Assembly: GCF_022447245.1 (NCBI RefSeq)
Contig: NZ_JAKVBC010000012.1
Location: 62,001 to 126,000 of the forward strand
Reading direction: 5' to 3'
Source of the DNA: Kordia sp.
GTDB lineage: Bacteria > Bacteroidota > Bacteroidia > Flavobacteriales > Flavobacteriaceae
Length of the DNA stretch: 64,000 bases
Every line of letters begins with the position of its first letter. Position 1 is the first letter of the stretch. Below are positions 1-64,000 of this stretch, one piece after another. The notes beneath the pieces are model-generated. The model saw only the letters and a program-made list of their open reading frames with translations, was not told the DNA's origin and made no database searches. The position numbers and the translations under genes are program-made.

Positions 1-496
1 AATCGTTGGCATACAAATCATAAAAAGGCGTCAATAAAATATGGAATCCTGCGGTTACTTTCCGATGTTGAAATGCATCATCTAACAAAATCACTTCTGG
101 CGAATCTTCCAAGTTCCGTAAGGTTTCAATTCCAACGGTACGTTCTGCTTCTACCGCAACTTGAATATCATTTTTAAATTTATGATAAAACTGCAATGGT
201 TCATCACCAATATCTGAAGCTGTAGTAGTTGAATTTGCTAATAAAAACCCTTTCGTCTTTCGTTTATAACCTCTACTCAATGTAGCTACTTTGTATTGAT
301 CTTTCAACAAACGAATCAAGTATTCTATCATCGGTGACTTTCCTGTGCCACCAACACTCAGATTTCCAACACAAATCACAGGAAAATCATAGGAAGTCGA
401 TTTTAAAAAACCTTTATCAAATAGCCAATTGCGGATAAACACAATAGCGCCATAGAGCACAGAAAAAGGTAATAAGATCAATCGAAGTCTTCGCAT
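1..496 (-). CDS. lpxK: Tetraacyldisaccharide 4'-kinase, partial (3' end outside window)
   Basis: The reverse strand from the ATG at 494-496 reads without a stop to base 1, so about 165 N-terminal residues are present and the C-terminus is cut by the window edge. The protein starts MRRLRLILLPFSVLYGAIV, a hydrophobic N-terminus, followed by VICVGNLSVGGTGKSP (about residues 41-56), the P-loop typical of LpxK, and later SRGYKRK and LLDDAFQHR, both LpxK signatures. LpxK phosphorylates the 4' position of the lipid A disaccharide at the inner membrane. It is transcribed away from the next gene; no partner is visible in the window. Confidence 0.93.
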   Translation of the reverse strand, partial: MRRLRLILLPFSVLYGAIVFIRNWLFDKGFLKSTSYDFPVICVGNLSVGGTGKSPMIEYLIRLLKDQYKVATLSRGYKRKTKGFLLANSTTTASDIGDEPLQFYHKFKNDIQVAVEAERTVGIETLRNLEDSPEVILLDDAFQHRKVTAGFHILLTPFYDLYAND

Positions 497-675
497 ACAA
501 CGAAAGTATAATTTTTTAAGTTAGTAATGAAAATGAAATGCTGAATATTCAAATTACTCTATAAATGTGTAGATTAATTTGAAAACGTAAAAACTCTTGG
601 ATTCTTTATTTTTGAATATTTACTTAATCATTGAAGTATCCTATATTTATCCCATAACCGATTAGTATGATCATT

Positions 676-1181
676 ATGAAAAAAAGTTTTTTATTCATTA
701 TTATCTTACAAGTCTTCTGAGTTGTAGCGAAAAAACAATTCTTCAAAGAAGTTTTGAAATAGAAAAAAAAGATATCATGTATGGAGGAATGATTGTTTCG
801 GCTATTCCATTTCAAATAGAAGGAGAATATAGGACAAGATATATTCGTGAGAAAGGAGGTCTAGGAGGAATTAACCTTGCCACTCCTGAACTCGATAAAT
901 TGTATTGTGGCAACTCTAGCGTTACAGATAGCACAAAAGCGATTTTAATTATTAATTTTCCTTCAAAGAAAATAATTGGTTACGAAATAACTAGCGAAAA
1001 TGGTTTCAGTAAAAAAGATATCATAGTTGAACTAAGCAAAGCATACGCTGAAATATATAAGAACAAAAAGAAATATGAAATTTGCTGCGACAAACTTTCT
1101 GATTTAGAATTAAAAAGCATTGTGGTTTTTAAAGTTGGACAAAGAATTTATTTAGAATCTGAGGTTAGCTCAAAAAAATAA
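676..1181 (+). pseudogene. Small lipoprotein of unknown function, broken by a one-base frameshift
   Basis: An ATG at 676 starts MKKSFLFIIIL, a lipoprotein-type signal. That frame stops at once, but the next frame continues TSLLSCSEKTILQRSFE and joins the 134-residue open frame that begins at 777. Adding one base near 708-710 restores one 169-codon protein with lipobox LLSC. The body (IINFPSKKIIGYEITSENG, then KYEICCDKLSDLELKSIVVFK) is not a family I recognise. If the lesion is real, translation could only restart at ATG 777, without the signal. A sequencing error is the alternative. Confidence 0.6.
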
Positions 1182-1222
1182 AACCTCTTTCTATTCTGAA
1201 AAACGTAAATTCAATTCGTTCA

Positions 1223-1651
1223 CTATTTTTTCACATAGATCTTTTCATTAGAAGCAAAAAGTACCAGTTGATGTTCCTGCTGTTTGCCATGTGAGATTAA
1301 GATTTTAAAAAACTTATAACTATCTGGATATACAGAAATTTGTGGGGAAATTAGATTGGTCGTTTTATACAATTTTCCTCGTGGTGATTCTTCAAAGTCT
1401 GCAATCACTATGTAATAAAAGCTTTTAAACGCTTGAATATCTTCATCATCACTCACACGTTCATCACTGGCAACTTTTATGGCTTGCATTCTAAAATGTT
1501 CGTTGCTCCTAGAAAACATGTTATGCTCATTCATTTCTAAAAGCACTTTAAATAAACGATTGTCTTCAATAGGAATAATTCCACTTCGCGATTGTGAAAA
1601 CAGACAAAAGGGAATCAAACAAAGCAGGATCGCAGTCAAATTTTTCTTCAT
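1223..1651 (-). CDS. Small exported protein of unknown function
   Basis: This 142-residue protein begins MKKNLTAILLCLIPFCLFSQ, a good Sec signal peptide with cleavage expected after the FSQ region. The mature part has no motif I recognise; it ends LVLFASNEKIYVKK and looks like a small beta-rich periplasmic protein. It is transcribed divergently from the Nif3-like gene. There is no evidence of an operon. Confidence 0.7.
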   Translation of the reverse strand: MKKNLTAILLCLIPFCLFSQSRSGIIPIEDNRLFKVLLEMNEHNMFSRSNEHFRMQAIKVASDERVSDDEDIQAFKSFYYIVIADFEESPRGKLYKTTNLISPQISVYPDSYKFFKILISHGKQQEHQLVLFASNEKIYVKK

Positions 1652-1826
1652 AATTCATATTATAATTTTAGTTATTAATTTGAAGATACAGCATCTTTCA
1701 ATACAAGCTTGAAATTATTTTGTAAACGTCGTAAAAAATTTATGAACGTTCTAAATTGTGCTGTTTTTCGTTTTAATTGTCATTTTTCTACTGCTTATTT
1801 TTATATTTGATCCAAAAGGAAAAAAG

Positions 1827-2921
1827 ATGAAAGTCCAAGATATTATGTCGCACATTGAAGCATTATGTCCGCTTGCGTATGCGGAAGATTTTGACAATGT
1901 AGGATTGTTGGTTGGAGATAGCCAACAAGAAGTTTCTGGTGTATTAATTTCGTTAGATACACTGGAAAATGTAGTTGATGAAGCCATTGAAAAAAAATGC
2001 AATATGATTGTAAGCTTTCATCCTATAATATTTTCTGGCTTAAAAAAGATTACAGGAAAAACCTATGTGGAACGTGTTGTACTAAAAGCTATCAAACACG
2101 ATATTGCTATTTATGCAATGCATACAGCTTTGGATAATTCATGGACTGGCGTAAGTGATCGTATATGTGACGAATTAGGCTTAACCAATAAATCTATCCT
2201 AATTCCACAAAAAGGAACAATTAAAAAATTGGTGACTTTTGTACCAAAGACAGCCGCGGAGAGACTTCGCAATGCATTATTTGCTGTTGGTGCAGGAAGT
2301 ATTGGAAATTATGAAAATTGTAGTTTTAATATAGAAGGCTTGGGGAGTTTTCAAGGAAATGAAGCTTCTAATCCAACCATTGGACAAAAAGGAGAAACAC
2401 ATTTTGAAGAAGAAATTCGAATTGGAATCACCTTTGCCAAACATTTAGAAGGAAAAATCATAAAAACATTGCATGCAACACATCCGTATGAAGAAGTTGC
2501 CTATGAGATTACAACTTTGGAAAATATGAATCAACATATAGGAATGGGCATGGTTGGTGAGTTTAAAAAACCCATCACCGAAATGCATTTTATGACGTTG
2601 TTGAAGACAAAAATGAACGTTCCGGTGGTACGACATTCGGCTTTATCCGGAAAAATGATACAAAAAGTAGCTGTTTTAGGTGGAAGTGGAAGCTTTGCCA
2701 TCAGTGCTGCCAAACGAGCAGGTGCCGACGCGTATGTCACGGCAGACTTGAAATACCACGATTTTTACCAAGCGGAAGGACAAATAATTTTAGCTGATAT
2801 TGGGCATTATGAAAGTGAACAGTATACAAAAAATCTTTTATTTGAGTATCTTACGAAAAAAATTCCTAATTTTGCGATCATTTTATCAGCAGAAAATACA
2901 AATCCAATCAAGTATTCATAA
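1827..2921 (+). CDS. Nif3-like dinuclear metal centre protein (YbgI/YqfO family)
   Basis: The 364-residue protein starts MKVQDIMSHIEALCPLAYAE, the normal N-terminus of Nif3/NGG1p-interacting factor proteins. I chose the ATG at 1827, preceded by AGGAAAAAAG. An upstream GTG (1758) would add a spurious hydrophobic stretch. Metal-ligand motifs are FHPIIFSGLKK and MHTALDN in the N-terminal half and DIGHYESE near the C-terminus, with the usual inserted PII-like domain between (about residues 125-235). These proteins form hexameric toroids with two metal ions per subunit and are often misnamed GTP cyclohydrolase I type 2; the physiological reaction is unsettled. It sits 2 bp before the next gene, so the two are co-transcribed. 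Confidence 0.9.
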   Translation: MKVQDIMSHIEALCPLAYAEDFDNVGLLVGDSQQEVSGVLISLDTLENVVDEAIEKKCNMIVSFHPIIFSGLKKITGKTYVERVVLKAIKHDIAIYAMHTALDNSWTGVSDRICDELGLTNKSILIPQKGTIKKLVTFVPKTAAERLRNALFAVGAGSIGNYENCSFNIEGLGSFQGNEASNPTIGQKGETHFEEEIRIGITFAKHLEGKIIKTLHATHPYEEVAYEITTLENMNQHIGMGMVGEFKKPITEMHFMTLLKTKMNVPVVRHSALSGKMIQKVAVLGGSGSFAISAAKRAGADAYVTADLKYHDFYQAEGQIILADIGHYESEQYTKNLLFEYLTKKIPNFAIILSAENTNPIKYS

Positions 2922-2923
2922 AT

Positions 2924-3703
2924 ATGGCAAAGAAGAAAGAAGTTACGGTCGAAGAAAAATTACGCGCGCTTTTTGATTTACAATTAATTGACTCTCGCGT
3001 AGACGAGATCAAGAACGTTCGTGGAGAGCTTCCTTTAGAAGTAGAAGATTTAGAAGACGAAGTAGCTGGATTAAACACGAGACTTGAAAAGTTTCACGGT
3101 GATCTTGATCAGATTGATGAAGACATTAAAAACAAAAAGAATATCATTGAGGAAGCAAAAAGCTTAATCAAGAAGTATACAGAGCAACAAAAGAATGTTC
3201 GTAACAACAGAGAGTACAACGCTTTATCTAAAGAAGTTGAATTCCAAGAGCTAGAAATGCAGTTGGCTGAGAAGCACATCAAAGAATTTAAAGTTTCTAT
3301 TGAGCAAAAGAAAGCTGTTATTGGTCAAACCAAAGAACGTTTGGAAGAAAGAGTATCACATCTAAAGCACAAGAAAGCTGAGTTGAATGATATTCTTGAA
3401 GAAACGAAAAGAGAAGAAGAATTCCTTTTACAGAAATCTGAAGAGTTCGAAAAATTAATCGAAGACAGATTGTTAGCAGCATATAAAAGAATCCGTAGAA
3501 ATGTTCGTAACGGTTTAGCTGTTGTAAAGATTGAAAGAGGAGCTTCCGGAGGTTCGTATTTTACAATTCCACCACAGGTTCAGGTAGAAATTGCTTCTAG
3601 AAAGAAAATCATCACAGATGAGCACAGTGGTCGTATCTTAGTTGATCCTGCATTAGCAGATGAAGAAAAAGAAAAAATGGAAAAACTTTTCGCAAAGTTT
3701 TAA
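2924..3703 (+). CDS. Coiled-coil protein of the C4 zinc-ribbon family (COG1579-like), lacking the cysteines
   Basis: This 259-residue protein has a long antiparallel coiled coil (about residues 25-180, rich in E, K and L) followed by a C-terminal segment beginning KIERGASGGSYFTIPPQ and ending DEHSGRILVDPALA. The layout is that of zinc-ribbon proteins found next to Nif3 in many bacteria, but where the family has two CxxC pairs this protein has ASGGS and TDEHSG, so no zinc site remains. It is translated 2 bp after the Nif3-like gene, and the conserved pairing suggests a shared role, possibly nucleic-acid or ribosome related (inference). A rho-independent hairpin follows. Confidence 0.85.
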   Translation: MAKKKEVTVEEKLRALFDLQLIDSRVDEIKNVRGELPLEVEDLEDEVAGLNTRLEKFHGDLDQIDEDIKNKKNIIEEAKSLIKKYTEQQKNVRNNREYNALSKEVEFQELEMQLAEKHIKEFKVSIEQKKAVIGQTKERLEERVSHLKHKKAELNDILEETKREEEFLLQKSEEFEKLIEDRLLAAYKRIRRNVRNGLAVVKIERGASGGSYFTIPPQVQVEIASRKKIITDEHSGRILVDPALADEEKEKMEKLFAKF

Positions 3704-3720
3704 TTTAAATAAACACTTAT

Positions 3721-3751
3721 AAAAAAACCTCGCTACTTGCGAGGTTTTTTT
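3721..3751. terminator. Bidirectional rho-independent terminator
   Basis: The hairpin CCTCGC-TACTT-GCGAGG (3728-3744) is flanked by seven A on the left and seven T on the right, so it can end transcription from both sides. It lies between two convergent genes and overlaps the stop codon of the minus-strand methyltransferase. Confidence 0.85.
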
Positions 3752-4539
3752 GTGGCTTTTAATTCGTATATCATTGGATAGAGTTTATCTTTTGTTTCAT
3801 ACATTCCTTCTTCATTTTTCACTAAATCAGGCAATACATCGTATGGTGATGCATCGTGTTCCGTAAGGAATTCAATTGTCAAACCTGCATTAATTAAAGC
3901 GCTGATAACGTCTCCCAATCCATGGTTCCACGCATATTCTTTACTTATTATTTTAGTTTTTCCATCTTCTGCATACGTTCCTTCATATTCTTCATAAATT
4001 ACTTCATCTTGACTGTATGCATATCTTAACACTGGCGGTGTCTGTAAATAATCAAACATCCATACAATGGGATGAAATTCTGCCATGTAAAATGTTCCAT
4101 CATCTTTTAAACGCGATGCAATAATCGTTGCCCACTTTGTTAAGTCTGGCAACCAACCAATAGTCCCATAGCTTGTAAATACAATATCAAATGTATCGGT
4201 TACATGGTCATTTACATCAAATACATTACAACAATGAAAAGTAGCGTCTAAATTCAGCTCTTCGTTCAAGGATTTTGCTAATTTAATTGCTTCATCAGAC
4301 AAATCAATTCCTGTGCATTTTGCCCCCATTCGAGCAAAACTTAAGGTATCTTGTCCAAAATGACATTGCAAGTGTAATAATGATTTTCCAGCAATATTTG
4401 GGAGACTATTCAGTTCATATTTCATCAGTGAAGATTTCCCTTTTTTAAAATCTTCCATTGCATACATTTCACTTTTTGCGTGAACTGCTACTTTCTTATT
4501 CCAAGTCTCTTTATTAGTTTTAAAATAATTATCATTCAT
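3733..4539 (-). CDS. Class I SAM-dependent methyltransferase
   Basis: The 268-residue protein carries the SAM-binding motif I as LLHLQCHFGQDTLSFA (about residues 54-69), then GIDLSDEAI (motif II acidic residue) and FDIVFTSYGTIGWL (motif IV). The substrate cannot be told from sequence; related soluble methyltransferases act on small molecules. The stop codon lies inside the shared terminator hairpin, and the gene appears monocistronic. Confidence 0.85.
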   Translation of the reverse strand: MNDNYFKTNKETWNKKVAVHAKSEMYAMEDFKKGKSSLMKYELNSLPNIAGKSLLHLQCHFGQDTLSFARMGAKCTGIDLSDEAIKLAKSLNEELNLDATFHCCNVFDVNDHVTDTFDIVFTSYGTIGWLPDLTKWATIIASRLKDDGTFYMAEFHPIVWMFDYLQTPPVLRYAYSQDEVIYEEYEGTYAEDGKTKIISKEYAWNHGLGDVISALINAGLTIEFLTEHDASPYDVLPDLVKNEEGMYETKDKLYPMIYELKATKKPRK

Positions 4540-4658
4540 TTTGTCGGATTTTTATGGCTTTTATCGTATTATTGTTTATGATTTTCCTCCTTATGTACAA
4601 TTGTAAGGAAAAAATTCTAAATCGTACCTGAAATAATCTTACTTAAATTAATTTATAT

Positions 4659-6605
4659 ATGAAAAAAACTACTTTTTCACTATTTAAAAGTATTTTCCTT
4701 TTATGCTTGTTGATGAGTTTTACAACGTATGCTCAAAATGTTGATGTAATTATTACCGTCGATTGGCCGCAATGGTCTTCTGAAAACCGAGTAGAGTTAT
4801 ACAGTCCTAGCGGCACTTTATTACAAACTGTAGATAATGGCTTTGATGGTAGCGGAAATGCTCCTTATAATGAAACAACAACCGCTGTAAGTTACCCAAT
4901 TGACGACAATATGCCAGCAGGAACTGGTTATTATGTTACTGTATATGACTTTTATGGAGATGATTGGAATGGCAGTGGAAGTTTGACAATTACTGCAGAT
5001 GGACAAACTGCATACACTTTTAATGGAGATTTTTCCAATAATGTTACTTCAGGAAATCCTGTTCAGATTTCTCAAACATTCTATTTTGCTTTAGAGGAAG
5101 CTCCTGCGCCTCCGCCTCCTTTCCCTGGAGTTTCACAATTTGATACCAGCGGAAACGAATACATAGAGTATATTCCTGGAAATATGCCAATTATTATTGC
5201 CGCACCACATGGTGGAGTAAAGCAATCTGGGCAAACTATTGGAGGAACATTTTATGCTGATAATGATGGTGCTTTACCAGATAGAGGTTGTGGTACCAAT
5301 GAAAGAGATGATAACACTGATATTCTGGTTCGTGAAATTCAACAATCCGTTTTTGAACAAACTGGTTGTTATCCGTATGTGATTATAAACAACTTACACA
5401 GAAGTAAATTAGATCCAAATAGAGAACAAAACGAAGCTACTTGCGGAGATGCTGATGCCTTATTCTATTGGAACACTTTCCATAACTTCATTGATCAAGC
5501 AAGCGCAGATGTAATGAACAAATGGGGAAAAGGATTGTTTATAGATTTACATGGACAAAGTCATAGTGTCCCTAGAATTGAAGCAGGTTATAATATTTCG
5601 GCTTCTGACTTAAATAATGCAACTCCTAACTATTTAAATTCAGTATCAAACTCAACAATTACAAATCTTGTAAGTAATAATTTAGGAAACCTGACTCAAG
5701 AAGAGTTGGTTCGTGGCCCAAGCAGTTTAGGTGGACTTTTTAAAGATACTGGTGGAGCATTCTACAACGCACAAGGATATTCTGGTTGCGGTGTAACTTC
5801 TGGTTATCGTACCATTCCTAGTGATTTTGATAGTGGCGCTTCTAATAGCTGTGATGATACACGTCCATTTGGCAATGCTTATTTTGATGGAGATTTCTAC
5901 AACAACAGACGTCACGGTTCTGGTCCAGCTGCTAGTGATGGTGTTGGCGGCGGTGGAACTATTGATGGAATTATGACCGAAGTTAACCGTCGTGTACGTG
6001 ACTTAGGAACGTATAATGGAAATGTATATGATACAAGACCACAAACTTTAGTGCCTTTTGCTGATGATTATGCAACAGTAATCAAAAACTATATTGATTT
6101 ACATTACAATGACTTTGCAAACTTTATGTATGCAAATAATACGTATGCAATGGACGATACAGATCCAACACCAACACGTACAACGGGTGTAACTGGTGTA
6201 TTTACAGCAACGCCTGCTGGATTAGTGATCAATACAACTACAGGGGAAATTGATTTATCAGCTTCTACGATGGGAGTGTATACGATTACACATACTGTTG
6301 GTGATTGTAATTTATATGAAACGTCTACAAGTATGACGATCACAAATACGTTGAGTACAAACGATTTTGAAGAAGCTGTTTTTGCTATGTACCCGAATCC
6401 AACTACTGGAAAATTACAGATTGAATCTACTACTCCAATTTCAAAAGTAAACGTATACAATTTAGTGGGACAGCAAGTAAAAACGTTTGGAATGCAAAAC
6501 GATCAAAAAGCTATTGATATTAGTGAATTAAAAACAGGAAGTTATTTTGTAAATCTGCAAGATGCTGCTGGAAACACATATACGAAACTTATTGTGAAGA
6601 AGTAA
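4659..6605 (+). CDS. T9SS-secreted N-formylglutamate amidohydrolase-like protein
   Basis: 648 residues: a signal peptide (MKKTTFSLFKS to TYAQ), a beta-rich N-terminal domain (about 25-145), a proline linker (APAPPPPFPG), a catalytic-type domain (about 165-485) and a C-terminal T9SS type A sorting domain (MYPNPTTGKL to LIVKK, last 75 residues). The central domain has IIAAPHGG, NNLHRSKLDPNRE and LFIDLHGQSH, patterns of the N-formylglutamate amidohydrolase/zinc amidohydrolase superfamily. Unlike cytosolic HutG-type enzymes this one is built for export across the outer membrane, so the substrate is probably an extracellular amide or peptide (inference). A hairpin terminator follows. Confidence 0.8.
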   Translation: MKKTTFSLFKSIFLLCLLMSFTTYAQNVDVIITVDWPQWSSENRVELYSPSGTLLQTVDNGFDGSGNAPYNETTTAVSYPIDDNMPAGTGYYVTVYDFYGDDWNGSGSLTITADGQTAYTFNGDFSNNVTSGNPVQISQTFYFALEEAPAPPPPFPGVSQFDTSGNEYIEYIPGNMPIIIAAPHGGVKQSGQTIGGTFYADNDGALPDRGCGTNERDDNTDILVREIQQSVFEQTGCYPYVIINNLHRSKLDPNREQNEATCGDADALFYWNTFHNFIDQASADVMNKWGKGLFIDLHGQSHSVPRIEAGYNISASDLNNATPNYLNSVSNSTITNLVSNNLGNLTQEELVRGPSSLGGLFKDTGGAFYNAQGYSGCGVTSGYRTIPSDFDSGASNSCDDTRPFGNAYFDGDFYNNRRHGSGPAASDGVGGGGTIDGIMTEVNRRVRDLGTYNGNVYDTRPQTLVPFADDYATVIKNYIDLHYNDFANFMYANNTYAMDDTDPTPTRTTGVTGVFTATPAGLVINTTTGEIDLSASTMGVYTITHTVGDCNLYETSTSMTITNTLSTNDFEEAVFAMYPNPTTGKLQIESTTPISKVNVYNLVGQQVKTFGMQNDQKAIDISELKTGSYFVNLQDAAGNTYTKLIVKK

Positions 6606-6634
6606 TTCAGATCAAAGTAATAGTGCTAAAAATG

Positions 6635-6665
6635 AAAAGCCTTGCAATTGCGAGGCTTTTGCTTT
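6635..6665. terminator. Rho-independent terminator between convergent genes
   Basis: Stem AAAAGCCTTGC / GCGAGGCTTTT with loop AATT (6635-6660) and one mismatch, followed by more T. It separates the plus-strand secreted protein from the minus-strand transporter and can work in both directions. Confidence 0.75.
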
Positions 6666-6669
6666 TTGA

Positions 6670-8214
6670 TTAATGAACGCCGCTCATCAACTTTTTGATG
6701 AAAGGTGATATCATAATAACAATCAATCCTATTACAGCTGTTAATACACCAAAAACGGCATATACAGAGACATATTGATATAATTGTTCGAAAGCTGTTT
6801 GATTCGGCCCAGAGAATGTAGCCGTTAATCCAGTGACCATTTCTGTAATTTCTCCGAAAATTCCACTCGCAAACATATTCTCAACATCTGAAACTGTGGT
6901 AAGCTTGGCTATTTTTCCAGCAAAAAAGTGCCCATAAAAAGATGCTGCAAAGAAAACACCCATAATAAAAGCCAAATACTTTTTAGGAGATAACTCCGTC
7001 ATTTTTGACAAACCAATTGGAGAAATGCACAACTCGCCTACCGTTAAAATAAAATATCCAACAAATAGATACCACATAGATGTTTTGGCTGATGTATCTG
7101 CTGAATTTGCCGACATGGCAAATACGATAAATCCAAGTCCTAATAATAATAAGCCTAAACCTGCTTTGATAGCTGAGTTCGGATTTTTCTTTTTACGAAT
7201 TAATACTGCCCACAACCATGAAAACGGAATTGCTAAGAGAATGATAAATCCAGAATTGATACTATTGGTTTGTGCTGCATTCAATCCGACAAGGTTGATA
7301 TTTCGATCGGCAAATAAGGTTAGAGAACTTCCCGCTTGTTCAAAAATTGCCCAAAATAAAGACATCAAAATGGTAAAATAGGCTGTAACCAATAATCGCT
7401 TTCGCGCGATGCTTCCGACAGAACGATAGATGTAAATCAACATTGCCGTAATGCCAAACGTAGCAACCCAAACAATGTAATGTTCGTATTGATTGAATCG
7501 TACAATTAACGCAAACACAGGAACGGCCAAAAAAGCCCCAATCGTAACTAATTGTCCTTTGTTTAAACCTAAAAACTTCTCATGATATACTTTTTCATCA
7601 GGAATTCTTCCTTTGTCTTGAAATACATTTTTATTGGTTCCTCTGTAAAAATAAAACAAGCCTAATAACATTCCCAAACCTGCTAACATAAAACCATAAT
7701 GCCATCCATAAACTTCTGCAAACCACGCACACAATAACGGAGCTACAGCGCCACCAATGTTGATCCCCATGTAAAATATTGTAAACCCAGAATCGCGTCG
7801 TTTGTCGCCTTCTGTATATAATGCGCCTACAAATGTGGAAATATTGGGTTTAAAAAATCCGTTACCAACAATAATTAACGCCAACGAGCCATAGAAAAAT
7901 AGAGGTTGTTCTATGGTTAAGAAAAAGTGTCCTAACGCCATGAGAATTCCTCCTAAAAATATGGCTCTTCGGTAACCAATATAATGATCGGCAATGATTC
8001 CTCCCAATACTGGTGTTACATATACTAAAGACATATATGCTGCAAAAATTCCAATAGACATATCGTCACCAAACAGCAATTGTTTGGTCATGTATAAGAT
8101 CAATAAGGCTTTCATTCCATAGAACGAAAATCGTTCCCAGAGCTCTGCAAAAAATAAATAAAAAAGTCCCTTAGGATGTCCGAAGCGAGTTTCGGAAACG
8201 GTAGATGATTCCAT
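6670..8214 (-). CDS. Proton-coupled oligopeptide transporter (POT/PTR family)
   Basis: 514 residues with about 12-14 hydrophobic segments. Near the N-terminus is FAELWERFSFYGMKALL (about residues 23-39), the ExxERFxxYG proton-coupling motif of the POT family, and FYMGINIGGAVAP (about 148-160) matches its second signature. The protein imports di- and tripeptides with protons across the inner membrane. Length fits bacterial POTs. It stands alone and upstream of a secreted hydrolase, compatible with peptide scavenging. Confidence 0.92.
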   Translation of the reverse strand: MESSTVSETRFGHPKGLFYLFFAELWERFSFYGMKALLILYMTKQLLFGDDMSIGIFAAYMSLVYVTPVLGGIIADHYIGYRRAIFLGGILMALGHFFLTIEQPLFFYGSLALIIVGNGFFKPNISTFVGALYTEGDKRRDSGFTIFYMGINIGGAVAPLLCAWFAEVYGWHYGFMLAGLGMLLGLFYFYRGTNKNVFQDKGRIPDEKVYHEKFLGLNKGQLVTIGAFLAVPVFALIVRFNQYEHYIVWVATFGITAMLIYIYRSVGSIARKRLLVTAYFTILMSLFWAIFEQAGSSLTLFADRNINLVGLNAAQTNSINSGFIILLAIPFSWLWAVLIRKKKNPNSAIKAGLGLLLLGLGFIVFAMSANSADTSAKTSMWYLFVGYFILTVGELCISPIGLSKMTELSPKKYLAFIMGVFFAASFYGHFFAGKIAKLTTVSDVENMFASGIFGEITEMVTGLTATFSGPNQTAFEQLYQYVSVYAVFGVLTAVIGLIVIMISPFIKKLMSGVH

Positions 8215-8334
8215 CTGTGTTTGTTTTTAAAATTAGCAATACACAAATGTGTTTCACTGATATTTTAAAAGAAAGTCGTGTAGTAAAGTATAGTAAAAAA
8301 TAACTCCTTGTGTGCAATTGTGAGTGAAGCACAA

Positions 8335-9474
8335 TTAATTACAAATCTCAGCATATGCACTGTTTTCATTACTTTGCACAAATTCGTGTAGCAAACCTTC
8401 ATCTATGGTTATGTTTTCAGGAATCATGCGCAATCGGTATTTCCCTTCTCCTAAAAACGTAAACAAGTCTCTTCGTTCCAGCTGTTGTTCGCTATCGAGT
8501 TGTAGTATTTCGTTTACATTTTCTATGATACGCGTAAGGTAGGTTTGATTTTTAATTTCGCCTCCAGAACTCACCAAAATACTTTGTACATCACCTGTAC
8601 CATTTGCACGACGAATTGCAAATTTTAATAGATTTTTATATTGTGTGGTTTTCGATCGAAAATCGACTTCTGCATTGTTGATATTTTTAGATGGAATGCT
8701 TAGTTGAATCAAAGACCAATCTAAAAATTGAATACGCATTTCGTTTGGTCGCGGTGTATTTGCCAATTGAATTACCCAACTTGTTGCCAATACCAAGAAT
8801 AAAGAAATCAACGATGTTTTGGCTATTATTTTAATTAATAATGTTGGAAACGTATCGTTCATTCCTAAAAATACTTCTGGCAATTGCGAGATAAAAATCA
8901 ATACCATAATGACTGCCGAAATCATAGCAACTAAGTGCAATCCACGATATAAAAAAGTTTTGTAAAACGAAATCAGTAACAAAAAACATAAGAAGCCTGA
9001 TAAAATCAAATCGGGTACTGCATTCCATTTGACACCAAAATGCACATTATCTCCTCCAAAAACACCTGCCATCACTAAGGTAATTGTAGCAACTGCGAGA
9101 ATCATTCCGATGATAATCTTTACATTTTTTATATTGTTATAGATAAATTTTGGCGCATAGTAAAAGTAAAAAAGCGCCATCAATAGGAATAAATTATTGA
9201 CAATCGATAATAAGTTGACACCAACTTGATACGTCATTTGTTCTGAAAATTCAAAATGCTTTGCGATGTATGCCCAAATTCCTGAGCCTACCCATACAAA
9301 CATTGCCAAGCTCAAATATAATAATCCACTATCTACACGCTTTTGTGAGGCATCTTCTTCTAAAATTTGACGAAAACGCTTCCGTATGTTTGAGTAAATT
9401 GCTAATAGTAGAATAGCTCCAACAAAGGATATAAAAATATGCGCTAGGTTATGAAACTGTTCTACATTAGTCAT
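8335..9474 (-). CDS. Multi-pass membrane protein with C-terminal soluble domain, unknown function
   Basis: 379 residues. The N-terminal two thirds hold about seven transmembrane helices (for example FISFVGAILLLAIYS, LSLAMFVWVGSGIWAY, IIGMILAVATITLVM). The last 120 residues are soluble and contain LLKFAIRRANGTGDVQS and EQQLERRDLFTFLGEGKYRL. I do not recognise the family; seven helices plus a cytosolic tail suggest a sensor or regulator, but no kinase or HTH motif is visible. It starts 3 bp after the stop of the ACMSD-like gene and so is translated from the same message. Confidence 0.75.
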   Translation of the reverse strand: MTNVEQFHNLAHIFISFVGAILLLAIYSNIRKRFRQILEEDASQKRVDSGLLYLSLAMFVWVGSGIWAYIAKHFEFSEQMTYQVGVNLLSIVNNLFLLMALFYFYYAPKFIYNNIKNVKIIIGMILAVATITLVMAGVFGGDNVHFGVKWNAVPDLILSGFLCFLLLISFYKTFLYRGLHLVAMISAVIMVLIFISQLPEVFLGMNDTFPTLLIKIIAKTSLISLFLVLATSWVIQLANTPRPNEMRIQFLDWSLIQLSIPSKNINNAEVDFRSKTTQYKNLLKFAIRRANGTGDVQSILVSSGGEIKNQTYLTRIIENVNEILQLDSEQQLERRDLFTFLGEGKYRLRMIPENITIDEGLLHEFVQSNENSAYAEICN

Positions 9475-9477
9475 CTG

Positions 9478-10563
9478 CTATTCTCCCAATATCTTACGAA
9501 CCAAGTCTTTTTTAGCAGTTTCATCATCACCAAATAACCAACGAAGTACATTGTCTTCCCAGATGTCATCGTATTGTTCTTGGTTGATAATGTCTCGTTC
9601 TATAGCTAAGTCTAGTAATTTGCCAGGATACGAAGATTGTGCATCACTTTCCATTTCTCCTAACGGATACGGATCGTCTAATCCCATGATAATTTGATTG
9701 TTCCCTTGGCGTTCTACCATCAATTTAAACGAATCTGTATCGTGTACTAATGTATCAAAGTAAATATTAGGATGCCCTACGGCTTTTCGTGGATGTACTT
9801 TTCCTTCAAACAAATCTGGACGTCCATCAAATCCTTGAATTCTTCTTCCCAAGTTCATTTGTGCCAATTGTCCACCATGTGCAAAACAGGTTCTAATATT
9901 TGGGAAACGCTCTTGCATTCCATTCAGAGTATAAAAATGATACGCATCACCACATTGTGCCAACATCCAAATTAAGTGAAAACGCCAGTTTACATTTTGT
10001 AGTTTAATCATTTTATCGCCATCGTAGGGATGAATTTCAATAGCGAGTTTGTATTTATCAGCCAATTCAAAAATTGGATTATTTTCTTCATCAAAAACCG
10101 ATCGCCACTGCCCTATTGAGTCCATAAAATGCGTTGGTAAACACAGTACACGTAAGCCTAAGTCTTCTACACAACGTTCTATTTCCCACAAAGCACCATG
10201 TATAAAACCTGGATGCACTACAAATCCGCAGGTAAATTTTGAAGGATGATTTCGTTGAACTTCTGCATTAAAATCATTCTGAAAACGTAGCGCATGTTTC
10301 ATGACTTCTAAGCGCAATCCATTTCCATACAACTGCGAAAGATTTAAAATTACCGCATGATCAATTTTGTTTTTCTCCATCCATTCCAGTTTTTCATTTA
10401 AGAAAAAACTAGAATCTGTTACAGGTCGTTTCCAACCTTCTTGTAGCATATATTTACGTTCATCATCTACCCAAAACACCTTTTTTTCTTTCATAAAAGC
10501 AGGAATTTGTTCAGGGTAAGGTAACAAATGTGAGTGGCCGTTTATTCGCAGTTTTCGTTTCAA
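9478..10563 (-). CDS. ACMSD-like amidohydrolase (aminocarboxymuconate semialdehyde decarboxylase)
   Basis: 361 residues of the amidohydrolase superfamily. Metal motifs: GHSHLLP near residue 9 (HxH), AIEIHPYDGDK (His), CFAHGGQ, and GLDDPYPLGEMES near residue 300, which corresponds to the GTDYPFPLGE motif of ACMSD with its metal-binding Asp. ACMSD converts 2-amino-3-carboxymuconate semialdehyde to 2-aminomuconate semialdehyde in the 2-nitrobenzoate/kynurenine pathway (NbaD in Pseudomonas). The dehydrogenase and deaminase for the next steps are upstream on the same strand, which supports the assignment. The C-terminus ends FGDDETAKKDLVRKILGE and abuts a membrane protein gene. Confidence 0.82.
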   Translation of the reverse strand: MKRKLRINGHSHLLPYPEQIPAFMKEKKVFWVDDERKYMLQEGWKRPVTDSSFFLNEKLEWMEKNKIDHAVILNLSQLYGNGLRLEVMKHALRFQNDFNAEVQRNHPSKFTCGFVVHPGFIHGALWEIERCVEDLGLRVLCLPTHFMDSIGQWRSVFDEENNPIFELADKYKLAIEIHPYDGDKMIKLQNVNWRFHLIWMLAQCGDAYHFYTLNGMQERFPNIRTCFAHGGQLAQMNLGRRIQGFDGRPDLFEGKVHPRKAVGHPNIYFDTLVHDTDSFKLMVERQGNNQIIMGLDDPYPLGEMESDAQSSYPGKLLDLAIERDIINQEQYDDIWEDNVLRWLFGDDETAKKDLVRKILGE

Positions 10564-10799
10564 GGTTGTGTTGTTTTAAGCGTGTTCAAAAGTGCATTTC
10601 GACTATATCTTATTGAATAAAAACTAGTAAGATACTATTTCTATCCTTTACGCAAATTAATTCTATAAAAATAGTATTTATTATGAAATTTGTGATGTAT
10701 TTAACGTTTTAAAATATTTAAGTTAAAAAAAAGCCTTTAAACTTTTCAATTTCTCAAAAAGCGTAAAGACTCTTAAAATATGGTCGGTTGGTTATTTGC

Positions 10800-11384
10800 T
10801 TAACTTACAAAAGCTGCGGCTACTTTTCGAGCGCTTTTTAATGTAATTGTATTGTTAAACTTATTTTGATAGGCAAAAGTAGTTTCTTTCCCTTGTTTTT
10901 GTGCCACAACTTTAACTGGAAATACAAATGATGCTGCGTCCAAATCCAGCTCGTGAGATGCTGCATTATCGCTGTAACTTTCAATAAGTCCAGCAAACTC
11001 TGTAGCTAATTTTTCGTTTAAAATGTAGAATTTGCTTCCTCCATTTTGCTTTACGATTAATGCTAATTCTTTACTATGAAATCCTAGCATTGGTTTTTTG
11101 TGTAATGGAATTGCAAAGCAACTACTGTTGAGTTGTACAACTTGAGACGCATTGTACATATACCCTTCTTTATCTAATGCTCTTACTAAACGTCCATGCG
11201 TGTTAGCTACATTTGCAGATAAATTAGAAATAGAAATGTGGTTCACAGTACTTAGCAAACGGTTAAATCCTTCTCCGATGCTGGTAAGTGAAACATTCTG
11301 ATTACTTGCTAGTGCAGAACTAGGGAACATTGATAGCGCGCCTGCGCCCATGATACTAGATGCAATAAAGTTTCTTCTATTCAT
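10800..11384 (-). CDS. Tat-exported protein of unknown function in the aminomuconate cluster
   Basis: 194 residues starting MNRRNFIASSIMGAGALSMF, with a twin-arginine motif (RRNFI) followed by a hydrophobic stretch and an SALAS cleavage region, so it is a likely Tat substrate. The mature protein shows FNRLLSTVNHISISN and ends TITLKSARKVAAAFVS; I recognise no family and no cofactor motif. It lies between the SDR and ACMSD-like genes on the same strand, with gaps of about 200-240 bp on each side, so it may have its own promoter. A tatA gene is at 42.1 kb. Confidence 0.75.
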   Translation of the reverse strand: MNRRNFIASSIMGAGALSMFPSSALASNQNVSLTSIGEGFNRLLSTVNHISISNLSANVANTHGRLVRALDKEGYMYNASQVVQLNSSCFAIPLHKKPMLGFHSKELALIVKQNGGSKFYILNEKLATEFAGLIESYSDNAASHELDLDAASFVFPVKVVAQKQGKETTFAYQNKFNNTITLKSARKVAAAFVS

Positions 11385-11590
11385 ATTATGGTTAGTTTAT
11401 TAGTTAGCAATGCAATGTACATCGCAAAAGTGGTTTACTGTTAATCAATTTAAGGATTTTTTAACACTTTTTTGAAAGATTCAATGAAAAATATTAATTT
11501 CAGTTAGTTTCACTTTTATAATTATAAGATTTTTAATCCATCGTTTATAAATTATACAGTCCAAAATCAGAAATGTTTATTTTAAGAATA

Positions 11591-12379
11591 TTACAAAGAT
11601 TTTGTACGTCCTCCATCTACAGGCACATTAATTCCATTTATATACGAAGCAGCTTCACTAGCTAAGAAGGCTACAGCGTTTGCAATTTCTTGTGGTTGTG
11701 CAAAACGTTTGGCCGGCACCGCACTTTTCATAGCTTCGCTTACCTCATCAATTGATTTTCCTGTTTTAGCTGCCTTGTTTTTTATAATTTCTGATAAACG
11801 TTCAGTAGCTGTTGCACCTGGCAATACGTTGTTTACTGTGATTCCAAATTGTCCTAATTCGTTTGCTAATGTTTTTGACCAGTTGGCTACAGCTCCACGA
11901 ATAGTGTTTGAAACGCCCAAACCGTCTAAAGGTTGTTTTACCGAAGTAGATATTACATTGATGATTCGTCCATAACCAGCTTCTTTCATACCTCCTACTA
12001 CAGTTTGTGCTAATACATGATTGCATTTTAAGTGTTGAGTAAAGGCACGTTCAAACTCATCAATTTTCGCGTTAAATACTGGTCCGCCAGCTGGTCCGCC
12101 TGTGTTATTGATTAAGATATGAAAGGAATCATTTTCTGAAACATGTGCTTCAATTTTTGCTCTCAATCCATCTGGATTTTGAAAGTCAGCAACGATATAA
12201 TTGTGTTTCTGTCCTTTTGAAGTATCTAATTCTGAAAGTACATTTTGTAATTTTTCTTCATTTCTAGCAGTCAAAGTTACATTAGCTCCTAGCATTGCTA
12301 GCTCTTGTGCAGTTGCTTTTCCAATTCCTTGTGTACTTCCACAAACAAGTGCGTTTTTATGTTGTAAGTTTAGGTTCAT
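11591..12379 (-). CDS. Short-chain dehydrogenase/reductase with an altered catalytic motif
   Basis: 262 residues with the SDR fold: cofactor motif GSTQGIGKA (about 14-22), NNTGG (about 90-94) and C-terminal NGINVPVDGG. The catalytic serine region reads ISTSVKQPLDGLGVSNTIR; at the place of the usual YxxxK there is SNTIR, so the Tyr and Lys of the classical site are replaced by Ser and Arg. It sits between the aldehyde dehydrogenase and the ACMSD-like gene, suggesting a part in the aminomuconate pathway, but the reaction is unknown. The 99 bp upstream contain octamer repeats. Confidence 0.85.
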   Translation of the reverse strand: MNLNLQHKNALVCGSTQGIGKATAQELAMLGANVTLTARNEEKLQNVLSELDTSKGQKHNYIVADFQNPDGLRAKIEAHVSENDSFHILINNTGGPAGGPVFNAKIDEFERAFTQHLKCNHVLAQTVVGGMKEAGYGRIINVISTSVKQPLDGLGVSNTIRGAVANWSKTLANELGQFGITVNNVLPGATATERLSEIIKNKAAKTGKSIDEVSEAMKSAVPAKRFAQPQEIANAVAFLASEAASYINGINVPVDGGRTKSL

Positions 12380-12408
12380 ATGTTGTTTGTTATTTTCTCT
12401 TTTCGTTG

Positions 12409-12436
12409 ATTTGTTGATTTGTTGATTTGTTAGTTT
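12409..12436. repeat. Octamer tandem repeat upstream of the SDR gene
   Basis: Three copies of GTTGATTT, plus a fourth degenerate copy GTTAGTTT, run head to tail about 30-57 bp upstream of the SDR start. Related TTGATTTG fragments occur at about 14434-14456. Copy-number change here would move promoter elements. Confidence 0.75.
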
Positions 12437-12478
12437 AAAATACTGTTCAACTTAAAACTCAACATTTATAATTTTATA

Positions 12479-13924
12479 CTACGAATATTTAATACATATA
12501 TTTTTAGGTTCTGTGAAGAAACGTAAAGCTTCTAATCCACCTTCACGACCTACTCCTGAGTTTTTCATTCCACCAAAAGGTGTACGTAAATCACGCAATA
12601 ACCATGTATTTACCCAAACAATTCCTGCTTCGAGTTGTTTAGACATACGCATGGTACGGTTTAAATTGTTTGTCCATAATGTAGATGACAATCCATATCG
12701 TACTCCATTTGCCATAGCTAAGACTTCCTCTTCTGTATCAAATGGCATGATAGTTACAATTGGACCAAATATTTCTTCTTGATTTACACGACATTGATCG
12801 GTTGGTACTTCAATGACTGTTGGCTGTAAGTAGTATCCATTTTCAAATCCTTCAACTACAACCCCATTTCCACCGCATAGAATGGTTCCGCCTTCTTCTT
12901 TGGCGATGTCTATATATGATTTTACTTTTTCTAAGTGTGGTTTTGATACTAAAGCACCAACTTTTGTAGTTTCATCAAATGGATTCCCTACTTTGAGTTG
13001 TTTCACGCGTGCCACAAAGTCCGTTTTGAATTTGTCATAGATGCTTCTTTCTACAAAAATTCGCGATCCACACAAACAGATTTGTCCTTGATTTGCAAAG
13101 GAAGATCGCACCGTAACTTTCAACATTTCGTCATAATCACAATCTGTAAAGATGATATTTGGATTTTTTCCTCCTAATTCTAGCGAGAGCTTTTTAAACA
13201 TTGGTGCTGCAGTTCTTGCAATATGCGCTCCGGTTGCCGTTCCACCCGTAAATGATATCGCTTTTATGTTTGGATGCTCTGTAATTGCTTGTCCAGTAGT
13301 ATGTCCCAAACCGTGCACAATGTTTAATACACCGTTTGGCAAACCTGCTTTGGTACAGATTTCACCTAGTAAATATGCTGTCATGGGCGTGACTTCACTT
13401 GGCTTAGCTACAACCGTATTTCCTGTGGCTAATGCAGGCGCAATTTTCCACGTAAAAAGATATAATGGTAAATTCCATGGTGAAATGCAACCTACAACTC
13501 CTATTGGTTGACGCAAGGTAAAATTCATAGCATTGAGTCCAATACTTTCATGTGCTTCACTTGAAAATTGCGTAATGGCTTGTGCAAAGAATTTGAAGTT
13601 ACTTGTAGCTCTCGGAATGTCAATTCGCGAAGCTAGACTTAATGGTTTTCCATTGTCTAAAGATTCTGCATGTGCTAACTCTGTTAAGCTTTCTTCTATG
13701 AGTTCTGCAATTTTATTGAGAATATTGCTTCGTTCTTCAAGTGTTGTTTGCGACCAACTTGGAAAAGCAGCTTTGGCAGCTTGATATGCTGCTTCGACAT
13801 CTTCTGCTGACGAATTTGGAATGTGCCCGTACACTTCTCCATTGGAAGGATTGTAATTATCAATCCACGCGTTACTTTTGGGCGCTACATAACTTCCGTT
13901 GATATAGTTGAGAATCTTTTTCAT
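12479..13924 (-). CDS. Aldehyde dehydrogenase, probable 2-aminomuconate semialdehyde dehydrogenase
   Basis: 481 residues, full length for the NAD-dependent ALDH superfamily. Motifs: SPWNLPLYLFTWKIAPAL (about 148-165), SLELGGKNPN with the catalytic Glu (about 250), NQGQICLCGSR with the catalytic Cys (about 285), and EIFGPIVTIMPF near 385. It resembles 5-carboxymethyl-2-hydroxymuconate/2-aminomuconate semialdehyde dehydrogenases (AmnC/NbaE). Assignment to aminomuconate semialdehyde rests on the neighbours: an aminomuconate-deaminase-like RidA 8 bp upstream and the ACMSD-like gene downstream. Confidence 0.88.
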   Translation of the reverse strand: MKKILNYINGSYVAPKSNAWIDNYNPSNGEVYGHIPNSSAEDVEAAYQAAKAAFPSWSQTTLEERSNILNKIAELIEESLTELAHAESLDNGKPLSLASRIDIPRATSNFKFFAQAITQFSSEAHESIGLNAMNFTLRQPIGVVGCISPWNLPLYLFTWKIAPALATGNTVVAKPSEVTPMTAYLLGEICTKAGLPNGVLNIVHGLGHTTGQAITEHPNIKAISFTGGTATGAHIARTAAPMFKKLSLELGGKNPNIIFTDCDYDEMLKVTVRSSFANQGQICLCGSRIFVERSIYDKFKTDFVARVKQLKVGNPFDETTKVGALVSKPHLEKVKSYIDIAKEEGGTILCGGNGVVVEGFENGYYLQPTVIEVPTDQCRVNQEEIFGPIVTIMPFDTEEEVLAMANGVRYGLSSTLWTNNLNRTMRMSKQLEAGIVWVNTWLLRDLRTPFGGMKNSGVGREGGLEALRFFTEPKNICIKYS

Positions 13925-13932
13925 ACGATAAA

Positions 13933-14337
13933 CTATTGTTTTTTATACGCAACAACTTTAATCTCCACTACCAAATCAGGATGTGGCAATTGATGTACCG
14001 CAACTGTGGTACGTGTTGGTCCAGTTTCTTTATCAAAGAATTCTCCGTAAGCCTCATTGTATCCTGCAAAATCATTCATATTTACCAAAAATGAAGTCAC
14101 ATCTACAACATCTGCCAAACTTGCACCAACGCTTTGTAAGTTTTTGTCAATGTTTTTTAATACTTCACGGGTTTGTGTACGAATATTTAAATGCTTCGTT
14201 CCCATTTCGTCAATGATATCAACTCCGGCAATGGAATTGTCAGGTCTTCGTGAACTTGTTCCTGATACAAATATAAAATCTCCAACACGTTTGGTGTGTG
14301 GATATGCGCCTCTTGGAGTTACTTTTTTTTCTTGCAT
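13933..14337 (-). CDS. RidA-family protein, probable 2-aminomuconate deaminase
   Basis: 134 residues of the YjgF/YER057c/UK114 (RidA) family: [20 protein letters not shown] near residue 11, then [20 protein letters not shown] near the C-terminus, with the conserved Arg and Glu of the active pocket. RidA-type deaminases (AmnD/NbaF-like) hydrolyse 2-aminomuconate to 4-oxalocrotonate and ammonia. The gene is 8 bp upstream of the aldehyde dehydrogenase, so the two steps are co-expressed. A heptamer repeat lies 25-75 bp before the start codon. General imine deaminase activity is the alternative. Confidence 0.85.
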
Positions 14338-14361
14338 TTTTGTTGGGTGTTATTTATTAAT

Positions 14362-14412
14362 TTGGCTCTTGGCTCTTGGCTCTTGGCTCTTGGCTCTTGG
14401 CTCTTGGCTCTT
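14362..14412. repeat. Heptamer microsatellite TTGGCTC x7 in the RidA promoter region
   Basis: Seven perfect head-to-tail copies of TTGGCTC followed by TT occupy 51 bp beginning 25 bp upstream of the start codon of the minus-strand RidA gene. No gene on either strand explains it. Confidence 0.95.
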
Positions 14413-14516
14413 AAAAAGTATGTTTTTTATTAATTCGTTGATTTGTTAATTTGATTTGACTTTGTTACTCAAAAAACTTTTACATTTTACATCTAGCAGT
14501 TTTTCCATTTATAATT

Positions 14517-15041
14517 TCAAAGTACTTCTGCCATTTCCAGCAACTTAATAATGGTTTTCCAGTTTCTAGTTGTGGCTTGCGTTTTGAGTTTACGCTCAAA
14601 GAGATTGTTCGTCAATTTGCTTCTCCCAAAACCATTTGGACAGTAAAGATATACTTCTGAATCAATAATTTTAAATCGATCGTTTTTACTATCAACTTCT
14701 ATCTTCATTTCTTCTTTAGGAACTATTGCTAAAAATGTAATTGCTTGTTTTGAAATATCTTCTTCAGTAAATGGATTGTTAGCTATGGCTTTTTTCCATT
14801 GCTCGATTGTTTTTACCAAAACAGGCACATCATAATCATATTGTTTTTTGATTGCTTCCGAGATTTGGCTTCCTAATTTTTCTTGATCTTTTTCATCGGA
14901 TTTAAAAACCACATTTCCACTTTGAATATAGGTTTGTACGTCTGTAAAATTTAACTTAGAAAGCAAAGCACGAAGTTCTACCATAGGCAGTTTTTTACTT
15001 CCTGAAACGTTGATTCCACGTAAGATGGCAATGTATATCAT
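14517..15041 (-). CDS. DUF1697 domain protein
   Basis: The protein starts MIYIAILRGINVSGSKKLPM, the family's typical N-terminus (YIALLRGINVGG-like). I chose the ATG at 15041; the upstream TTG would add eight residues that do not fit the family. About 174 residues with VQTYIQSGNVVF and, near the end, RSKLTNNLFERKLKTQATTRN, all typical of DUF1697. The function is unknown. It is the first gene of the minus-strand run leading into the aminomuconate cluster, but with a 180-bp gap. Confidence 0.88.
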   Translation of the reverse strand: MIYIAILRGINVSGSKKLPMVELRALLSKLNFTDVQTYIQSGNVVFKSDEKDQEKLGSQISEAIKKQYDYDVPVLVKTIEQWKKAIANNPFTEEDISKQAITFLAIVPKEEMKIEVDSKNDRFKIIDSEVYLYCPNGFGRSKLTNNLFERKLKTQATTRNWKTIIKLLEMAEVL

Positions 15042-15277
15042 GTTGGTTGGTTGTGTGCGTTTCAAAGATACATTTTTTGAGATAATTATTTAATTGTTTT
15101 CCTATCGCTTTTGGTAACCTTATTCCTCTCTTTGTTGATTGCTTTTTTTGTGGACTAGTTAGAACTTGCTAACGTCAATATTAAAAAACCTAATTATTAC
15201 TTAAAGTATATTGCTCGTTTCGAATCTTTAGTTACTTTTATGAAACATTTTAACCATATACCTAACTACATTCCATA

Positions 15278-16099
15278 ATGAAAAACTCATTACTTTCCAT
15301 TATTATATTTCTTTTAGGAATTCAAACCATTTTTAGTCAAAACAACCAAAGTTCCGATATTGTTGTAGGCAGTACATTTAGCATTCATTCTGATATTCTA
15401 GGTGAAAATAGAACTTGTATTGTAAATCTCCCTGATTCTTATGAATATGCAGATGAAACTGATAGTTATCCCGTTATTATTTTGTTGGATGGATCTACGT
15501 ATTTTAAAACTGCGGCAAGCACGGTACATTTTATGAGTTCTGGCAGCAATAGAAATGGTTTGATGCCAGAAAGTATTGTGGTTGCTATTGAAAATGTAGA
15601 TCGTGAACGTGATTTTACACTAACTAAAATAAAAACCAAGCGTAAAAACACCATGGGTGGCGGAAGAAATTTTCTAAGGTTTATAGAAAAAGAGTTGATT
15701 CCATATATTGATAAAAATTATAAAACGAAACCATTTCGTACTCTTATTGGACATTCGTTAGGAGGACTTTTAACAATTAACGCGTATTTAGATAAAAACA
15801 GTCTTTTTGATGCCTATATTGCCATTGATCCTAGTCTTTGGTGGGACGAAAAAATGATGCAACAAAAGATAGCTACTGCACAACCTGTTTCATTACAGAA
15901 GAAATTATACATTGCAACGGCTAATCAAGGGGAACGAAATCGTGGACGCAATAAAAAAAGACACGATGCTTTTTATAAAGGTCTTACACAAAAAGCTAAA
16001 GAAACGTTAGATGCAAAAATTGAATATTTTGAAAATGAACATCATCGTTCTATTGTATTGATTGCTATGTATCAAGGATTAAAGTTTCTTCATCAATAA
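15278..16099 (+). CDS. Secreted alpha/beta hydrolase esterase (esterase D/Fes-like family)
   Basis: 273 residues with signal peptide (MKNSLLSIIIFLLGIQTIFSQ). The nucleophile elbow is GHSLGG (about residue 163), with LLDGSTYF upstream (about 69-76) and HHRS near the C-terminus (about 255) supplying the His. The layout fits putative esterases of the siderophore-esterase/S-formylglutathione hydrolase type. A possible promoter, TTG-N19-TACTTTTA, lies just upstream (about 15210-15239). It is followed by a decayed region. Confidence 0.85.
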   Translation: MKNSLLSIIIFLLGIQTIFSQNNQSSDIVVGSTFSIHSDILGENRTCIVNLPDSYEYADETDSYPVIILLDGSTYFKTAASTVHFMSSGSNRNGLMPESIVVAIENVDRERDFTLTKIKTKRKNTMGGGRNFLRFIEKELIPYIDKNYKTKPFRTLIGHSLGGLLTINAYLDKNSLFDAYIAIDPSLWWDEKMMQQKIATAQPVSLQKKLYIATANQGERNRGRNKKRHDAFYKGLTQKAKETLDAKIEYFENEHHRSIVLIAMYQGLKFLHQ

Positions 16100-16213
16100 A
16101 GATATTCTTGAAATAAGACAACACAATTATTCTTTTTGATAATTCTGAATAAACTAATCTTTTGAACACATTTTTTTATCCTAGTTTTATAGTCTTATAA
16201 AAAGAGCTTGTTC

Positions 16214-17881
16214 ATGAGACAGTTGACATTACTATTTATTTTTGCTTTTATAAGCCATATCCATGCCCTGACTGATTTATCAAATGACAAATCATTTGAT
16301 GAGTTGATAGCATTGTATTCTGAATCTATTCATAAAGATCTTTCAACAGCATTTGAAATATGCTATCAGAGCCAAAAGCATTATTGAAATTAGTGAGAAA
16401 CAAAAAGCAGAAACCATTTATTATATCTCCAAATATTATCATGAGTTACAAAACAATAAAGATGCTTTAACACATGTGGAATTAGCTTTATCAAAAAGTA
16501 TGTCCCTCAAATATGAATTACTTTTTATATAAATGCTTTTCCTTAAAAGGCAATATTTATAATGATTTAGGTCAAGATTCCAATGCACTTGTGGCATATT
16601 CGAAAGCCATGGAATATACGCAAGGTTAAGGAGCTTCTCATAAAATTCCTCTTTTATCTAATATTGCTTTTATAAATAAACTACATAAAGATTTTGAAAA
16701 AGCTATTGACTAATATAAAGAAGTGCTGAAACTTTCGGATACTTTAAAAAATAAAATGGACAGTACAGTATATAAACTCATAGCACTCTTGAATATTGCT
16801 GATACTTATCTTTGGCTGAAAAATACCGATGAAGCCGAGTTATATAATGAAGCTGGATTAACAAAATGTAGTCCTAAGAATTTATCATGGTTATACTATC
16901 CTTTTTTAATGAACAAAGCTATTATTCATTACCAAAGAAGACAGTATAATGACTGTATTTCGTTGTCTAAACAACTTAAAGATATTACTAAGGTTGACAA
17001 TAATCAAGATTTATATCTTACTGCTATATTTTATATAGGAAAAAGCTCTTATAAATTAAACGTGTATCAAGAATCCTTAACGTATTTAGAAAAAGCTTTG
17101 GCGCTTACAAATACTTCAGATAATGTAAATATTAATGAAAAGGAATTGCATGAATTTCTTGCCTTAGCTTATAATAAGATCGGAAATTCTTAAAAAATGT
17201 CATTTCATTTTGAGCGTTATTCCGTATTAGAGAAAAAAACAGAGTGCTGACGATTTAAAAATCAATAATGAAACCCATAAATTAATTGACGTTGCTCCAT
17301 TAAACACCGAAATAGATTCTTTAGGGAAACAGTTTACTACACAGTCAAAAAATAAAAAATGGTTGTTTATTATATCTATCAGCTCCATTTTACTCTTTGT
17401 CTTTAGCATTGTTTATTACAAAATAAGAGAAAAGCATACGAAAAAAAAGTTTCAGGAATTATTAAGAAAAGTAACCTTGCTAGAATAAAAGAAGAAAAAA
17501 ATTGCTTCCAAAAAGGAAAAAATACTTGACGATAAAGCTAATATCATTTTAGACAAGATCATTGATTTTGAAAAGAATGAAACATTATTTATCAGTAGAC
17601 TGTAGTTTAGGTTTTATGGCAGAAAAATTAGGAACAAACACTTTGTTTTATCTAAAACAATTAATAAATATAGAGGAAAACCATATGCAGCTTATATTAA
17701 TGAATTGCGAATTAATGCTGCTTTAATCAAATTGAAAAACGATAAAATCTTACAATCAAATAATATGACAGCCATAGCAGAAACGTTTGGTTTTAAAATA
17801 CAGGAAACATTTTCGAAGGCTTTTAAAGCACATACGGGCATATATCCTTCTCAATTCTTAAAAAAATCTTACAAAAAATAG
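16214..17881 (+). pseudogene. Remnant of a TPR-containing AraC-family regulator
   Basis: Reading across frames reconstructs a signal-like N-terminus (MRQLTLLFIFAFISHIHA), tetratricopeptide repeats (a 156-residue frame at 16723-17193 includes YLEKALALTN), a transmembrane stretch near 17355-17410, and an AraC-type HTH domain near the end with MTAIAETFGFKIQETFSKAF and HTGIYPSQFLKK. At least six frameshifts or stops interrupt it (for example near 16370, 16530, 16627, 16711, 17190 and 17260-17330), so it cannot make a protein. Such regulators in flavobacteria often stand beside small peptide genes, and here two decayed precursors follow. Confidence 0.85.
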
Positions 17882-17886
17882 CTCAT

Positions 17887-17921
17887 CCATTGATGATTTA
17901 TGAATCATCAATGGCATATAT
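17887..17921 (+). terminator. Hairpin after the broken regulator
   Basis: Perfect stem CCATTGATGATT (17887-17898) and AATCATCAATGG (17903-17914) directly after the regulator's stop. The 3' side is AT-rich rather than a clean T run. It is almost the same sequence as the hairpin at 18263-18300. Confidence 0.6.
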
Positions 17922-17976
17922 TTCATTTTAATTTATTGTTTTTAGCTTTATTACTACTAATTACAAAACAAATTCC

Positions 17977-18238
17977 ATGAAGAAAAAAACCTTAAAAACT
18001 TAACATTGCACACACGCAAAATTTCTGACCTAACACTTCTTCACAAAAATATTGGAGGAGGTCCAAATTCTGACCTTGATACAGAACCAACAATAAGAAC
18101 CGATGATTTGACAATCGTACAAATTTGTCAAACCAAATATGAAAGCTGTGATTTTACGGACTGTGTTACAAATAGTGGTACTATAAAACTCCTCCTCCAT
18201 CAGAATATGTTTTATGTGATCAATCAAGCGTTCAATAA
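17977..18238 (+). pseudogene. Decayed leader-GG peptide precursor, two frameshifts
   Basis: The ATG at 17977 gives MKKKTLK and then a stop. Making the A run at 17994-17998 one base longer restores NLTLHTRKISDLTLLHKNIG ending in GGG, the family leader. A second missing base before CCTCCTCCA (18191) gives PPPSEYVLCDQSSVQ and a TAA at 18236, just before a terminator. The core would contain ICQ, SCD, DCV and LCD cysteines. Leader pattern and terminator position match the intact precursors at 51.2 and 58.5-59.2 kb. Confidence 0.65.
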
Positions 18239-18262
18239 ACATCTTGATTTTAGACTATATGA

Positions 18263-18306
18263 AAAAGGCATTGATGATTTATGGTTCATCAATGCCTTTT
18301 CTTTTT
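18263..18306 (+). terminator. Rho-independent terminator after the first decayed precursor
   Basis: Perfect 15-bp stem AAAAGGCATTGATGA (18263-18277) and TCATCAATGCCTTTT (18286-18300) with an 8-base loop and a following T-rich run. Confidence 0.85.
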
Positions 18307-18358
18307 TGCACTTTAAAAAAGGGCTTGTTTTACCTCTCCTAATTTTAAAACATATATT

Positions 18359-18568
18359 ATGAAAAAAAGAACTTAAAAGTCTTTAAATCTTAACAAAAAA
18401 TCTATTTCTAACTTTTCTTCTAATGTGATTTTAGGACAAGGTCCCAAGACCATTACTCCAGAATGTACACTTAAGTTTACGTATGATATGTTATGCTTAC
18501 GTTTTACTTATAATAATGATTGTTTCCCACATTCAAGATATGATTGTGAAATCACATCAGATTTATAA
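18359..18568 (+). pseudogene. Second decayed leader peptide precursor, early stop
   Basis: The ATG at 18359 gives MKKRT and a TAA at codon 6; the same frame continues KSLNLNKKSISNFSSNVILG and then GQG instead of GG, followed by a core with four Cys and the end CEITSDL. The leader is the same family pattern. Either one nonsense mutation or a pair of compensating one-base changes in A runs (which would restore MKKKNLKSLNLNKKS) explains the break. A terminator follows at 18617. Confidence 0.65.
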
Positions 18569-18616
18569 ACGACTGATTTTTGTTAAGACATGTAAAGTTT
18601 GAACTTTGGTTCAGGT

Positions 18617-18648
18617 AAAGTCGGAAGGTTTTCTTCCGGCTTTTCTAT
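18617..18648 (+). terminator. Rho-independent terminator after the second decayed precursor
   Basis: Stem AAAGTCGGAAG / CTTCCGGCTTT (18617-18627 and 18633-18643, one G-T pair), loop GTTTT, then TTCTATTTTT. Confidence 0.85.
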
Positions 18649-18702
18649 TTTTAAATACTAACTTTATAATTTGTTGTTTGAGGTTAGTTTTATCTAAAAT
18701 AT

Positions 18703-19335
18703 ATGAACCAACTATTAATTTTTGATTTAGACGACACGCTATTTGAAACCAAATCTATTGGTAAGAAAGCTGTGAAACCTATTTTTGATCAGTTTGATCC
18801 TTTATTGATTGCAAAATTTGGAAAGGAAATGACTGCGAAAATTGTTCCTGAATTGTGGAAGTATCCTTTTGACTTTGTTTCACAGAAATACGGTTTTGAC
18901 ACGCATCAAAATGCTGAATTTGCGCGTTTGATAAATGTTCACAATTATGAATTGAACATTCAAACTTTTGAAGATTGTAATGTGATTGAAGATTTATCAC
19001 AAGAAAAAATACTTGTGACCACAGGTTTTTCAAAATTGCAACATGCTAAAATCCATTTTCTAGGCATCAAAGAACAGTTTAGTGAGATTTATATTGACGA
19101 TATTCTGAGTCCAACTCGAATTTTTAAGAAAGGTATTTTTCAAAATATTCTTCTAAAAAGAAAAATAGATCCAACTCGCGTATACATTATTGGAGACAAT
19201 CCAACTTCTGAATTAAAAGCAGGTTTTGAACTTGGTTTGAATACCATTCAAGTGGCTAAATTTGGACAAGAAAGGTCAATATACGCTAAACATTGTATTT
19301 CAAATTTTAATGAGTTGCTTACTATTTTGGAGTAA
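18703..19335 (+). CDS. HAD-family hydrolase
   Basis: 210 residues. The N-terminal motif I is LIFDLDDTLFETK (nucleophile Asp near residue 8), motif II is ILVTTGFS (about 105-112), and the C-terminal acidic motif is YIIGDNPTSELKAG (about 163-176), preceded by a Lys region. These are the four haloacid dehalogenase motifs with a small cap domain, so it is probably a phosphatase on a small metabolite. Neighbours do not point to a substrate. Confidence 0.87.
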   Translation: MNQLLIFDLDDTLFETKSIGKKAVKPIFDQFDPLLIAKFGKEMTAKIVPELWKYPFDFVSQKYGFDTHQNAEFARLINVHNYELNIQTFEDCNVIEDLSQEKILVTTGFSKLQHAKIHFLGIKEQFSEIYIDDILSPTRIFKKGIFQNILLKRKIDPTRVYIIGDNPTSELKAGFELGLNTIQVAKFGQERSIYAKHCISNFNELLTILE

Positions 19336-19473
19336 CTTACAATGTAAACTTTCGAAATATTATTACATTCCATCAATAAGATTCAACAATTCAGAAAGTA
19401 AAAATTTCAATTCTTAAAATATAACTAGAATTTTGCAAGTGTATTATCTAACACACCTTAAGTAAAGAACATC

Positions 19474-20502
19474 ATGAGCAAAAAGAAAACCATCATAATT
19501 AGAATACTTTTATTAGTCGGAACCGTAACTTCATTGTTTTTTGTGCCTTGGTTATTGGTAAAAGCATGGATACTACCACTTCCAGATACGGTTCAGAAAC
19601 AATTAGATGAAGCTATTGGCCATGGGTTTGATGGCATGATTGTGTATGTAGACCAAGCAAACAAACCCGCTCAGTTTTACGCTTCCGGTTGGCATAATAG
19701 AGAAACTAAGATTCCTGCCAAACCAGATGCCTTATTTAAGATTGCGAGTATTAGCAAACTGTATGATGCGGTTGCAATTACTAAACTGGTTCATGAAGGC
19801 AAACTTTCTTTAGATAAAACAATCGCTGATTATTTACCAGCACTTGTGGGTAGAATTGAAAATGCTGAAAAAATAACCTTGAAGTTACTGATACAGCATA
19901 GAAGTGGTATTCCTAATTTTACGGATGCACCTAATTTTTGGGAAAATCCAACGAAGACGTATGAAGAAAGTCTTGGTTTGATTTTGGACAAATCTGCTAA
20001 TTTTGAACCTGATGAAGATTATGAATATTGTAACACTAATTATCTTTTACTTAATAAGATCATGGATAATGCACTTGGATATCATAATTTTCAATTCATT
20101 AAAGAAAAAGTTTTAATTCCATTGAATCTTAATAATACTTTCAGCTCACTAAACGAAGTAAACATGGATGATGTCATGAGTGGTTATCACGTAGGATATT
20201 CTTTAGATTTAAAAGAAGATGAACACGGCATGCTTGCAACTGCACAAGATGTTGGCACATTCCTAAGAGCATTGAATGACGGATCGGTCTTTGAGCCAGG
20301 AGAAGCGGAAATATATGCTTCCTTGTATAAATATGAACATGCTGGTTGGGTTCCTGGATATCAAAGTTTTGCTAAATACTACAAAGATATTGATGCTGTA
20401 ATTGTTGAATTTTACAACACAACAGATCCGAAACTTTATAATTGGAACTTATCAGAAATCATCAATAATAGAATTAAAAGTATTATTGAGCATAAAAATT
20501 AG
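19474..20502 (+). CDS. Serine hydrolase of the beta-lactamase class C family
   Basis: 342 residues with an N-terminal membrane anchor or signal (IIIRILLLVGTVTSLFFVPW). The penicillin-binding SxxK motif appears as IASISKLYDAV (about residue 93) and the YxN motif as YEYCNTNYLLLN (about 190). The third motif (HxG/KTG) is not clear; HAGWVPGYQS near 290 is the best candidate. Such proteins are periplasmic esterases or peptidases, rarely true beta-lactamases. A monocistronic gene. Confidence 0.83.
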   Translation: MSKKKTIIIRILLLVGTVTSLFFVPWLLVKAWILPLPDTVQKQLDEAIGHGFDGMIVYVDQANKPAQFYASGWHNRETKIPAKPDALFKIASISKLYDAVAITKLVHEGKLSLDKTIADYLPALVGRIENAEKITLKLLIQHRSGIPNFTDAPNFWENPTKTYEESLGLILDKSANFEPDEDYEYCNTNYLLLNKIMDNALGYHNFQFIKEKVLIPLNLNNTFSSLNEVNMDDVMSGYHVGYSLDLKEDEHGMLATAQDVGTFLRALNDGSVFEPGEAEIYASLYKYEHAGWVPGYQSFAKYYKDIDAVIVEFYNTTDPKLYNWNLSEIINNRIKSIIEHKN

Positions 20503-20545
20503 TTACAGGTACTTTCAAATTCTCTTTATCTTTTAAAAAGTATAT

Positions 20546-21244
20546 CTAGCGCAACAATGCATTCACATCTGCTTTATACATTTTCCCAATCGGAATTATA
20601 TGTTCGCCAATTAGCATACGATTGCCTTCAATGCTTTTAATATGTTTTACAGCAACCGCAAACGATTTATGTACTTGTAAAAAATCATGGCTTGGTAACA
20701 AAGCAATGATATCTGAGATTTTTTCACGAATGGTAATTGTTTCTGCATCTGTGACAACTTTAGTATAATTTCCAGAAGCTTCTATATAATGAATTGTATC
20801 TGTAAAAACTTGTACATACTTGTTTTGCGAACGCAGAAAAATACTTTTAGAAGTTTCCTTCCTTTTCTCCACAATAGTTACTGCAGGTTTTGAAGCTACA
20901 CTGACGGTTTTGTTGATAGCTTTGAGAAAGCGTTCAAAGGAAAATGGTTTTAGCAAATAATCTGAAATATTCAATTCATAACCTTCCAAAGCATATTCTT
21001 GATACGCTGTTGTTACAATTACTTTTGGCGGATGTGATAAGGTTTTTAAAAAATCAAATCCTTTAAGTTTGGGCATATTTAAATCAAGGAAAATTAAATC
21101 AACCGCATGCTCGTTTAAATATTGCATGGCTTCTAGCGCATTGTAACAATGTTTTTTTAATTCCATGTTTGGCAATAAATCACAATATCCTTTTATAATA
21201 TCATGTGCAATAGGTTCGTCGTCAATAATTAAATAACTAATCAT
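20546..21244 (-). CDS. LytTR-family response regulator
   Basis: 232 residues: receiver domain (1-120) with IDDEP at the start, phosphoacceptor Asp in DLIFLDLNMPKLKG (near residue 54), and VTTAYQEYALEGYELN with the conserved Thr and Lys region; then a LytTR DNA-binding domain (about 135-232) containing IHYIEASGNYTKV and LPSHDFLQVHKSFAV. Its start overlaps the end of the kinase gene by 4 bp, so they form one operon and a cognate pair. LytTR proteins bind direct repeats about 21-22 bp apart. Confidence 0.93.
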   Translation of the reverse strand: MISYLIIDDEPIAHDIIKGYCDLLPNMELKKHCYNALEAMQYLNEHAVDLIFLDLNMPKLKGFDFLKTLSHPPKVIVTTAYQEYALEGYELNISDYLLKPFSFERFLKAINKTVSVASKPAVTIVEKRKETSKSIFLRSQNKYVQVFTDTIHYIEASGNYTKVVTDAETITIREKISDIIALLPSHDFLQVHKSFAVAVKHIKSIEGNRMLIGEHIIPIGKMYKADVNALLR

Positions 21245-22068
21245 GATAATTGAAGCGTTAGTTGGGATGTATATATTTCGTCCATACTTTTAAAAGATAA
21301 AGAATGTTTTTTTGGGTAGATTAATTCCAATCTTCTTTTCAGGTTCTTCAAACCGATTCCTTTAGTTTCAGAGATTGATTCTGGATCAAAGTTATTCTCT
21401 ACAGTAAAGATAATTTCATTTTTATTGGTAGTTAAATCAATAGCTACAAAAGCATTATCATATAAATTTTCTACACCATGTTTAAACGCATTTTCTAACA
21501 AGTTTATAAATAACAAGGGGACAATTTCAACGTTCTCATCATAAATATTTGTATTGAATTTCACATTGATTTCTTTGTGATAGCGCATTTTATGCAATTC
21601 AATATAGTTCTTTAAATACGCCACTTCTTCTGCAATGGTAACACTACTTTTTTGCCCGTCATAAATACTGTAGCGCATCATGTCAGACAGTTTCAAAATT
21701 AATGCTTGCGCCTTTTGAGAATCTTTAGCTACCAAACCATATAAATTATTCAACATGTTAAAGAAAAAATGAGGATTCACCTGACTTTGTAAATGCAGCA
21801 CTTCCATTTTTTGCTGTTCTTTTTTTAGTGTTAGCGTTGCACTAATTTGTTTAAAGAGCCAATAAAAGCCGAGTCCGACCATGAATATAAACAAAATGAT
21901 GTATGTAGTAAACACGCCAATACTGACGGAAGGATGATAGTTTTCCAGAAAGACTACCGAATGTTTTTCAGTCGTCAATACTTCGTACATCGTAATAATT
22001 AACGGATACAAGAGTATCGCAACTCCGATGAAGATGAATGTTTTTTTGTAGTATTTTTTGAATGACAT
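21241..22068 (-). CDS. Sensor histidine kinase (LytS/YehU type)
   Basis: 275 residues with two transmembrane helices (TFIFIGVAILLYPLIITMY and YIILFIFMVGLGFYWLF), no large extracellular domain, then the His_kinase domain with LQSQVNPHFFFNMLNN (phosphoacceptor His near residue 99) and the N-box FINLLENAFKHGV (about 190). GIGLKNLKRRLELIYP near the end is the ATP-binding glycine region. It signals to the overlapping LytTR regulator. A strong promoter match lies only 4 bp upstream of the ATG. Confidence 0.92.
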   Translation of the reverse strand: MSFKKYYKKTFIFIGVAILLYPLIITMYEVLTTEKHSVVFLENYHPSVSIGVFTTYIILFIFMVGLGFYWLFKQISATLTLKKEQQKMEVLHLQSQVNPHFFFNMLNNLYGLVAKDSQKAQALILKLSDMMRYSIYDGQKSSVTIAEEVAYLKNYIELHKMRYHKEINVKFNTNIYDENVEIVPLLFINLLENAFKHGVENLYDNAFVAIDLTTNKNEIIFTVENNFDPESISETKGIGLKNLKRRLELIYPKKHSLSFKSMDEIYTSQLTLQLS

Positions 22069-22072
22069 GACA

Positions 22073-22103
22073 CAAATGTAACCGAAAAGTGTTCGATGTC
22101 AAA
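22073..22103 (-). promoter_or_regulatory. Flavobacterial promoter of the kinase/LytTR operon
   Basis: On the minus strand TTTG (22103-22100), 19 bp, then TACATTTG (22080-22073), a perfect match to the TTTG-N19-TAnnTTTG promoter of Bacteroidetes. The -7 element ends 4 bp before the ATG at 22068, so the mRNA would be leaderless or start inside the annotated gene. Confidence 0.65.
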
Positions 22104-22276
22104 AGAAGTTGATAAACGACTTTAAATCGATGTTGTTTTAATCAAAATCTGTGATGAACGACTTTCAAATTCAAAAATCAACAATGTATCACTCATGAAG
22201 TATTGTTGATCCCAAAAGTTTTTTTAGAGCATGTTTCGCTAAGTAGGTTTGCAGCAATAATTCACACAAAAACATC

Positions 22277-23449
22277 ATGAAAAAACGAATTTTACGATAT
22301 GTAAAGCATATCACAGTTACCATTTTAGTTTTAGCAATTAGCGCCATTTTATTTGGATTGTATCACGGCGCATCACTTCATTATAGCGATCATCCATCAC
22401 GAATGAATTTGGACAAAGAAGGTCCGTATGTGTTTTATGAAAATGATTCTACACTTAGCGTGAATTACCTCAGAGGAAACAAGAACGAAGGTTTTTATAC
22501 CTCAACAAAAAAGTATGCAATGCAAAGTGAAATTCTAGGCAGTTGTTATTTTCCTTTAGAAGACTCTTCATTTGATTTTACCATTAATACTACAATTGAA
22601 ACACCTCAAGTTGTTTACAATGATGACTATCCAATTGTAGCAATTTCAGATATTGAAAGTGGCTATAAAACCTTTCGCGATTTCCTGATTGCACAAAATG
22701 TAATTGATCAAAATTTAGATTGGACATTTGGCAAAGGCCATTTGGTATTGGTAGGCGATTTTGTAGATCGTGGATTTTCTACCACACAAGTTTTATGGTT
22801 TGTATACAAACTTGAACAAGAAGCCAAAAAACATGGTGGATTGGTACATTTTATTATTGGAAATCAAGAGTTAAAAAATATGCAAGCTAAGTTTGGTGCA
22901 GCTTCTCAAAAGTACTTAGCAGTTTCTGCAATTTTAGATAAGCAACAAAACGATTTGTACAGTCAAGCATCATTTTTAGGAAAATGGTTGGCAAGCAAAA
23001 ATGCGATTGAAAAAATTAACGGGCATATTTTTGTACATGGCGGCATTCATCCAGAAGTTGCGGAATTAGGTTTGTCTTTAGAAGAAATCAATCAAATTTC
23101 CAAAGATCATTATTACAAAGCGTATTTTCCAAAACCACAAAAAACACCTGTTGAAACCATCACATCAACACGTAAAGGAATTTCATGGTATCGCGGATAT
23201 TTTAGAGGTAATATATCACAAGAAGAAATAGATGTACAACTAAAAACTTTTAATGCAAAATCAGTAGTTGTTGGACACACCGTTCAATCACGCGTAACTG
23301 CACTCTTTGAGGGGAAAGTAATTGGAATTGATGTAAAACATCCAAAAGATTATAGCAAAAGTTGGCCTCACACAGAATCTGAAGGTTTATACATTAAAAA
23401 TCATACTATGTATCGTTTGCTTCATGATGGAACTAAAGAAATGTTGTAA
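22277..23449 (+). CDS. Calcineurin-like metallophosphoesterase
   Basis: 390 residues, N-terminal signal or anchor (ITVTILVLAISAILFGLYHG), then metallophosphoesterase motifs: VAISDIESG (about 130), LVLVGDFVDRG (about 157-167, GDxVDRG), FIIGNQELKN (about 194, where the family has GNHE), IFVHGGIHP (about 254-262) and VVVGHTVQ (about 333-340). It is a probable envelope phosphatase. The His of the GNHE motif is replaced by Gln, which may lower or change activity. Confidence 0.85.
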   Translation: MKKRILRYVKHITVTILVLAISAILFGLYHGASLHYSDHPSRMNLDKEGPYVFYENDSTLSVNYLRGNKNEGFYTSTKKYAMQSEILGSCYFPLEDSSFDFTINTTIETPQVVYNDDYPIVAISDIESGYKTFRDFLIAQNVIDQNLDWTFGKGHLVLVGDFVDRGFSTTQVLWFVYKLEQEAKKHGGLVHFIIGNQELKNMQAKFGAASQKYLAVSAILDKQQNDLYSQASFLGKWLASKNAIEKINGHIFVHGGIHPEVAELGLSLEEINQISKDHYYKAYFPKPQKTPVETITSTRKGISWYRGYFRGNISQEEIDVQLKTFNAKSVVVGHTVQSRVTALFEGKVIGIDVKHPKDYSKSWPHTESEGLYIKNHTMYRLLHDGTKEML

Positions 23450-23478
23450 TTTAGATTTTCGATTCAATTCATTTTAAA

Positions 23479-23884
23479 ATGACCTACATCAATTAATGGT
23501 TTCAATTTCCAGATACGTTCTCTGTTACATGTCCAAATTGGGGTAATGAAAGTCAATATTCTGAAATTCCTGTTATGAAAAATAACAATGAAATTGTATC
23601 TAATTACAAAGAACATACGGACGGTATTTTTAAAAGCAGAATAACCTGTATTTCTTTGTGGTTTGAATACAGAAACACTTATTAGTTGGCCTGAAGATGC
23701 TTTTTGGAAGTTTTCTATTCATAAAAAGATTTTATGGGCTTGGTCTGTTGCACATGCAAATGCGATTGCCAATTATATTGATTCAAAAAACAGAGATGAA
23801 TTTCAAAGTGAATTTTCAGCGTCATTGTTTCACATTCCTGAATATTTCAAGTTAGCAAAACGACGAGAATATATTGTAAAGTAA
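23479..23884 (+). pseudogene. Remnant of a small protein, nonsense plus frameshift
   Basis: From the ATG at 23479 the frame reads MTYIN then TAA then WFQFPDTFSVTCPNWGNESQ and on to about 23650, where a frame change leads into GLNTETLISWPEDAFWKF and the end EYIVK. The CPNWG could be a degraded zinc-knuckle (CPxC) pair. The family is unknown. It follows the metallophosphoesterase gene by about 30 bp. Confidence 0.55.
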
Positions 23885-23926
23885 ATTAGAACAGAAATGA
23901 TAAAATACAAGCTAGATACATAATCA

Positions 23927-24316
23927 ATGGAGAAACAAAATTCTTTTAACCGTGTTTTAGAGCTTTACATAAGTAGTATTTTATTATACTTCGTACAAAT
24001 GATCATTTGAGTTTTCGTTTTTGCGGAAGTATGGTTTAAAAACAATAGTGCTTCTCCAAATGCTACGATTTTAGTCTTAATTGGCGGTTTATATTTTATG
24101 GTGTTTATAATCATTGTGAATTTTATTCAATTTATTGTTGTTCCATGTAAAAAACTACATTCCGTAGCCTATTTGTTTCCTATTTTAATAATGCTTTTAG
24201 GACTTATTTATGATATTATTATGCACGATAGCCACACAAACATAATTGCTGTTTATTGCGGGTCATATATACTGGCTACTATTTTTATATATGCACGTTA
24301 TCTCAGAAGAATATAA
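23927..24316 (+). pseudogene. Small multi-pass membrane protein with an internal TGA
   Basis: One frame from ATG 23927 (MEKQNSFNRVLELYISSILL) to 24316, interrupted only by TGA at 24008. About four transmembrane helices (for example VLIGGLYFMVFIIIV and SYILATIFIYARYL). The TGA could come from TGG or another one-base change. No family is recognised. An 8-bp hairpin terminator follows at 24361. Confidence 0.6.
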
Positions 24317-24360
24317 ACTTTGATTAGATTGAACCAATAAACAACATATATAAATTGAAA

Positions 24361-24383
24361 AAACACTATTTTTAGTGTTTATT
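24361..24383 (+). terminator. Rho-independent terminator
   Basis: Stem AAACACTA / TAGTGTTT with loop TTTT (24361-24380), preceded by an A run and followed by ATTATT. Confidence 0.6.
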
Positions 24384-24430
24384 ATTCTACCATTCAAGTA
24401 AGATTGAACCCTAAAATTAGTAGTTAGCAA

Positions 24431-25458
24431 ATGAAATCTCTCCTCAAGTTAAGCCTATTGGCTGCTATATGCATTACAAAAGTACAAGCACAAGATTTTG
24501 ATTTTAAAGCAATTGGCTACATAGAAATTGATTCAAAGCGAATACAAAAAACAAAGATTAAAAGTATCAAAGAAGATTCTGACTGTTATATAGATCAAGA
24601 GAAACCTCCTTTTAAATTTGAAGACTGTGAACAGACATACAAAGAAAAGTATGATAAAAATGGAAATTTGGTTTCGTTAAAAACCTATGAAGAGAATACT
24701 TTACTAAGTACCACAACGTATGAATATGAAGGTAATAGAATTGTAAGTGTTGTGGAAGATGATGGGGAAGATGTAGAAAAGAAAGTATATATCTATTACT
24801 TAACTGGTAAAGTGATGTTTAAAAAAGAATATGAAAACAAAAAACTACACATTGTCACTTCGTACAAATATAATACGCAAGGCTTGGTATCTGAAGAAAT
24901 TTACGAAAATTTAGACGCCGAAGGTTTTGGTAGCATACCGTAAAAAAAACAGTCTGTAAATACAATGCAAGCGGAAAGTGCATCTACAAAGGTGAGTTTA
25001 ATAAAGCTGGTGTAGAATACGACGTTCGTACGTATGAATATAGTAACAATGGTCTCACATATGTAGAAAAAGATAAACGTGATGATTCGTATGTAAAACA
25101 GTTTGAAGAAACCAAAGATGCCAGCGGAAATGTGCTAGAAAAGATTTCCTATGATTACAACGGAAAGCAAGAAAAGCGAATGGTAAATACCTATGACGCA
25201 AATGATAACCGATTAACATACGAAGAATATGATGAGAATAATGTACTTGCACAGCGAATCACAGAAACGTATAACCAATACAATGATGTAAAAGAGTACA
25301 CTATATTTTATGCAGAAAACTCAAAAACTAGACGCTCCGAGTCCACTACGAAATATTGGTATAAGTACGATAAGAAAGGAAATTGGACGCAGCGTACCAC
25401 TATTGATAAAGATGGTTATTATTCAGATCATGTGAAGCGTACTAATAGCTATTACTAG
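24431..25458 (+). pseudogene. Exported YD-repeat-like protein, frameshifted
   Basis: Signal peptide MKSLLKLSLLAAICITKVQA, then repeated strands of the type TYEYEGNRIVSV, YDKNGNLVSLKTYEE, SYDYNGKQEKRMVNTYD and WYKYDKKGNW that resemble RHS/YD repeats. The first frame stops at 24953 (GFGSIP then TAA); the next frame continues VKKTVCKYNASGKCIYKG to 25458. A missing base near 24948-24951, next to a run of eight A, explains it. Restored length about 343 residues. Role unknown. Confidence 0.7.
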
Positions 25459-25539
25459 CACTTGATATTGACTATATTCAAATAGTAATTAGCGTAACGA
25501 TTGATTGTAATCTTTATACAATTTCCATGAAAGTTAAAT

Positions 25540-26325
25540 ATGCGAAAAGAAATCAATACTGAACATCGTAAATTTTAACAAAACAAGCTATCGGTATAGC
25601 TGCATTTATTGGCGGACCAATTGCCGCAGGTTATCTCATTAGAGAAAACGTTAAAGCCATCGAAAAAAACAGAGAAAGGTAACAATATACTTATCACTTC
25701 TATTATTGCGACCGTTGCTATTTTTGTGCTTACATTTTCACTTCCAGAAAATATTATCGAAAAAATTCCAAACATAGTTATTCCTGTGGTCTACACATCT
25801 GCTATTATTTTTTGGGTAGAACATACCTTTGGAGCTATTTTTAAACAACATGAAGAATCCAATTATAGTTTCCATTCTATTTGGCATGCTGTTGGAGTTG
25901 GTGTCGTGTCTCTGTTATTAATGGGTATTGGTATTTTTGGGTATATCTACACGTCTTCCGATTTTAAAACTGAGCAGCTATACACTGATAAAATGCAACA
26001 GTTCATGAAAAACAAGCAAGAATCTTTGACTTTTTACAATCATAAAGAGACAGAAAGTAATTTTGGACTGATTCTAGGGCTAAACAAAAAAGTAATTCCT
26101 AAATGGAAAGAAAATATCGAAATTATAAAACAAGCCAATGCAATAAAGAACCTTCCTTCTGAGTTAATTGAACAGAATAAAAAGTTACTTAGCTATTATG
26201 AATTACGAATAGAAACTTTTGAACTCTTAAAAAAGGCATTAAGCGAAAGTACCGATAAATACAATACGGAATTAAGCATCTTACATGCTAAAATTGAGAA
26301 ACAGTTGGAAGCTATCAATCAATGA
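25540..26325 (+). pseudogene. Membrane protein with coiled-coil tail, two compensating frameshifts
   Basis: MRKEINTEHRK (frame of 25540) continues in another frame as ILTKQAIGIAAFIGGPIAAG and returns to the first frame in KGNNILITSIIATVAIFVLT. Breaks lie near 25570 and in the A7 run near 25667-25673. The protein then has three or four membrane helices and a long helical tail ending KIEKQLEAINQ. No family is recognised. It overlaps the next gene by 4 bp (ATGA), so the pair was an operon. Confidence 0.6.
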
Positions 26326-27049
26326 ATAACGAAACGTCAATTTTATCAGACTTTAAAAAAACGGTTTTGCAGTGCTAGACCGCATGTATTCAAACATAGA
26401 AATAGCACAAATTATAGCATGTATTGAAGATGCTTCTAACGAGCATGAATTGGCTGAAAGTTCAAAACACTTATTTGCTATACGACAAGTTATTCATAAA
26501 ATTCCAACATTAAAGTCGCTAGTGTTTACAGAAAACCTTCAAACTTTACTAGCTTCTTTGTTTAATGAATCATGTTTTTTGACCAAGGCAATTTATTTTG
26601 ACAAACCTAGCGAATCCAATTGGTTTGTGGCATATCATCAAGATTTGAGTATTTCTGTAGATCGAAAAGAAGAAGTTTCAGATTATCAAAATTGGACGTT
26701 TAAAAAGGGACAATATGGTGTACAACCACCTCTTGATATTTTAGAAGATATTGTTACCATCCGAATTCACCTAGACACAACTGAAAGAGAAAATGGTGCT
26801 TTAAAAGTGATTCCTAAATCACACTCTAAAGGAATATACAGACCTGAAACCATTGATTGGACAATAGAAACCGAACATATTTACGAAGTAAAAAAAGGTG
26901 GTATAATGTTGATGAAACCCTTAACGCTTCATGCTTCCAACCGAACTACCAATGGCAAACAACGACGTGTTTTACATTTAGAATTTAGCTCTAAGCAGCT
27001 TGCTGAGTCATTGCAATGGTTAGAATATTCTAAAAATTTAGGTCTATGA
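26322..27049 (+). pseudogene. Phytanoyl-CoA dioxygenase-like protein, one-base frameshift in an A run
   Basis: MNNETSILSDFKK then a frame change; lengthening the A7 run near 26354-26360 by one gives FKKNGFAVLDRMYSNIEIAQ, exactly the start of a PhyH-type fold. The body has the iron ligands YHQDLSI (HxD, about residue 107) and LHASNRTTNGKQRRVLHLEF (distal His and Arg). It would be a 2-oxoglutarate/Fe(II) dioxygenase of about 242 residues. If the lesion is real, the N-terminus is lost. Confidence 0.75.
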
Positions 27050-27792
27050 GTTTTAGATCTATCATAACATCCATAGCTCTTATCATTCTCGTGAGTGCAT
27101 GTTTTTCAGTAGACCTCAAAACACAACAAGCTACACAAAAGAAAAAACCAGCATTTCCTCTATTGATAGATGCTTTTGAAGATTCAGCCATATATTTAGA
27201 AACAAACTTTACTCAAAAATCGAACTATAAACCTATTACCTATACTAGAAATTTAGATACAATTATTGTGAATTACATCCTTGATCAAGATATAAGACGC
27301 ACTAAGACTAAGCATGAAATTCAAAAATATATGCATTATCATCGAATTAATATTATTGTTGATAATGTTACGGGAGCTACCGATGAAAATATAAAAGTTA
27401 TTGTAGATACCACTACTACAATCAGTAAAGTAAAATATAAGAGATTTAGTCATTTATTTACAAGACACAAAGCATATCCTACATATATCATCAATACGTC
27501 TTTAAAAGATACTGTGATTTTAGGATACGACAGCAATATCGATGCTTTACTGGAAGCAAAAAATAGACAAAATGAATGGAAGCGAATTGAAAGTCTTGAA
27601 CTCATACTTTGCCGTACAGGTAGAGCACTTTTTGTGCTTCCCGAAAAAGATACGATTATTACCGCAACAACTATTTTTAAAGGAAATTTTAAAACGAAAC
27701 TACGATTGCGACTAGGAAAAGCATATTCCAATGAATTTGAAGGATTTATAAATGAGCAACAGCTTTCATTATCTAATGTAGAATTTTACTAA
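27046..27792 (+). CDS. Lipoprotein of unknown function
   Basis: 248 residues starting MSFRSIITSIALIILVSACF, a lipoprotein signal with lipobox LVSAC. The body is hydrophilic, with TRNLDTIIVNYILDQDIRRT and KTKLRLRLGKAYSNEFEGFI. No family is recognised. It overlaps the end of the dioxygenase-like gene by 4 bp. The first disruption-free gene after the broken stretch. Confidence 0.7.
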   Translation: MSFRSIITSIALIILVSACFSVDLKTQQATQKKKPAFPLLIDAFEDSAIYLETNFTQKSNYKPITYTRNLDTIIVNYILDQDIRRTKTKHEIQKYMHYHRINIIVDNVTGATDENIKVIVDTTTTISKVKYKRFSHLFTRHKAYPTYIINTSLKDTVILGYDSNIDALLEAKNRQNEWKRIESLELILCRTGRALFVLPEKDTIITATTIFKGNFKTKLRLRLGKAYSNEFEGFINEQQLSLSNVEFY

Positions 27793-27843
27793 TTATTTTA
27801 GAGTTTTTCTTATATTTCATCTTTTATACTTGTTGATATTGCT

Positions 27844-28383
27844 ATGATTACGAATTATAAAAACCTTTTGATCCTTAGCCTTTTAGTTTTTTGCTTTTCT
27901 TGTAAACAGACTGAAAAAGAATCATTCCCTTTTCCTAGTGAACACTACACCAACACTACTTTTCCTAAACCTGTTGGTTTTATAAATGATTTTGATAGTA
28001 TTTTTTCTGATACAGAAGAAGCTAGCTTGTTTAGACTAGTTAAAGAACATGAAGCCAAAACCTCCAATCAAATTGCTGTTGTTACTATCAATGATTTGAA
28101 AGGTTATGATGATATCGAAAAATATTCTTTAGACTTAGTAAATTATTGGGGCGTTGGTCAAAAATATAAAAACAATGGTAGTTTAATAACGATTCACAAA
28201 AAAGCTCGCAAGATTTGGATTCAAAATGGAGATGGTTTGGTTACGAAATTAACAGATGGCGAAACAGCCTATATTATTCAATCGAAAATTATTCCTGAAT
28301 TTAAAAGAAATAGTTATTACAAAGGAATTTCTAGAGGTATTGAGGCAATTATTAAAGAGTTAACTAAAGAAGATGAAAACTAG
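27844..28383 (+). CDS. TPM-domain lipoprotein (first of a tandem pair)
   Basis: 179 residues with lipobox FCFSC at about residue 20. The TPM domain (TLP18.3/Psb32/MOLO-1) covers about 45-175, with GFINDFDSIFSDTEEASLF, NQIAVVTINDLKGYDDIEKY and YWGVGQKYKNNGSLITI. Known TPM domains are phosphatase-like or repair factors; bacterial ones usually have a C-terminal membrane anchor, whereas this is lipid-anchored only. The next gene is a paralog. Confidence 0.82.
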   Translation: MITNYKNLLILSLLVFCFSCKQTEKESFPFPSEHYTNTTFPKPVGFINDFDSIFSDTEEASLFRLVKEHEAKTSNQIAVVTINDLKGYDDIEKYSLDLVNYWGVGQKYKNNGSLITIHKKARKIWIQNGDGLVTKLTDGETAYIIQSKIIPEFKRNSYYKGISRGIEAIIKELTKEDEN

Positions 28384-28512
28384 ATTTTTAAGATAAAATC
28401 AAAAGAATCGTCACTTTTTCATCAAAAAAAATCATTTTAAGCTGTTAATTTTTAAGAACATATACTGGAATTTCTTATATTGCAAGAACCCAATCGATCT
28501 TAATAGCCCACT

Positions 28513-29037
28513 ATGAAACTCAAAAGTCTACTGATTTGTATGCTAACTGCGCTTTGTTTTAGCTGCGAAGCTACGCATAGAATGCACACAAAATCTTTCA
28601 TTGGTCATCATGCTGCCAAAGCTGACTTTCCTATCCCTGTTGGACTCATCAATGATTATGACAATATATTATCTGACGAACAAGAAGCTAAACTTTTAGA
28701 CCTTATCAAAAAGTATAAGACGGAAACTAATAATGAAATTGTTATTGTTACGGTGACTTCTCTTCTAGATTATACAGGTTTAGTAGAATATTCATTGGAT
28801 TTAGCAAATCATTGGGGCATTGGACAAAAAGATAAAGACAATGGCGTCTTGATTGCGCTTTATATGAAAGATCGTCGTATATGGATTAACAATGGCGTTG
28901 GTATCATGCAAAAATTAACGGACGATGAAACCATGAATATTATTAATAAAATCATTGTTCCTGAGTTTAAGAAAAACGATTTTTATAATGGCTTTGAAAA
29001 AGGTATCAAAGCGATTATTAAAGAGCTAGATTCATAA
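28513..29037 (+). CDS. TPM-domain lipoprotein (second of a tandem pair)
   Basis: 174 residues, lipobox LCFSC, then PVGLINDYDNILSDEQEAKL, NNEIVIVTVTSLLDYTGLVE and HWGIGQKDKDNGVLIALYMK, closely parallel to the preceding protein along the whole length. Ends KNDFYNGFEKGIKAIIKELD. A hairpin terminator follows, so the pair may form its own unit. Function inferred only from the domain. Confidence 0.83.
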   Translation: MKLKSLLICMLTALCFSCEATHRMHTKSFIGHHAAKADFPIPVGLINDYDNILSDEQEAKLLDLIKKYKTETNNEIVIVTVTSLLDYTGLVEYSLDLANHWGIGQKDKDNGVLIALYMKDRRIWINNGVGIMQKLTDDETMNIINKIIVPEFKKNDFYNGFEKGIKAIIKELDS

Positions 29038-29042
29038 AAAAA

Positions 29043-29072
29043 GAGCATATATTAATTATACGCTCCTTTTAC
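29043..29072 (+). terminator. Rho-independent terminator
   Basis: Stem GAGCATATA / TATACGCTC (29043-29065, one mismatch) preceded by AAAAAAA and followed by CTTTT; between the convergent TPM and kmo genes. Confidence 0.7.
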
Positions 29073-29091
29073 TCATTATTCCAATATTTTT

Positions 29092-30495
29092 TTAATGTTT
29101 CATCGTTTTAGCAACATGATCTTCATCTAAGATTTCGTTGGTTTCTTCCTGTACTTTTTTGAGGATTTCTTGTAAATCTGCTGTGGTATCAATTTCGTCA
29201 TCCGCAATCATATTCAATAGGGCTTTGTCTTGTGCCCGCCCAATTTCCATAGCTTTACTGTATGGAATGTCTTCATTAAATGTTACCATGGAGTATTTAG
29301 AAAAGTATTGCTCAGGAAATGATTTCTCCAAGTCCATTTCTAACTTTCGCTTTTCTTTAAAAATTGGATTTGCCACATGATCACGCATTTCATAATAATT
29401 GTCAATGGCCAAATCGGCAATGGCATCTGTATCTTTTTTACGTGCTTTTTCGTAGGCTTTAAAAACGGCTTGCCAATCACCTTCATGCTGATCTAAAATT
29501 TCATTAAAAACAACTACATCTTCAAAAGAAGCATTCATCCCTTGTCCGTAAAACGGAACAATGGCGTGTGCTGCATCTCCCATGAGTAAAGTGTTATTTT
29601 TATATGACCAAGGAGAACATTTTACTGTTCCCAATGCTCCTGTTGGATTTTCAAAGTATTCTTTAGTCAACTCAGGAATCAACGGCACTAAATCAGGAAA
29701 CTGTGTTTCAAAGAATTCTTGTACACGTTCATCTGTTGTTAAATTGTTGAAATTGTATTCTCCTTCATCATACGATAAAAACAGTGTTACCGTAAAGCTT
29801 CCGTCCAAGTTTGGTAAAGCAATTACCATATATTCGCCGCGTGGCCAAATGTGTAATGCATTTTTTTCGGTACGAAAACCTCCTGTTGCTGATGGCGGAA
29901 TACTCAATTCTTTATATCCGTGATTGAGATAATTTTGTGAGTAACTAAACAAGAATTTACGTTCTAGATAATAACTTTTACGTAAAACAGAACCTGCTCC
30001 ATCTGTTCCGATAATTACATCGGCTTGCAGTGTAAATTCTTTTTTAGTCTCATAACAATAAAATGTTACGCTATTTTCTTCAATATCGATAGCTGTACAT
30101 TTTTTGTTGAACGAAATATCAACAGCTTTATGTTCTTCTGCTTCCGTTAGTAAAAGTGCATTCAAATCACCACGAGAAATAGAATTTATATACTCATCAT
30201 CTCTCCCTGAATAGTTAGACATAAATGTATTTCCTTCTATATCGTGTACCAAGCGTCCGTGCATCGGAATACATAAAGGCATTACTTTATCTACAATTCC
30301 AACCATGTTCATGGCTTTAATTCCTCTGTCTGAAAATGCTAAATTGATTGATCTTCCTGCAGAAATATCTACTTTTCGTAAATCGGGACGACTTTCCATT
30401 ACGGTTACTTTATAACCACGTTGTCCCAAGCGTAATGCTAATAAGGAGCCGCACAAACCTGCGCCAACAATAAGTATATTTTCTTTCGTGTTCAT
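29092..30495 (-). CDS. kmo: Kynurenine 3-monooxygenase
   Basis: 467 residues from the ATG at 30495 (MNTKENILIVGAGLCGSLLA). FAD-binding GxGxxG is ILIVGAGLCGSLLALRLGQ, the second FAD motif is IIGTDGAGSVLR (about 170) and the third is LLMGDAAHAIVPFYGQG (about 306). Specific KMO features include SAGRSINLAFSDRGI and YFENPTGALGTVKCSPW. The enzyme hydroxylates L-kynurenine to 3-hydroxykynurenine with NADPH and oxygen. It starts 1 bp after kynU ends, so both are in one operon. Confidence 0.93.
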   Translation of the reverse strand: MNTKENILIVGAGLCGSLLALRLGQRGYKVTVMESRPDLRKVDISAGRSINLAFSDRGIKAMNMVGIVDKVMPLCIPMHGRLVHDIEGNTFMSNYSGRDDEYINSISRGDLNALLLTEAEEHKAVDISFNKKCTAIDIEENSVTFYCYETKKEFTLQADVIIGTDGAGSVLRKSYYLERKFLFSYSQNYLNHGYKELSIPPSATGGFRTEKNALHIWPRGEYMVIALPNLDGSFTVTLFLSYDEGEYNFNNLTTDERVQEFFETQFPDLVPLIPELTKEYFENPTGALGTVKCSPWSYKNNTLLMGDAAHAIVPFYGQGMNASFEDVVVFNEILDQHEGDWQAVFKAYEKARKKDTDAIADLAIDNYYEMRDHVANPIFKEKRKLEMDLEKSFPEQYFSKYSMVTFNEDIPYSKAMEIGRAQDKALLNMIADDEIDTTADLQEILKKVQEETNEILDEDHVAKTMKH

Positions 30496-30496
30496 A

Positions 30497-31756
30497 TTAT
30501 AAACATTTTTTAAGTTCGTATACCATTTTATAAACATCTTCAAAGGTATTGTATAATGGAACTGGCGCACAACGAATTACATCTGGTTCGCGCCAATCAG
30601 AGATAATATGTTTGTCCATCAGTTTTTGATGTAATGATTTGTCAGCATTTTTAACTTGAATCGATAATTGACAACCTCTTTCTGCTGGATTTGAAGGTGT
30701 AATAATTTTAATGCGATCAGTATCTACCTCATTGATTAAGTATTCAAAATACGCCGTCAAGGTTTCCGATTTTTTACGCAAAGTGTCCATTCCAACTTCG
30801 TTAAACATATCTAGTGAAGCTTTGATGGCTGCCATAGATAATATTGGTGGATTACTTAATTGCCAACTTTCAGCTCCAGGAATTGGATTGAAGTCATATC
30901 GCATGTTAAAACGTGTTTCCTTATCGTGTCCCCACCAACCTGCAAAACGATTTAGATCTTTGTTATGCGCATGTTTTTCATGAACAAATAATCCTGCCAA
31001 ACTTCCTGGTCCAGAATTCAAATATTTATATGTACACCAAGCTGCAAAATCTACATTAGAATCATGCAGATTCGGTTGAATGTTCCCCGCTCCGTGTGCC
31101 AAATCAATTCCGACCATTGCTCCTTTTGCATGTCCGAGTGCTGCAATCTTTTTAATGTCTAAATATTGACCTGTGTAATAGTTGACACCGCCAATCATCA
31201 ATAAAGCAATTTCGTCCCCTTGTTCTTCTAGCATGGTTTCCAAATCTTCCATACGAAGTAATTCTTCTCCTGCTCTAGGTTTCCATTCTAACAATCCTTC
31301 TTTTGGGTCGAATCCTTGAAATTTTAATTGCGATTCTACCGCATAACGATCGGATGGAAATGCATCACTTTCAATGACAATTTTAAATTTTGTTTTGGTC
31401 GGTTGATAAAATGAAACCATCAACAAGTGTAAGTTTGTTGTTAATGTATTCATGATGACAACTTCAATAGGCTTTGCACCTACTATTTTTGCCATGTTTT
31501 CGGTAAGAAATTCATGGTATGGCATCCAAGGATTCTTCGCGTCAAAATGTCCTTCTACGCCTAAATTTGCCCAGTCATTTAATTCTTGCTGAATATACTC
31601 TTGCGTAATTTTAGGTTGTAACCCGAGTGAATTTCCACAAAAATATAACCATTCGTTTCCGTCAGCATCTTTGGGTATATGGAATTTAGTACGGTAATTT
31701 TTAAGAGGATCTTTTGCGTCTTGTTCTTGTGCGAACGCCAATGTATTTTGAAACAT
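30497..31756 (-). CDS. kynU: Kynureninase
   Basis: About 419 residues from the ATG at 31756 (MFQNTLAFAQEQDAKDPLKN). An upstream start at 31837 would add 27 residues that overlap the terminator stem, so I reject it. Motifs: FCGNSLGLQPK near residue 35, GIDLAHGAGNIQPNL (about 217), AAWCTYKYLNSGPGSLAGLF with the PLP-binding Lys (about 243). It cleaves 3-hydroxykynurenine to 3-hydroxyanthranilate and alanine. kmo follows directly. Confidence 0.92.
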   Translation of the reverse strand: MFQNTLAFAQEQDAKDPLKNYRTKFHIPKDADGNEWLYFCGNSLGLQPKITQEYIQQELNDWANLGVEGHFDAKNPWMPYHEFLTENMAKIVGAKPIEVVIMNTLTTNLHLLMVSFYQPTKTKFKIVIESDAFPSDRYAVESQLKFQGFDPKEGLLEWKPRAGEELLRMEDLETMLEEQGDEIALLMIGGVNYYTGQYLDIKKIAALGHAKGAMVGIDLAHGAGNIQPNLHDSNVDFAAWCTYKYLNSGPGSLAGLFVHEKHAHNKDLNRFAGWWGHDKETRFNMRYDFNPIPGAESWQLSNPPILSMAAIKASLDMFNEVGMDTLRKKSETLTAYFEYLINEVDTDRIKIITPSNPAERGCQLSIQVKNADKSLHQKLMDKHIISDWREPDVIRCAPVPLYNTFEDVYKMVYELKKCL

Positions 31757-31798
31757 GATGAATGCTATTTTTCTCAAAAATACGTATTCCATTTTTCT

Positions 31799-31860
31799 AA
31801 AAAAACTCAAATGCGAATAAAGTAATTTAACAGTCACTTTATTCGCATTTGAGTTTTTTT
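31799..31860 (-). terminator. Long perfect inverted repeat terminator
   Basis: Two perfect 19-base arms (31805-31823 and 31836-31854) around a 12-base loop, flanked by A7 and T-rich tracts. It directly follows the stop codon of the DUF3857 gene (minus strand) and precedes kynU. Confidence 0.88.
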
Positions 31861-34800
31861 TATTTGTAGCCTATAAATCCTTCTTTTCCTTCAAGTGCTG
31901 CTACTACATACTTTTTAAAATCCTCATATTCTTTTGGAAGTATTATATTTTCTTTATCAACTTTTGCCTCTATTTTTACATTTAACTGATTGTCCTTTTT
32001 TAAATCATAAACTATTTTGTAGGAATGTTGTTTGAATGTTATTTCAATATTTTCTGGATACTCAATAAATTTCTTTCCTTCAGGAATAATTAATTCGTAT
32101 TCAGTTATGTAATTATCCACATTTTCATATTGAATATATTCAATTGGATAGTTTCTAGTTTCAAAATTAATAATACTGCTATTGTATGCATTTGCAATTG
32201 GTGGCAACTGGAATACGGAGATGGATCCTATTTTTTTACTTTTTTCTTGCCTACTCGCTACCGTTCTATATTTAAATACAGAGCTTTCTCTTTTAGCTGT
32301 GACATCCATAATGGTATCAATAGTAATATTTCCTCCTACTCGTCCTATTAAGTTATCTTGAAGATCGTTTTTCATTAGTTTATAATCACGATTTCTAAGT
32401 ATTGAAGAATAGTATGAAACAATTTCTCCCTCCAAGGAAGTTGTTATATCAAACACTTGTTTTTCATCATGTATGGTAATTTTCGCTTTGTTTTTGTAAA
32501 CACTTGGTGTGCGTTTGACATTTTTTAATTTTATTAAATCGGACGTATTTTTTGTCTTTGAGTCAAATGGAATTTTTAAGGCTGTAGCACCTTGTAAGCT
32601 TACTGGTAATGCTTTAAAAGGTAAATCTTTATCTGTCAATTCTAAGAATTGAGTTTCGCCGTTCAGCTTCACTTCAGCAATACAATGATTAAAATCTTGA
32701 GTTGGTAATACCAATGAGTTTTGTCCATTATCTGAAGTTAAAATCAAGACAAGATTGGTATCAAGTTTTGCTTTTTTCCCTAATGCTACAAATAACGTTG
32801 AGAAATCTTTACAATCACCAAGTTTTGTTATAATGGTTTTTGAAGGTTTTTGCGGAATGAACCCACTTTGTCTAAAACTTACATAACTATAATTGAAATT
32901 GTTGGTGATGTAGTAATAGATGCGCTTTGCGCGTTCTTCTTCAGACAGTGTAGTAATATCTTTTTCTGGAAATAGTTTTGCAAAAACTTCTTCAACAGTA
33001 GTATTAAGATCAATTTGTGTACGTACTAAATCTGAGTACCATTTTGCTATTTCATTCCAAGAGTCAATTGTGCTTATGTGTAAAAAACGTGCTACATCTA
33101 CATCTCTTGGCATGTAGTATTCTGGTTTAGGTAATACTTCCGGCAAAATGATTTTCCAAGTATATGTATCATAATCACCACTACTTGTTTTCTCATGCTT
33201 TAATTCTCCATTGACAACTTTGTAGTAGAAGTTTTTCTGCTCTTTTGGAATCATAATACTATAGTTGGTCTGTACGCATGGCACATAGGAATCAATTTGA
33301 AATACATCCGTATAATCTTTATAAAATCTTCCATTTCCACTAAAGTTGATTTCATAATCTATGTGAATAACATCTCCAACTGCCAATCCGCTAAATACCA
33401 AATTCGAATTTTGTTTATCTGCTGGCACTACAGAGCCACTTTTTTGTACTATTTCCGATTTGATAATATTATAACTTCCTGAAAGTCCTAAGTTGTACTC
33501 CTTAAATGAATTGATACCTTCTTCTGTTAGAATTTCATAAATAATAGTTATACGCTCTTTTCCTCCACCTTCTTTAAATAACACAACATCTTTATCATCT
33601 AACAAGATGGTATACCCATAACTACTGGTTTTGATTTTTCCGCGTTCTTTTTGTATGTAACTATATATTTCAGGCTCATGCAATTCCTCTAGAAAGTCTT
33701 TTTGGTTCTGAAGGTCTTGGATTTTTTTACGCAATTTTGAATTCTCCATATTATGCAATAATGAAGCCTTATATGCTTTAAGTGCCTTTTGCTTTTTTCC
33801 AAGTTTCATATAAACATCACCTTCATAACGATCTGCTACAAACGAATAAGGAAAGTTTTCTTTTAGTTTTTTTATGTAAGGTAACGACTCTTCATAACGA
33901 TCATACTTGTGAAGCTTTTCAATAATTTCACGAATAATTAGATTACTGCTTTTTAGGTTTTCATCTACTCTTTTGTATAACTTTAAAACCTTGTCCTTTT
34001 TATTTTGTTTTTCATAGTAATAAGCAAGCTGATTTAATGCCGTAAAATCGAAATGATCTCTTGTTAAATCTTCTAAAATTTTGATAGTTTTTTCTTCGTC
34101 TTTTAAAATAGAAGCATAAAGTGGCGCATAGGTGTTTAAAAGTTTTGGATATCCTTTAGCAATGTCTATTAATTTTTCCATGTTAAGTACCAATCCTTGC
34201 TGATCGGAATTGCGCAGTTGTAACATAACATCAGCTGATACTTTGAATATTTCTAGGTCGGTAGATTTAGCAAAACGCTTCAATAATTTTTCCATTTCGT
34301 TTATATCCATACGAAATAATTCATTAGCGTTTTGAAACTTGTACATAAGTGACACATAGTAATCTGGATCGTCTAAAGAGAAATTTTCTTGAATTTTTTC
34401 AACGGTCGTAAAATCTTCTTCCAACGTAAGGATTAGCATGTTTAATTTGCGAAGTATTGAACTTTTCGGATACTTTTTAAGTAATGGATTTATAATTTTT
34501 CTAGCTTTTTTAAAATTTTCATTTCTCAGGTACAAATTGATCAAACAATAATCATAGAAAAAGTTGTTTGGATGTGCTTCTTTTTTAGAATTAAAGAATT
34601 TTTCAAAAATATTTTCAACTGGCTCGGCATTTAGTTTTGCTCCTTTTTTATAGCTTTTTGTGGTATTGCTGTAAGTTAGATTTTTTATAGGTAATCCGTC
34701 AGTATCTGTTAGTCTGGCTATGAAATAACTTGTTGCGTTTTTGTCTGCATTTTTTATTAACAAACGACTTGTGCCTTTTGGTAGTGTAAATGCAACTGCA

Positions 34801-35618
34801 TACGCGTCTAAATCCGTTTTTACATTATCGGAATTCATGAGTAATCGCTCATCATTCACCCAAACCTTAAAAGCACCTGAATTTCCTAAACGCAATACTA
34901 CTTTTCTGGTTTCTTTTGAGGTAACAAATGTTTGCGCATAGTTGACTCCACTTCCATATTCATTATGATTTGTAAAAAATATATAGCCGTCTTTGCTTTG
35001 TTCTTTTGGCACATACCAATTTACAATACCATTGCTATTTGCATTAAATCCGTTTTTGGATACAGCATGCCCTTCTGGTTCATATATAATATCTAAACCG
35101 CTTTCATTTAAATTTTCAAAAACTCCGCAATATTGCCAATTATAAATGAAGTCCATCTTCTCGATATTTTTATAATATCCATCAAAATCATTAAAATGCC
35201 TGTTTACGATAGCATTAATATACATCATAGCATCTTTAACAGTCTGGTTGTTAAAATTAGCTTGACTTGCTTCTTTGACATTTTGTACATTACTAGGATT
35301 AAAGCCTATTTCTTGGTATCTATCAAAAAAGTATGTTTCATTCCACAATGCATACAAATACATTTCAAAATCTTTATCATTAATTACTTTTTTGATAAAT
35401 TCTTCGTCGCGGGAAAGCTTTCCATTTTCAACATTTAGGATTTGTTCCGTTGCAAGCATCTCAAAATCCTCTAAAGATTTTTGTTTTTTAAATTCTTCTA
35501 GAGCTTTTATACGGTTATTTTGCAAAAGAGCTTCCCAATATTCTTTTTCTTGTTTTTGTGCTATACAATTTAGAGAGATAAAAAATGCTAATACAATTAG
35601 CCAGTATACTTTTGTCAT
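31860..35618 (-). CDS. Large exported DUF3857/transglutaminase-like protein with TPR region
   Basis: 1252 residues from the ATG at 35618 (MTKVYWLIVLAFFISLNCIA, signal peptide). The N-terminal half is helical with TPR-like repeats (for example ALNQLAYYYEKQNKKDKVLK and VADRYEGDVYMKLGKKQKAL near 620). Then a DUF3857 domain (about 665-830) and a transglutaminase-like domain with the catalytic-type Cys in KLGDCKDFSTLFVALG (about 934), His in FNHCIAEV (about 978) and Asp in LELTDKD (about 994). The C-terminus resembles DUF3858. Periplasmic role unknown. A promoter match lies upstream. Confidence 0.85.
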   Translation of the reverse strand: MTKVYWLIVLAFFISLNCIAQKQEKEYWEALLQNNRIKALEEFKKQKSLEDFEMLATEQILNVENGKLSRDEEFIKKVINDKDFEMYLYALWNETYFFDRYQEIGFNPSNVQNVKEASQANFNNQTVKDAMMYINAIVNRHFNDFDGYYKNIEKMDFIYNWQYCGVFENLNESGLDIIYEPEGHAVSKNGFNANSNGIVNWYVPKEQSKDGYIFFTNHNEYGSGVNYAQTFVTSKETRKVVLRLGNSGAFKVWVNDERLLMNSDNVKTDLDAYAVAFTLPKGTSRLLIKNADKNATSYFIARLTDTDGLPIKNLTYSNTTKSYKKGAKLNAEPVENIFEKFFNSKKEAHPNNFFYDYCLINLYLRNENFKKARKIINPLLKKYPKSSILRKLNMLILTLEEDFTTVEKIQENFSLDDPDYYVSLMYKFQNANELFRMDINEMEKLLKRFAKSTDLEIFKVSADVMLQLRNSDQQGLVLNMEKLIDIAKGYPKLLNTYAPLYASILKDEEKTIKILEDLTRDHFDFTALNQLAYYYEKQNKKDKVLKLYKRVDENLKSSNLIIREIIEKLHKYDRYEESLPYIKKLKENFPYSFVADRYEGDVYMKLGKKQKALKAYKASLLHNMENSKLRKKIQDLQNQKDFLEELHEPEIYSYIQKERGKIKTSSYGYTILLDDKDVVLFKEGGGKERITIIYEILTEEGINSFKEYNLGLSGSYNIIKSEIVQKSGSVVPADKQNSNLVFSGLAVGDVIHIDYEINFSGNGRFYKDYTDVFQIDSYVPCVQTNYSIMIPKEQKNFYYKVVNGELKHEKTSSGDYDTYTWKIILPEVLPKPEYYMPRDVDVARFLHISTIDSWNEIAKWYSDLVRTQIDLNTTVEEVFAKLFPEKDITTLSEEERAKRIYYYITNNFNYSYVSFRQSGFIPQKPSKTIITKLGDCKDFSTLFVALGKKAKLDTNLVLILTSDNGQNSLVLPTQDFNHCIAEVKLNGETQFLELTDKDLPFKALPVSLQGATALKIPFDSKTKNTSDLIKLKNVKRTPSVYKNKAKITIHDEKQVFDITTSLEGEIVSYYSSILRNRDYKLMKNDLQDNLIGRVGGNITIDTIMDVTAKRESSVFKYRTVASRQEKSKKIGSISVFQLPPIANAYNSSIINFETRNYPIEYIQYENVDNYITEYELIIPEGKKFIEYPENIEITFKQHSYKIVYDLKKDNQLNVKIEAKVDKENIILPKEYEDFKKYVVAALEGKEGFIGYK

Positions 35619-35646
35619 ATATTTTATCAAAATTTTCTTATATCTG

Positions 35647-35677
35647 CTAAAGTAAGTCCTTTTTCTTTCAAGACAAA
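35647..35677 (-). promoter_or_regulatory. Probable promoter of the DUF3857 gene
   Basis: Minus strand TTTG (35677-35674), 19 bp, then TACTTTAG (35654-35647), one base off TAnnTTTG. It lies about 29 bp upstream of the chosen ATG. Confidence 0.5.
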
Positions 35678-35800
35678 AATAAACCCATAAGCGTTATTTT
35701 AAATCTACATATGTAGTTTTACCTTCTTACTGAAGTAGTAGTTGCAATCATCTTTTAAATTTTTATTATTAATTAATATTTTTGCACAAATTCAAGAGTT

Positions 35801-36442
35801 ATGCATTTTATTCCAGAAGCTTTAGATGAGTATGTGGTTGCTCATTCTGAGAACGAACCTGATTTGTTGAAAGCGTTGACACGTGAAACCTATCAAAAGG
35901 TTTTACAACCTCGAATGCTGAGCGGACATTACCAAGGAAGAGTCTTAAGCATATTGTCTAAGTTGATTCATCCAAAAACCATTTTAGAGATTGGAACCTA
36001 TACAGGATATTCTGCCTTGTGTTTGGCAGAAGGAATGCAAACTGAAGGCGAATTACACACGATTGACATCAATGAAGAGTTACACGATTTTCAGCGTAAA
36101 TATTTTGACGCTTCTGATTATGCTAATAACATTCATCAATATACAGGAAATGCTTTAGAGATTATTCCTGAAATGGACACTACTTTCGATTTGGTATTTA
36201 TTGATGCAGATAAACCAAATTATCCAGCCTATTTTCATGCCATTATTGAAAAGATGAATCCAAATGGCGTGATTTTATCCGATAATGTATTGTGGAGTGG
36301 CAAAGTAATTCAAGATTTGCAGAAGAATGATATTTCTACAAAAGCGCTTTTGGAATATAATACACTTTTAAAAGAAGATCCGCGTGTAGAAACTGTTGTA
36401 TTGCCTATTAGAGATGGATTGACGATTAGTAGAGTTTTATAG
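35801..36442 (+). CDS. Class I O-methyltransferase
   Basis: 213 residues: ILEIGTYTGYSALCLAEG (motif I, about 63-80), LHTIDINEEL (about 85), FDLVFIDADKPNYPAYFH (about 129-146) and VILSDNVLWSGKV (about 157-169) are the catechol O-methyltransferase-type signature with metal-binding Asp/Asn residues. It transfers methyl from SAM to a hydroxyl of a small acceptor; the acceptor is unknown. A possible -7 element TATTTTTG is at 35777-35784. Confidence 0.9.
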   Translation: MHFIPEALDEYVVAHSENEPDLLKALTRETYQKVLQPRMLSGHYQGRVLSILSKLIHPKTILEIGTYTGYSALCLAEGMQTEGELHTIDINEELHDFQRKYFDASDYANNIHQYTGNALEIIPEMDTTFDLVFIDADKPNYPAYFHAIIEKMNPNGVILSDNVLWSGKVIQDLQKNDISTKALLEYNTLLKEDPRVETVVLPIRDGLTISRVL

Positions 36443-36530
36443 TTTTTGGGTTTTAGGTAATAGGTCGCTATGCTTTTAGGTACTTCTAGTTTACTTTTTA
36501 AAGTTTTAACCTGCCTATTTAAAATATAAA

Positions 36531-36565
36531 AAAGCCGTTTCAACGTATATTGAAACGGCTTTATA
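36531..36565. terminator. Bidirectional rho-independent terminator
   Basis: Perfect 13-bp stem AAAGCCGTTTCAA (36531-36543) / TTGAAACGGCTTT (36550-36562) between convergent genes. Confidence 0.88.
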
Positions 36566-36593
36566 TTTGCTTATAGTTACTCTTTAAAGTTTA

Positions 36594-39500
36594 TTATTTC
36601 TTAACAAACTTCTTAGTAATGATGTTTTCTCCAGAAACAAATCGTACGAAGTAAGTTCCTGATGTGAAATTAGAAACATTAATACTCGATCCATTTTCTA
36701 GTTTAGACATTTCTTTTACTAACATTCCAAAAGCAGAGAATATTTTGATATTATCTATTGGCATGTCTAAAGTATCTACTTTAAGGATATCTTGTGCTGG
36801 GTTTGGATAAAACGTAATTCCTTCTCCATCTTCATCACTTAACTCATGTGTAGTGATAGCTTGTGGTTCAGGTGTTGGTTTGTCTACTGGTCTAGTACCA
36901 TTGACAACTCTGCTACGTCCTGTATTTCCTGTAATAGTCACAGCATCAATATATATGCGGTCTCCGTTACCACTTGCATCACATCTAAATCTAAATTGAG
37001 CATTAGAACTAAAGTTTAATTGTGCTGTATCAAGTGTTACTGTAGATGTGTAGAATTGGTTATTTTGGAATTCTGATCCACTAGCATAGGTAGCGACTGT
37101 TTGCCATCCCGAACCATCATTGTATTGAAGCCAGAAATCTTCACCATTTTCCATACTATTTGGGAAGAAGAAGAATTCAACATCAACTGTTTGGAAACTT
37201 GTCAAATCAAAAGCCTGAGATGTCATTGTAGAACTGTTGGTATTGTCTCTTAATCTGATAGAATACAATCCTTCATACGAGCGTGTTCCTTGGTAACGGA
37301 AACTATCACTTCCGCCATCAACCCAATTATCCCATCCAGTTTCAAAGAAACCTTGTGTAAGTACTACACTCCCTGTAGAACAAGGATCACAGAACGAACC
37401 TCCACAATCTATGCCTTCTTCATCTCCATTTTGAATACCATCATCGCAAGTTGGTCCTCCTGTTCCATCTTGTATTACAACCGTATAATCTTCTACTTCA
37501 CCATAGGTAAATGTTTCACATGAGGTTGGAATACCATTGTACTTCATAGACACTCGCATTCTTGTTGCTCCATTTGTAGCAGCACTTGGCACTGTAAAGT
37601 TTCCGCTTACAGGCGTATTTGTTGTTGGTGATTGTGTCCAAACTTGCTCACCTGCATCTTCAAAATCACCATCTTGATTGTAATCAATCCATACTGAATA
37701 TCCTTCACTATAAATGGTTCCTGTCCAAGTTGGAGTGACCGTAATTGTATATTGAGAGTTTTTATCAAGTGTTGTTGAAATCCCTGTAAAATCAGTATAA
37801 AACTGACCTCCAGAAGCATTGTCAATCGTATTTAACTGTACTCGTCCAATGAACTCATCACTAATATTGGTACTAGCTGAATCACAATATGATATTTGTA
37901 CATCTAATGTTGTTACAGTCACCGTATTACTATTCCCTGAAGTATTTCCTGCACCATCTCTGGCTACTACATAGAAATCATAACTTGTTAATGCTGTTAA
38001 GCCAGTTACTGTGTATGAATTTCCAGAAGCTGTACCAATTAAATTACCATCCTGATATACATCATATCCGTTAACTGCTACATTATCTGTTGAAGCTGTC
38101 CATGACAAGTCTGTTGTTGTATCTGTTGTATTAGAAGCAGATAAATTTGTTGGAGTTGATGGAACTTCTGTATCCGGCGGTCCAGCCTCAATTTTGAATG
38201 CTGCTACGTGACTTTTTCGAACTTGATTCCCAGGACCTTTCATATACTCAGCAATATGCCAGAAAGTCATATCATCCACTGGATCTACAGTCATTTGCGC
38301 ATAATCTCCATAACGACCATCAAATCTGTTATTTTGCGCATCACCATCTACAATATTTTGTTCTGCAATAGTCATTGTTCCTAAGGGATCCGACACTTGA
38401 CGTCCGGTGTAACGTAAAGATGTGTATACAGTACTACTTACAATTGTATAAGCTAAACCTATATTTCCTTGAGCATCCATACTGATACTTCCACAGAAAG
38501 TACTATAGTTTGGTTGCGAGTACGTTCCTTCTTGATAAATTGTCCAAGGTTGTCCATCACTAGATTGTCTCAATTCATACCATCTGATACCTGCTTTGCT
38601 ATCATTTCCACTGATATCAACTGCAAAGTTTAATACTGCGGAATTGTAGGTGCCAAATCGTCTGTAATTCGTCATATACATCATAGTAGCCTGCAATGCA
38701 TCGATATCTGGTCCGTTCCCTGGTTCATCTAGATTTTGGAATGATCCATTATCAAATACTGAATCGAAAGGTGTTGTATTAATTATTTGTGGAGATGAGA
38801 TTGAAGAACTACTTGGATTATTCCAATTGACGCTCACATTCCATACTTTTAAATGATCTTGAGAAATCCCTGACCAAGCATCATCTTGTAGATAAATGAT
38901 AGGCTGTGGCGTTCCCACTGGCGGTAAATTTGGTCCAATACAGTTGAATCCTCCTGGACTGTAAAAACCGCTAGTCGCAGCATTTGGAAGTGGAAACCCT
39001 ACAATTTGAGCATTTGAATTCCCTACTAACATTTCATCTCTTTCTAATGCATAAACAACATCTCTACTGTTGACATTACCAGAATCTTTATTTGCGGTAA
39101 TATAATAGCCATCACTCCATACAGACATTTTTTCGTAGTCTGGAAATGATCCAGTATTAAAACGATACGTATACCATCCGTCATTCACAGGATCTGGTCC
39201 TTGACAAACCGCAATTAGGATTCCATTTGGTGTATTACTAAACTGCATGATAATAAAACGATCTGCATAACGATCATAAACTACTACAGGGTCTCCCAAA
39301 TCTTCATTAGGAAATAAAGTTGCTAAAGAAGCTTCAGGAACTAATACATTTCCTGATCTGTCTAAAATTCCGAACCCAGAATTAAATGCATATACATAAT
39401 GGTTGGGACCTATTGCTCCCGTAGGATCATTAAGTACTGTTCCTGTATGAGCAGGAAAATCAACTACAGGTGCTCTACCTGCTGACTTTGGTACACTTGC

Positions 39501-39755
39501 TTGTTGTTGAAGTAGTGGATCTCGTCCAACGGGAAGACCTTTGCCTTCAATTACAATGTTACTTCCTCTTCGTTTAGGAGGAGCTACATGTTCTTGTCCT
39601 TTTGCTGCAATGATATTATCCATTTTGGATAATGCCGGAACTTCTACCATGTAAGCAGCTTTAGCTGTTGATGATGCTTTTAAAGAGCCTGGTTTTTGTG
39701 CTTGAACACTAAACACACTCAACAAAAACAACAATAAAAAATAGTTTGTTTTCAT
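36594..39755 (-). CDS. Large T9SS-secreted protein with fibronectin III and GEVED domains
   Basis: About 1053 residues: signal peptide (MKTNYFLLLFLLSVFSVQAQ), a large N-terminal domain (about 85-530) with repeated GNIGLAYTIVSSTVYTSLRY-type strands that looks like a propeller, a fibronectin III domain (about 535-625, starting TEVPSTPTNLSASNTTDTTT), a GEVED domain (ending TYGEVEDYTVVI), a small cysteine motif (CDDGIQNGDEEGIDCGGSFC), a MAM-like sandwich, and a T9SS sorting domain (ITFYPNPAQDIL to KKFVKK). Secreted to the surface; ligand unknown. Next to a surface subtilisin. Confidence 0.85.
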   Translation of the reverse strand: MKTNYFLLLFLLSVFSVQAQKPGSLKASSTAKAAYMVEVPALSKMDNIIAAKGQEHVAPPKRRGSNIVIEGKGLPVGRDPLLQQQASVPKSAGRAPVVDFPAHTGTVLNDPTGAIGPNHYVYAFNSGFGILDRSGNVLVPEASLATLFPNEDLGDPVVVYDRYADRFIIMQFSNTPNGILIAVCQGPDPVNDGWYTYRFNTGSFPDYEKMSVWSDGYYITANKDSGNVNSRDVVYALERDEMLVGNSNAQIVGFPLPNAATSGFYSPGGFNCIGPNLPPVGTPQPIIYLQDDAWSGISQDHLKVWNVSVNWNNPSSSSISSPQIINTTPFDSVFDNGSFQNLDEPGNGPDIDALQATMMYMTNYRRFGTYNSAVLNFAVDISGNDSKAGIRWYELRQSSDGQPWTIYQEGTYSQPNYSTFCGSISMDAQGNIGLAYTIVSSTVYTSLRYTGRQVSDPLGTMTIAEQNIVDGDAQNNRFDGRYGDYAQMTVDPVDDMTFWHIAEYMKGPGNQVRKSHVAAFKIEAGPPDTEVPSTPTNLSASNTTDTTTDLSWTASTDNVAVNGYDVYQDGNLIGTASGNSYTVTGLTALTSYDFYVVARDGAGNTSGNSNTVTVTTLDVQISYCDSASTNISDEFIGRVQLNTIDNASGGQFYTDFTGISTTLDKNSQYTITVTPTWTGTIYSEGYSVWIDYNQDGDFEDAGEQVWTQSPTTNTPVSGNFTVPSAATNGATRMRVSMKYNGIPTSCETFTYGEVEDYTVVIQDGTGGPTCDDGIQNGDEEGIDCGGSFCDPCSTGSVVLTQGFFETGWDNWVDGGSDSFRYQGTRSYEGLYSIRLRDNTNSSTMTSQAFDLTSFQTVDVEFFFFPNSMENGEDFWLQYNDGSGWQTVATYASGSEFQNNQFYTSTVTLDTAQLNFSSNAQFRFRCDASGNGDRIYIDAVTITGNTGRSRVVNGTRPVDKPTPEPQAITTHELSDEDGEGITFYPNPAQDILKVDTLDMPIDNIKIFSAFGMLVKEMSKLENGSSINVSNFTSGTYFVRFVSGENIITKKFVKK

Positions 39756-39950
39756 AAACATTAGGTTGATTTTTGGTTATGGTTAATTTGTAGGGCTATT
39801 TTATGGCTTTCTAAATTAGATGTTTTTTTTGGCAAGTGACACGGTTTTTTTTGTACTAAAAGTAAGGTCAAAACGTAACAAAAACTGCATATAATGTTTA
39901 TTTTAAAACAATTACATCAAAAAAAGTTATACTACAGTTCAGTGTAGACC

Positions 39951-39986
39951 AAAAAAAACTCTCGCCATTACGACGAGAGTTTCTCC
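39951..39986 (-). terminator. Rho-independent terminator of the subtilisin gene
   Basis: Stem AAACTCTCG (39956-39964) / CGAGAGTTT (39974-39982) with A8 on the left, which is the T run in the minus-strand transcript. Confidence 0.8.
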
Positions 39987-40016
39987 CTATTTACTAAACT
40001 AAATATGCCAACTGTT

Positions 40017-41531
40017 CTATTGAACTGCCTGCAATGCGTCTATATTTCCATATCCGTACTGTGAGTTTTTGTTTGGATAGAAATCTCCAGATTGTTTCAA
40101 TCTGTTTAATACCTGTGTTTTTGACCAGCCAGGATGTCTTGACCATACTAGAGCCGCAATTCCTGCTGTTGTTGCCGTTGCTACTGATGAACCTCCAACA
40201 TAGTCAGTTTGGTTATTATAGTAACTTAATACTGGCGTTGTTCTACTTCCGTTACCATCACGCTGCATTACTATTGTAAAGTCAATTTCGTTTCCTTTGT
40301 GACAAATATCGCATTCTTCATAGTAATTTGCATCAGTTACTCCTGTTACAGCAACTGTTTCATCCATCCATGCTGGAAATATTACACCTACAAAGTTAGT
40401 GAAACTTGTTGAAGTTCCACCAGCTGCGAAGATTAATTTTCCCCGATTATTTGCATATCGTACCGCATCCTTGATTCTACCTACAGAAAAAATGTGTCCA
40501 ATAGACATAGAAATTACTTTTACATCACTTCTATTTCCTAAAGCTTTTAACGCATTAGCTACACCTTTTTGTTCATGATAACCGTCTAAAAGTACGTTTT
40601 TTGTTCCACGATAACTAATTAAATTTGCATTATATGCAACTCCAACTGGCATTCCGTTGTTATTTCTTGGCGCAGTCGCTACTGCTGTCATACTTGTTCC
40701 ATGTCCACAACGATCATTTGGACCATCAGTATTGGATGACCAAGGCCACCAAGAATCTACATAAGTTCCATATTTTTGAACATATCTTCCAGAGGAGTAG
40801 CCATCATTAAAGCTTCCATTCATTAAAGAATTGTTTGGTGTTAAACCTGTATCAATAACACCAATTCCAACACCTGCTCCTGTACTATAATTCCATGCAG
40901 AAGGAATGTTGTGTTCATAAAAAGTCCAAGGGACTTTTGCTCCTGGTGCAACTGTTGTATAATCTGCTGAATTTAGTGTTTCTGTATCGTATCCGCAACC
41001 AGCGCCAGATTTAGCGGTTACTTCATGGTCTAAATATCGGTAACCTGTTGGTTCTATATAACGAATTCCTTTTTGAGACAATAAATCAGTAACGGTTTCT
41101 AAATCTTCTACTTTTACATCAATGATGTTTAGTTTGTTATCTTCATCAATTAAAAAATCGCTTGTTTTCTTTTGTCCATCTCCTTCTAATGCAGCAATGC
41201 GTTGAATGAGTCGGTTTTTAATTCCATCAGCATTTGAGTTCTCTTTGTTAAAATCATTTTCATCATTTCCATATCCTATTGTTAGGATTTGATCTCCATG
41301 TGTAGTTGCACTCCATATAGTATGTGCATCCATTTTAGTCCACTCAAATCGTTCACGACTGGAAACAGTTTCATTGATTTTAGCATTAATTTGAGTTGGA
41401 GTAAGTGGCGTACGTTGTAAAGAAACAACATTACTTTCTTCTTCTACGATTTGGGTGTTTACATCTTCAGAACAAGAAATCACGCCGAAAGCAGCCATAA
41501 GTAAGGCTAACTTCAGGTTAAGGTTTTTCAT
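40017..41531 (-). CDS. S8 family subtilisin-like serine protease, lipoprotein
   Basis: 504 residues with lipoprotein signal (ALLMAAFGVISCSEDVN, lipobox VISC). The prodomain spans about 30-170. Catalytic Asp is in GIGVIDTGLT (about 225), His in RCGHGTSMTAV (about 275) and Ser in GGSSVATATTAGIAALVWS (about 450), the normal D-H-S order of subtilases. It should act at the cell envelope. It has its own terminator and ends with YGYGNIDALQAVQ. Confidence 0.92.
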   Translation of the reverse strand: MKNLNLKLALLMAAFGVISCSEDVNTQIVEEESNVVSLQRTPLTPTQINAKINETVSSRERFEWTKMDAHTIWSATTHGDQILTIGYGNDENDFNKENSNADGIKNRLIQRIAALEGDGQKKTSDFLIDEDNKLNIIDVKVEDLETVTDLLSQKGIRYIEPTGYRYLDHEVTAKSGAGCGYDTETLNSADYTTVAPGAKVPWTFYEHNIPSAWNYSTGAGVGIGVIDTGLTPNNSLMNGSFNDGYSSGRYVQKYGTYVDSWWPWSSNTDGPNDRCGHGTSMTAVATAPRNNNGMPVGVAYNANLISYRGTKNVLLDGYHEQKGVANALKALGNRSDVKVISMSIGHIFSVGRIKDAVRYANNRGKLIFAAGGTSTSFTNFVGVIFPAWMDETVAVTGVTDANYYEECDICHKGNEIDFTIVMQRDGNGSRTTPVLSYYNNQTDYVGGSSVATATTAGIAALVWSRHPGWSKTQVLNRLKQSGDFYPNKNSQYGYGNIDALQAVQ

Positions 41532-41577
41532 AATTTATTATTGATTGGTTAAAATTTCAACCAATATATTAATAAAT

Positions 41578-42132
41578 TCACAATTTTACTATGCATGCAT
41601 TGCAAATTCGATGAAATGCAACTCCAATAATAATTCCTACTATAATTCCAGTAAAGATATCTGAAGGGTAGTGTACACCAAAATATAATCGGCTATATAT
41701 GAAGAGAATTGGCCAGATATATAACAAGCGTATCCATGAGAATACATGTCGCAATGTTAAGACTAAAAAAATAGTTAAGGCTACAGAAACAGTGGCATGT
41801 CCTGAAAAGAAACTATAATTTTTCGGTTGAATTATGATGTTGAGAAATGGTGCTACCGTAGGATCGTTACACGGACGCATACGTTCTACGCCAATCTTAA
41901 CAGCTTCTACAATGAGTAAAGAAAAAAGTAATATAACAATACCGCAACCTATAATATATTTTGCTTGCTCTTTGGTAAATTTCTTGTGGATTTTATAGAA
42001 TATGAAAATTATGAGCGGAATCCAATAGATGAATTTTGTTGTGAAAAGCCAAAAGGTCTCAAATTTCATATCACCTAAATTGTTTAGGTAAATGAGTAGT
42101 TCTTTATCGTATGTCAATAAACTATCGAGCAT
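41578..42132 (-). CDS. PAP2-family membrane phosphatase
   Basis: 184 residues, about five to six membrane helices. The three PAP2 motifs are present: KIGVERMRPCNDP (KxxxxxxRP, about 81-93), FSGHATVSVAL (about 113-123) and SRLYFGVHYPSD (SRxxxxxHxxxD, about 147-158). It dephosphorylates lipid phosphates such as undecaprenyl diphosphate or phosphatidate. Its start codon overlaps the tatA stop (TAATG), so it is translated with tatA. Confidence 0.9.
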   Translation of the reverse strand: MLDSLLTYDKELLIYLNNLGDMKFETFWLFTTKFIYWIPLIIFIFYKIHKKFTKEQAKYIIGCGIVILLFSLLIVEAVKIGVERMRPCNDPTVAPFLNIIIQPKNYSFFSGHATVSVALTIFLVLTLRHVFSWIRLLYIWPILFIYSRLYFGVHYPSDIFTGIIVGIIIGVAFHRICNACIVKL

Positions 42133-42404
42133 TAAAATTGCCTTTTGATAGGTCCTGACATGTCTTCGATATCTTCCTTTACTTTGTTTATTTCGTTTTG
42201 AACATCGCTTGCAATGTCAGTATCTAATCCGTTATCTTCAGCACTTTTTTGGATTTCATGCTTTATTTCGTTGGTTGCATCTTTTAATTGACGCATTCCT
42301 TTTCCTAAACCTCTTGCAATTTCAGGAATTTTATCTGCACCAAATACCATGACCACAATTAGCATGATTACAAATATTTCTCCACCACTAATAAATAATG
42401 CCAT
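42132..42404 (-). CDS. tatA: Sec-independent protein translocase TatA
   Basis: 90 residues: one membrane helix (GGEIFVIMLIVVMVFGADKI, about 7-26), the hinge FGADKIPEIARGLGKGMRQL, then an amphipathic helix and an acidic tail. It forms the Tat pore for folded proteins. TatC is not in the window. It overlaps the PAP2 gene. Candidate substrates in the window are the RRNFI protein at 10.8 kb and, weakly, the RKNFM protein at 49.4 kb. Confidence 0.92.
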   Translation of the reverse strand: MALFISGGEIFVIMLIVVMVFGADKIPEIARGLGKGMRQLKDATNEIKHEIQKSAEDNGLDTDIASDVQNEINKVKEDIEDMSGPIKRQF

Positions 42405-42452
42405 ATTTTGTTCAATTATTATACAAATATAATCAAGTAAATAGTATGATAT

Positions 42453-42484
42453 AAAAAAACCAGCTATGAAGCTGGTTTTTTTTA
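42453..42484 (-). terminator. Rho-independent terminator between the M1 peptidase and tatA
   Basis: Stem AAAAAACCAGC (42454-42464) / GCTGGTTTTTT (42471-42481), loop TATGAA; A and T tracts on the two sides allow both directions. Confidence 0.88.
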
Positions 42485-42504
42485 CTTTTTATGTCTTGTG
42501 ACAG

Positions 42505-44778
42505 TTATTTCTTCTGTTTGATAGTATTCTTTTCCTTGAACTTGTTAAAGTCTGACTGACTTTCTTCGTTTGGCCACATATTGTTTGAGGTATCAATATC
42601 AGCAGTTTCAAGTTTTGGATCTAGTTGTAAGTTTTGGATTTTCTTATCTGAGGCAATCACTACCTTAGCACGATTATCATTCTTTCTCCAAATCTGCACA
42701 GGATATTTCATCATTTCTTTAGATCCGTCTTCATACGTACACTCTACAATGATTGGCATTACCAAACCTCCTGGTTTGTTGAAAGCTACTTCATAGAAAT
42801 ATTTTGGATCGCCCATAGTGGCTCTTTCTTCTGCAGAAAAGTTATCCATTAAAAACTCTTTTAAGTTTTCATCGTTTTTCACTACTGATTTTCCTTCGTT
42901 TTCTTTTTTGTAGCGATCATCATCTTCTGGAACAAAGTATACAAAACTTCCTCTTCCTGTTTTACGTGTTCCTACTTGGAATTTCTTTACACTTTCGATT
43001 CCGATGTCTACGAAGTCTGTTGTATAGAACCAACCTCTCCAGAACCAATCTAAGTCATATCCTGAAGCATCTTCCATTGTTCTGAAGAAATCTTCTGGTG
43101 TTGGATGTTTAAATTTCCAACGTTGTGCATAGGTTTTAAATGCATGATCAAAAGCTTCATGTCCCATAATAGTTTCACGCAAGATATTTAATCCTGTAGC
43201 TGGCTTTCCGTAAGCATTTGGACCTAATTGATATACATTTTCTGGATTTGACATGATTGGTGACAAACGATCTTGTCCTCCTTTCATATATGGAACTATT
43301 TTAGAAGGCTCTCCTCTTCGTGAAGGATATTTTCCACCTGTTGATTCAACCGATTCAGGATGTGCTTTTGCAAAATCTTGTTCTGCTAAGTATTGCATAA
43401 AAGTGTCTAATCCTTCGTCCATCCATCCCCATTGACGCTCATCTGAGTTTACAATCATAGGAAAAAAGTTGTGCCCTACTTCGTGTATAATTACACTGAT
43501 CATTCCGAATTTTGTACGTTCAGAATAACTACCGTCTTCGCTTGGGCGTCCATAATTCCAACAAATCATAGGATATTCCATTCCTTGATTTTTAGCATGT
43601 ACAGAAATTGCTTTGTGATATGGATAATCGAATGTATGATTTGAGAACGTTTTTAACGTACTCACAACAGCTTTTGTAGAGTATTTTTCCCAAAGTGGAT
43701 TTCCTTCTTTAGGATACATAGAAACTGCCATCACTTTTTTACCGTTGATATCTACAGCTTGCATATCCCAAATAAACTTACGTGAAGTGGCAAAAGCAAA
43801 ATCTCTTACATTTTCAGCATAGAATTTCCACGTTTTCTTTTTATTTGAAAAATCTTTTTCAGCAGCTTCAGCTTCTTCTTGAGTTACAATGATTATTGGT
43901 TCGTCATACGAGTTTAATGCTCGCTGATAACGTTTCATCATTTCTTTAGAGTATACATTTTTTCTATTTTGTAACTTTCCTGTTGCATCTAAGATATGAT
44001 CTGCAGGAACCGTAATACTTACTTTATAGTTCCCAAATGGCAATGCAAATTCACCATTACCCCAAAATTGATAGTTTTGCCAACCTTCAACATCATTATA
44101 AACCGCCATACGCGGAAAAAATTGTGCTATTACATAAGCACGGTTTCCATCTTTTTCGAAAAACTCATAACCAGAACGACCTCTTTTTTTGACGTGATTG
44201 TTGATGTTATACCACCATTTGATTGAGAATGAAACTTTATCACCCGATTCTAATGCTTTTGGTAAATCAATTCGCATCATTGTTTGATTGATGGTAAATG
44301 ACATTGGCTTTCCCTTGGCATTTTTGACATAATCAATATTGAATCCTCCATCAAAAGGATCTGCTACATAGCTACCTACAAACGTAGATGTTCTTTGTAA
44401 ACGCGGAATACGGGCTCCATTTTTTAATTTTGCTGGTGAATTTTTAGCTCGAACATTTTGATCAAGTTGTACCCAAAGGTATTCTAAATCGTCAGGAGAA
44501 TTGTTTGTGTAAGTAATTGTTTCAACTCCATATATTTTTTGGTTTTTATCATCCAGTTCAATCTCCATTTCATAGTCAGCTTGTTGCTGATAATATGCTT
44601 TTCCTGGAGCTCCTGAAGCTGTTCTGTACATATTTGGCGTCGCAAACTCTTGATAGAGTTGTCTAAACTTATTGTTGTTAATATGTCCCTTAGGCTTGTC
44701 TTCTTTATTCTCTTGCGCAATAACAAGATTAGCTCCCATAAAAACGAAAGCTAGGATGTAGAAATGTATGCGTTTCAT
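42505..44778 (-). CDS. M1-family zinc metallopeptidase
   Basis: 757 residues, signal peptide (MKRIHFYILAFVFMGANLVIAQ). The zinc site is IIHEVGHNFF (HExxH, about 433-437) with the third ligand in WMDEGLDTFMQYLAEQ (about 452). The upstream domain is the M1 beta-saddle with LEYLWVQLDQNV. The family cleaves N-terminal residues; here it is exported. The substrate-binding GxMEN motif is not in the usual form (NQGMEYPMICWN near 400). Confidence 0.88.
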   Translation of the reverse strand: MKRIHFYILAFVFMGANLVIAQENKEDKPKGHINNNKFRQLYQEFATPNMYRTASGAPGKAYYQQQADYEMEIELDDKNQKIYGVETITYTNNSPDDLEYLWVQLDQNVRAKNSPAKLKNGARIPRLQRTSTFVGSYVADPFDGGFNIDYVKNAKGKPMSFTINQTMMRIDLPKALESGDKVSFSIKWWYNINNHVKKRGRSGYEFFEKDGNRAYVIAQFFPRMAVYNDVEGWQNYQFWGNGEFALPFGNYKVSITVPADHILDATGKLQNRKNVYSKEMMKRYQRALNSYDEPIIIVTQEEAEAAEKDFSNKKKTWKFYAENVRDFAFATSRKFIWDMQAVDINGKKVMAVSMYPKEGNPLWEKYSTKAVVSTLKTFSNHTFDYPYHKAISVHAKNQGMEYPMICWNYGRPSEDGSYSERTKFGMISVIIHEVGHNFFPMIVNSDERQWGWMDEGLDTFMQYLAEQDFAKAHPESVESTGGKYPSRRGEPSKIVPYMKGGQDRLSPIMSNPENVYQLGPNAYGKPATGLNILRETIMGHEAFDHAFKTYAQRWKFKHPTPEDFFRTMEDASGYDLDWFWRGWFYTTDFVDIGIESVKKFQVGTRKTGRGSFVYFVPEDDDRYKKENEGKSVVKNDENLKEFLMDNFSAEERATMGDPKYFYEVAFNKPGGLVMPIIVECTYEDGSKEMMKYPVQIWRKNDNRAKVVIASDKKIQNLQLDPKLETADIDTSNNMWPNEESQSDFNKFKEKNTIKQKK

Positions 44779-44842
44779 TAGGCTTGTAAAATAGGTTTGT
44801 GTTTTTTTAGGTCATAAATGTAACCATTTTAAAAATTTTTTG

Positions 44843-45343
44843 TTAAAAATTTAACAAACCTTTATCGTTTTCTTTGATTAATAATAAGCTTTTACGTGTA
44901 TTATTGATTTTTACATGCACCAAATTCTGTTGATCTTCTTCTATTTCGTAGAGAATTGCGTTTTCAATTTCGAGTGATTTCACTTGATCAACTCCTTCTA
45001 TTTCAAAGTAACACACCGTTACATCTTCTTCGTATTTTTTCCCTAAAAAGTTAAATGTTTTTTGTTCTCCATTAACCCAAATTTTAATCTTTTTAGTTAG
45101 ATATTTTTGCATCATTCCTTCTACAACTTGTAGATCTTTTTCAGCAGTTAATTCTTCTTTTAAATCATAACGCTCATTGAGGACACGTTGAAAATCATCG
45201 ATAAAAATACGTGTTGTTATCTGTAATGCTTTGTCTGTTTTGCTATGCTCAATATTAGTTACACTTACATAAAACTTATGCACGGTTGTAAATGCGAATA
45301 ATGGAATTGCTAGAAATAAAAAAAAAATATTGCGAATTTTCAT
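44843..45343 (-). CDS. DUF6702-like exported protein
   Basis: About 166 residues from MKIRNIFFLFLAIPLFAFTT (an alternative ATG lies two codons upstream). After the signal comes HKFYVSVTNIEHSKTDKALQ and RIFIDDFQRVLNERY, the usual start of DUF6702 proteins in flavobacteria, which sit between M1 peptidase and carboxypeptidase-regulatory-like genes. Function unknown. About 64 bp upstream of the M1 peptidase on the same strand. Confidence 0.8.
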   Translation of the reverse strand: MKIRNIFFLFLAIPLFAFTTVHKFYVSVTNIEHSKTDKALQITTRIFIDDFQRVLNERYDLKEELTAEKDLQVVEGMMQKYLTKKIKIWVNGEQKTFNFLGKKYEEDVTVCYFEIEGVDQVKSLEIENAILYEIEEDQQNLVHVKINNTRKSLLLIKENDKGLLNF

Positions 45344-45424
45344 GAACATATATGGATTTTAGGTACTGTCACAAAGATATCCAAAAAGCATTCCAAATAA
45401 AGGATTTTAGACTGTAAGATCTTT

Positions 45425-46189
45425 TTAATTTTTAGATTTGATAGATTCAAGATAATTTTTGCTTTGTTTTACCATAAAATCAATCATCAAGAATTCATTT
45501 TTATCTAAGAAAATATCTTCTGACGGCATTTGATCATCGCAATAGTACAAGAATTGACTAATTTTATCTTTTGGAATACCTAAGTTACTTATAAAAAATT
45601 CATCTTTGTAGCGGTAGCGAATTTCATTAAAGCTTGTTCTTAGATGAATTGGCTTTGTTTTTTCTTTCTTTTTCTTATTTCCTTTAAAGATAGAATTCAC
45701 AAGCATTCCAACCAATCCAAAAATGTTTGCTCCTTGAAAATTAGTTTGTCCTAATGCTGTATTTTTCACTTCCGAATAACGGTCATCCGCAAACTGATAG
45801 TATTTATATTTTATAATTTGTTCCTCCTGAAAGTCTAAAAACTTTTCTTCATTTTCTGGACTAATTACAACTTCGTCCAATGCTTCTACTTTTTCTTTAA
45901 CCTCAACAACCAAGCGATTATTATTGATAATTTTATCTGTAATTACGATTTCCCTGATGTTATATTGAACTGAAGAAAACACTAAAATATCATCTTTTTT
46001 AACGGCAATTTCAAACTCTCCTTTTTGATTGGTAGTCGCTCCCTTACTCGTTGTATTATTTACAATATTGACACCAACAACTTTTACATCTCTGTAAATA
46101 ACAGCTCCGCGTAAGATTATACGTTCCGAATCTTGCGCAAGCATAAGAGTAGAAATGAAGAGAGAAAATAGGAGTAATTTTAGTTTCAT
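45425..46189 (-). CDS. Exported protein with carboxypeptidase-like regulatory domain
   Basis: About 254 residues with signal peptide (MKLKLLLFSLFISTLMLAQ). Residues about 25-100 form a CarboxypepD_reg-like beta-sandwich (RGAVIYRDVKVVGVNIVNNT, ATTNQKGEFEIAVKKDDILV). The rest is a lysine-rich helical region. Alternative ATG two codons upstream. It is the first gene of a minus-strand group with DUF6702 and the M1 peptidase, typical of flavobacterial outer-envelope clusters. Confidence 0.8.
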   Translation of the reverse strand: MKLKLLLFSLFISTLMLAQDSERIILRGAVIYRDVKVVGVNIVNNTTSKGATTNQKGEFEIAVKKDDILVFSSVQYNIREIVITDKIINNNRLVVEVKEKVEALDEVVISPENEEKFLDFQEEQIIKYKYYQFADDRYSEVKNTALGQTNFQGANIFGLVGMLVNSIFKGNKKKKEKTKPIHLRTSFNEIRYRYKDEFFISNLGIPKDKISQFLYYCDDQMPSEDIFLDKNEFLMIDFMVKQSKNYLESIKSKN

Positions 46190-46434
46190 ATACATAGGTA
46201 TTGTTGGTTATAATAGTGTTGTTTTATTTAGGTTATAAAGAACTAGATTTTTGTCCTTAAAATAATGTCAATAGACATTAAACTTTTGTTAAAACCTTTT
46301 AATCATTACTTTTACAATTCACTGTAAATTTTAGTTTACAGCTTATGAAATGAGCCATTACAATTTGTTGATACTAATTGATATGATTATTGGCTAATTC
46401 CATCTGACAGAATTAATTTAAAAAAAATAAACAG

Positions 46435-47139
46435 ATGAAAAACATCATTGTTGCTAGTACCTCTACAGTTCATGGAAGCGGTTATTTAGCTTATATTCTT
46501 GACGAACTGACTTCCTTTTATAAAGATACGGAAGAAATTTTATTTATTCCCTATGCACGTCCCGGAGGAATCACTCATGAAGAATATACCAATGCCGCTG
46601 CGAAAGCTTTTGAAGCAATAGGAAAAAAAGCACGTGGTATTCATGAGTTTGAAAATCCTGTAAAAGCAATAGCTGATGCTGAAGGAATTTTTACAGGTGG
46701 CGGAAATACGTTTTTATTGGTTTCTCAATTATACAAACATGAAGTAATGCAACCGTTACGAGATGCTATTATTGATGGAACTCCGTATTTAGGGACAAGT
46801 GCTGGAAGCAATATTTGCGGACTTACCATGCAAACAACAAATGATATGCCGATTATATATCCACCGAGTTTTAAGACTTTAGGTGTGATTCCTTTCAATA
46901 TAAATCCGCATTATTTAGATCCTATTGAAGGCAGTACACACATGGGAGAAACTCGCGAAACTCGCATCAAAGAGTTTCATAAATTCAACACACTTCCTGT
47001 AGTAGGAATTCGTGAAGGAAGCTGGCTTCGTGTCAAAGGTGATCAAATAATCTTAGAAGGTCCACACAGCGCTCGCATTTTTGAACAAGGTAAAACATCT
47101 TATGAGCTTCCCACAGGCTCGGGAGTTCAATTTGTGTAA
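46435..47139 (+). CDS. pepE: Dipeptidase E (peptidase S51)
   Basis: 234 residues. The catalytic serine is in YLGTSAGSNICGL (about 119-131), with the GGGNTFLLV motif upstream (about 88) and NINPHYLDP (about 157) downstream, all S51 signatures. PepE cleaves aspartyl dipeptides in the cytosol. A 15-bp terminator stem follows at 47144. Confidence 0.92.
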   Translation: MKNIIVASTSTVHGSGYLAYILDELTSFYKDTEEILFIPYARPGGITHEEYTNAAAKAFEAIGKKARGIHEFENPVKAIADAEGIFTGGGNTFLLVSQLYKHEVMQPLRDAIIDGTPYLGTSAGSNICGLTMQTTNDMPIIYPPSFKTLGVIPFNINPHYLDPIEGSTHMGETRETRIKEFHKFNTLPVVGIREGSWLRVKGDQIILEGPHSARIFEQGKTSYELPTGSGVQFV

Positions 47140-47143
47140 TACA

Positions 47144-47185
47144 AAAACGGCTGTTTAATATCTTTTAAACAGCCGTTTTCTTTTT
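47144..47185 (+). terminator. Rho-independent terminator of pepE
   Basis: Perfect 15-bp stem AAAACGGCTGTTTAA (47144-47158) / TTAAACAGCCGTTTT (47165-47179), then CTTTTTG. Confidence 0.9.
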
Positions 47186-47287
47186 GAACTCTCTGTTTAC
47201 GTTGATCATTAGAAGCTATCATAACAATCAAACTAAAAAAGTTGTAACATAAAAAAAGCCAATTCGGACTGAATCGGCTTTTCGATG

Positions 47288-47360
47288 AGCGAGAGACCGG
47301 GTTCGAACCGGCGACATTCAGCTTGGAAGGCTGACGCTCTACCAACTGAGCTACTCTCGC
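47288..47360 (-). tRNA. tRNA-Gly (anticodon TCC)
   Basis: The minus strand gives a complete 73-nt cloverleaf: acceptor GCGAGAG/CTCTCGC, D-arm GCTC..GAGC, anticodon stem TCAGC/GCTGA with loop CTTCCAA (anticodon TCC), and T-arm CCGGTTCGAACCCGG. The discriminator base is T and CCA is not encoded. Confidence 0.95.
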
Positions 47361-47411
47361 ATTAGCGGATGCAAATATAGAGAATTTAGATTTTTATTTC
47401 CAAATGTTTTT

Positions 47412-47837
47412 TTAGATTTTTTTCAAAAAATGATACCCTCTAGCTATAAATCCCTGATTATAATAGAACTTATGTGACGGAAAATTTTCCACGTAGGTAT
47501 TCAATTCTATAGCAGTAACTCCTTTTTCTTTACCGTAAGCTTCGATCCAAGCAAATAATTGCGCTCCTATTCCTTTGCTCCTATATGTATCTTCAATGTA
47601 TACATGATCGGGCTCTAAACTTTTCCCGCAATAATGACGTGTCATATTCCATAAACCAAAACAGCCTATTAACTCATTTTCATCATAAATTCCAAACGCA
47701 TCATAGTTTTGAGATAACATTTCTTCAAATCGTGCTTTCAACAAGTCCGTTGGAACTTTTTGACTGTTCATAACATCAAGATATGGCAAAATGATATGAG
47801 CTTCTTCCTTGGGGAGTAATTTAAACGTAATTTGCAT
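47412..47837 (-). CDS. GNAT-family N-acetyltransferase
   Basis: About 141 residues from MQITFKLLPKEEAHIILPYL (ATG at 47837; the track start 15 codons earlier overlaps the promoter region). Motif A is DTYRSKGIGAQLFAWIEAYG (about 85-105, Q/RxxGxG/A for acetyl-CoA). The end is FYNQGFIARGYHFLKKI. The acceptor is unknown. A promoter match lies upstream, and another GNAT gene is divergent 92 bp away. Confidence 0.87.
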   Translation of the reverse strand: MQITFKLLPKEEAHIILPYLDVMNSQKVPTDLLKARFEEMLSQNYDAFGIYDENELIGCFGLWNMTRHYCGKSLEPDHVYIEDTYRSKGIGAQLFAWIEAYGKEKGVTAIELNTYVENFPSHKFYYNQGFIARGYHFLKKI

Positions 47838-47853
47838 GCTGTGACTTTTTATC

Positions 47854-47882
47854 CAAAAATAATTTATTTCAGTGAAAAGCAA
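47854..47882 (-). promoter_or_regulatory. Probable promoter of the GNAT gene
   Basis: Minus strand TTG (47882-47880), 18 bp, then TATTTTTG (47861-47854), 16 bp before the ATG at 47837. It fits the flavobacterial consensus. Confidence 0.5.
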
Positions 47883-47929
47883 CTCCCAAATTAGTTATAC
47901 TTTTGAAGAATAAGCTAAATTTTGTGATT

Positions 47930-48379
47930 ATGGAAACTCCACATTTTACGATTAAAGAAATTACCGCAAAAACTGCTTTTGAAGTTCGTCATCCTGTGTT
48001 GCGAACTGGAAAACCAATAGAATCTTGTCATTTTCAAGGTGATGACTTGCCTACCACATTTCACTTAGGCTATTATATAGGTGAACAATTGACAGGTGTT
48101 GTGACTTTAATGAAAAATTCGCACGCAACACTAAACATTGAAACTGCTTTTCAATTACGAGGAATGGCTGTCTTGTCTACTTTTCAAAAACGTGGTATTG
48201 GTGATGCTTTGGTTAAAAAAGCAGAAGAAATGATTTTGGCTCGCGGCGGAACTTTTATCTGGATGAATGCCCGAGAAATTGCAGTTCGTTTTTATGAAAA
48301 ATTAGGCTATCGAAAACATGGCAAACCTTTTACCATTCCTAAAATAGGACTTCATTTTGTGATGATTAAAACGCTGTAA
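47930..48379 (+). CDS. GNAT-family N-acetyltransferase
   Basis: About 149 residues from METPHFTIKEITAKTAFEVR (ATG at 47930; a TTG nine codons upstream is less likely). Motif A is RGMAVLSTFQKRGIGDALVK (about 83-100) and the C-terminus has RFYEKLGYRKHGKPF. This is a small-molecule or protein acetyltransferase of unknown target, unrelated in detail to the divergent GNAT next door. A possible -7 box TACTTTTG is at 47898-47905. Confidence 0.87.
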   Translation: METPHFTIKEITAKTAFEVRHPVLRTGKPIESCHFQGDDLPTTFHLGYYIGEQLTGVVTLMKNSHATLNIETAFQLRGMAVLSTFQKRGIGDALVKKAEEMILARGGTFIWMNAREIAVRFYEKLGYRKHGKPFTIPKIGLHFVMIKTL

Positions 48380-48465
48380 AAAGAAGATTAACGACTTTTT
48401 AACGCTGCTCCAAAGGTAAAAAGAGTATTTTTTGCCTTCAATCATCAATCAGAATGGCATTCCCT

Positions 48466-49434
48466 ATGAAAAAAATTATTTTCTTATTCGTACTGACGAA
48501 TACACAATTGTTTGCTCAAAAACAGCCAAATTTTACTTTTGAAAAAGAGGTAGCAACACCCAAAGTTTTTTTGCAGTTGCCTGAATTTAAAAACATCAAT
48601 GTACGTGATATGGCAATTTCACCAACGAATGATGAAATTTTCTTCACACTGGATGCACCAAAAAATGCTTTCAGAACTATTCTGACATCAAAAAAAATAA
48701 ATGGAAAATGGTCTGCTTTTACAATAGCTTCTTTTTCTGGAACCTATCACGATATTGAGCCTGCTTTTTCTCCCGATGGAAAGCAATTATTTTTTGCTTC
48801 TAAACGACCTATTGGAAACAAAAAAACTCCTAAGAAAGATTATGATTTATGGGTGGTAACTAAAGAAAATGGTGAGTGGAAAAACCCAATACGTTTACCA
48901 GAAACGATCAATACAGATAAAAATGAATATTATCCTTCTGTTGCAAATAATGGAACTATTTATTTTACCGCAGAACGCTCTGATGCCAAAGGAAAGGAAG
49001 ATATTTATAAAAGTGAGCTTAAAAACGGAACATATCAAACTCCTGTAAGTTTAGGTGCTGGAGTCAATACTAAAACTTATGAATACAATGCTTATGTAAG
49101 TCCAGATGAATCTTTTATTATTTTTGGTTCGTATGGTAGAAAAGGTAGTTTAGGTCGTGGCGATTTGTACATCAGCTTTCGCCAAAATGATGTCTGGAAA
49201 GAAGCAATTCATTTAGGAAAATTAATAAATTCTAATCAAATTGACTATTGTCCGTTTGTGAGTTTTGATAAGCAGTATTTTTTCTTCACAAGTGAAAAAA
49301 GTACTATACAACCGATGCATCAAAACATGTCCATGAAAAAATTAAAAGAAGTAATTAATGAAGGTAGCAATGGAACTTCAAAAATTTACTATCTTTCGTT
49401 TGATAAATTATTAAAATCACTTAAGCTTGAATAG
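48466..49434 (+). CDS. Exported TolB-like beta-propeller (PD40 repeats) protein
   Basis: About 322 residues, signal peptide (MKKIIFLFVLTNTQLFAQ; an ATG four codons upstream is also possible). PD40-type repeats include EPAFSPDGKQLFFASKRP, YYPSVANNGTIYFTAERS, YNAYVSPDESFIIFGSYG and YCPFVSFDKQYFFFTSEKS, which form a beta propeller. Such proteins are periplasmic or surface binding proteins. It overlaps the next gene by 8 bp, so they are co-translated. Confidence 0.83.
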   Translation: MKKIIFLFVLTNTQLFAQKQPNFTFEKEVATPKVFLQLPEFKNINVRDMAISPTNDEIFFTLDAPKNAFRTILTSKKINGKWSAFTIASFSGTYHDIEPAFSPDGKQLFFASKRPIGNKKTPKKDYDLWVVTKENGEWKNPIRLPETINTDKNEYYPSVANNGTIYFTAERSDAKGKEDIYKSELKNGTYQTPVSLGAGVNTKTYEYNAYVSPDESFIIFGSYGRKGSLGRGDLYISFRQNDVWKEAIHLGKLINSNQIDYCPFVSFDKQYFFFTSEKSTIQPMHQNMSMKKLKEVINEGSNGTSKIYYLSFDKLLKSLKLE

Positions 49435-50158
49435 AAAAAACTTCATGAAGCTACTAGGGCTTGGAGCTGTTGCTTTGCACAGTTTTACAAGCATGGCATT
49501 CAGTAAGAAGCAAACCAATGCTTTAGAACTCATTGGTAAAGGAAAGCCAACCGTGTATGGAAAAGGATTTTCTTTACGAAAAGAAGCGTATGATGCTTTT
49601 GTAAAAATGTGCGCCGCTGCTGCAAAAGATGGCTTTGACATTTATGTAGTATCAAGCTATCGTACATATGCACATCAAAATAGAATTTGGGAACGTAAAT
49701 ACAAACGCTTTACCAAACAAGGCTTATCTCCTATTCAAGCGATTAAAAAAATTATCACCTATTCTACCATTCCCGGAACGTCCAGACATCATTGGGCAAC
49801 TGATATTGATATTATTGATAAAAATGCAAGCTATAGCGGTGATGTATTAGTTCCAAAAAAGTTTCATGGCGATGGTCCATTTTGCAAACTTCGCGAATGG
49901 TTAGAAGAACATGCCAATTCGTTTGGTTTTTATATTGTATATACTGATCATGCACATCGTAAAGGTTTCAAATACGAACCTTGGCATTATACTTATGCGC
50001 CGATCTCAATTCCTATGTTAAAAGAGTATCGAAAACTAAACATTAAAGAAATGCTGCAAAAAGAAAAGTTGATGGGAAGTGAGCATTTCAGCGAAGAGTT
50101 TATCAATTCGTACATTAAAGAAAATATTCTCGATATCAATCCAGAACTTTTATCCTAA
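49427..50158 (+). CDS. D-alanyl-D-alanine carboxypeptidase (VanY/M15B-like)
   Basis: 243 residues with an N-terminal signal (MNRKNFMKLLGLGAVALHSF), starting at a TTG that overlaps the previous gene; an ATG at 49445 is an alternative. The M15 zinc site is TSRHHWATDIDI (about 120-131, SxHxxxxxxD) and EPWHYTY (about 185), with VVSSYRTYAHQNRIW at about 74-88. It trims peptidoglycan stem peptides in the periplasm. Nearest neighbours are the propeller protein and a broken M48 protease. Confidence 0.85.
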   Translation: MNRKNFMKLLGLGAVALHSFTSMAFSKKQTNALELIGKGKPTVYGKGFSLRKEAYDAFVKMCAAAAKDGFDIYVVSSYRTYAHQNRIWERKYKRFTKQGLSPIQAIKKIITYSTIPGTSRHHWATDIDIIDKNASYSGDVLVPKKFHGDGPFCKLREWLEEHANSFGFYIVYTDHAHRKGFKYEPWHYTYAPISIPMLKEYRKLNIKEMLQKEKLMGSEHFSEEFINSYIKENILDINPELLS

Positions 50159-50196
50159 GGTTTTATACTTTTATAAAACATCATATTGAATACATC

Positions 50197-50955
50197 ATGA
50201 GAGGAAATAATGTAAAAATTAGATTGCTGATCGGACTTGCTATTGTGGTATTTGCCTTTTTGAAGAAATACGCTAATCGTGAAACCAATCAATACACAGG
50301 ACGCTCTCAAACCATTGGCATGACTACCGATGAAGAAATTGCTTTGGGCTTTCAAAACCGAGACGCAATGGCACATCAGTATGGTGGATTGTATCCTGAT
50401 CCTGGTGCACAAGCTCGTGTAGATATGATAGGAAAAAAACTTGTAGATATGAGCATGGCAAAAGAATCTGGTTACCGCTTTGAGTTTCACTTGCTCGCAG
50501 ATAATAGATCCATTAATGCATTTGCCTTACCTGGCGGACAAATTTTTATCACCAATGCATTGTATAGCAAATTGAATGATTCGCAATTGGCAGGTGTACT
50601 TGGGCATGAAATTGGACATGTTTTGGGGAGACATTCCGCGGAACGTATTGCGGAATCTGATTTTTGGCAAACGGTAACTACTGGAGCTTCTGTTGGTGCT
50701 GACATGTGAAATATGGTCGGTAGCATAGGACAGCAAAAATTGTTAAAAAATGGTCGTAACGACGAGCTTGAAAGTGATAAACTTGGTGTAGAACTGATGA
50801 TGTATGCTGGTTATAACCCAGAAGCCATGATTGAAGTGATGCAAATCTTAAAAGCTGCTGCTGGACCTAATAGAGTTCCTGAGTTTGAAAGTACACATCC
50901 TGATCCTGAAAACCGAATTCAGAAAATCAAAGAAGTGATTGTTTCTTACAGGTAA
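50197..50955 (+). pseudogene. M48-family metalloprotease, single internal TGA
   Basis: One frame of 253 codons from MRGNNVKIRLLIGLAIVVFA, with the zinc motif GHEIGHVLGRHSAERIAES (HExxH near residue 137) and the third ligand region NDELESDKLGVELMMYAGYN. The only break is TGA at 50707-50709 between ASVGADM and NMVGSIGQQ. A truncated product would keep the HExxH but lose the downstream Glu, so it would be inactive. Confidence 0.8.
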
Positions 50956-51198
50956 TTGGATCTTTGGTGTTTGATTTTAGACCTAAAAACTTATTCCTTC
51001 TACATAAGCTTATCTAAGTATTAAAAAACTATAGTCTTTGAATTTAAAGTTCAACATACTGACTGTATTTTTCATATGCTCCCCAAAACCCAACACCTAA
51101 TACCCAAACAACATTACCACAAATGACAGTAAAACAGTACTAACTCTTTTCTTTTTCTCTTTGTATTCCTGTTTATTAACTTTTTAATAAAAACAATC

Positions 51199-51372
51199 AT
51201 GAAAAAAAAGACAAACCAATTACGTTTAAACAAAAAGCAAGTTAGTATCTTAAATCAATCTGCCGTTAAAGGTGGCAGACCTATGTTTACAATTCAATGT
51301 CCTATTGAAACCATTAATATCACAAGATGTTATGGAGCCAATCATTGTCAAAAATGGCCAGATCAGGATTAG
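51199..51372 (+). CDS. Short leader-GG peptide precursor (class I lanthipeptide-like leader)
   Basis: 57 residues. The leader MKKKTNQLRLNKKQVSILNQ, then SAVKGG, matches the Bacteroidetes pattern MKKKNLxxLxLNKxxISxLxxxxIxGG. The core is RPMFTIQCPIETINITRCYG with a tail ANHCQKWPDQD: three Cys, three Thr, one Trp. No lanthionine synthetase, radical SAM, protease or ABC exporter gene is within reach. A terminator follows 20 bp after the stop. Function (antimicrobial, signal or other) unknown. Confidence 0.7.
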   Translation: MKKKTNQLRLNKKQVSILNQSAVKGGRPMFTIQCPIETINITRCYGANHCQKWPDQD

Positions 51373-51391
51373 CATTCTGCCTATAATAACA

Positions 51392-51421
51392 AAAGCCGTT
51401 TCTGTGAAGAAACGGCTTTCT
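51392..51421. terminator. Bidirectional rho-independent terminator
   Basis: Perfect stem AAAGCCGTTTC (51392-51402) / GAAACGGCTTT (51409-51419) between the peptide gene and the convergent ankyrin gene. Confidence 0.88.
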
Positions 51422-51441
51422 AAGTACAAGAACTAATCGAT

Positions 51442-51834
51442 TTATTTTGAAGCGTTCTCTAAAACTTTTCTGGCTTGTAATGCTTTCGAAATTTTCGCAT
51501 AATCTACTGCAGTACGTCCATCATTATCTTTGACATCTACTTTTGCACCATTTTCCAATAACAGATTAATGATGTCAACTCTGTTATAACGAGCTGCATA
51601 CATTAATGGCGTTTTTCCGTTAGATGTTTTATTTACATTTTCTCCAAACTGAATCATTTTTTTAACTGTATCAAAGTCTCCTTTTGCAATTGCAATACAA
51701 AAAGGATTAACTTTTGTAATGCTTGTTACTGTAACTTTGTTTGTAGTTACTGATTCGTTGTTAGTCTCTGTTGCGTTAGCCGTAGTGAATGAAGCTCCTA
51801 CTATAAGAGCGATCATAAAGATTGTTTTTCTCAT
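51442..51834 (-). CDS. Exported ankyrin-repeat protein
   Basis: 130 residues, signal peptide (MIALIVGASFTTANA). Ankyrin repeats start near residue 45: FCIAIAKGDFDTVKKMIQFG, then GKTPLMYAARYNRVDIINLL and DGRTAVDYAKISKALQARKV. Two to three repeats make a small periplasmic binding scaffold. Partner unknown. Gene stands alone. Confidence 0.85.
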   Translation of the reverse strand: MRKTIFMIALIVGASFTTANATETNNESVTTNKVTVTSITKVNPFCIAIAKGDFDTVKKMIQFGENVNKTSNGKTPLMYAARYNRVDIINLLLENGAKVDVKDNDGRTAVDYAKISKALQARKVLENASK

Positions 51835-52180
51835 AATGTTTGTTGTTTTTCTAATTGATGATTGTTGATTTTTGTAATTTGATTACGCTAAAGAGACGAC
51901 AGCCTGAAGAAATTGTTGAAACAAAATTTCAATTATAACACTTTCTTAACCATTCACTATCAAATCTGTTAAAACGATCTTAAAAATAAAAAGCGACTTA
52001 AGATTTCATATTGATATTCTTAAGAATTCTTTAATAGCTATTTTTTGATGCTTCTACAGAAAAAACACCCTTTTTCTGCGAATTTGATAAACCTTTGTAA
52101 AAAAGTCGCGTTTTTTGAATTTGTGTTGTGTTATGTAATCAAATACACTTATTTTTATTTTTTTATTAAAATTATCTCGC
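51835..52180. other. Intergenic stretch without a gene
   Basis: This 346-bp gap separates the divergent ankyrin and gpmI genes. It holds an 8-bp perfect hairpin CAGAAAAA-ACACCC-TTTTTCTG (52057-52078) and a T-rich tract upstream of gpmI. I see no convincing TTTG-N19-TAnnTTTG pair and no open frame with family resemblance. Confidence 0.6.
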
Positions 52181-53698
52181 ATGAATAAGAAAGTCATTTT
52201 AATGATTTTAGATGGATGGGGTAAGTCACCAGACCCTAAAGTTTCTGCCATTGCAAACGCAAATGTTCCGTTTATCAATAGCCTATATACAAAGTATCCA
52301 AACGCCAACTTACTTACTGACGGAATGAATGTCGGTTTGCCAGAAGGTCAAATGGGAAATAGCGAAGTTGGACATATGAATTTAGGCGCAGGACGTATTG
52401 TATATCAAGATTTAGCTAAAATCAACTTAGCCATTCAAAATGATACACTTAAAGATGAAGTGGTTTTAAAAAATGCTTTACAACATGCAAAAGACAATGA
52501 TAAAGCCGTTCATTTTTTAGGATTGGTTTCGGATGGCGGTGTTCATTCACATATCAATCATTTAGAAGGCTTGGTCGATTTGGCAAACACGTACACCTTA
52601 AAGAAGGTATTCGTACATGCGTTTACCGATGGTAGAGATGTTGATCCAAAATCTGGAAAAAATTTTATTGCACAAACTGAAGCGTTCTCTCAAAAAGCAA
52701 ATGCCAAGTTAGCAACTGTTACAGGTCGTTATTATGCTATGGATCGAGACAAGCGTTGGGAACGTGTACAATTAGCGTACGACGCTTTAGTTCATGGAAA
52801 AGGAACACATAGCATCAATGCAACACAAAGTATTCAAGATAGTTATGACGCGGATGTTACAGACGAGTTCATCAAGCCGATTGTCATGACAGATGCAGCT
52901 AATAATCCTATTGCGAAGATTCAGGCAGATGATGTTGTGATCTTTTTTAACTTTAGAACAGATCGTGGTCGTCAATTGACAGAAGCCTTATCGCAAAGAG
53001 ATTTTCCTGAAGTTGGAATAAAAAAGCTTCCTCTCTATTATGTAACCATGACAAATTATGATGCTTCTTTTGAAGGAATTCAGGTTGTATTCAACAAAGA
53101 AAATATAAAAGATACACTAGGAGAAGTATTAGCAAAACACGGTAAGAAACAAATTCGTATCGCAGAAACAGAAAAATATCCGCATGTAACGTTTTTTTTC
53201 AATGGAGGACAAGAAACACCTTTTGAAGGAGAAGAACGCTTGTTATGCCCATCTCCAAAAGTGGCCACTTACGATTTAAAACCTGAAATGAGCGCATACG
53301 ATATTCGCGATAAGATCATCCCTGAATTAGAAAAAGCAACCACTGATTTTATATGCTTAAATTTTGCCAATCCAGATATGGTTGGACATACAGGAGATTT
53401 TGAAGCAGCCGTAAAAGCCTGTGAAGTGGTGGACGAATGCGCCAAAGCAATTATTGAAACGGCACAAAAACACGATTACAGTACCATTGTCATTGCCGAT
53501 CATGGAAATTGCGATACGATGATCAATCCTGACGGAAGTCCAAACACGGCACATACAACCAATCCAGTTCCTATTATTTTAGTGGATGAAGACATTAAAG
53601 AAATTAAAGATGGTGTTTTAGGTGATATTGCACCAACTATCTTAAAAATGATTGGAATTCCACAACCAGTATTAATGACTCAAAAATCACTTATTTAA
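52181..53698 (+). CDS. gpmI: 2,3-bisphosphoglycerate-independent phosphoglycerate mutase
   Basis: 505 residues, full length. N-terminal MILDGWG (metal Asp), GQMGNSEVGHMNLGAGR with the phosphoserine (about residue 62), SDGGVHSHI (about 122), HAFTDGRDVDP (about 147) and C-terminal ADHGNCDTM and TAHTTNPVPIIL are the iPGM signatures. It interconverts 3- and 2-phosphoglycerate in glycolysis using two Mn ions. Its stop overlaps the start of the next gene (TAATG). Confidence 0.97.
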   Translation: MNKKVILMILDGWGKSPDPKVSAIANANVPFINSLYTKYPNANLLTDGMNVGLPEGQMGNSEVGHMNLGAGRIVYQDLAKINLAIQNDTLKDEVVLKNALQHAKDNDKAVHFLGLVSDGGVHSHINHLEGLVDLANTYTLKKVFVHAFTDGRDVDPKSGKNFIAQTEAFSQKANAKLATVTGRYYAMDRDKRWERVQLAYDALVHGKGTHSINATQSIQDSYDADVTDEFIKPIVMTDAANNPIAKIQADDVVIFFNFRTDRGRQLTEALSQRDFPEVGIKKLPLYYVTMTNYDASFEGIQVVFNKENIKDTLGEVLAKHGKKQIRIAETEKYPHVTFFFNGGQETPFEGEERLLCPSPKVATYDLKPEMSAYDIRDKIIPELEKATTDFICLNFANPDMVGHTGDFEAAVKACEVVDECAKAIIETAQKHDYSTIVIADHGNCDTMINPDGSPNTAHTTNPVPIILVDEDIKEIKDGVLGDIAPTILKMIGIPQPVLMTQKSLI

Positions 53699-54267
53699 TG
53701 AAAAAGATACTTTATACAATGCTTGTCCTTGCCTTTTTTGCTTGTAAAGACGAGAAAAAAACGAACGAAACAGAAAAAAAAGAAGTTACTGTAAGCAAAG
53801 AAGTTATTAATGAAGAAGAAAAAGAACTTCCAATTTTAACAGGCGTTCAAACAAGAAAAGCAATTTCATCAGCGCCTTACGATAGCTGGTTTGGCCCAAC
53901 CTATTCTACTTATCCAGTTGATAAAGAAACTGGTGCAAAAGTTCAGCCCTTATTAGCTGACGTTAATATTAAAGTATTTATGGGAACTTGGTGTGAAGAT
54001 AGTCAACGAGAAGTACCACATTTCTACCGAATTTTAGATGTATTGAAAATCAACGAACAGAAAGTAGAATTGATTACAGTTGATAGAGATAAAATGACTC
54101 CTAATCATTTAGAAGACGGTTTTGATATTACCAACGTTCCTACTTTTATTTTTTATAAAGACGGAAAAGAAATTAACAGAATTGTAGAATCACCAGTGAC
54201 TTCTTTAGAAAAAGATATGCTAAGTATTTTATCTGGTGAAGACTATAAACATATCTATGCTGAATAA
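53698..54267 (+). CDS. Thioredoxin-fold lipoprotein
   Basis: 189 residues, lipoprotein signal with lipobox FFAC (MKKILYTMLVLAFFACKDEK). The thioredoxin fold is about 95-180, with the active-site region VFMGTWCEDSQREVPHFY: one Cys followed by EDS instead of CxxC, then FDITNVPTFIFYKDGKEINR with the cis-Pro. A single-Cys site suggests a chaperone or binding role rather than dithiol exchange (inference). Directly coupled to gpmI by overlap. Confidence 0.88.
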   Translation: MKKILYTMLVLAFFACKDEKKTNETEKKEVTVSKEVINEEEKELPILTGVQTRKAISSAPYDSWFGPTYSTYPVDKETGAKVQPLLADVNIKVFMGTWCEDSQREVPHFYRILDVLKINEQKVELITVDRDKMTPNHLEDGFDITNVPTFIFYKDGKEINRIVESPVTSLEKDMLSILSGEDYKHIYAE

Positions 54268-54311
54268 AGCGTAATTCTTTGTAGCTTTGCAGGCACAAAA
54301 TAGGAAGTGGA

Positions 54312-54722
54312 ATGATTGTGAAAGAAAGCTTACTGATTGCAGTAGATTTTGATGGCACTATTGTAGAAGATGCATACCCTAAAATTGGTTCTCCGAAAAT
54401 CTTTGCGTTTGAAACGTTAAAGAGACTAGAACAAGATGGACATCGTTTGATTTTATGGACGTACAGAAGCGGAAAGAAATTGGACGAAGCTGTAGCATTT
54501 TGCAAAGATAATGACATCATTTTTTACGCTGTAAATAATAGTTATCCAGAAGAAGTTTTTGAAGGAAAAGTAAGCAGAAAGATTAATGCGGACTATTTTA
54601 TTGACGATAGAAATATTGGCGGATTTATAGGTTGGGGAGAAATATACCAACTACTTACTAATCAAACGCCAGATATAACACAAAAAAAGAAAAAAGGATT
54701 ATTTTCCTTTCTAAAGAAATGA
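54312..54722 (+). CDS. Small HAD-superfamily hydrolase (BT_0820-like)
   Basis: 136 residues. Motif I is LIAVDFDGTIVEDAYP (DxDGT, about 8-23), motif II is RLILWTYRSGKKLDEAV, and a late DDRNIGGF carries the metal Asp. It lacks a cap domain, like the short BT_0820-type hydrolases of Bacteroidetes. The last 4 bp overlap map (ATGA). Substrate unknown. Confidence 0.87.
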   Translation: MIVKESLLIAVDFDGTIVEDAYPKIGSPKIFAFETLKRLEQDGHRLILWTYRSGKKLDEAVAFCKDNDIIFYAVNNSYPEEVFEGKVSRKINADYFIDDRNIGGFIGWGEIYQLLTNQTPDITQKKKKGLFSFLKK

Positions 54723-55525
54723 TCATACCAAAAACAAGAGAAGAAATTGAATTAATGCGCGAGAGTGCATTGATAGTTTCCAAAACTTTAGGAATGTTAG
54801 CCAGTGAAGTAAAACCTGGTGTAACAACTTTATATTTAGATAAATTAGCAGAAGAATTCATCCGCGATCATGGAGCCATTCCTGGCTTTTTAGGATTGTA
54901 CAATTTCCCTAACACACTTTGCATGAGTCCAAACGCACAAGTGGTACACGGAATTCCTAATAATAATCCATTAGAAGAAGGCGATATTATTTCAATAGAT
55001 TGTGGCGCTATTAAAAATGAATTTTATGGTGATCATGCATATACTTTTGCTGTTGGAGAAATTGATCCTGAAGTAGAAAAGTTATTACAAGTAACCAAAG
55101 AATCGCTATATGTTGGTATTCGTGAGTTCAAAGCAGGAAATCGTGTAGGCGATGTTGGATATGCCATTCAAAAACATTGCGAAGCACATGGATATGGCGT
55201 TGTACGTGACTTGGTTGGACATGGATTAGGAAGAAAGATGCATGAAGATCCAAATATGCCAAATTATGGACGTCGTGGGCGTGGAAAGAAATTCATTGAA
55301 GGAATGGTAGTTGCCATAGAACCGATGATCAATATGGGCGTAAAAGAAATTAAATTTTTACGTGATGGCTGGACTGTTTTGACCAAAGATGGAAAACCAA
55401 GTGCGCATTTTGAACACGATGTTGCTTTAGTAAATGGAAAACCAGAACTACTTTCTACGTTTAAATATGTATACGAAGCTTTAGGCATTGAAAGTAACGA
55501 AGAAGACGAATTTAGACAAGCATAA
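54719..55525 (+). CDS. map: Methionine aminopeptidase type I
   Basis: 268 residues. Metal ligands are in SIDCGAIKNEFYGDHAYTF (two Asp), VGHGLGRKMHEDP (His), VVAIEPMIN (Glu) and HFEHDVAL (Glu), the complete five-ligand set. The length fits the class without an N-terminal zinc extension. It removes the N-terminal Met from new proteins. It is translated from the same mRNA as the small HAD hydrolase. Confidence 0.97.
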   Translation: MIIPKTREEIELMRESALIVSKTLGMLASEVKPGVTTLYLDKLAEEFIRDHGAIPGFLGLYNFPNTLCMSPNAQVVHGIPNNNPLEEGDIISIDCGAIKNEFYGDHAYTFAVGEIDPEVEKLLQVTKESLYVGIREFKAGNRVGDVGYAIQKHCEAHGYGVVRDLVGHGLGRKMHEDPNMPNYGRRGRGKKFIEGMVVAIEPMINMGVKEIKFLRDGWTVLTKDGKPSAHFEHDVALVNGKPELLSTFKYVYEALGIESNEEDEFRQA

Positions 55526-55546
55526 ACTTACACAAATACTACTATT

Positions 55547-55942
55547 TTGAACAATTTACTGCTTAATTGCATCTTTATTATCTTGATTTCTTTTTCTGTG
55601 AATGCACAAAATGAAGAGAAAGTAAATTGTTCTGATGTACAAACTGGTGTATTTACAAAACAAAGCGACGATAATATTCCGTTTTCTTCCAAAATTGTAC
55701 GTACTGAAAATTTTCAAAGAGAATATATAGGAAATGGCTCTGAACGAAGTTCTCGTTTAAAATGGCTTAACAATTGTTCTTATTTGATGCTTCCTTATCC
55801 TAAAAAAGAGGGAGAAGATCCTAATGAAGAAATACTTCGTAAATATGAAGGTATTGAAGTAACGTACACAGCCAGAAAAGGAGATACTATTTATTTTACA
55901 GCAAAACTTCATAAAATGGAAAATTCCGGAAAGGATTTATGA
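55547..55942 (+). CDS. Small exported protein of unknown function, TTG start
   Basis: 131 residues from a TTG (MNNLLLNCIFIILISFSVNA as signal, then Q). The mature part has a VNCSDVQTGVF cysteine and SYLMLPYPKKEGEDP, ending HKMENSGKDL. No ATG upstream fits. No family recognised. It follows map by 21 bp and so is probably in the same operon. Confidence 0.7.
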   Translation: MNNLLLNCIFIILISFSVNAQNEEKVNCSDVQTGVFTKQSDDNIPFSSKIVRTENFQREYIGNGSERSSRLKWLNNCSYLMLPYPKKEGEDPNEEILRKYEGIEVTYTARKGDTIYFTAKLHKMENSGKDL

Positions 55943-55965
55943 TTAAAATTGAATAATTTTTACTC

Positions 55966-56730
55966 TTGAAAAAGCTCTTTAAATATATACTAAACACTAT
56001 CCCTAGACCTCTTTTGATAAAAATGAGTTATTGGGTTCGTCCAATTATTGCGTTATTTTTAAGAGGAAAAAAGTTTACTGATCCGATTGACGGAAAAAGT
56101 TTTCGAAGTTTTTTATCATATGGCTATGCCTTAAATCGTGAAAATGCCTTGTCGCCAAGCACACTTTCTTTAGAACGTCACCGATTGTTGTGGTTGTATT
56201 TACAGAATGAAACCGATTTCTTCACAAAACCACAAAAGGTATTGCATTTTGCACCAGAACAAGCTTTTTACAAGCGTTTTAGAAACCAAAAGAACTTAGA
56301 CTATACAACGACTGATTTGCTGTCTCCTTTAGCAGATGTGAAAGCTGATATTTGCGACTTGCCTTTTGAAGACAATTCGTTTGATACCATCTTGTGCAAT
56401 CATGTATTAGAGCATATTCCTGATGATACGAAAGCGATGCAAGAATTGTATCGTGTATTGAAACCCAGCGGAATGGCAATTTTACAAATTCCGCAAGATT
56501 TAAAACGGGAAGTCACGTTTGAAGACGACTCTATTACAGATCCGAAAGAACGTACAAAGATTTTTGGTCAGTACGATCATGTACGCGTATACGGTCGTGA
56601 TTATTTTGATAAACTTCGAAGTATAGGTTTTACGGTAAAAGAAGAAGACTACACTAAAAACTTTACGCAAGAAGAAATACAAAAGTATTGCTTAATGAAA
56701 GGAGAAATTATTCCTGTTTGTTTTAAGTAA
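55966..56730 (+). CDS. Class I SAM-dependent methyltransferase, TTG start
   Basis: 254 residues (start TTG, MKKLFKYILNTIPRPLLIKM). SAM-binding part: VLHFAPEQAFYKRF (motif I variant, about 87), then DYTTTDLLSPLADVKADICD (about 105-125), DTILCNHVLEHIPDDTKAMQ (about 137-156) and ELYRVLKPSGMAIL. The HVLEHIPDD run is the type 11 signature. Target unknown; the N-terminal basic-hydrophobic segment may bind membranes. Its 3' end overlaps the next, convergent gene by about 38 bp. Confidence 0.86.
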   Translation: MKKLFKYILNTIPRPLLIKMSYWVRPIIALFLRGKKFTDPIDGKSFRSFLSYGYALNRENALSPSTLSLERHRLLWLYLQNETDFFTKPQKVLHFAPEQAFYKRFRNQKNLDYTTTDLLSPLADVKADICDLPFEDNSFDTILCNHVLEHIPDDTKAMQELYRVLKPSGMAILQIPQDLKREVTFEDDSITDPKERTKIFGQYDHVRVYGRDYFDKLRSIGFTVKEEDYTKNFTQEEIQKYCLMKGEIIPVCFK

Positions 56731-57036
56731 ACTTTTAGGTTTTAGATCTTTGGTTTTGGTTTTTTCATAATACTTTACACAAATTGCTTTTCGTTTTATT
56801 GAATTATACTTTTTAAATAATAGCTTTTCTATTTTATCACCTTCCATTTTAGGCAATTTTAAAACTTCATCAATGTTAAGTTGATCAATCCTATCGAAAG
56901 AATATGATTTATAACAATCCACACAAACTCTTAGATTTAATATCTTGACAAGATGTGAAGCTATTCTAATGTGATAATGTTCACATGCTTCAAAAAACGA
57001 TTGACTACCATGTTTTTCACATATTATTATTTCCAT
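56692..57036 (-). CDS. Small cysteine-containing protein of unknown function
   Basis: 114 residues. MEIIICEKHGSQSFFEACEH and LRVCVDCYKSYSF give a CxxH/CxxxxH-like plus CxxC pattern that could bind zinc. The rest is a basic tail. The C-terminal 38 bp overlap the convergent methyltransferase, which is unusual but possible. No family recognised; the codon pattern and length support a real gene. Confidence 0.55.
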   Translation of the reverse strand: MEIIICEKHGSQSFFEACEHYHIRIASHLVKILNLRVCVDCYKSYSFDRIDQLNIDEVLKLPKMEGDKIEKLLFKKYNSIKRKAICVKYYEKTKTKDLKPKSLLKTNRNNFSFH

Positions 57037-57088
57037 CTTTTTATCAAATACTTGTTCATTTAATCCAAGATACTCTTTAAAATTTTAA

Positions 57089-57122
57089 TAAAAAAAGATC
57101 CCATTTTTCAATGAGACCTTTA
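57089..57122 (-). terminator. Rho-independent terminator
   Basis: On the minus strand the stem AAAGGTCTCATT / AATGGGATCTTT (12 pairs including two G-U) is followed by a T run (A run on the plus strand at 57089-57095); it ends the gene at 57194-57514. Confidence 0.65.
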
Positions 57123-57193
57123 CCAAGAAAGTCACTATTTTTCTACTAAAAACTAGATTTTAAATATTTTGCAATCAAGTTAATCACAATCTA

Positions 57194-57514
57194 TCAATCC
57201 ATAACTTTCGATAACTTAACAGTTTCGCCACACATATCACTTGTGATTTTAAAAATAACGTCCCCTTTTTTACCATTTTTTGCCCAATGTACCGTTTTAC
57301 CAACTTTACAAGATATACTGGTTTTACTTCCTTTGTTTAAAGACACATATCCACTTCCTGTATAAATGGATACTTTACTTTTTGTATCGTTTACAAGTGA
57401 AAAACTACTTCCGTAGACTTCTTCGATCTTTTCTGTCTCGACCGTAACTATTTCTGAAAGTGTTGAAAATGAAAGAACAGAAAGTAAACTAATGGTAATG
57501 ATTGTGATTTTCAT
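57194..57514 (-). CDS. Small exported protein of unknown function
   Basis: 106 residues with an N-terminal signal (MKITIITISLLSVLSFSTLS). The mature part has SSFSLVNDTKSKVSIYTGSG, ISCKVGKTVHWAKNGKKGDV and DMCGETVKLSKV, an all-beta pattern with two Cys that could form a disulfide. No family recognised. A terminator follows. Confidence 0.68.
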   Translation of the reverse strand: MKITIITISLLSVLSFSTLSEIVTVETEKIEEVYGSSFSLVNDTKSKVSIYTGSGYVSLNKGSKTSISCKVGKTVHWAKNGKKGDVIFKITSDMCGETVKLSKVMD

Positions 57515-57689
57515 AAAAGCTTCTATTTTTTGTTTCGGATTAAAAGTATATATGTTTTTAGTATAAACAGCGACCGACTTTTTTAAATGTCGATTTGAGT
57601 TTGTAAAATGTCGATTTCAAGAAACGATCGGATTGAAGCCATTTTACAATTCGACCATTACTTATTGAGATAGAGTAGACTGATTAGTT

Positions 57690-58331
57690 TTATTTTTTGA
57701 TAATTTTTTTAGTGATTGTACTTCCATTTGAGAATTCAATTTGCAACATATACATCCCTTGTGACATGCCAGACATATCAATTGTATTTTTAGAAGACTG
57801 AAACATTTCTTCTCCTAATACCGTATACAAAACAACTTTTTCAACATTTTGATTCGCTTGAATTCGTATAACGTATTTTGTTGGATTTGGATAGATTGCA
57901 ACTTCTTCTGTTGTAATTTCATCATTTGACAATGTCACCAAACTATTTTTATAAATTTTTGTAACATACATTCCAACACCAGTTGTTTGATATGTGTGCA
58001 CAATATCAATATCTCCATCTTATTCAATGTCTACAAATCGCAGGTATTCTACTGTATCTGTTATAAATCCATTGGTTTCCTCTGTATAAATTCCTGCTCC
58101 ATTGTTTTTGTAGAGCTTTGTGGTTGTTCCTCCAGATATTCCAACAAGATCTAAGTCGCCATCGCCATCTAAGTCTCCTAATTGCATAGAACTTATACCA
58201 TTTACACCCACAAAAGGCGTATTGGTTTCTTCAGAAAAGTTTTGACTATGCACATAATTTATAGCACTGATTATAATTGCAAGTACAATTGTTTTTACGG
58301 GGATTTTCACTTTGCTTATTTTGAGTAGCAA
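57690..58331 (-). pseudogene. Remnant of a T9SS-secreted FG-GAP/VCBS protein, in-frame stop
   Basis: One frame with a TAA at 58020-58022. Upstream: signal (MLLKISKVKIPVKTIVLAII to YVHSQ), then SMQLGDLDGDGDLDLVGISG. Downstream: DGDIDIVHTYQTTG, then the sorting domain IYPNPTKYVIRI to TITKKIIKK. Such proteins normally carry many repeats, so with only two this gene also looks internally deleted, leaving signal and T9SS tag. Confidence 0.75.
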
Positions 58332-58422
58332 AATGCATTATTCTTTTTGGACGACACTTTAAAAGTTTCCGAATGCATCATTTTAGCTTTTAAATGAACT
58401 CTAACAAGACTTTCAAATAAAA

Positions 58423-58457
58423 AAAACGATTATCAGAACATGTCTAATAATCGTTTT
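58423..58457 (-). terminator. Rho-independent terminator of the downstream peptide gene
   Basis: Stem AAAACGATTAT (58423-58433) / ATAATCGTTTT (58447-58457), with an A run on the left (T run in the minus transcript). Similar in sequence to the hairpin at 58859. Confidence 0.85.
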
Positions 58458-58483
58458 ATGTGCAATCAAATTAATTTTCTTTT

Positions 58484-58723
58484 CTAGCAGATTCCTACTG
58501 GCTGACAAGAGATACTAGGAGGACATCCATTTGTTGGGCAGTTTACTGATCCAGGAGGACATCCTACTGTTAGACAACCAAGTGTTCCCGGAGTTCCACA
58601 ATTAGTATCTGCATCTGCAAAACAAGATAGTGTTCCTCCACCTTTTACATTTTCTGATGCTAGGCTAGAAACAATACTCTTGTTTAGACTCAGTCCATTG
58701 TGTTTGAAATTCTTTTTTTTCAT
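58484..58723 (-). CDS. Cys/Pro-rich leader-GG peptide precursor (class I lanthipeptide-like), copy 1
   Basis: 79 residues. Leader MKKKNFKHNGLSLNKSIVSS and LASENVKGGG, then a core with eight Cys: SCFADADTNCG, GCLTVGCPPGSVNCPTNGCPP and SISCQPVGIC. The core is rich in Thr, Ser, Gly and Pro, suitable for lanthionines or disulfides, and ends on Cys. Copy 2 is 192 bp upstream; both share promoter and terminator layout. No maturation or export gene is adjacent. Confidence 0.75.
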   Translation of the reverse strand: MKKKNFKHNGLSLNKSIVSSLASENVKGGGTLSCFADADTNCGTPGTLGCLTVGCPPGSVNCPTNGCPPSISCQPVGIC

Positions 58724-58749
58724 GATTTTGGTATTTTGTGGTTAAACTT

Positions 58750-58813
58750 TAAAGTTACTTGATTACAAAAGATTTTCCTCTCTATAAAACCACACTAATT
58801 ATACACTAAAACC
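58750..58813 (-). promoter_or_regulatory. Predicted activator-dependent promoter with two 22-bp-spaced boxes (copy 1)
   Basis: The -7-like TAACTTTA is at 58757-58750, 27 bp before the ATG. Two direct TAAAACC boxes (plus strand 58785-58791 and 58807-58813) are exactly 22 bp apart, followed by TTATTTAACATT. There is no TTTG box 19 bp upstream of the -7 element. The same arrangement with identical spacing stands before copy 2. Confidence 0.6.
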
Positions 58814-58858
58814 TTATTTAACATTCTCTTTTTAATCAAGTTCAATCAATCGTATAAA

Positions 58859-58892
58859 AAAACGATCATCAGTATTACCCAATGATCGTTTT
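58859..58892 (-). terminator. Rho-independent terminator of the upstream peptide gene
   Basis: Stem AAAACGATCAT (58859-58869) / ATGATCGTTTT (58882-58892), with an A run on the left. Confidence 0.85.
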
Positions 58893-58915
58893 ATATATTT
58901 ATGACTAATTTTTAA

Positions 58916-59185
58916 TTAACAGATTCCATTTACTGGACAGGATTCTGAAATGAAAGGACATCCATCTGTCTGTGGTGGACAATTATTTGTTGGACAATTT
59001 ACCGTACATGCATTTGTTGGTGGACATGTATTTGTATAATTACACCCAACAGTGTTAGCACAAGCCGTATCTACAAAGATAAAGCAAGAGTTGGTAGCTC
59101 CTCCCATTATATTTTGTGACTCTAAACTAGAAATATTGTGCTTGTTTAGTTTTAGTCCTTTGTGACTTAAATTCTTTTTTTTCAT
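58916..59185 (-). CDS. Cys/Pro-rich leader-GG peptide precursor (class I lanthipeptide-like), copy 2
   Basis: 89 residues. Leader MKKKNLSHKGLKLNKHNISS and LESQNIMGG, then a core with ten Cys including NTCPPTNACTVNCPTNNCPP and CPVNGIC at the end. The VNCPTNxCPP block and the PVxGIC end are shared with copy 1, and the leaders are clearly homologous. The GG marks the expected leader cleavage site. No biosynthetic enzyme is next to it; apbE follows upstream on the same strand with a separate function. Confidence 0.75.
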   Translation of the reverse strand: MKKKNLSHKGLKLNKHNISSLESQNIMGGATNSCFIFVDTACANTVGCNYTNTCPPTNACTVNCPTNNCPPQTDGCPFISESCPVNGIC

Positions 59186-59211
59186 GATACTTCATTTTAT
59201 GGTTAATCTTT

Positions 59212-59275
59212 TAAAGTTACATGAACAAGCAGAGTTTTTGACTTTATAAAACCACAGTAAGACTACTTTAAAACC
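59212..59275 (-). promoter_or_regulatory. Predicted activator-dependent promoter with two 22-bp-spaced boxes (copy 2)
   Basis: TAACTTTA at 59219-59212, 27 bp before the ATG; direct TAAAACC boxes at 59247-59253 and 59269-59275, again 22 bp apart, then TTATTTAACATT. The distance from the proximal box to the ATG (62 bp) equals that in copy 1. Confidence 0.6.
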
Positions 59276-59294
59276 TTATTTAACATTTATTATG

Positions 59295-60326
59295 TTAGAA
59301 TTCAGTAATAATTAAATCTTGAAAGCCTTTTGTTGTATATTTTTGAATGTTCCCATATTGATCTCTACTCACCACATAAGCATCAACATCTTTCAATTCG
59401 CTTAGAAGCTTTTTTGTTTTTTCATAAGGCATTACCATAAACGCAGTAGCATACGCATCAGCCTTCATACAGTTATCAGCAATAACAGACACACTCAACA
59501 CATTGTTTTTCATTGGGTAGCCAGTTTTTGCATTTAGAATATGTACGTAATAATCTCCTGTTTCTGGATCTATTCTGTACTTTCTATAGTTTCCAGAAGT
59601 CGCCATTGCTTTATTTTCAAGCTCAATGAATTCAATATATTGACGCTCATCCGATTCTTGCACAGGACTATCAATAGCAACAGTCCATCTTTTCACTTTT
59701 TTGGTATTTTTTCCTTTGGTTAAGATTTCGCCTCCAACTTCAATAATGTAGTTTTTAATGCCTTTTTCGTCAAACATTTCACCGATAAGGTCAATTGCAT
59801 ATCCTTTACCCAAAGAATTAAAATCAAATGTCAAAGAAGGATGATCTTTGTATACTTTTCCTTCCTCTGAAATTCGCACTTTATCAAAGCCAGTAAACGT
59901 CATAATACTATCTACTTGCTCTTTGGTTAAATTATTTATTGGTTTTTCAGGACCAAATCCCCAAGCATTCACTAAAGCACCTACACTTGGATCAAAAAAA
60001 CCATCTGTTTTTTGATATACTTCTCTTGAAAAGTCATATACAACTCTAAAATATTTATCTATGACTACATCTTTTTCTCCTCTGTTGATTCTGGAAATAT
60101 CAGATGTTGGAATGTATGCAGACATCGACTGATTAACTACATGAAATACGTTTTCAATATCCTGCTGGTAATCTTCCTGTGCATTCTGAATTTCATATTG
60201 AATATTATACGTAGTTCCTAGTGCGTATCCTGAGTTTTTACGCATCATAACATCTTTCGGTTTTTCAACACAAGATGTTATTAAAAAAGCTATACACATG
60301 TATAGGGGTAATGTAATTGCTTTCAT
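59295..60326 (-). CDS. apbE: FAD:protein FMN transferase, lipoprotein
   Basis: 343 residues, lipoprotein signal with lipobox ITSC (MKAITLPLYMCIAFLITSCV). The ApbE features include GYALGTTYNIQYE near residue 34, FDPSVGALVNAWGF (about 106), FDFNSLGKGYAIDLIGE (about 175-191) and MATSGNYRKY (about 241), with Mg-binding residues near the C-terminus (ADAYATAFMVM). It attaches FMN to threonine in Nqr subunits, and here it sits in the nqr neighbourhood. It starts 7 bp after the small protein gene upstream. Confidence 0.95.
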   Translation of the reverse strand: MKAITLPLYMCIAFLITSCVEKPKDVMMRKNSGYALGTTYNIQYEIQNAQEDYQQDIENVFHVVNQSMSAYIPTSDISRINRGEKDVVIDKYFRVVYDFSREVYQKTDGFFDPSVGALVNAWGFGPEKPINNLTKEQVDSIMTFTGFDKVRISEEGKVYKDHPSLTFDFNSLGKGYAIDLIGEMFDEKGIKNYIIEVGGEILTKGKNTKKVKRWTVAIDSPVQESDERQYIEFIELENKAMATSGNYRKYRIDPETGDYYVHILNAKTGYPMKNNVLSVSVIADNCMKADAYATAFMVMPYEKTKKLLSELKDVDAYVVSRDQYGNIQKYTTKGFQDLIITEF

Positions 60327-60333
60327 TTCTTAT

Positions 60334-60696
60334 TTATTGTATTTGTATTAAACCATCATAATCGAGTATGTATGGCTGGTTTTTCATAACTTCTTCTAAT
60401 GGATTCTCCGCATTTCCGATTCCGACACCTGCAAAATACAGTTCGGCTTCAAACTTCTCTACATGCTGTTTAAAAGTTTCCATCCATATCGCATCATATT
60501 CTTTTGGATCTTCGGGATATAAGACTGCTTTCACAAGTACAAATTTCTTTTTATTATCCTTGTCAATACATACAAATTGTGGATGCTTATTGAGTTTACT
60601 ATTTACCGCCAAGAATTCATACCCTTTTTCTTCTAACTCCTTCCCTACGATATTCATCGCAAGGTAATGCAATTCTTGTTTTGTTAGCTTTTCCAT
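60334..60696 (-). CDS. Small conserved protein next to apbE (Nqr neighbourhood)
   Basis: 120 residues (MEKLTKQELHYLAMNIVGKE). No membrane segment or cofactor motif; the sequence AKFEAELYFAGVGIGNAENP is typical of a short conserved protein placed between nqrF and apbE in flavobacteria and sometimes misnamed an Nqr subunit. It starts the apbE transcript, 7 bp apart. Assignment to Nqr assembly is inference from position. Confidence 0.78.
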   Translation of the reverse strand: MEKLTKQELHYLAMNIVGKELEEKGYEFLAVNSKLNKHPQFVCIDKDNKKKFVLVKAVLYPEDPKEYDAIWMETFKQHVEKFEAELYFAGVGIGNAENPLEEVMKNQPYILDYDGLIQIQ

Positions 60697-60925
60697 AATA
60701 TATAGGATTGTCTAAACAGCTGTGAAATTATTGGTTTACAAACAGCTACGTCTATTTTTTAGTTATTTTTAAATAATCAATCGATAAAAAGCATATTTCA
60801 TCTACGAATGAATTTTGTTTTACAAAGATACTTCAATTTGTAACGATATAATATTAAGACACAAATACTTTTGTATGAAAAGGGATTGCTGCTGTATCAC
60901 CCTTTTTAAGTTTATTCAAAACAAC

Positions 60926-63694
60926 TTAGTTCTCATCAAGGTCATATCCTAAGTTAATTCCTTTTTGTCGTCTTGGAATCCCTTTTGTCATCCATATTGG
61001 TGCTGGTACATCTTTTAAATAATGATCAAAAAACTGCATCATTCGAATTGAAAGATCTTGCCTGTTTTTCATTTTACGTAAGTTGTGACTTTCATTGTTA
61101 TAAACTAATAACCAAGCTGGTTTTTGCAAACGCCTCATTCCCATATATAATTCAATTCCTTGATAGTATGGAACTGCTCCGTCATTGTCATTGTGCATCA
61201 TCAGTAACGGTGTTTCTACATTAGGCAGGCTGAATAAAGGTGAATTCTTTACATATAAATCAAATCCGTCCCATAAATTTTTACCAATACGACTTTGCGT
61301 TCTTTCATATTGAAACATTCGGCTAAACCCGCTTCTCCAGCGAATTCCTCCGTAGGCAGATGTCATATTACTGACGGGAGCTCCTGCCATTGCAGCTTTG
61401 TATTTGTTAGTTTTTGTTACCAAATACGCAACTTGATATCCTCCCCAACTTTGTCCTTGAATTGCCATTCGGCTACTATCGATATATCCTTTCTTTTCCA
61501 TCATTTCTGTCCCAGAAACAACACAGTTGTAGGCATCGTCACCAGGCTGTCCAGTTTTATATACAATATCTGGAGTAAAAACGATGTAATCATTACTTAC
61601 CAAATACGCCTCATCAATAGTAGAAGGACTTGGACGTGGCATTTGGTATTTGTAAAGTCCCTCCGAACTTTTTTCATAGAAGTAAACAATCAATGGATAT
61701 TTTTTTGATGGATCAAAATCTTCAGGCTTATATATAATTCCTTCGAGTTTTGTTCCATCATATGCTTTCCAGGAAGTCAACTCAGCTGTTCCCCATTTGA
61801 ATTCTTTTTGTTGCGGATTGACGTTGGTTAGTTGGGTATCTGTTTTAAAATTATCGGTGGTCAAATATGAGTCTCCGTATTTTGTAAATGATTCTTTTTT
61901 AAACACAAGAACATCTTCTTTTTCTGCCTTTACAACGTTCGAAAGAAGTTGATGATTTGGTTTTACTTTTTCTATTAGCTTCCCACCATTTAACAAATAA
62001 ATTGCATTCGATTTTGTTTTTTCATGAAAGCCAAATAAAAGAAGTTTTTCATCAACATATTCTGCCAACCAATTATTTTCTTTTTGTTTTTGTGTTCGAA
62101 ATCTGATTTTTTTACGTCTTCCTTTTTTGGTAATATTTTTTGGTTTTATAGAACCGTCTAAGGCAACTTTCCAAATGTCATATTTATCATATAGTAATAG
62201 GTTTCCGTCCTTATCAAAGCCTCCATTTCCATATGCATATTTTAACATCGGATTATCGTCATCTTCGTCAGCAAAAGAAACATTGATATTACTCGTAAGA
62301 TTACGCTTTTGTAAGGTATTTAAGTCTACTGAAAACCAATGTTGTTGATCCATATCAAAATAGAAAGCATAGTCTCCATTTTCCCCCATAAAGACACTGG
62401 AACCAGCAGCTTTGACAGCTAATTTCTTTTTTCCAGTTTCTAGACTAATTGCATAGTAATCATTTCTGACTGGTCTATTCCATCCATTTTCTATTTCGTA
62501 CGGTTTATCACTAAGCCCTAGCACATACTTCTTAGCTTGCTTATCTGCCAAATAAATAAAATACAAATCATCATCTTGCAATTTGACATAGCTTTCGTCT
62601 TTGACATTATAGCAACGCAATCGCACATCTTCTTTGTATAAAGATTCGTTTGCTTTTTGTCTAGACTGTAACACACCATCATTCCAACTCCAAACATCTA
62701 CATTAGGAATTTCATCAGTTAAGAGCGTAGTATCTTTTTTATACAAACTTTTTATTTTTGAGTAGAAATATAAGCGATCACTATTTTCTGAAAAGTAAGG
62801 TTGCTTGGTTCCACTCAGTGTTTCCTTACTGCTTAAATAGTTTTCCTCATTTTCAACTAAAAGCTTTAACTGTTCATCTTTATATAAGTACAGTTTAAAA
62901 GGCACAGAATCAGTTTCGACAGAATCTCTATACGCGATAAAAGCAAATTGATTCCCACGTTTGTTAACACTTAATTTTTTATAATCAAATCGCGATGTAT
63001 CAATGACTTTTACTGATTTTATAGAAGTATTGTAGGCATATACTCCCTTGGCTTTATTTTTACGTCTCTGGCTTTTATTAGAATAGTAAAATGTATGTCC
63101 TTCTTCTGGAAGAACGATATCTTTGATATGAAAAATAGTGTCTTGTTGTTTACTTTTTAAATCATATACAACTGCGTAATTATTCTTCCAAGCAGGCAAG
63201 CTATCACCTTTGATTGAATCTTTTTTATTTTTAAATTTCTCTACTACTAAATAATTACTATTCTTTTTTGATGCTTTGTAACGTTTGACTCTTTTTATGG
63301 AATCATACAAGGTGTTTTTTTCTACATCATAAATGTACAACACTTCTTTTTCTTTGTTTTCATCTTTCTTTTCCGCTTTTTTCTCTAGTCTTGTGGTTTC
63401 ATACTTGATCTTTTTTGTAAAGATTACAAATTTTTCATCATAGGTTGTAAAAGCGTTATTTCCATTAAAGTAATTTGCTTTCTTTTGGGTTTCGGTATTA
63501 TATATTTGAATATACCCATCTCCTCTTCCTGTGCCTGTTTTTACTGTAACAACTACTAATTTTCCATTTGCAGAAACTTGAGTTTTTGTAATATCTTTCC
63601 ATGCATCATAATCGTTATGAGTAAGCGTTTTCTTTTGAGCCGTAGAAACCCCAACCATGAAGAGGAATACTACCAGGAATAGTTTTTGAATCAT
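60926..63694 (-). CDS. Exported S9-family prolyl oligopeptidase-type peptidase
   Basis: 922 residues with signal peptide (MIQKLFLVVFLFMVGVSTAQ). A long N-terminal propeller region (to about 620) is followed by the alpha/beta hydrolase domain: IQGQSWGGYQVAYL with Ser near 745, HNDNDGAVPYYQG with Asp near 835 and NNESHNLRK with His near 866. S9 enzymes cleave oligopeptides, often after Pro or Ala. It lies between nqrF and the apbE pair. Confidence 0.9.
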   Translation of the reverse strand: MIQKLFLVVFLFMVGVSTAQKKTLTHNDYDAWKDITKTQVSANGKLVVVTVKTGTGRGDGYIQIYNTETQKKANYFNGNNAFTTYDEKFVIFTKKIKYETTRLEKKAEKKDENKEKEVLYIYDVEKNTLYDSIKRVKRYKASKKNSNYLVVEKFKNKKDSIKGDSLPAWKNNYAVVYDLKSKQQDTIFHIKDIVLPEEGHTFYYSNKSQRRKNKAKGVYAYNTSIKSVKVIDTSRFDYKKLSVNKRGNQFAFIAYRDSVETDSVPFKLYLYKDEQLKLLVENEENYLSSKETLSGTKQPYFSENSDRLYFYSKIKSLYKKDTTLLTDEIPNVDVWSWNDGVLQSRQKANESLYKEDVRLRCYNVKDESYVKLQDDDLYFIYLADKQAKKYVLGLSDKPYEIENGWNRPVRNDYYAISLETGKKKLAVKAAGSSVFMGENGDYAFYFDMDQQHWFSVDLNTLQKRNLTSNINVSFADEDDDNPMLKYAYGNGGFDKDGNLLLYDKYDIWKVALDGSIKPKNITKKGRRKKIRFRTQKQKENNWLAEYVDEKLLLFGFHEKTKSNAIYLLNGGKLIEKVKPNHQLLSNVVKAEKEDVLVFKKESFTKYGDSYLTTDNFKTDTQLTNVNPQQKEFKWGTAELTSWKAYDGTKLEGIIYKPEDFDPSKKYPLIVYFYEKSSEGLYKYQMPRPSPSTIDEAYLVSNDYIVFTPDIVYKTGQPGDDAYNCVVSGTEMMEKKGYIDSSRMAIQGQSWGGYQVAYLVTKTNKYKAAMAGAPVSNMTSAYGGIRWRSGFSRMFQYERTQSRIGKNLWDGFDLYVKNSPLFSLPNVETPLLMMHNDNDGAVPYYQGIELYMGMRRLQKPAWLLVYNNESHNLRKMKNRQDLSIRMMQFFDHYLKDVPAPIWMTKGIPRRQKGINLGYDLDEN

Positions 63695-63779
63695 TCGTAT
63701 TGTAAATATTAGTTTCTAAAGATACACAGATTATTCTTAAAAGAATAGCTTGTTATCAATGACTGTTTCTTTTTTAAAA

Positions 63780-63812
63780 GAAAAAAGGATCGCTTCTATG
63801 CAATCCTTTTCT
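63780..63812 (-). terminator. Rho-independent terminator of nqrF
   Basis: Stem AAAAGGATCGC (63783-63793) / GCAATCCTTTT (63800-63810), one mismatch, with extra A on the left (T run in the minus transcript), 24 bp after the nqrF stop. Confidence 0.75.
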
Positions 63813-63833
63813 GTATATGATGTAAAAATGATT

Positions 63834-64000
63834 TTATCCTCCAAAATCATCAAATCGAATGTTCTCATCTGGAATACCAAAGTCTTCTCCCATTTTTTGA
63901 ACCGCTTGGTTCATTAATGGTGGTCCACAGAAGTATAATTCTATATCTTCTGGCGCTTCATGAAGATTTAAGTAGTTATCAATTACACAGTTGTGAATGA
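63834..64000 (-). CDS. nqrF: NADH:ubiquinone reductase (Na+) subunit F, C-terminal end
   Basis: The minus strand from 64000 to the stop at 63834 encodes 54 residues that end NIRFDDFGG, with [17 protein letters not shown]. Both are the C-terminal signature of NqrF, the FAD/2Fe-2S NADH-oxidising subunit of the sodium-pumping NADH:quinone reductase. The remainder lies beyond the window, probably followed upstream by the other nqr genes. Confidence 0.93.

What the first reader, a model, noticed from the sequence alone, without database searches (positions are those of the whole stretch)
58484..59275. Tandem Cys/Pro-rich peptide precursors without maturation genes
Two paralogous precursors share a Bacteroidetes class I lanthipeptide-type leader (MKKKN..HxGLxLNK..SSL..N..GG) and cores with eight and ten Cys, repeated VNCPTNxCPP blocks and a terminal PVxGIC. 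No lanthionine dehydratase/cyclase, protease or exporter is near. The leader family is known; these cores, and how they are modified in trans, look worth characterising.
Basis: partly seen in the sequence, partly recalled or inferred. Interest (0 to 1): 0.75.

Follow-up and report, generated by a model that had tools for sequence, protein, structure and literature searches.

The report
Scattered lanthipeptide precursors, one enzyme set
Two small cysteine-rich peptide genes in this marine bacterium (genus Kordia) belong to a family of well over a hundred such genes scattered over its genome, apparently served by one distant set of ring-forming and export enzymes, which would make the genus a natural library of ring-closed peptides.

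Summary
Both ORFs exist as described (79 aa/8 Cys; 89 aa/10 Cys) and carry the LxLxKx5L...GG leader known from Bacteroidetes class I lanthipeptides. Their contig shows no LanB, LanC or C39 exporter. But they are not an isolated pair: the leader matches 143 places in this genome and 110-150 (150 scored at most) in each of 11 genomes of the genus. All 131 own ORFs with leader, GG and core contain core Cys; 109 of 129 cores compared resemble no other. Each of the 11 genomes has exactly one LanB N-terminal match. Here it lies on another contig beside LanC, a separate LanB elimination protein, precursors with the same leader, HlyD and a C39-ABC exporter. In 159 genomes of the family, the 7 with the leader all have LanB (17 do). 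The window pair has relatives beside apbE in 10 of 11 Kordia genomes, with cores under purifying selection. Best explanation: a class I counterpart of prochlorosins, one machine modifying many unlinked substrates in trans. The chemistry is inferred. Kordia is already called RiPP-rich in print (PMC11118758). Verdict: real, larger than reported, new variant of a known kind.

The parts
58484..58723 (-). precursor 1: 29-aa leader ending GG and 50-aa core with 8 Cys and 10 Ser/Thr
   Evidence: NF038153 18.4 bits (cut-off 22); leader model A1 41.1 bits in the genome search
58916..59185 (-). precursor 2: 29-aa leader ending GG and 60-aa core with 10 Cys and 12 Ser/Thr
   Evidence: NF038153 20.2 bits; leader model A1 40.2 bits
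58420..58459 (-). terminator-like hairpin with T-run downstream of precursor 1 (limits read by eye)
   Evidence: sequence; fold of 58395-58490, -19.9 kcal/mol
58853..58893 (-). terminator-like hairpin with T-run downstream of precursor 2 (limits read by eye)
   Evidence: sequence; fold of 58850-58925, -17.4 kcal/mol
51199..51372 (+). third leader-bearing precursor in the window (57 aa, core with 3 Cys), unlinked to the pair
   Evidence: (genome C4:113199-113372), translated
59295..60326 (-). apbE (PF02424), syntenic anchor upstream of the pair in 10 of 11 Kordia genomes; not part of the peptide system

Best explanation
The two genes encode precursors of class I lanthipeptide type that belong to a genus-wide, dispersed substrate set. 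One conserved locus elsewhere in the genome (contig C1, about 227.6-238.9 kb: LanC, LanB glutamylation protein, separate LanB elimination protein, AraC/TPR regulator, precursors with the same leader, HlyD, C39-ABC exporter) is proposed to act in trans: the LanB pair binds the LxLxKx5L leader and dehydrates Ser/Thr of the core, LanC closes (methyl)lanthionine rings with the Cys, and the C39-ABC exporter cuts after GG and secretes the product. Shown: the sequences, the shared leader, the single LanB, the co-occurrence, the synteny and the purifying selection. Inferred: leader binding, ring formation, export, and that one machine serves nearly all substrates. The biological role is not shown; since the cores of this locus are conserved across the genus, I favour a conserved secreted effector or signal over a fast-changing strain-specific toxin.
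For: Leader: 68 of 131 own precursors with GG and core have strict LxLxKx5L, 122 of 131 a relaxed form. Number: 143 matches at E<=0.01 in this genome and 110-150 in each of 11 genomes of the genus, 1523 in all, at most 150 candidates scored per genome; the NCBI model, not made from these sequences by me, gives 37-80 per genome at E<=0.05. One machine: 1 LanB N-terminal match in each of 11 genomes. Leader and machine linked: a leader model from 39 precursors within about 10 kb of LanB in other genomes hits 122 own ORFs at E<=0.001, precursor 1 at 8.4e-05; precursor 2 only at 0.0027 (the 39 were picked with the first leader model, so not fully independent). Co-occurrence: leader in 7 of 159 family genomes, LanB in 17 of 159, all 7 inside the 17 (hypergeometric P 4e-8, and 4e-6 without the two genomes of this genus). 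Cores: 131 of 131 hold Cys, 11.3% Cys against 1.9% in 1895 control ORFs (alternative starts counted apart), of which 54% have none. Window pair: Ser/Thr at -3 of 14 of 18 Cys, 4.3 expected, 0 of 20000 shuffles reached it. Selection: core dN/dS 0.17 in the group of precursor 2 (8 sequences), 0.06 in a second group (7), 0.23 in the group of precursor 1 (only 3) (synonymous sites near saturation). Machine conserved in 8 named Kordia loci: LanBN 88-98%, LanBC 89-98%, the 626-aa part of C39-ABC compared 95-97%. LanC aligns with solved LanC-like proteins at WC and CHG (that these are zinc ligands is recalled).
Against: No chemistry or expression data exist here. Both proteins are under the NF038153 cut-off. 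Over all 131 cores Ser/Thr at -3 of Cys is not significantly enriched (24.3% against 21.8%, z 1.6); the peaks are at -5 (z 5.2) and +2 (z 7.7), with depletion at -2 and +1, so the ring-spacing argument holds for this locus family only. Only 1 of the 131 lies within 10 kb of LanB (two weaker or GTG-start ORFs there were not among the 131). The genome has 6 C39 domains and a class V-like LanC locus, either of which could act on some substrates. 23 of 154 leader-bearing ORFs lack a GG in the expected place, some without a core, and 2 of the 131 cores are under 12 aa. 10 of the 17 LanB genomes of the family show no leader match.
Confidence: 0.7

Rival explanations
1. The peptides carry a GG leader for a C39-ABC exporter only. 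They are secreted unmodified by LanB and fold by disulfide bonds, as Cys-rich bacteriocin-like or structural peptides.
For: The GG site suits a C39 exporter, and the genome has 6 C39 domains. Ser/Thr at -3 of Cys is not enriched over all cores.
Against: In the family sample the leader occurs only in genomes with LanB (7 of 7 in 159). C39 rings in 8 of 14 control genomes, the leader over its cut-off in none of the 14; C39 was not tallied over the family. Precursors beside LanB carry the same leader. Cores are rich in Thr (12.3%) as well as Cys.
Confidence: 0.15
2. Another RiPP enzyme modifies them: a radical SAM protein, a YcaO protein, or the class V-like kinase/HopA1/LanC set on contig C14.
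For: The genome has a set of HopA1, LanC and APH-type kinase proteins. PMC11118758 reports rSAM-modified and lanthipeptide precursors in Kordia and says that misclassification between the two remains an issue (section 7 read; passages).
Against: Among 272 ORFs of 200 aa or more in the fetched own loci, 5 have CxxxCxxC. By Pfam 4 of the 5 are radical SAM proteins, with BATS (biotin synthase-like), HHH, weak spore-photoproduct-lyase and DUF3641 second matches and no SPASM-type match; the fifth is not radical SAM. Radical SAM and YcaO were not searched over the whole genome. The leader motif is the one described for LanB substrates.
Confidence: 0.1
3. The ORFs are remnants or chance ORFs without a product.
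For: Several leader ORFs are truncated, for example C3:89122, whose likely counterpart in G008 (L186) has a full core.
Against: Window pair: synteny in 10 of 11 genomes and core dN/dS 0.17 and 0.23 in the groups of precursor 2 and 1; start context of 130 precursors uniform, A at -12 in 92% and at -3 in 82%; terminator-like hairpins; no hit in reversed or shuffled DNA.
Confidence: 0.05

Closest known systems
Prochlorosins (ProcA/SyncA with ProcM/SyncM) of marine picocyanobacteria
   Same: One promiscuous enzyme, many precursors spread over the genome, single or in tandem, with a conserved leader ending GG and variable cores (PMC10783134, passages).
   Different: There the enzyme is class II LanM and the leader of the Nif11 family; here split LanB plus LanC and an LxLxKx5L leader.
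Class I lanthipeptides of Bacteroidetes (leaders with LxLxKx5L and GG, C39 protease in the cluster; pinensin)
   Same: Leader motif, GG end and C39 exporter as in PMC7268733; split LanB as that paper states for pinensin (passages).
   Different: In the passages seen these are gene clusters with the precursor beside its enzymes; here nearly all precursors are unlinked.
NCBIfam NF038153 lant_leader_L1a
   Same: Only family match of both proteins in that library; 20 own-genome matches are marked over its cut-off.
   Different: The two window proteins miss the cut-off of 22 bits (18.4 and 20.2).
RiPP-rich Kordia and Bacteroidota of the TrRiPP survey (PMC11118758)
   Same: Reports up to 176 predicted precursors on a Bacteroidota genome and names Kordia as an example for lanthipeptides and rSAM peptides (section 7 read); supposes distant or substrate-tolerant enzymes for precursors without neighbours (passage).
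   Different: Section 7 and the passages seen do not describe a shared leader family, a single LanB locus serving it, or synteny and selection on cores; its supplement could not be opened here.

Membership tests
Class I lanthipeptide precursor of Bacteroidetes type | leader motif LxLxKx5L | tested here: met
   LSLNKSIVSSL and LKLNKHNISSL; motif from PMC7268733
Class I lanthipeptide precursor of Bacteroidetes type | double glycine at the leader end | tested here: met
   both, and 131 of 154 own leader ORFs
Class I lanthipeptide precursor of Bacteroidetes type | core with Cys and enough Ser/Thr | tested here: met
   8 Cys and 10 Ser+Thr; 10 Cys and 12 Ser+Thr (sequences; counted by hand)
Class I lanthipeptide precursor of Bacteroidetes type | LanB dehydratase (both halves) and LanC in the genome | tested here: met
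   PF04738 504 bits, PF14028 245 bits, PF05147 151 bits; in trans, not beside the genes
Class I lanthipeptide precursor of Bacteroidetes type | lanthionine or methyllanthionine in the product | not testable with these tools
   needs mass spectrometry
NCBIfam NF038153 lant_leader_L1a | score at or above the curated cut-off of 22 bits | tested here: not met
   18.4 and 20.2 bits; so not filed under this model, only related to it
Prochlorosins (ProcM system) | bifunctional class II LanM synthetase | tested here: not met
   the three LanC-domain matches of the genome lie in frames of 427, 407 and 271 aa, too short for LanM (its length is recalled)
Prochlorosins (ProcM system) | one synthetase with many unlinked precursors | tested here: inconclusive
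   1 LanB in each of 11 genomes and 110-150 leaders each; that it acts on them is not shown
[quoted passage not shown]
   759 aa PF04738 and 302 aa PF14028 proteins whose ORFs overlap by 8 bases

The most novel reading that the evidence does not exclude
In every Kordia species one LanC/split-LanB/C39 exporter set modifies and exports well over a hundred unlinked precursors with mostly unrelated cores. That would be the largest lanthipeptide substrate set per genome known to me and the first of class I. Some cores, such as this pair with up to 8 and 10 rings, are kept for genus-wide functions while many turn over between species.
Probability: 0.55. Interest if true: 0.85.

Novelty: new variant of a known kind. 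Interest (0 to 1): 0.7.

Why it matters
If true, a tRNA-dependent class I dehydratase is naturally as tolerant as ProcM, with more than a thousand natural substrates in one genus. That makes it testable how one leader-guided enzyme set handles unrelated cores, and gives a large library of ring-closed peptides. It also shows that mining by gene cluster misses nearly all of them: only 1 of 131 lies within 10 kb of LanB. The contrast between conserved cores (this locus) and cores without a counterpart in a sister species allows a direct test of what such libraries are for.

Tried and rejected
Ring spacing as a general proof: Ser/Thr three residues before Cys is strong in the window pair and its 19-member locus family (112 of 165, 39 expected) but not over all 131 cores (z 1.6), so it is used only for the locus.

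Shared promoter: an EM motif search on 130 upstream regions did not generalise (cross-validated AUC 0.48-0.55), and the flavobacterial promoter pattern is no more common than in controls (6 of 130 against 16 of 307). What remains is a start-site context: TTAAY at -28 to -15 in 52 of 130 against 15 of 254 other ORFs of 200 aa or more, whose start codons are only guesses.

Local maturase: no LanB, LanC or C39 on contig C4. Mobile-cassette spread was not tested.

Selection: the groups for dN/dS were set by eye from 19 sequences. One search used 8 and 7 of them and left out 4, precursor 1 among them; one search added the group of precursor 1 (3 sequences, core 0.23; 0.32 with a fourth) and all 19 together (core 0.24).

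Orthology sample: 70 precursor ORFs in 20 stretches of G008 and 16 of G002, taken around the best-scoring leaders and so not random; 69 had a core long enough. 16 of 44 (G008) and 6 of 25 (G002) have an own-genome core match at E<=1e-10.

Literature: 8 searches. No listed paper appeared to describe this Kordia system; PMC11118758 comes closest. One search listed only unrelated papers.

Correction: an earlier count said 9 named Kordia records; one search lists 8.

Full report
What is there. The window (64 kb of contig C4 of a 5.24 Mb genome in 82 contigs) holds two minus-strand ORFs at 58484-58723 and 58916-59185 with a common leader and Cys-rich cores. They sit between an FG-GAP/T9SS-tail gene split by a stop and apbE. 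Each has a terminator-like hairpin. NCBIfam gives one match, NF038153 lant_leader_L1a, at 18.4 and 20.2 bits against a cut-off of 22; Pfam gives none at E<=0.1. The leader fits LxLxKx5L...GG, which PMC7268733 describes for class I LanAs of Bacteroidetes, with a C39 protease often in the cluster (passages).

Not a pair but a repertoire. NF038153 finds 101 places at E<=1 in the genome (150 of 193 candidates scored), 20 of them marked over its cut-off. A model of 25 leaders, both window leaders among them, finds 148 at E<=1 (150 of 344 scored) and 143 at E<=0.01 (150 of 307 scored). I fetched 97 stretches around these places and 3 around the LanC/LanB loci and found 154 ORFs of 9 bits or more, 131 of them with GG and a core. 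Reversed and shuffled DNA of the same loci gave none. The 131 lie in 79 groups on 36 contigs, 48 groups being single genes. Cores have a median of 40 aa and 4 Cys; none lacks Cys; Cys is 11.3% of the core and 0.1% of the leader. Of 129 cores of 12 aa or more, 109 resemble no other of the set at E<=1e-5; the largest group has 7 and contains the window pair.

The machine. LanB (PF04738) occurs once, on C1; LanC-like domains occur on C1, C14 and, broken, on C5. On C1 from about 227.6 to 238.9 kb lie LanC, the LanB N-terminal protein, a separate LanB C-terminal protein, an AraC-type regulator with TPRs, small leader ORFs, HlyD and a C39-ABC exporter. A protein with a marginal sigma-70 region 2 match and a TPR protein precede it. 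LanBN (88-98%), LanBC (89-98%) and the compared part of C39-ABC (95-97%) are the most conserved of the 9 proteins compared there; LanC has 87-94%, the sigma-like protein 81-91%, HlyD 72-90%, the TPR protein 58-76%, the regulator 52-78% and a nearby subtilase 55-72%. A leader model made from 39 precursors near LanB in other genomes hits 122 own ORFs at E<=0.001; the 39 were picked with the first leader model, so this is not fully independent.

Genus and family. All 11 genomes of the genus held have one LanB match and 110-150 leader matches at E<=0.01 (sum 1523). Of 159 family genomes (the family is Flavobacteriaceae if the genus is Kordia), 7 have the leader at E<=0.001 and all 7 have LanB, which 17 have. 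In that sample the counts outside the genus are 1-3. Of 392 genomes of the phylum 9 have the leader, with up to 19 matches in one genome outside the genus, all within about 3.3 kb. In these wide searches only up to 46 and 19 candidates per genome were scored, so counts there are low and presence may be missed.

The window locus in the genus. In 10 of 11 genomes 1 to 3 related precursors lie within 1.5 kb of apbE, 19 in all; G003 has none there. Core dN/dS is 0.17 in the group of precursor 2 (8 sequences) and 0.06 in a second group (7), leader 0.28 and 0.26. The group of precursor 1 (3 sequences) has core 0.23 and leader 0.17. Synonymous sites are close to saturation, so the values are rough; core pN/pS is 0.33, 0.16 and 0.35. 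So cores of this locus are kept, while many elsewhere are not: of 44 and 25 sampled precursors in two other species 16 and 6 have a clear own counterpart. In the locus family Ser or Thr stands three residues before 112 of 165 Cys (39 expected), in the window pair before 14 of 18, the spacing of a small (methyl)lanthionine ring such as nisin ring B (recalled). Over all 131 own cores this spacing is not enriched.

How it most likely works. LanB/LanC in trans, then C39 cleavage after GG and export, as in the best explanation. Leader homology and the presence of the machine are shown; binding, chemistry and export are not. Solved relatives by sequence are, for LanBN, 9g04 and NisB (4wd9, 6m7y) and others; for the elimination protein, 9g04 and 5ehk; for LanC, 8byk (LanC-like), 3t33 and LANCL1/2 chains. 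The functions of the aligned residues are recalled.

What is known. Prochlorosins are the nearest in behaviour, with up to 83 precursors per genome in the passages seen (PMC10783134). PMC11118758 already calls Kordia RiPP-rich and gives up to 176 predicted precursors on a Bacteroidota genome (section 7 read). It supposes distant or substrate-tolerant enzymes for precursors without neighbours (passage). PMC7477175, PMC10734526, PMC13101523 and PMC9248904 (passages) treat Kordia gene clusters and in the passages seen say nothing of dispersed precursors. PMC9486935 and PMC12328550 (passages) cover split LanB and promiscuous enzymes; I saw no such case there. Hence: new variant of a known kind, with the chemistry unproven.

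Noticed in passing
L133 (own genome C14:5000-24000), 9284-15703 (-): Class V-like lanthipeptide set: LanC, HopA1 protein, APH-type kinase, a 282-aa ORF packed with Cys/Thr repeats (PTGTQGC, TGYEGC; no Pfam match) that could be a giant precursor, and a subtilase with a pro-kumamolisin domain. The likeness to class V is recalled.
   Followed up: partly
L134 (own genome C5:1-14000), about 4325-6499: Decayed second Lan locus: LanC in pieces, a nucleotidyltransferase (PF01909) and a Cys-rich ORF with LNLKKMSISNL...GG whose reading frame has no start upstream of that leader. PMC11118758 mentions LanC with a nucleotidyltransferase in Kordia (passage).
   Followed up: partly
window 57690-58331 (-): FG-GAP protein with a T9SS sorting tail, split in two ORFs of one frame by a stop at about 58020.
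   Followed up: no
130 upstream regions of own precursors: Uniform start context: TTAAY about 20 bases upstream in 52 of 130, A at -12 (92%) and -3 (82%), then mostly T and C/T before ATG.
   Followed up: partly
L044 (own C3:89122-89199) and L186 (G008): A leader-only remnant in this genome whose likely counterpart in a sister species has a full Cys-rich core, a sign of birth and death of precursors.
   Followed up: no
L108 (own C34:175491-175781) and L204 (G002): Core made of tandem CP[IT]D[TS]-type units, each with one Cys and one or two Ser/Thr, also in another species.
   Followed up: no
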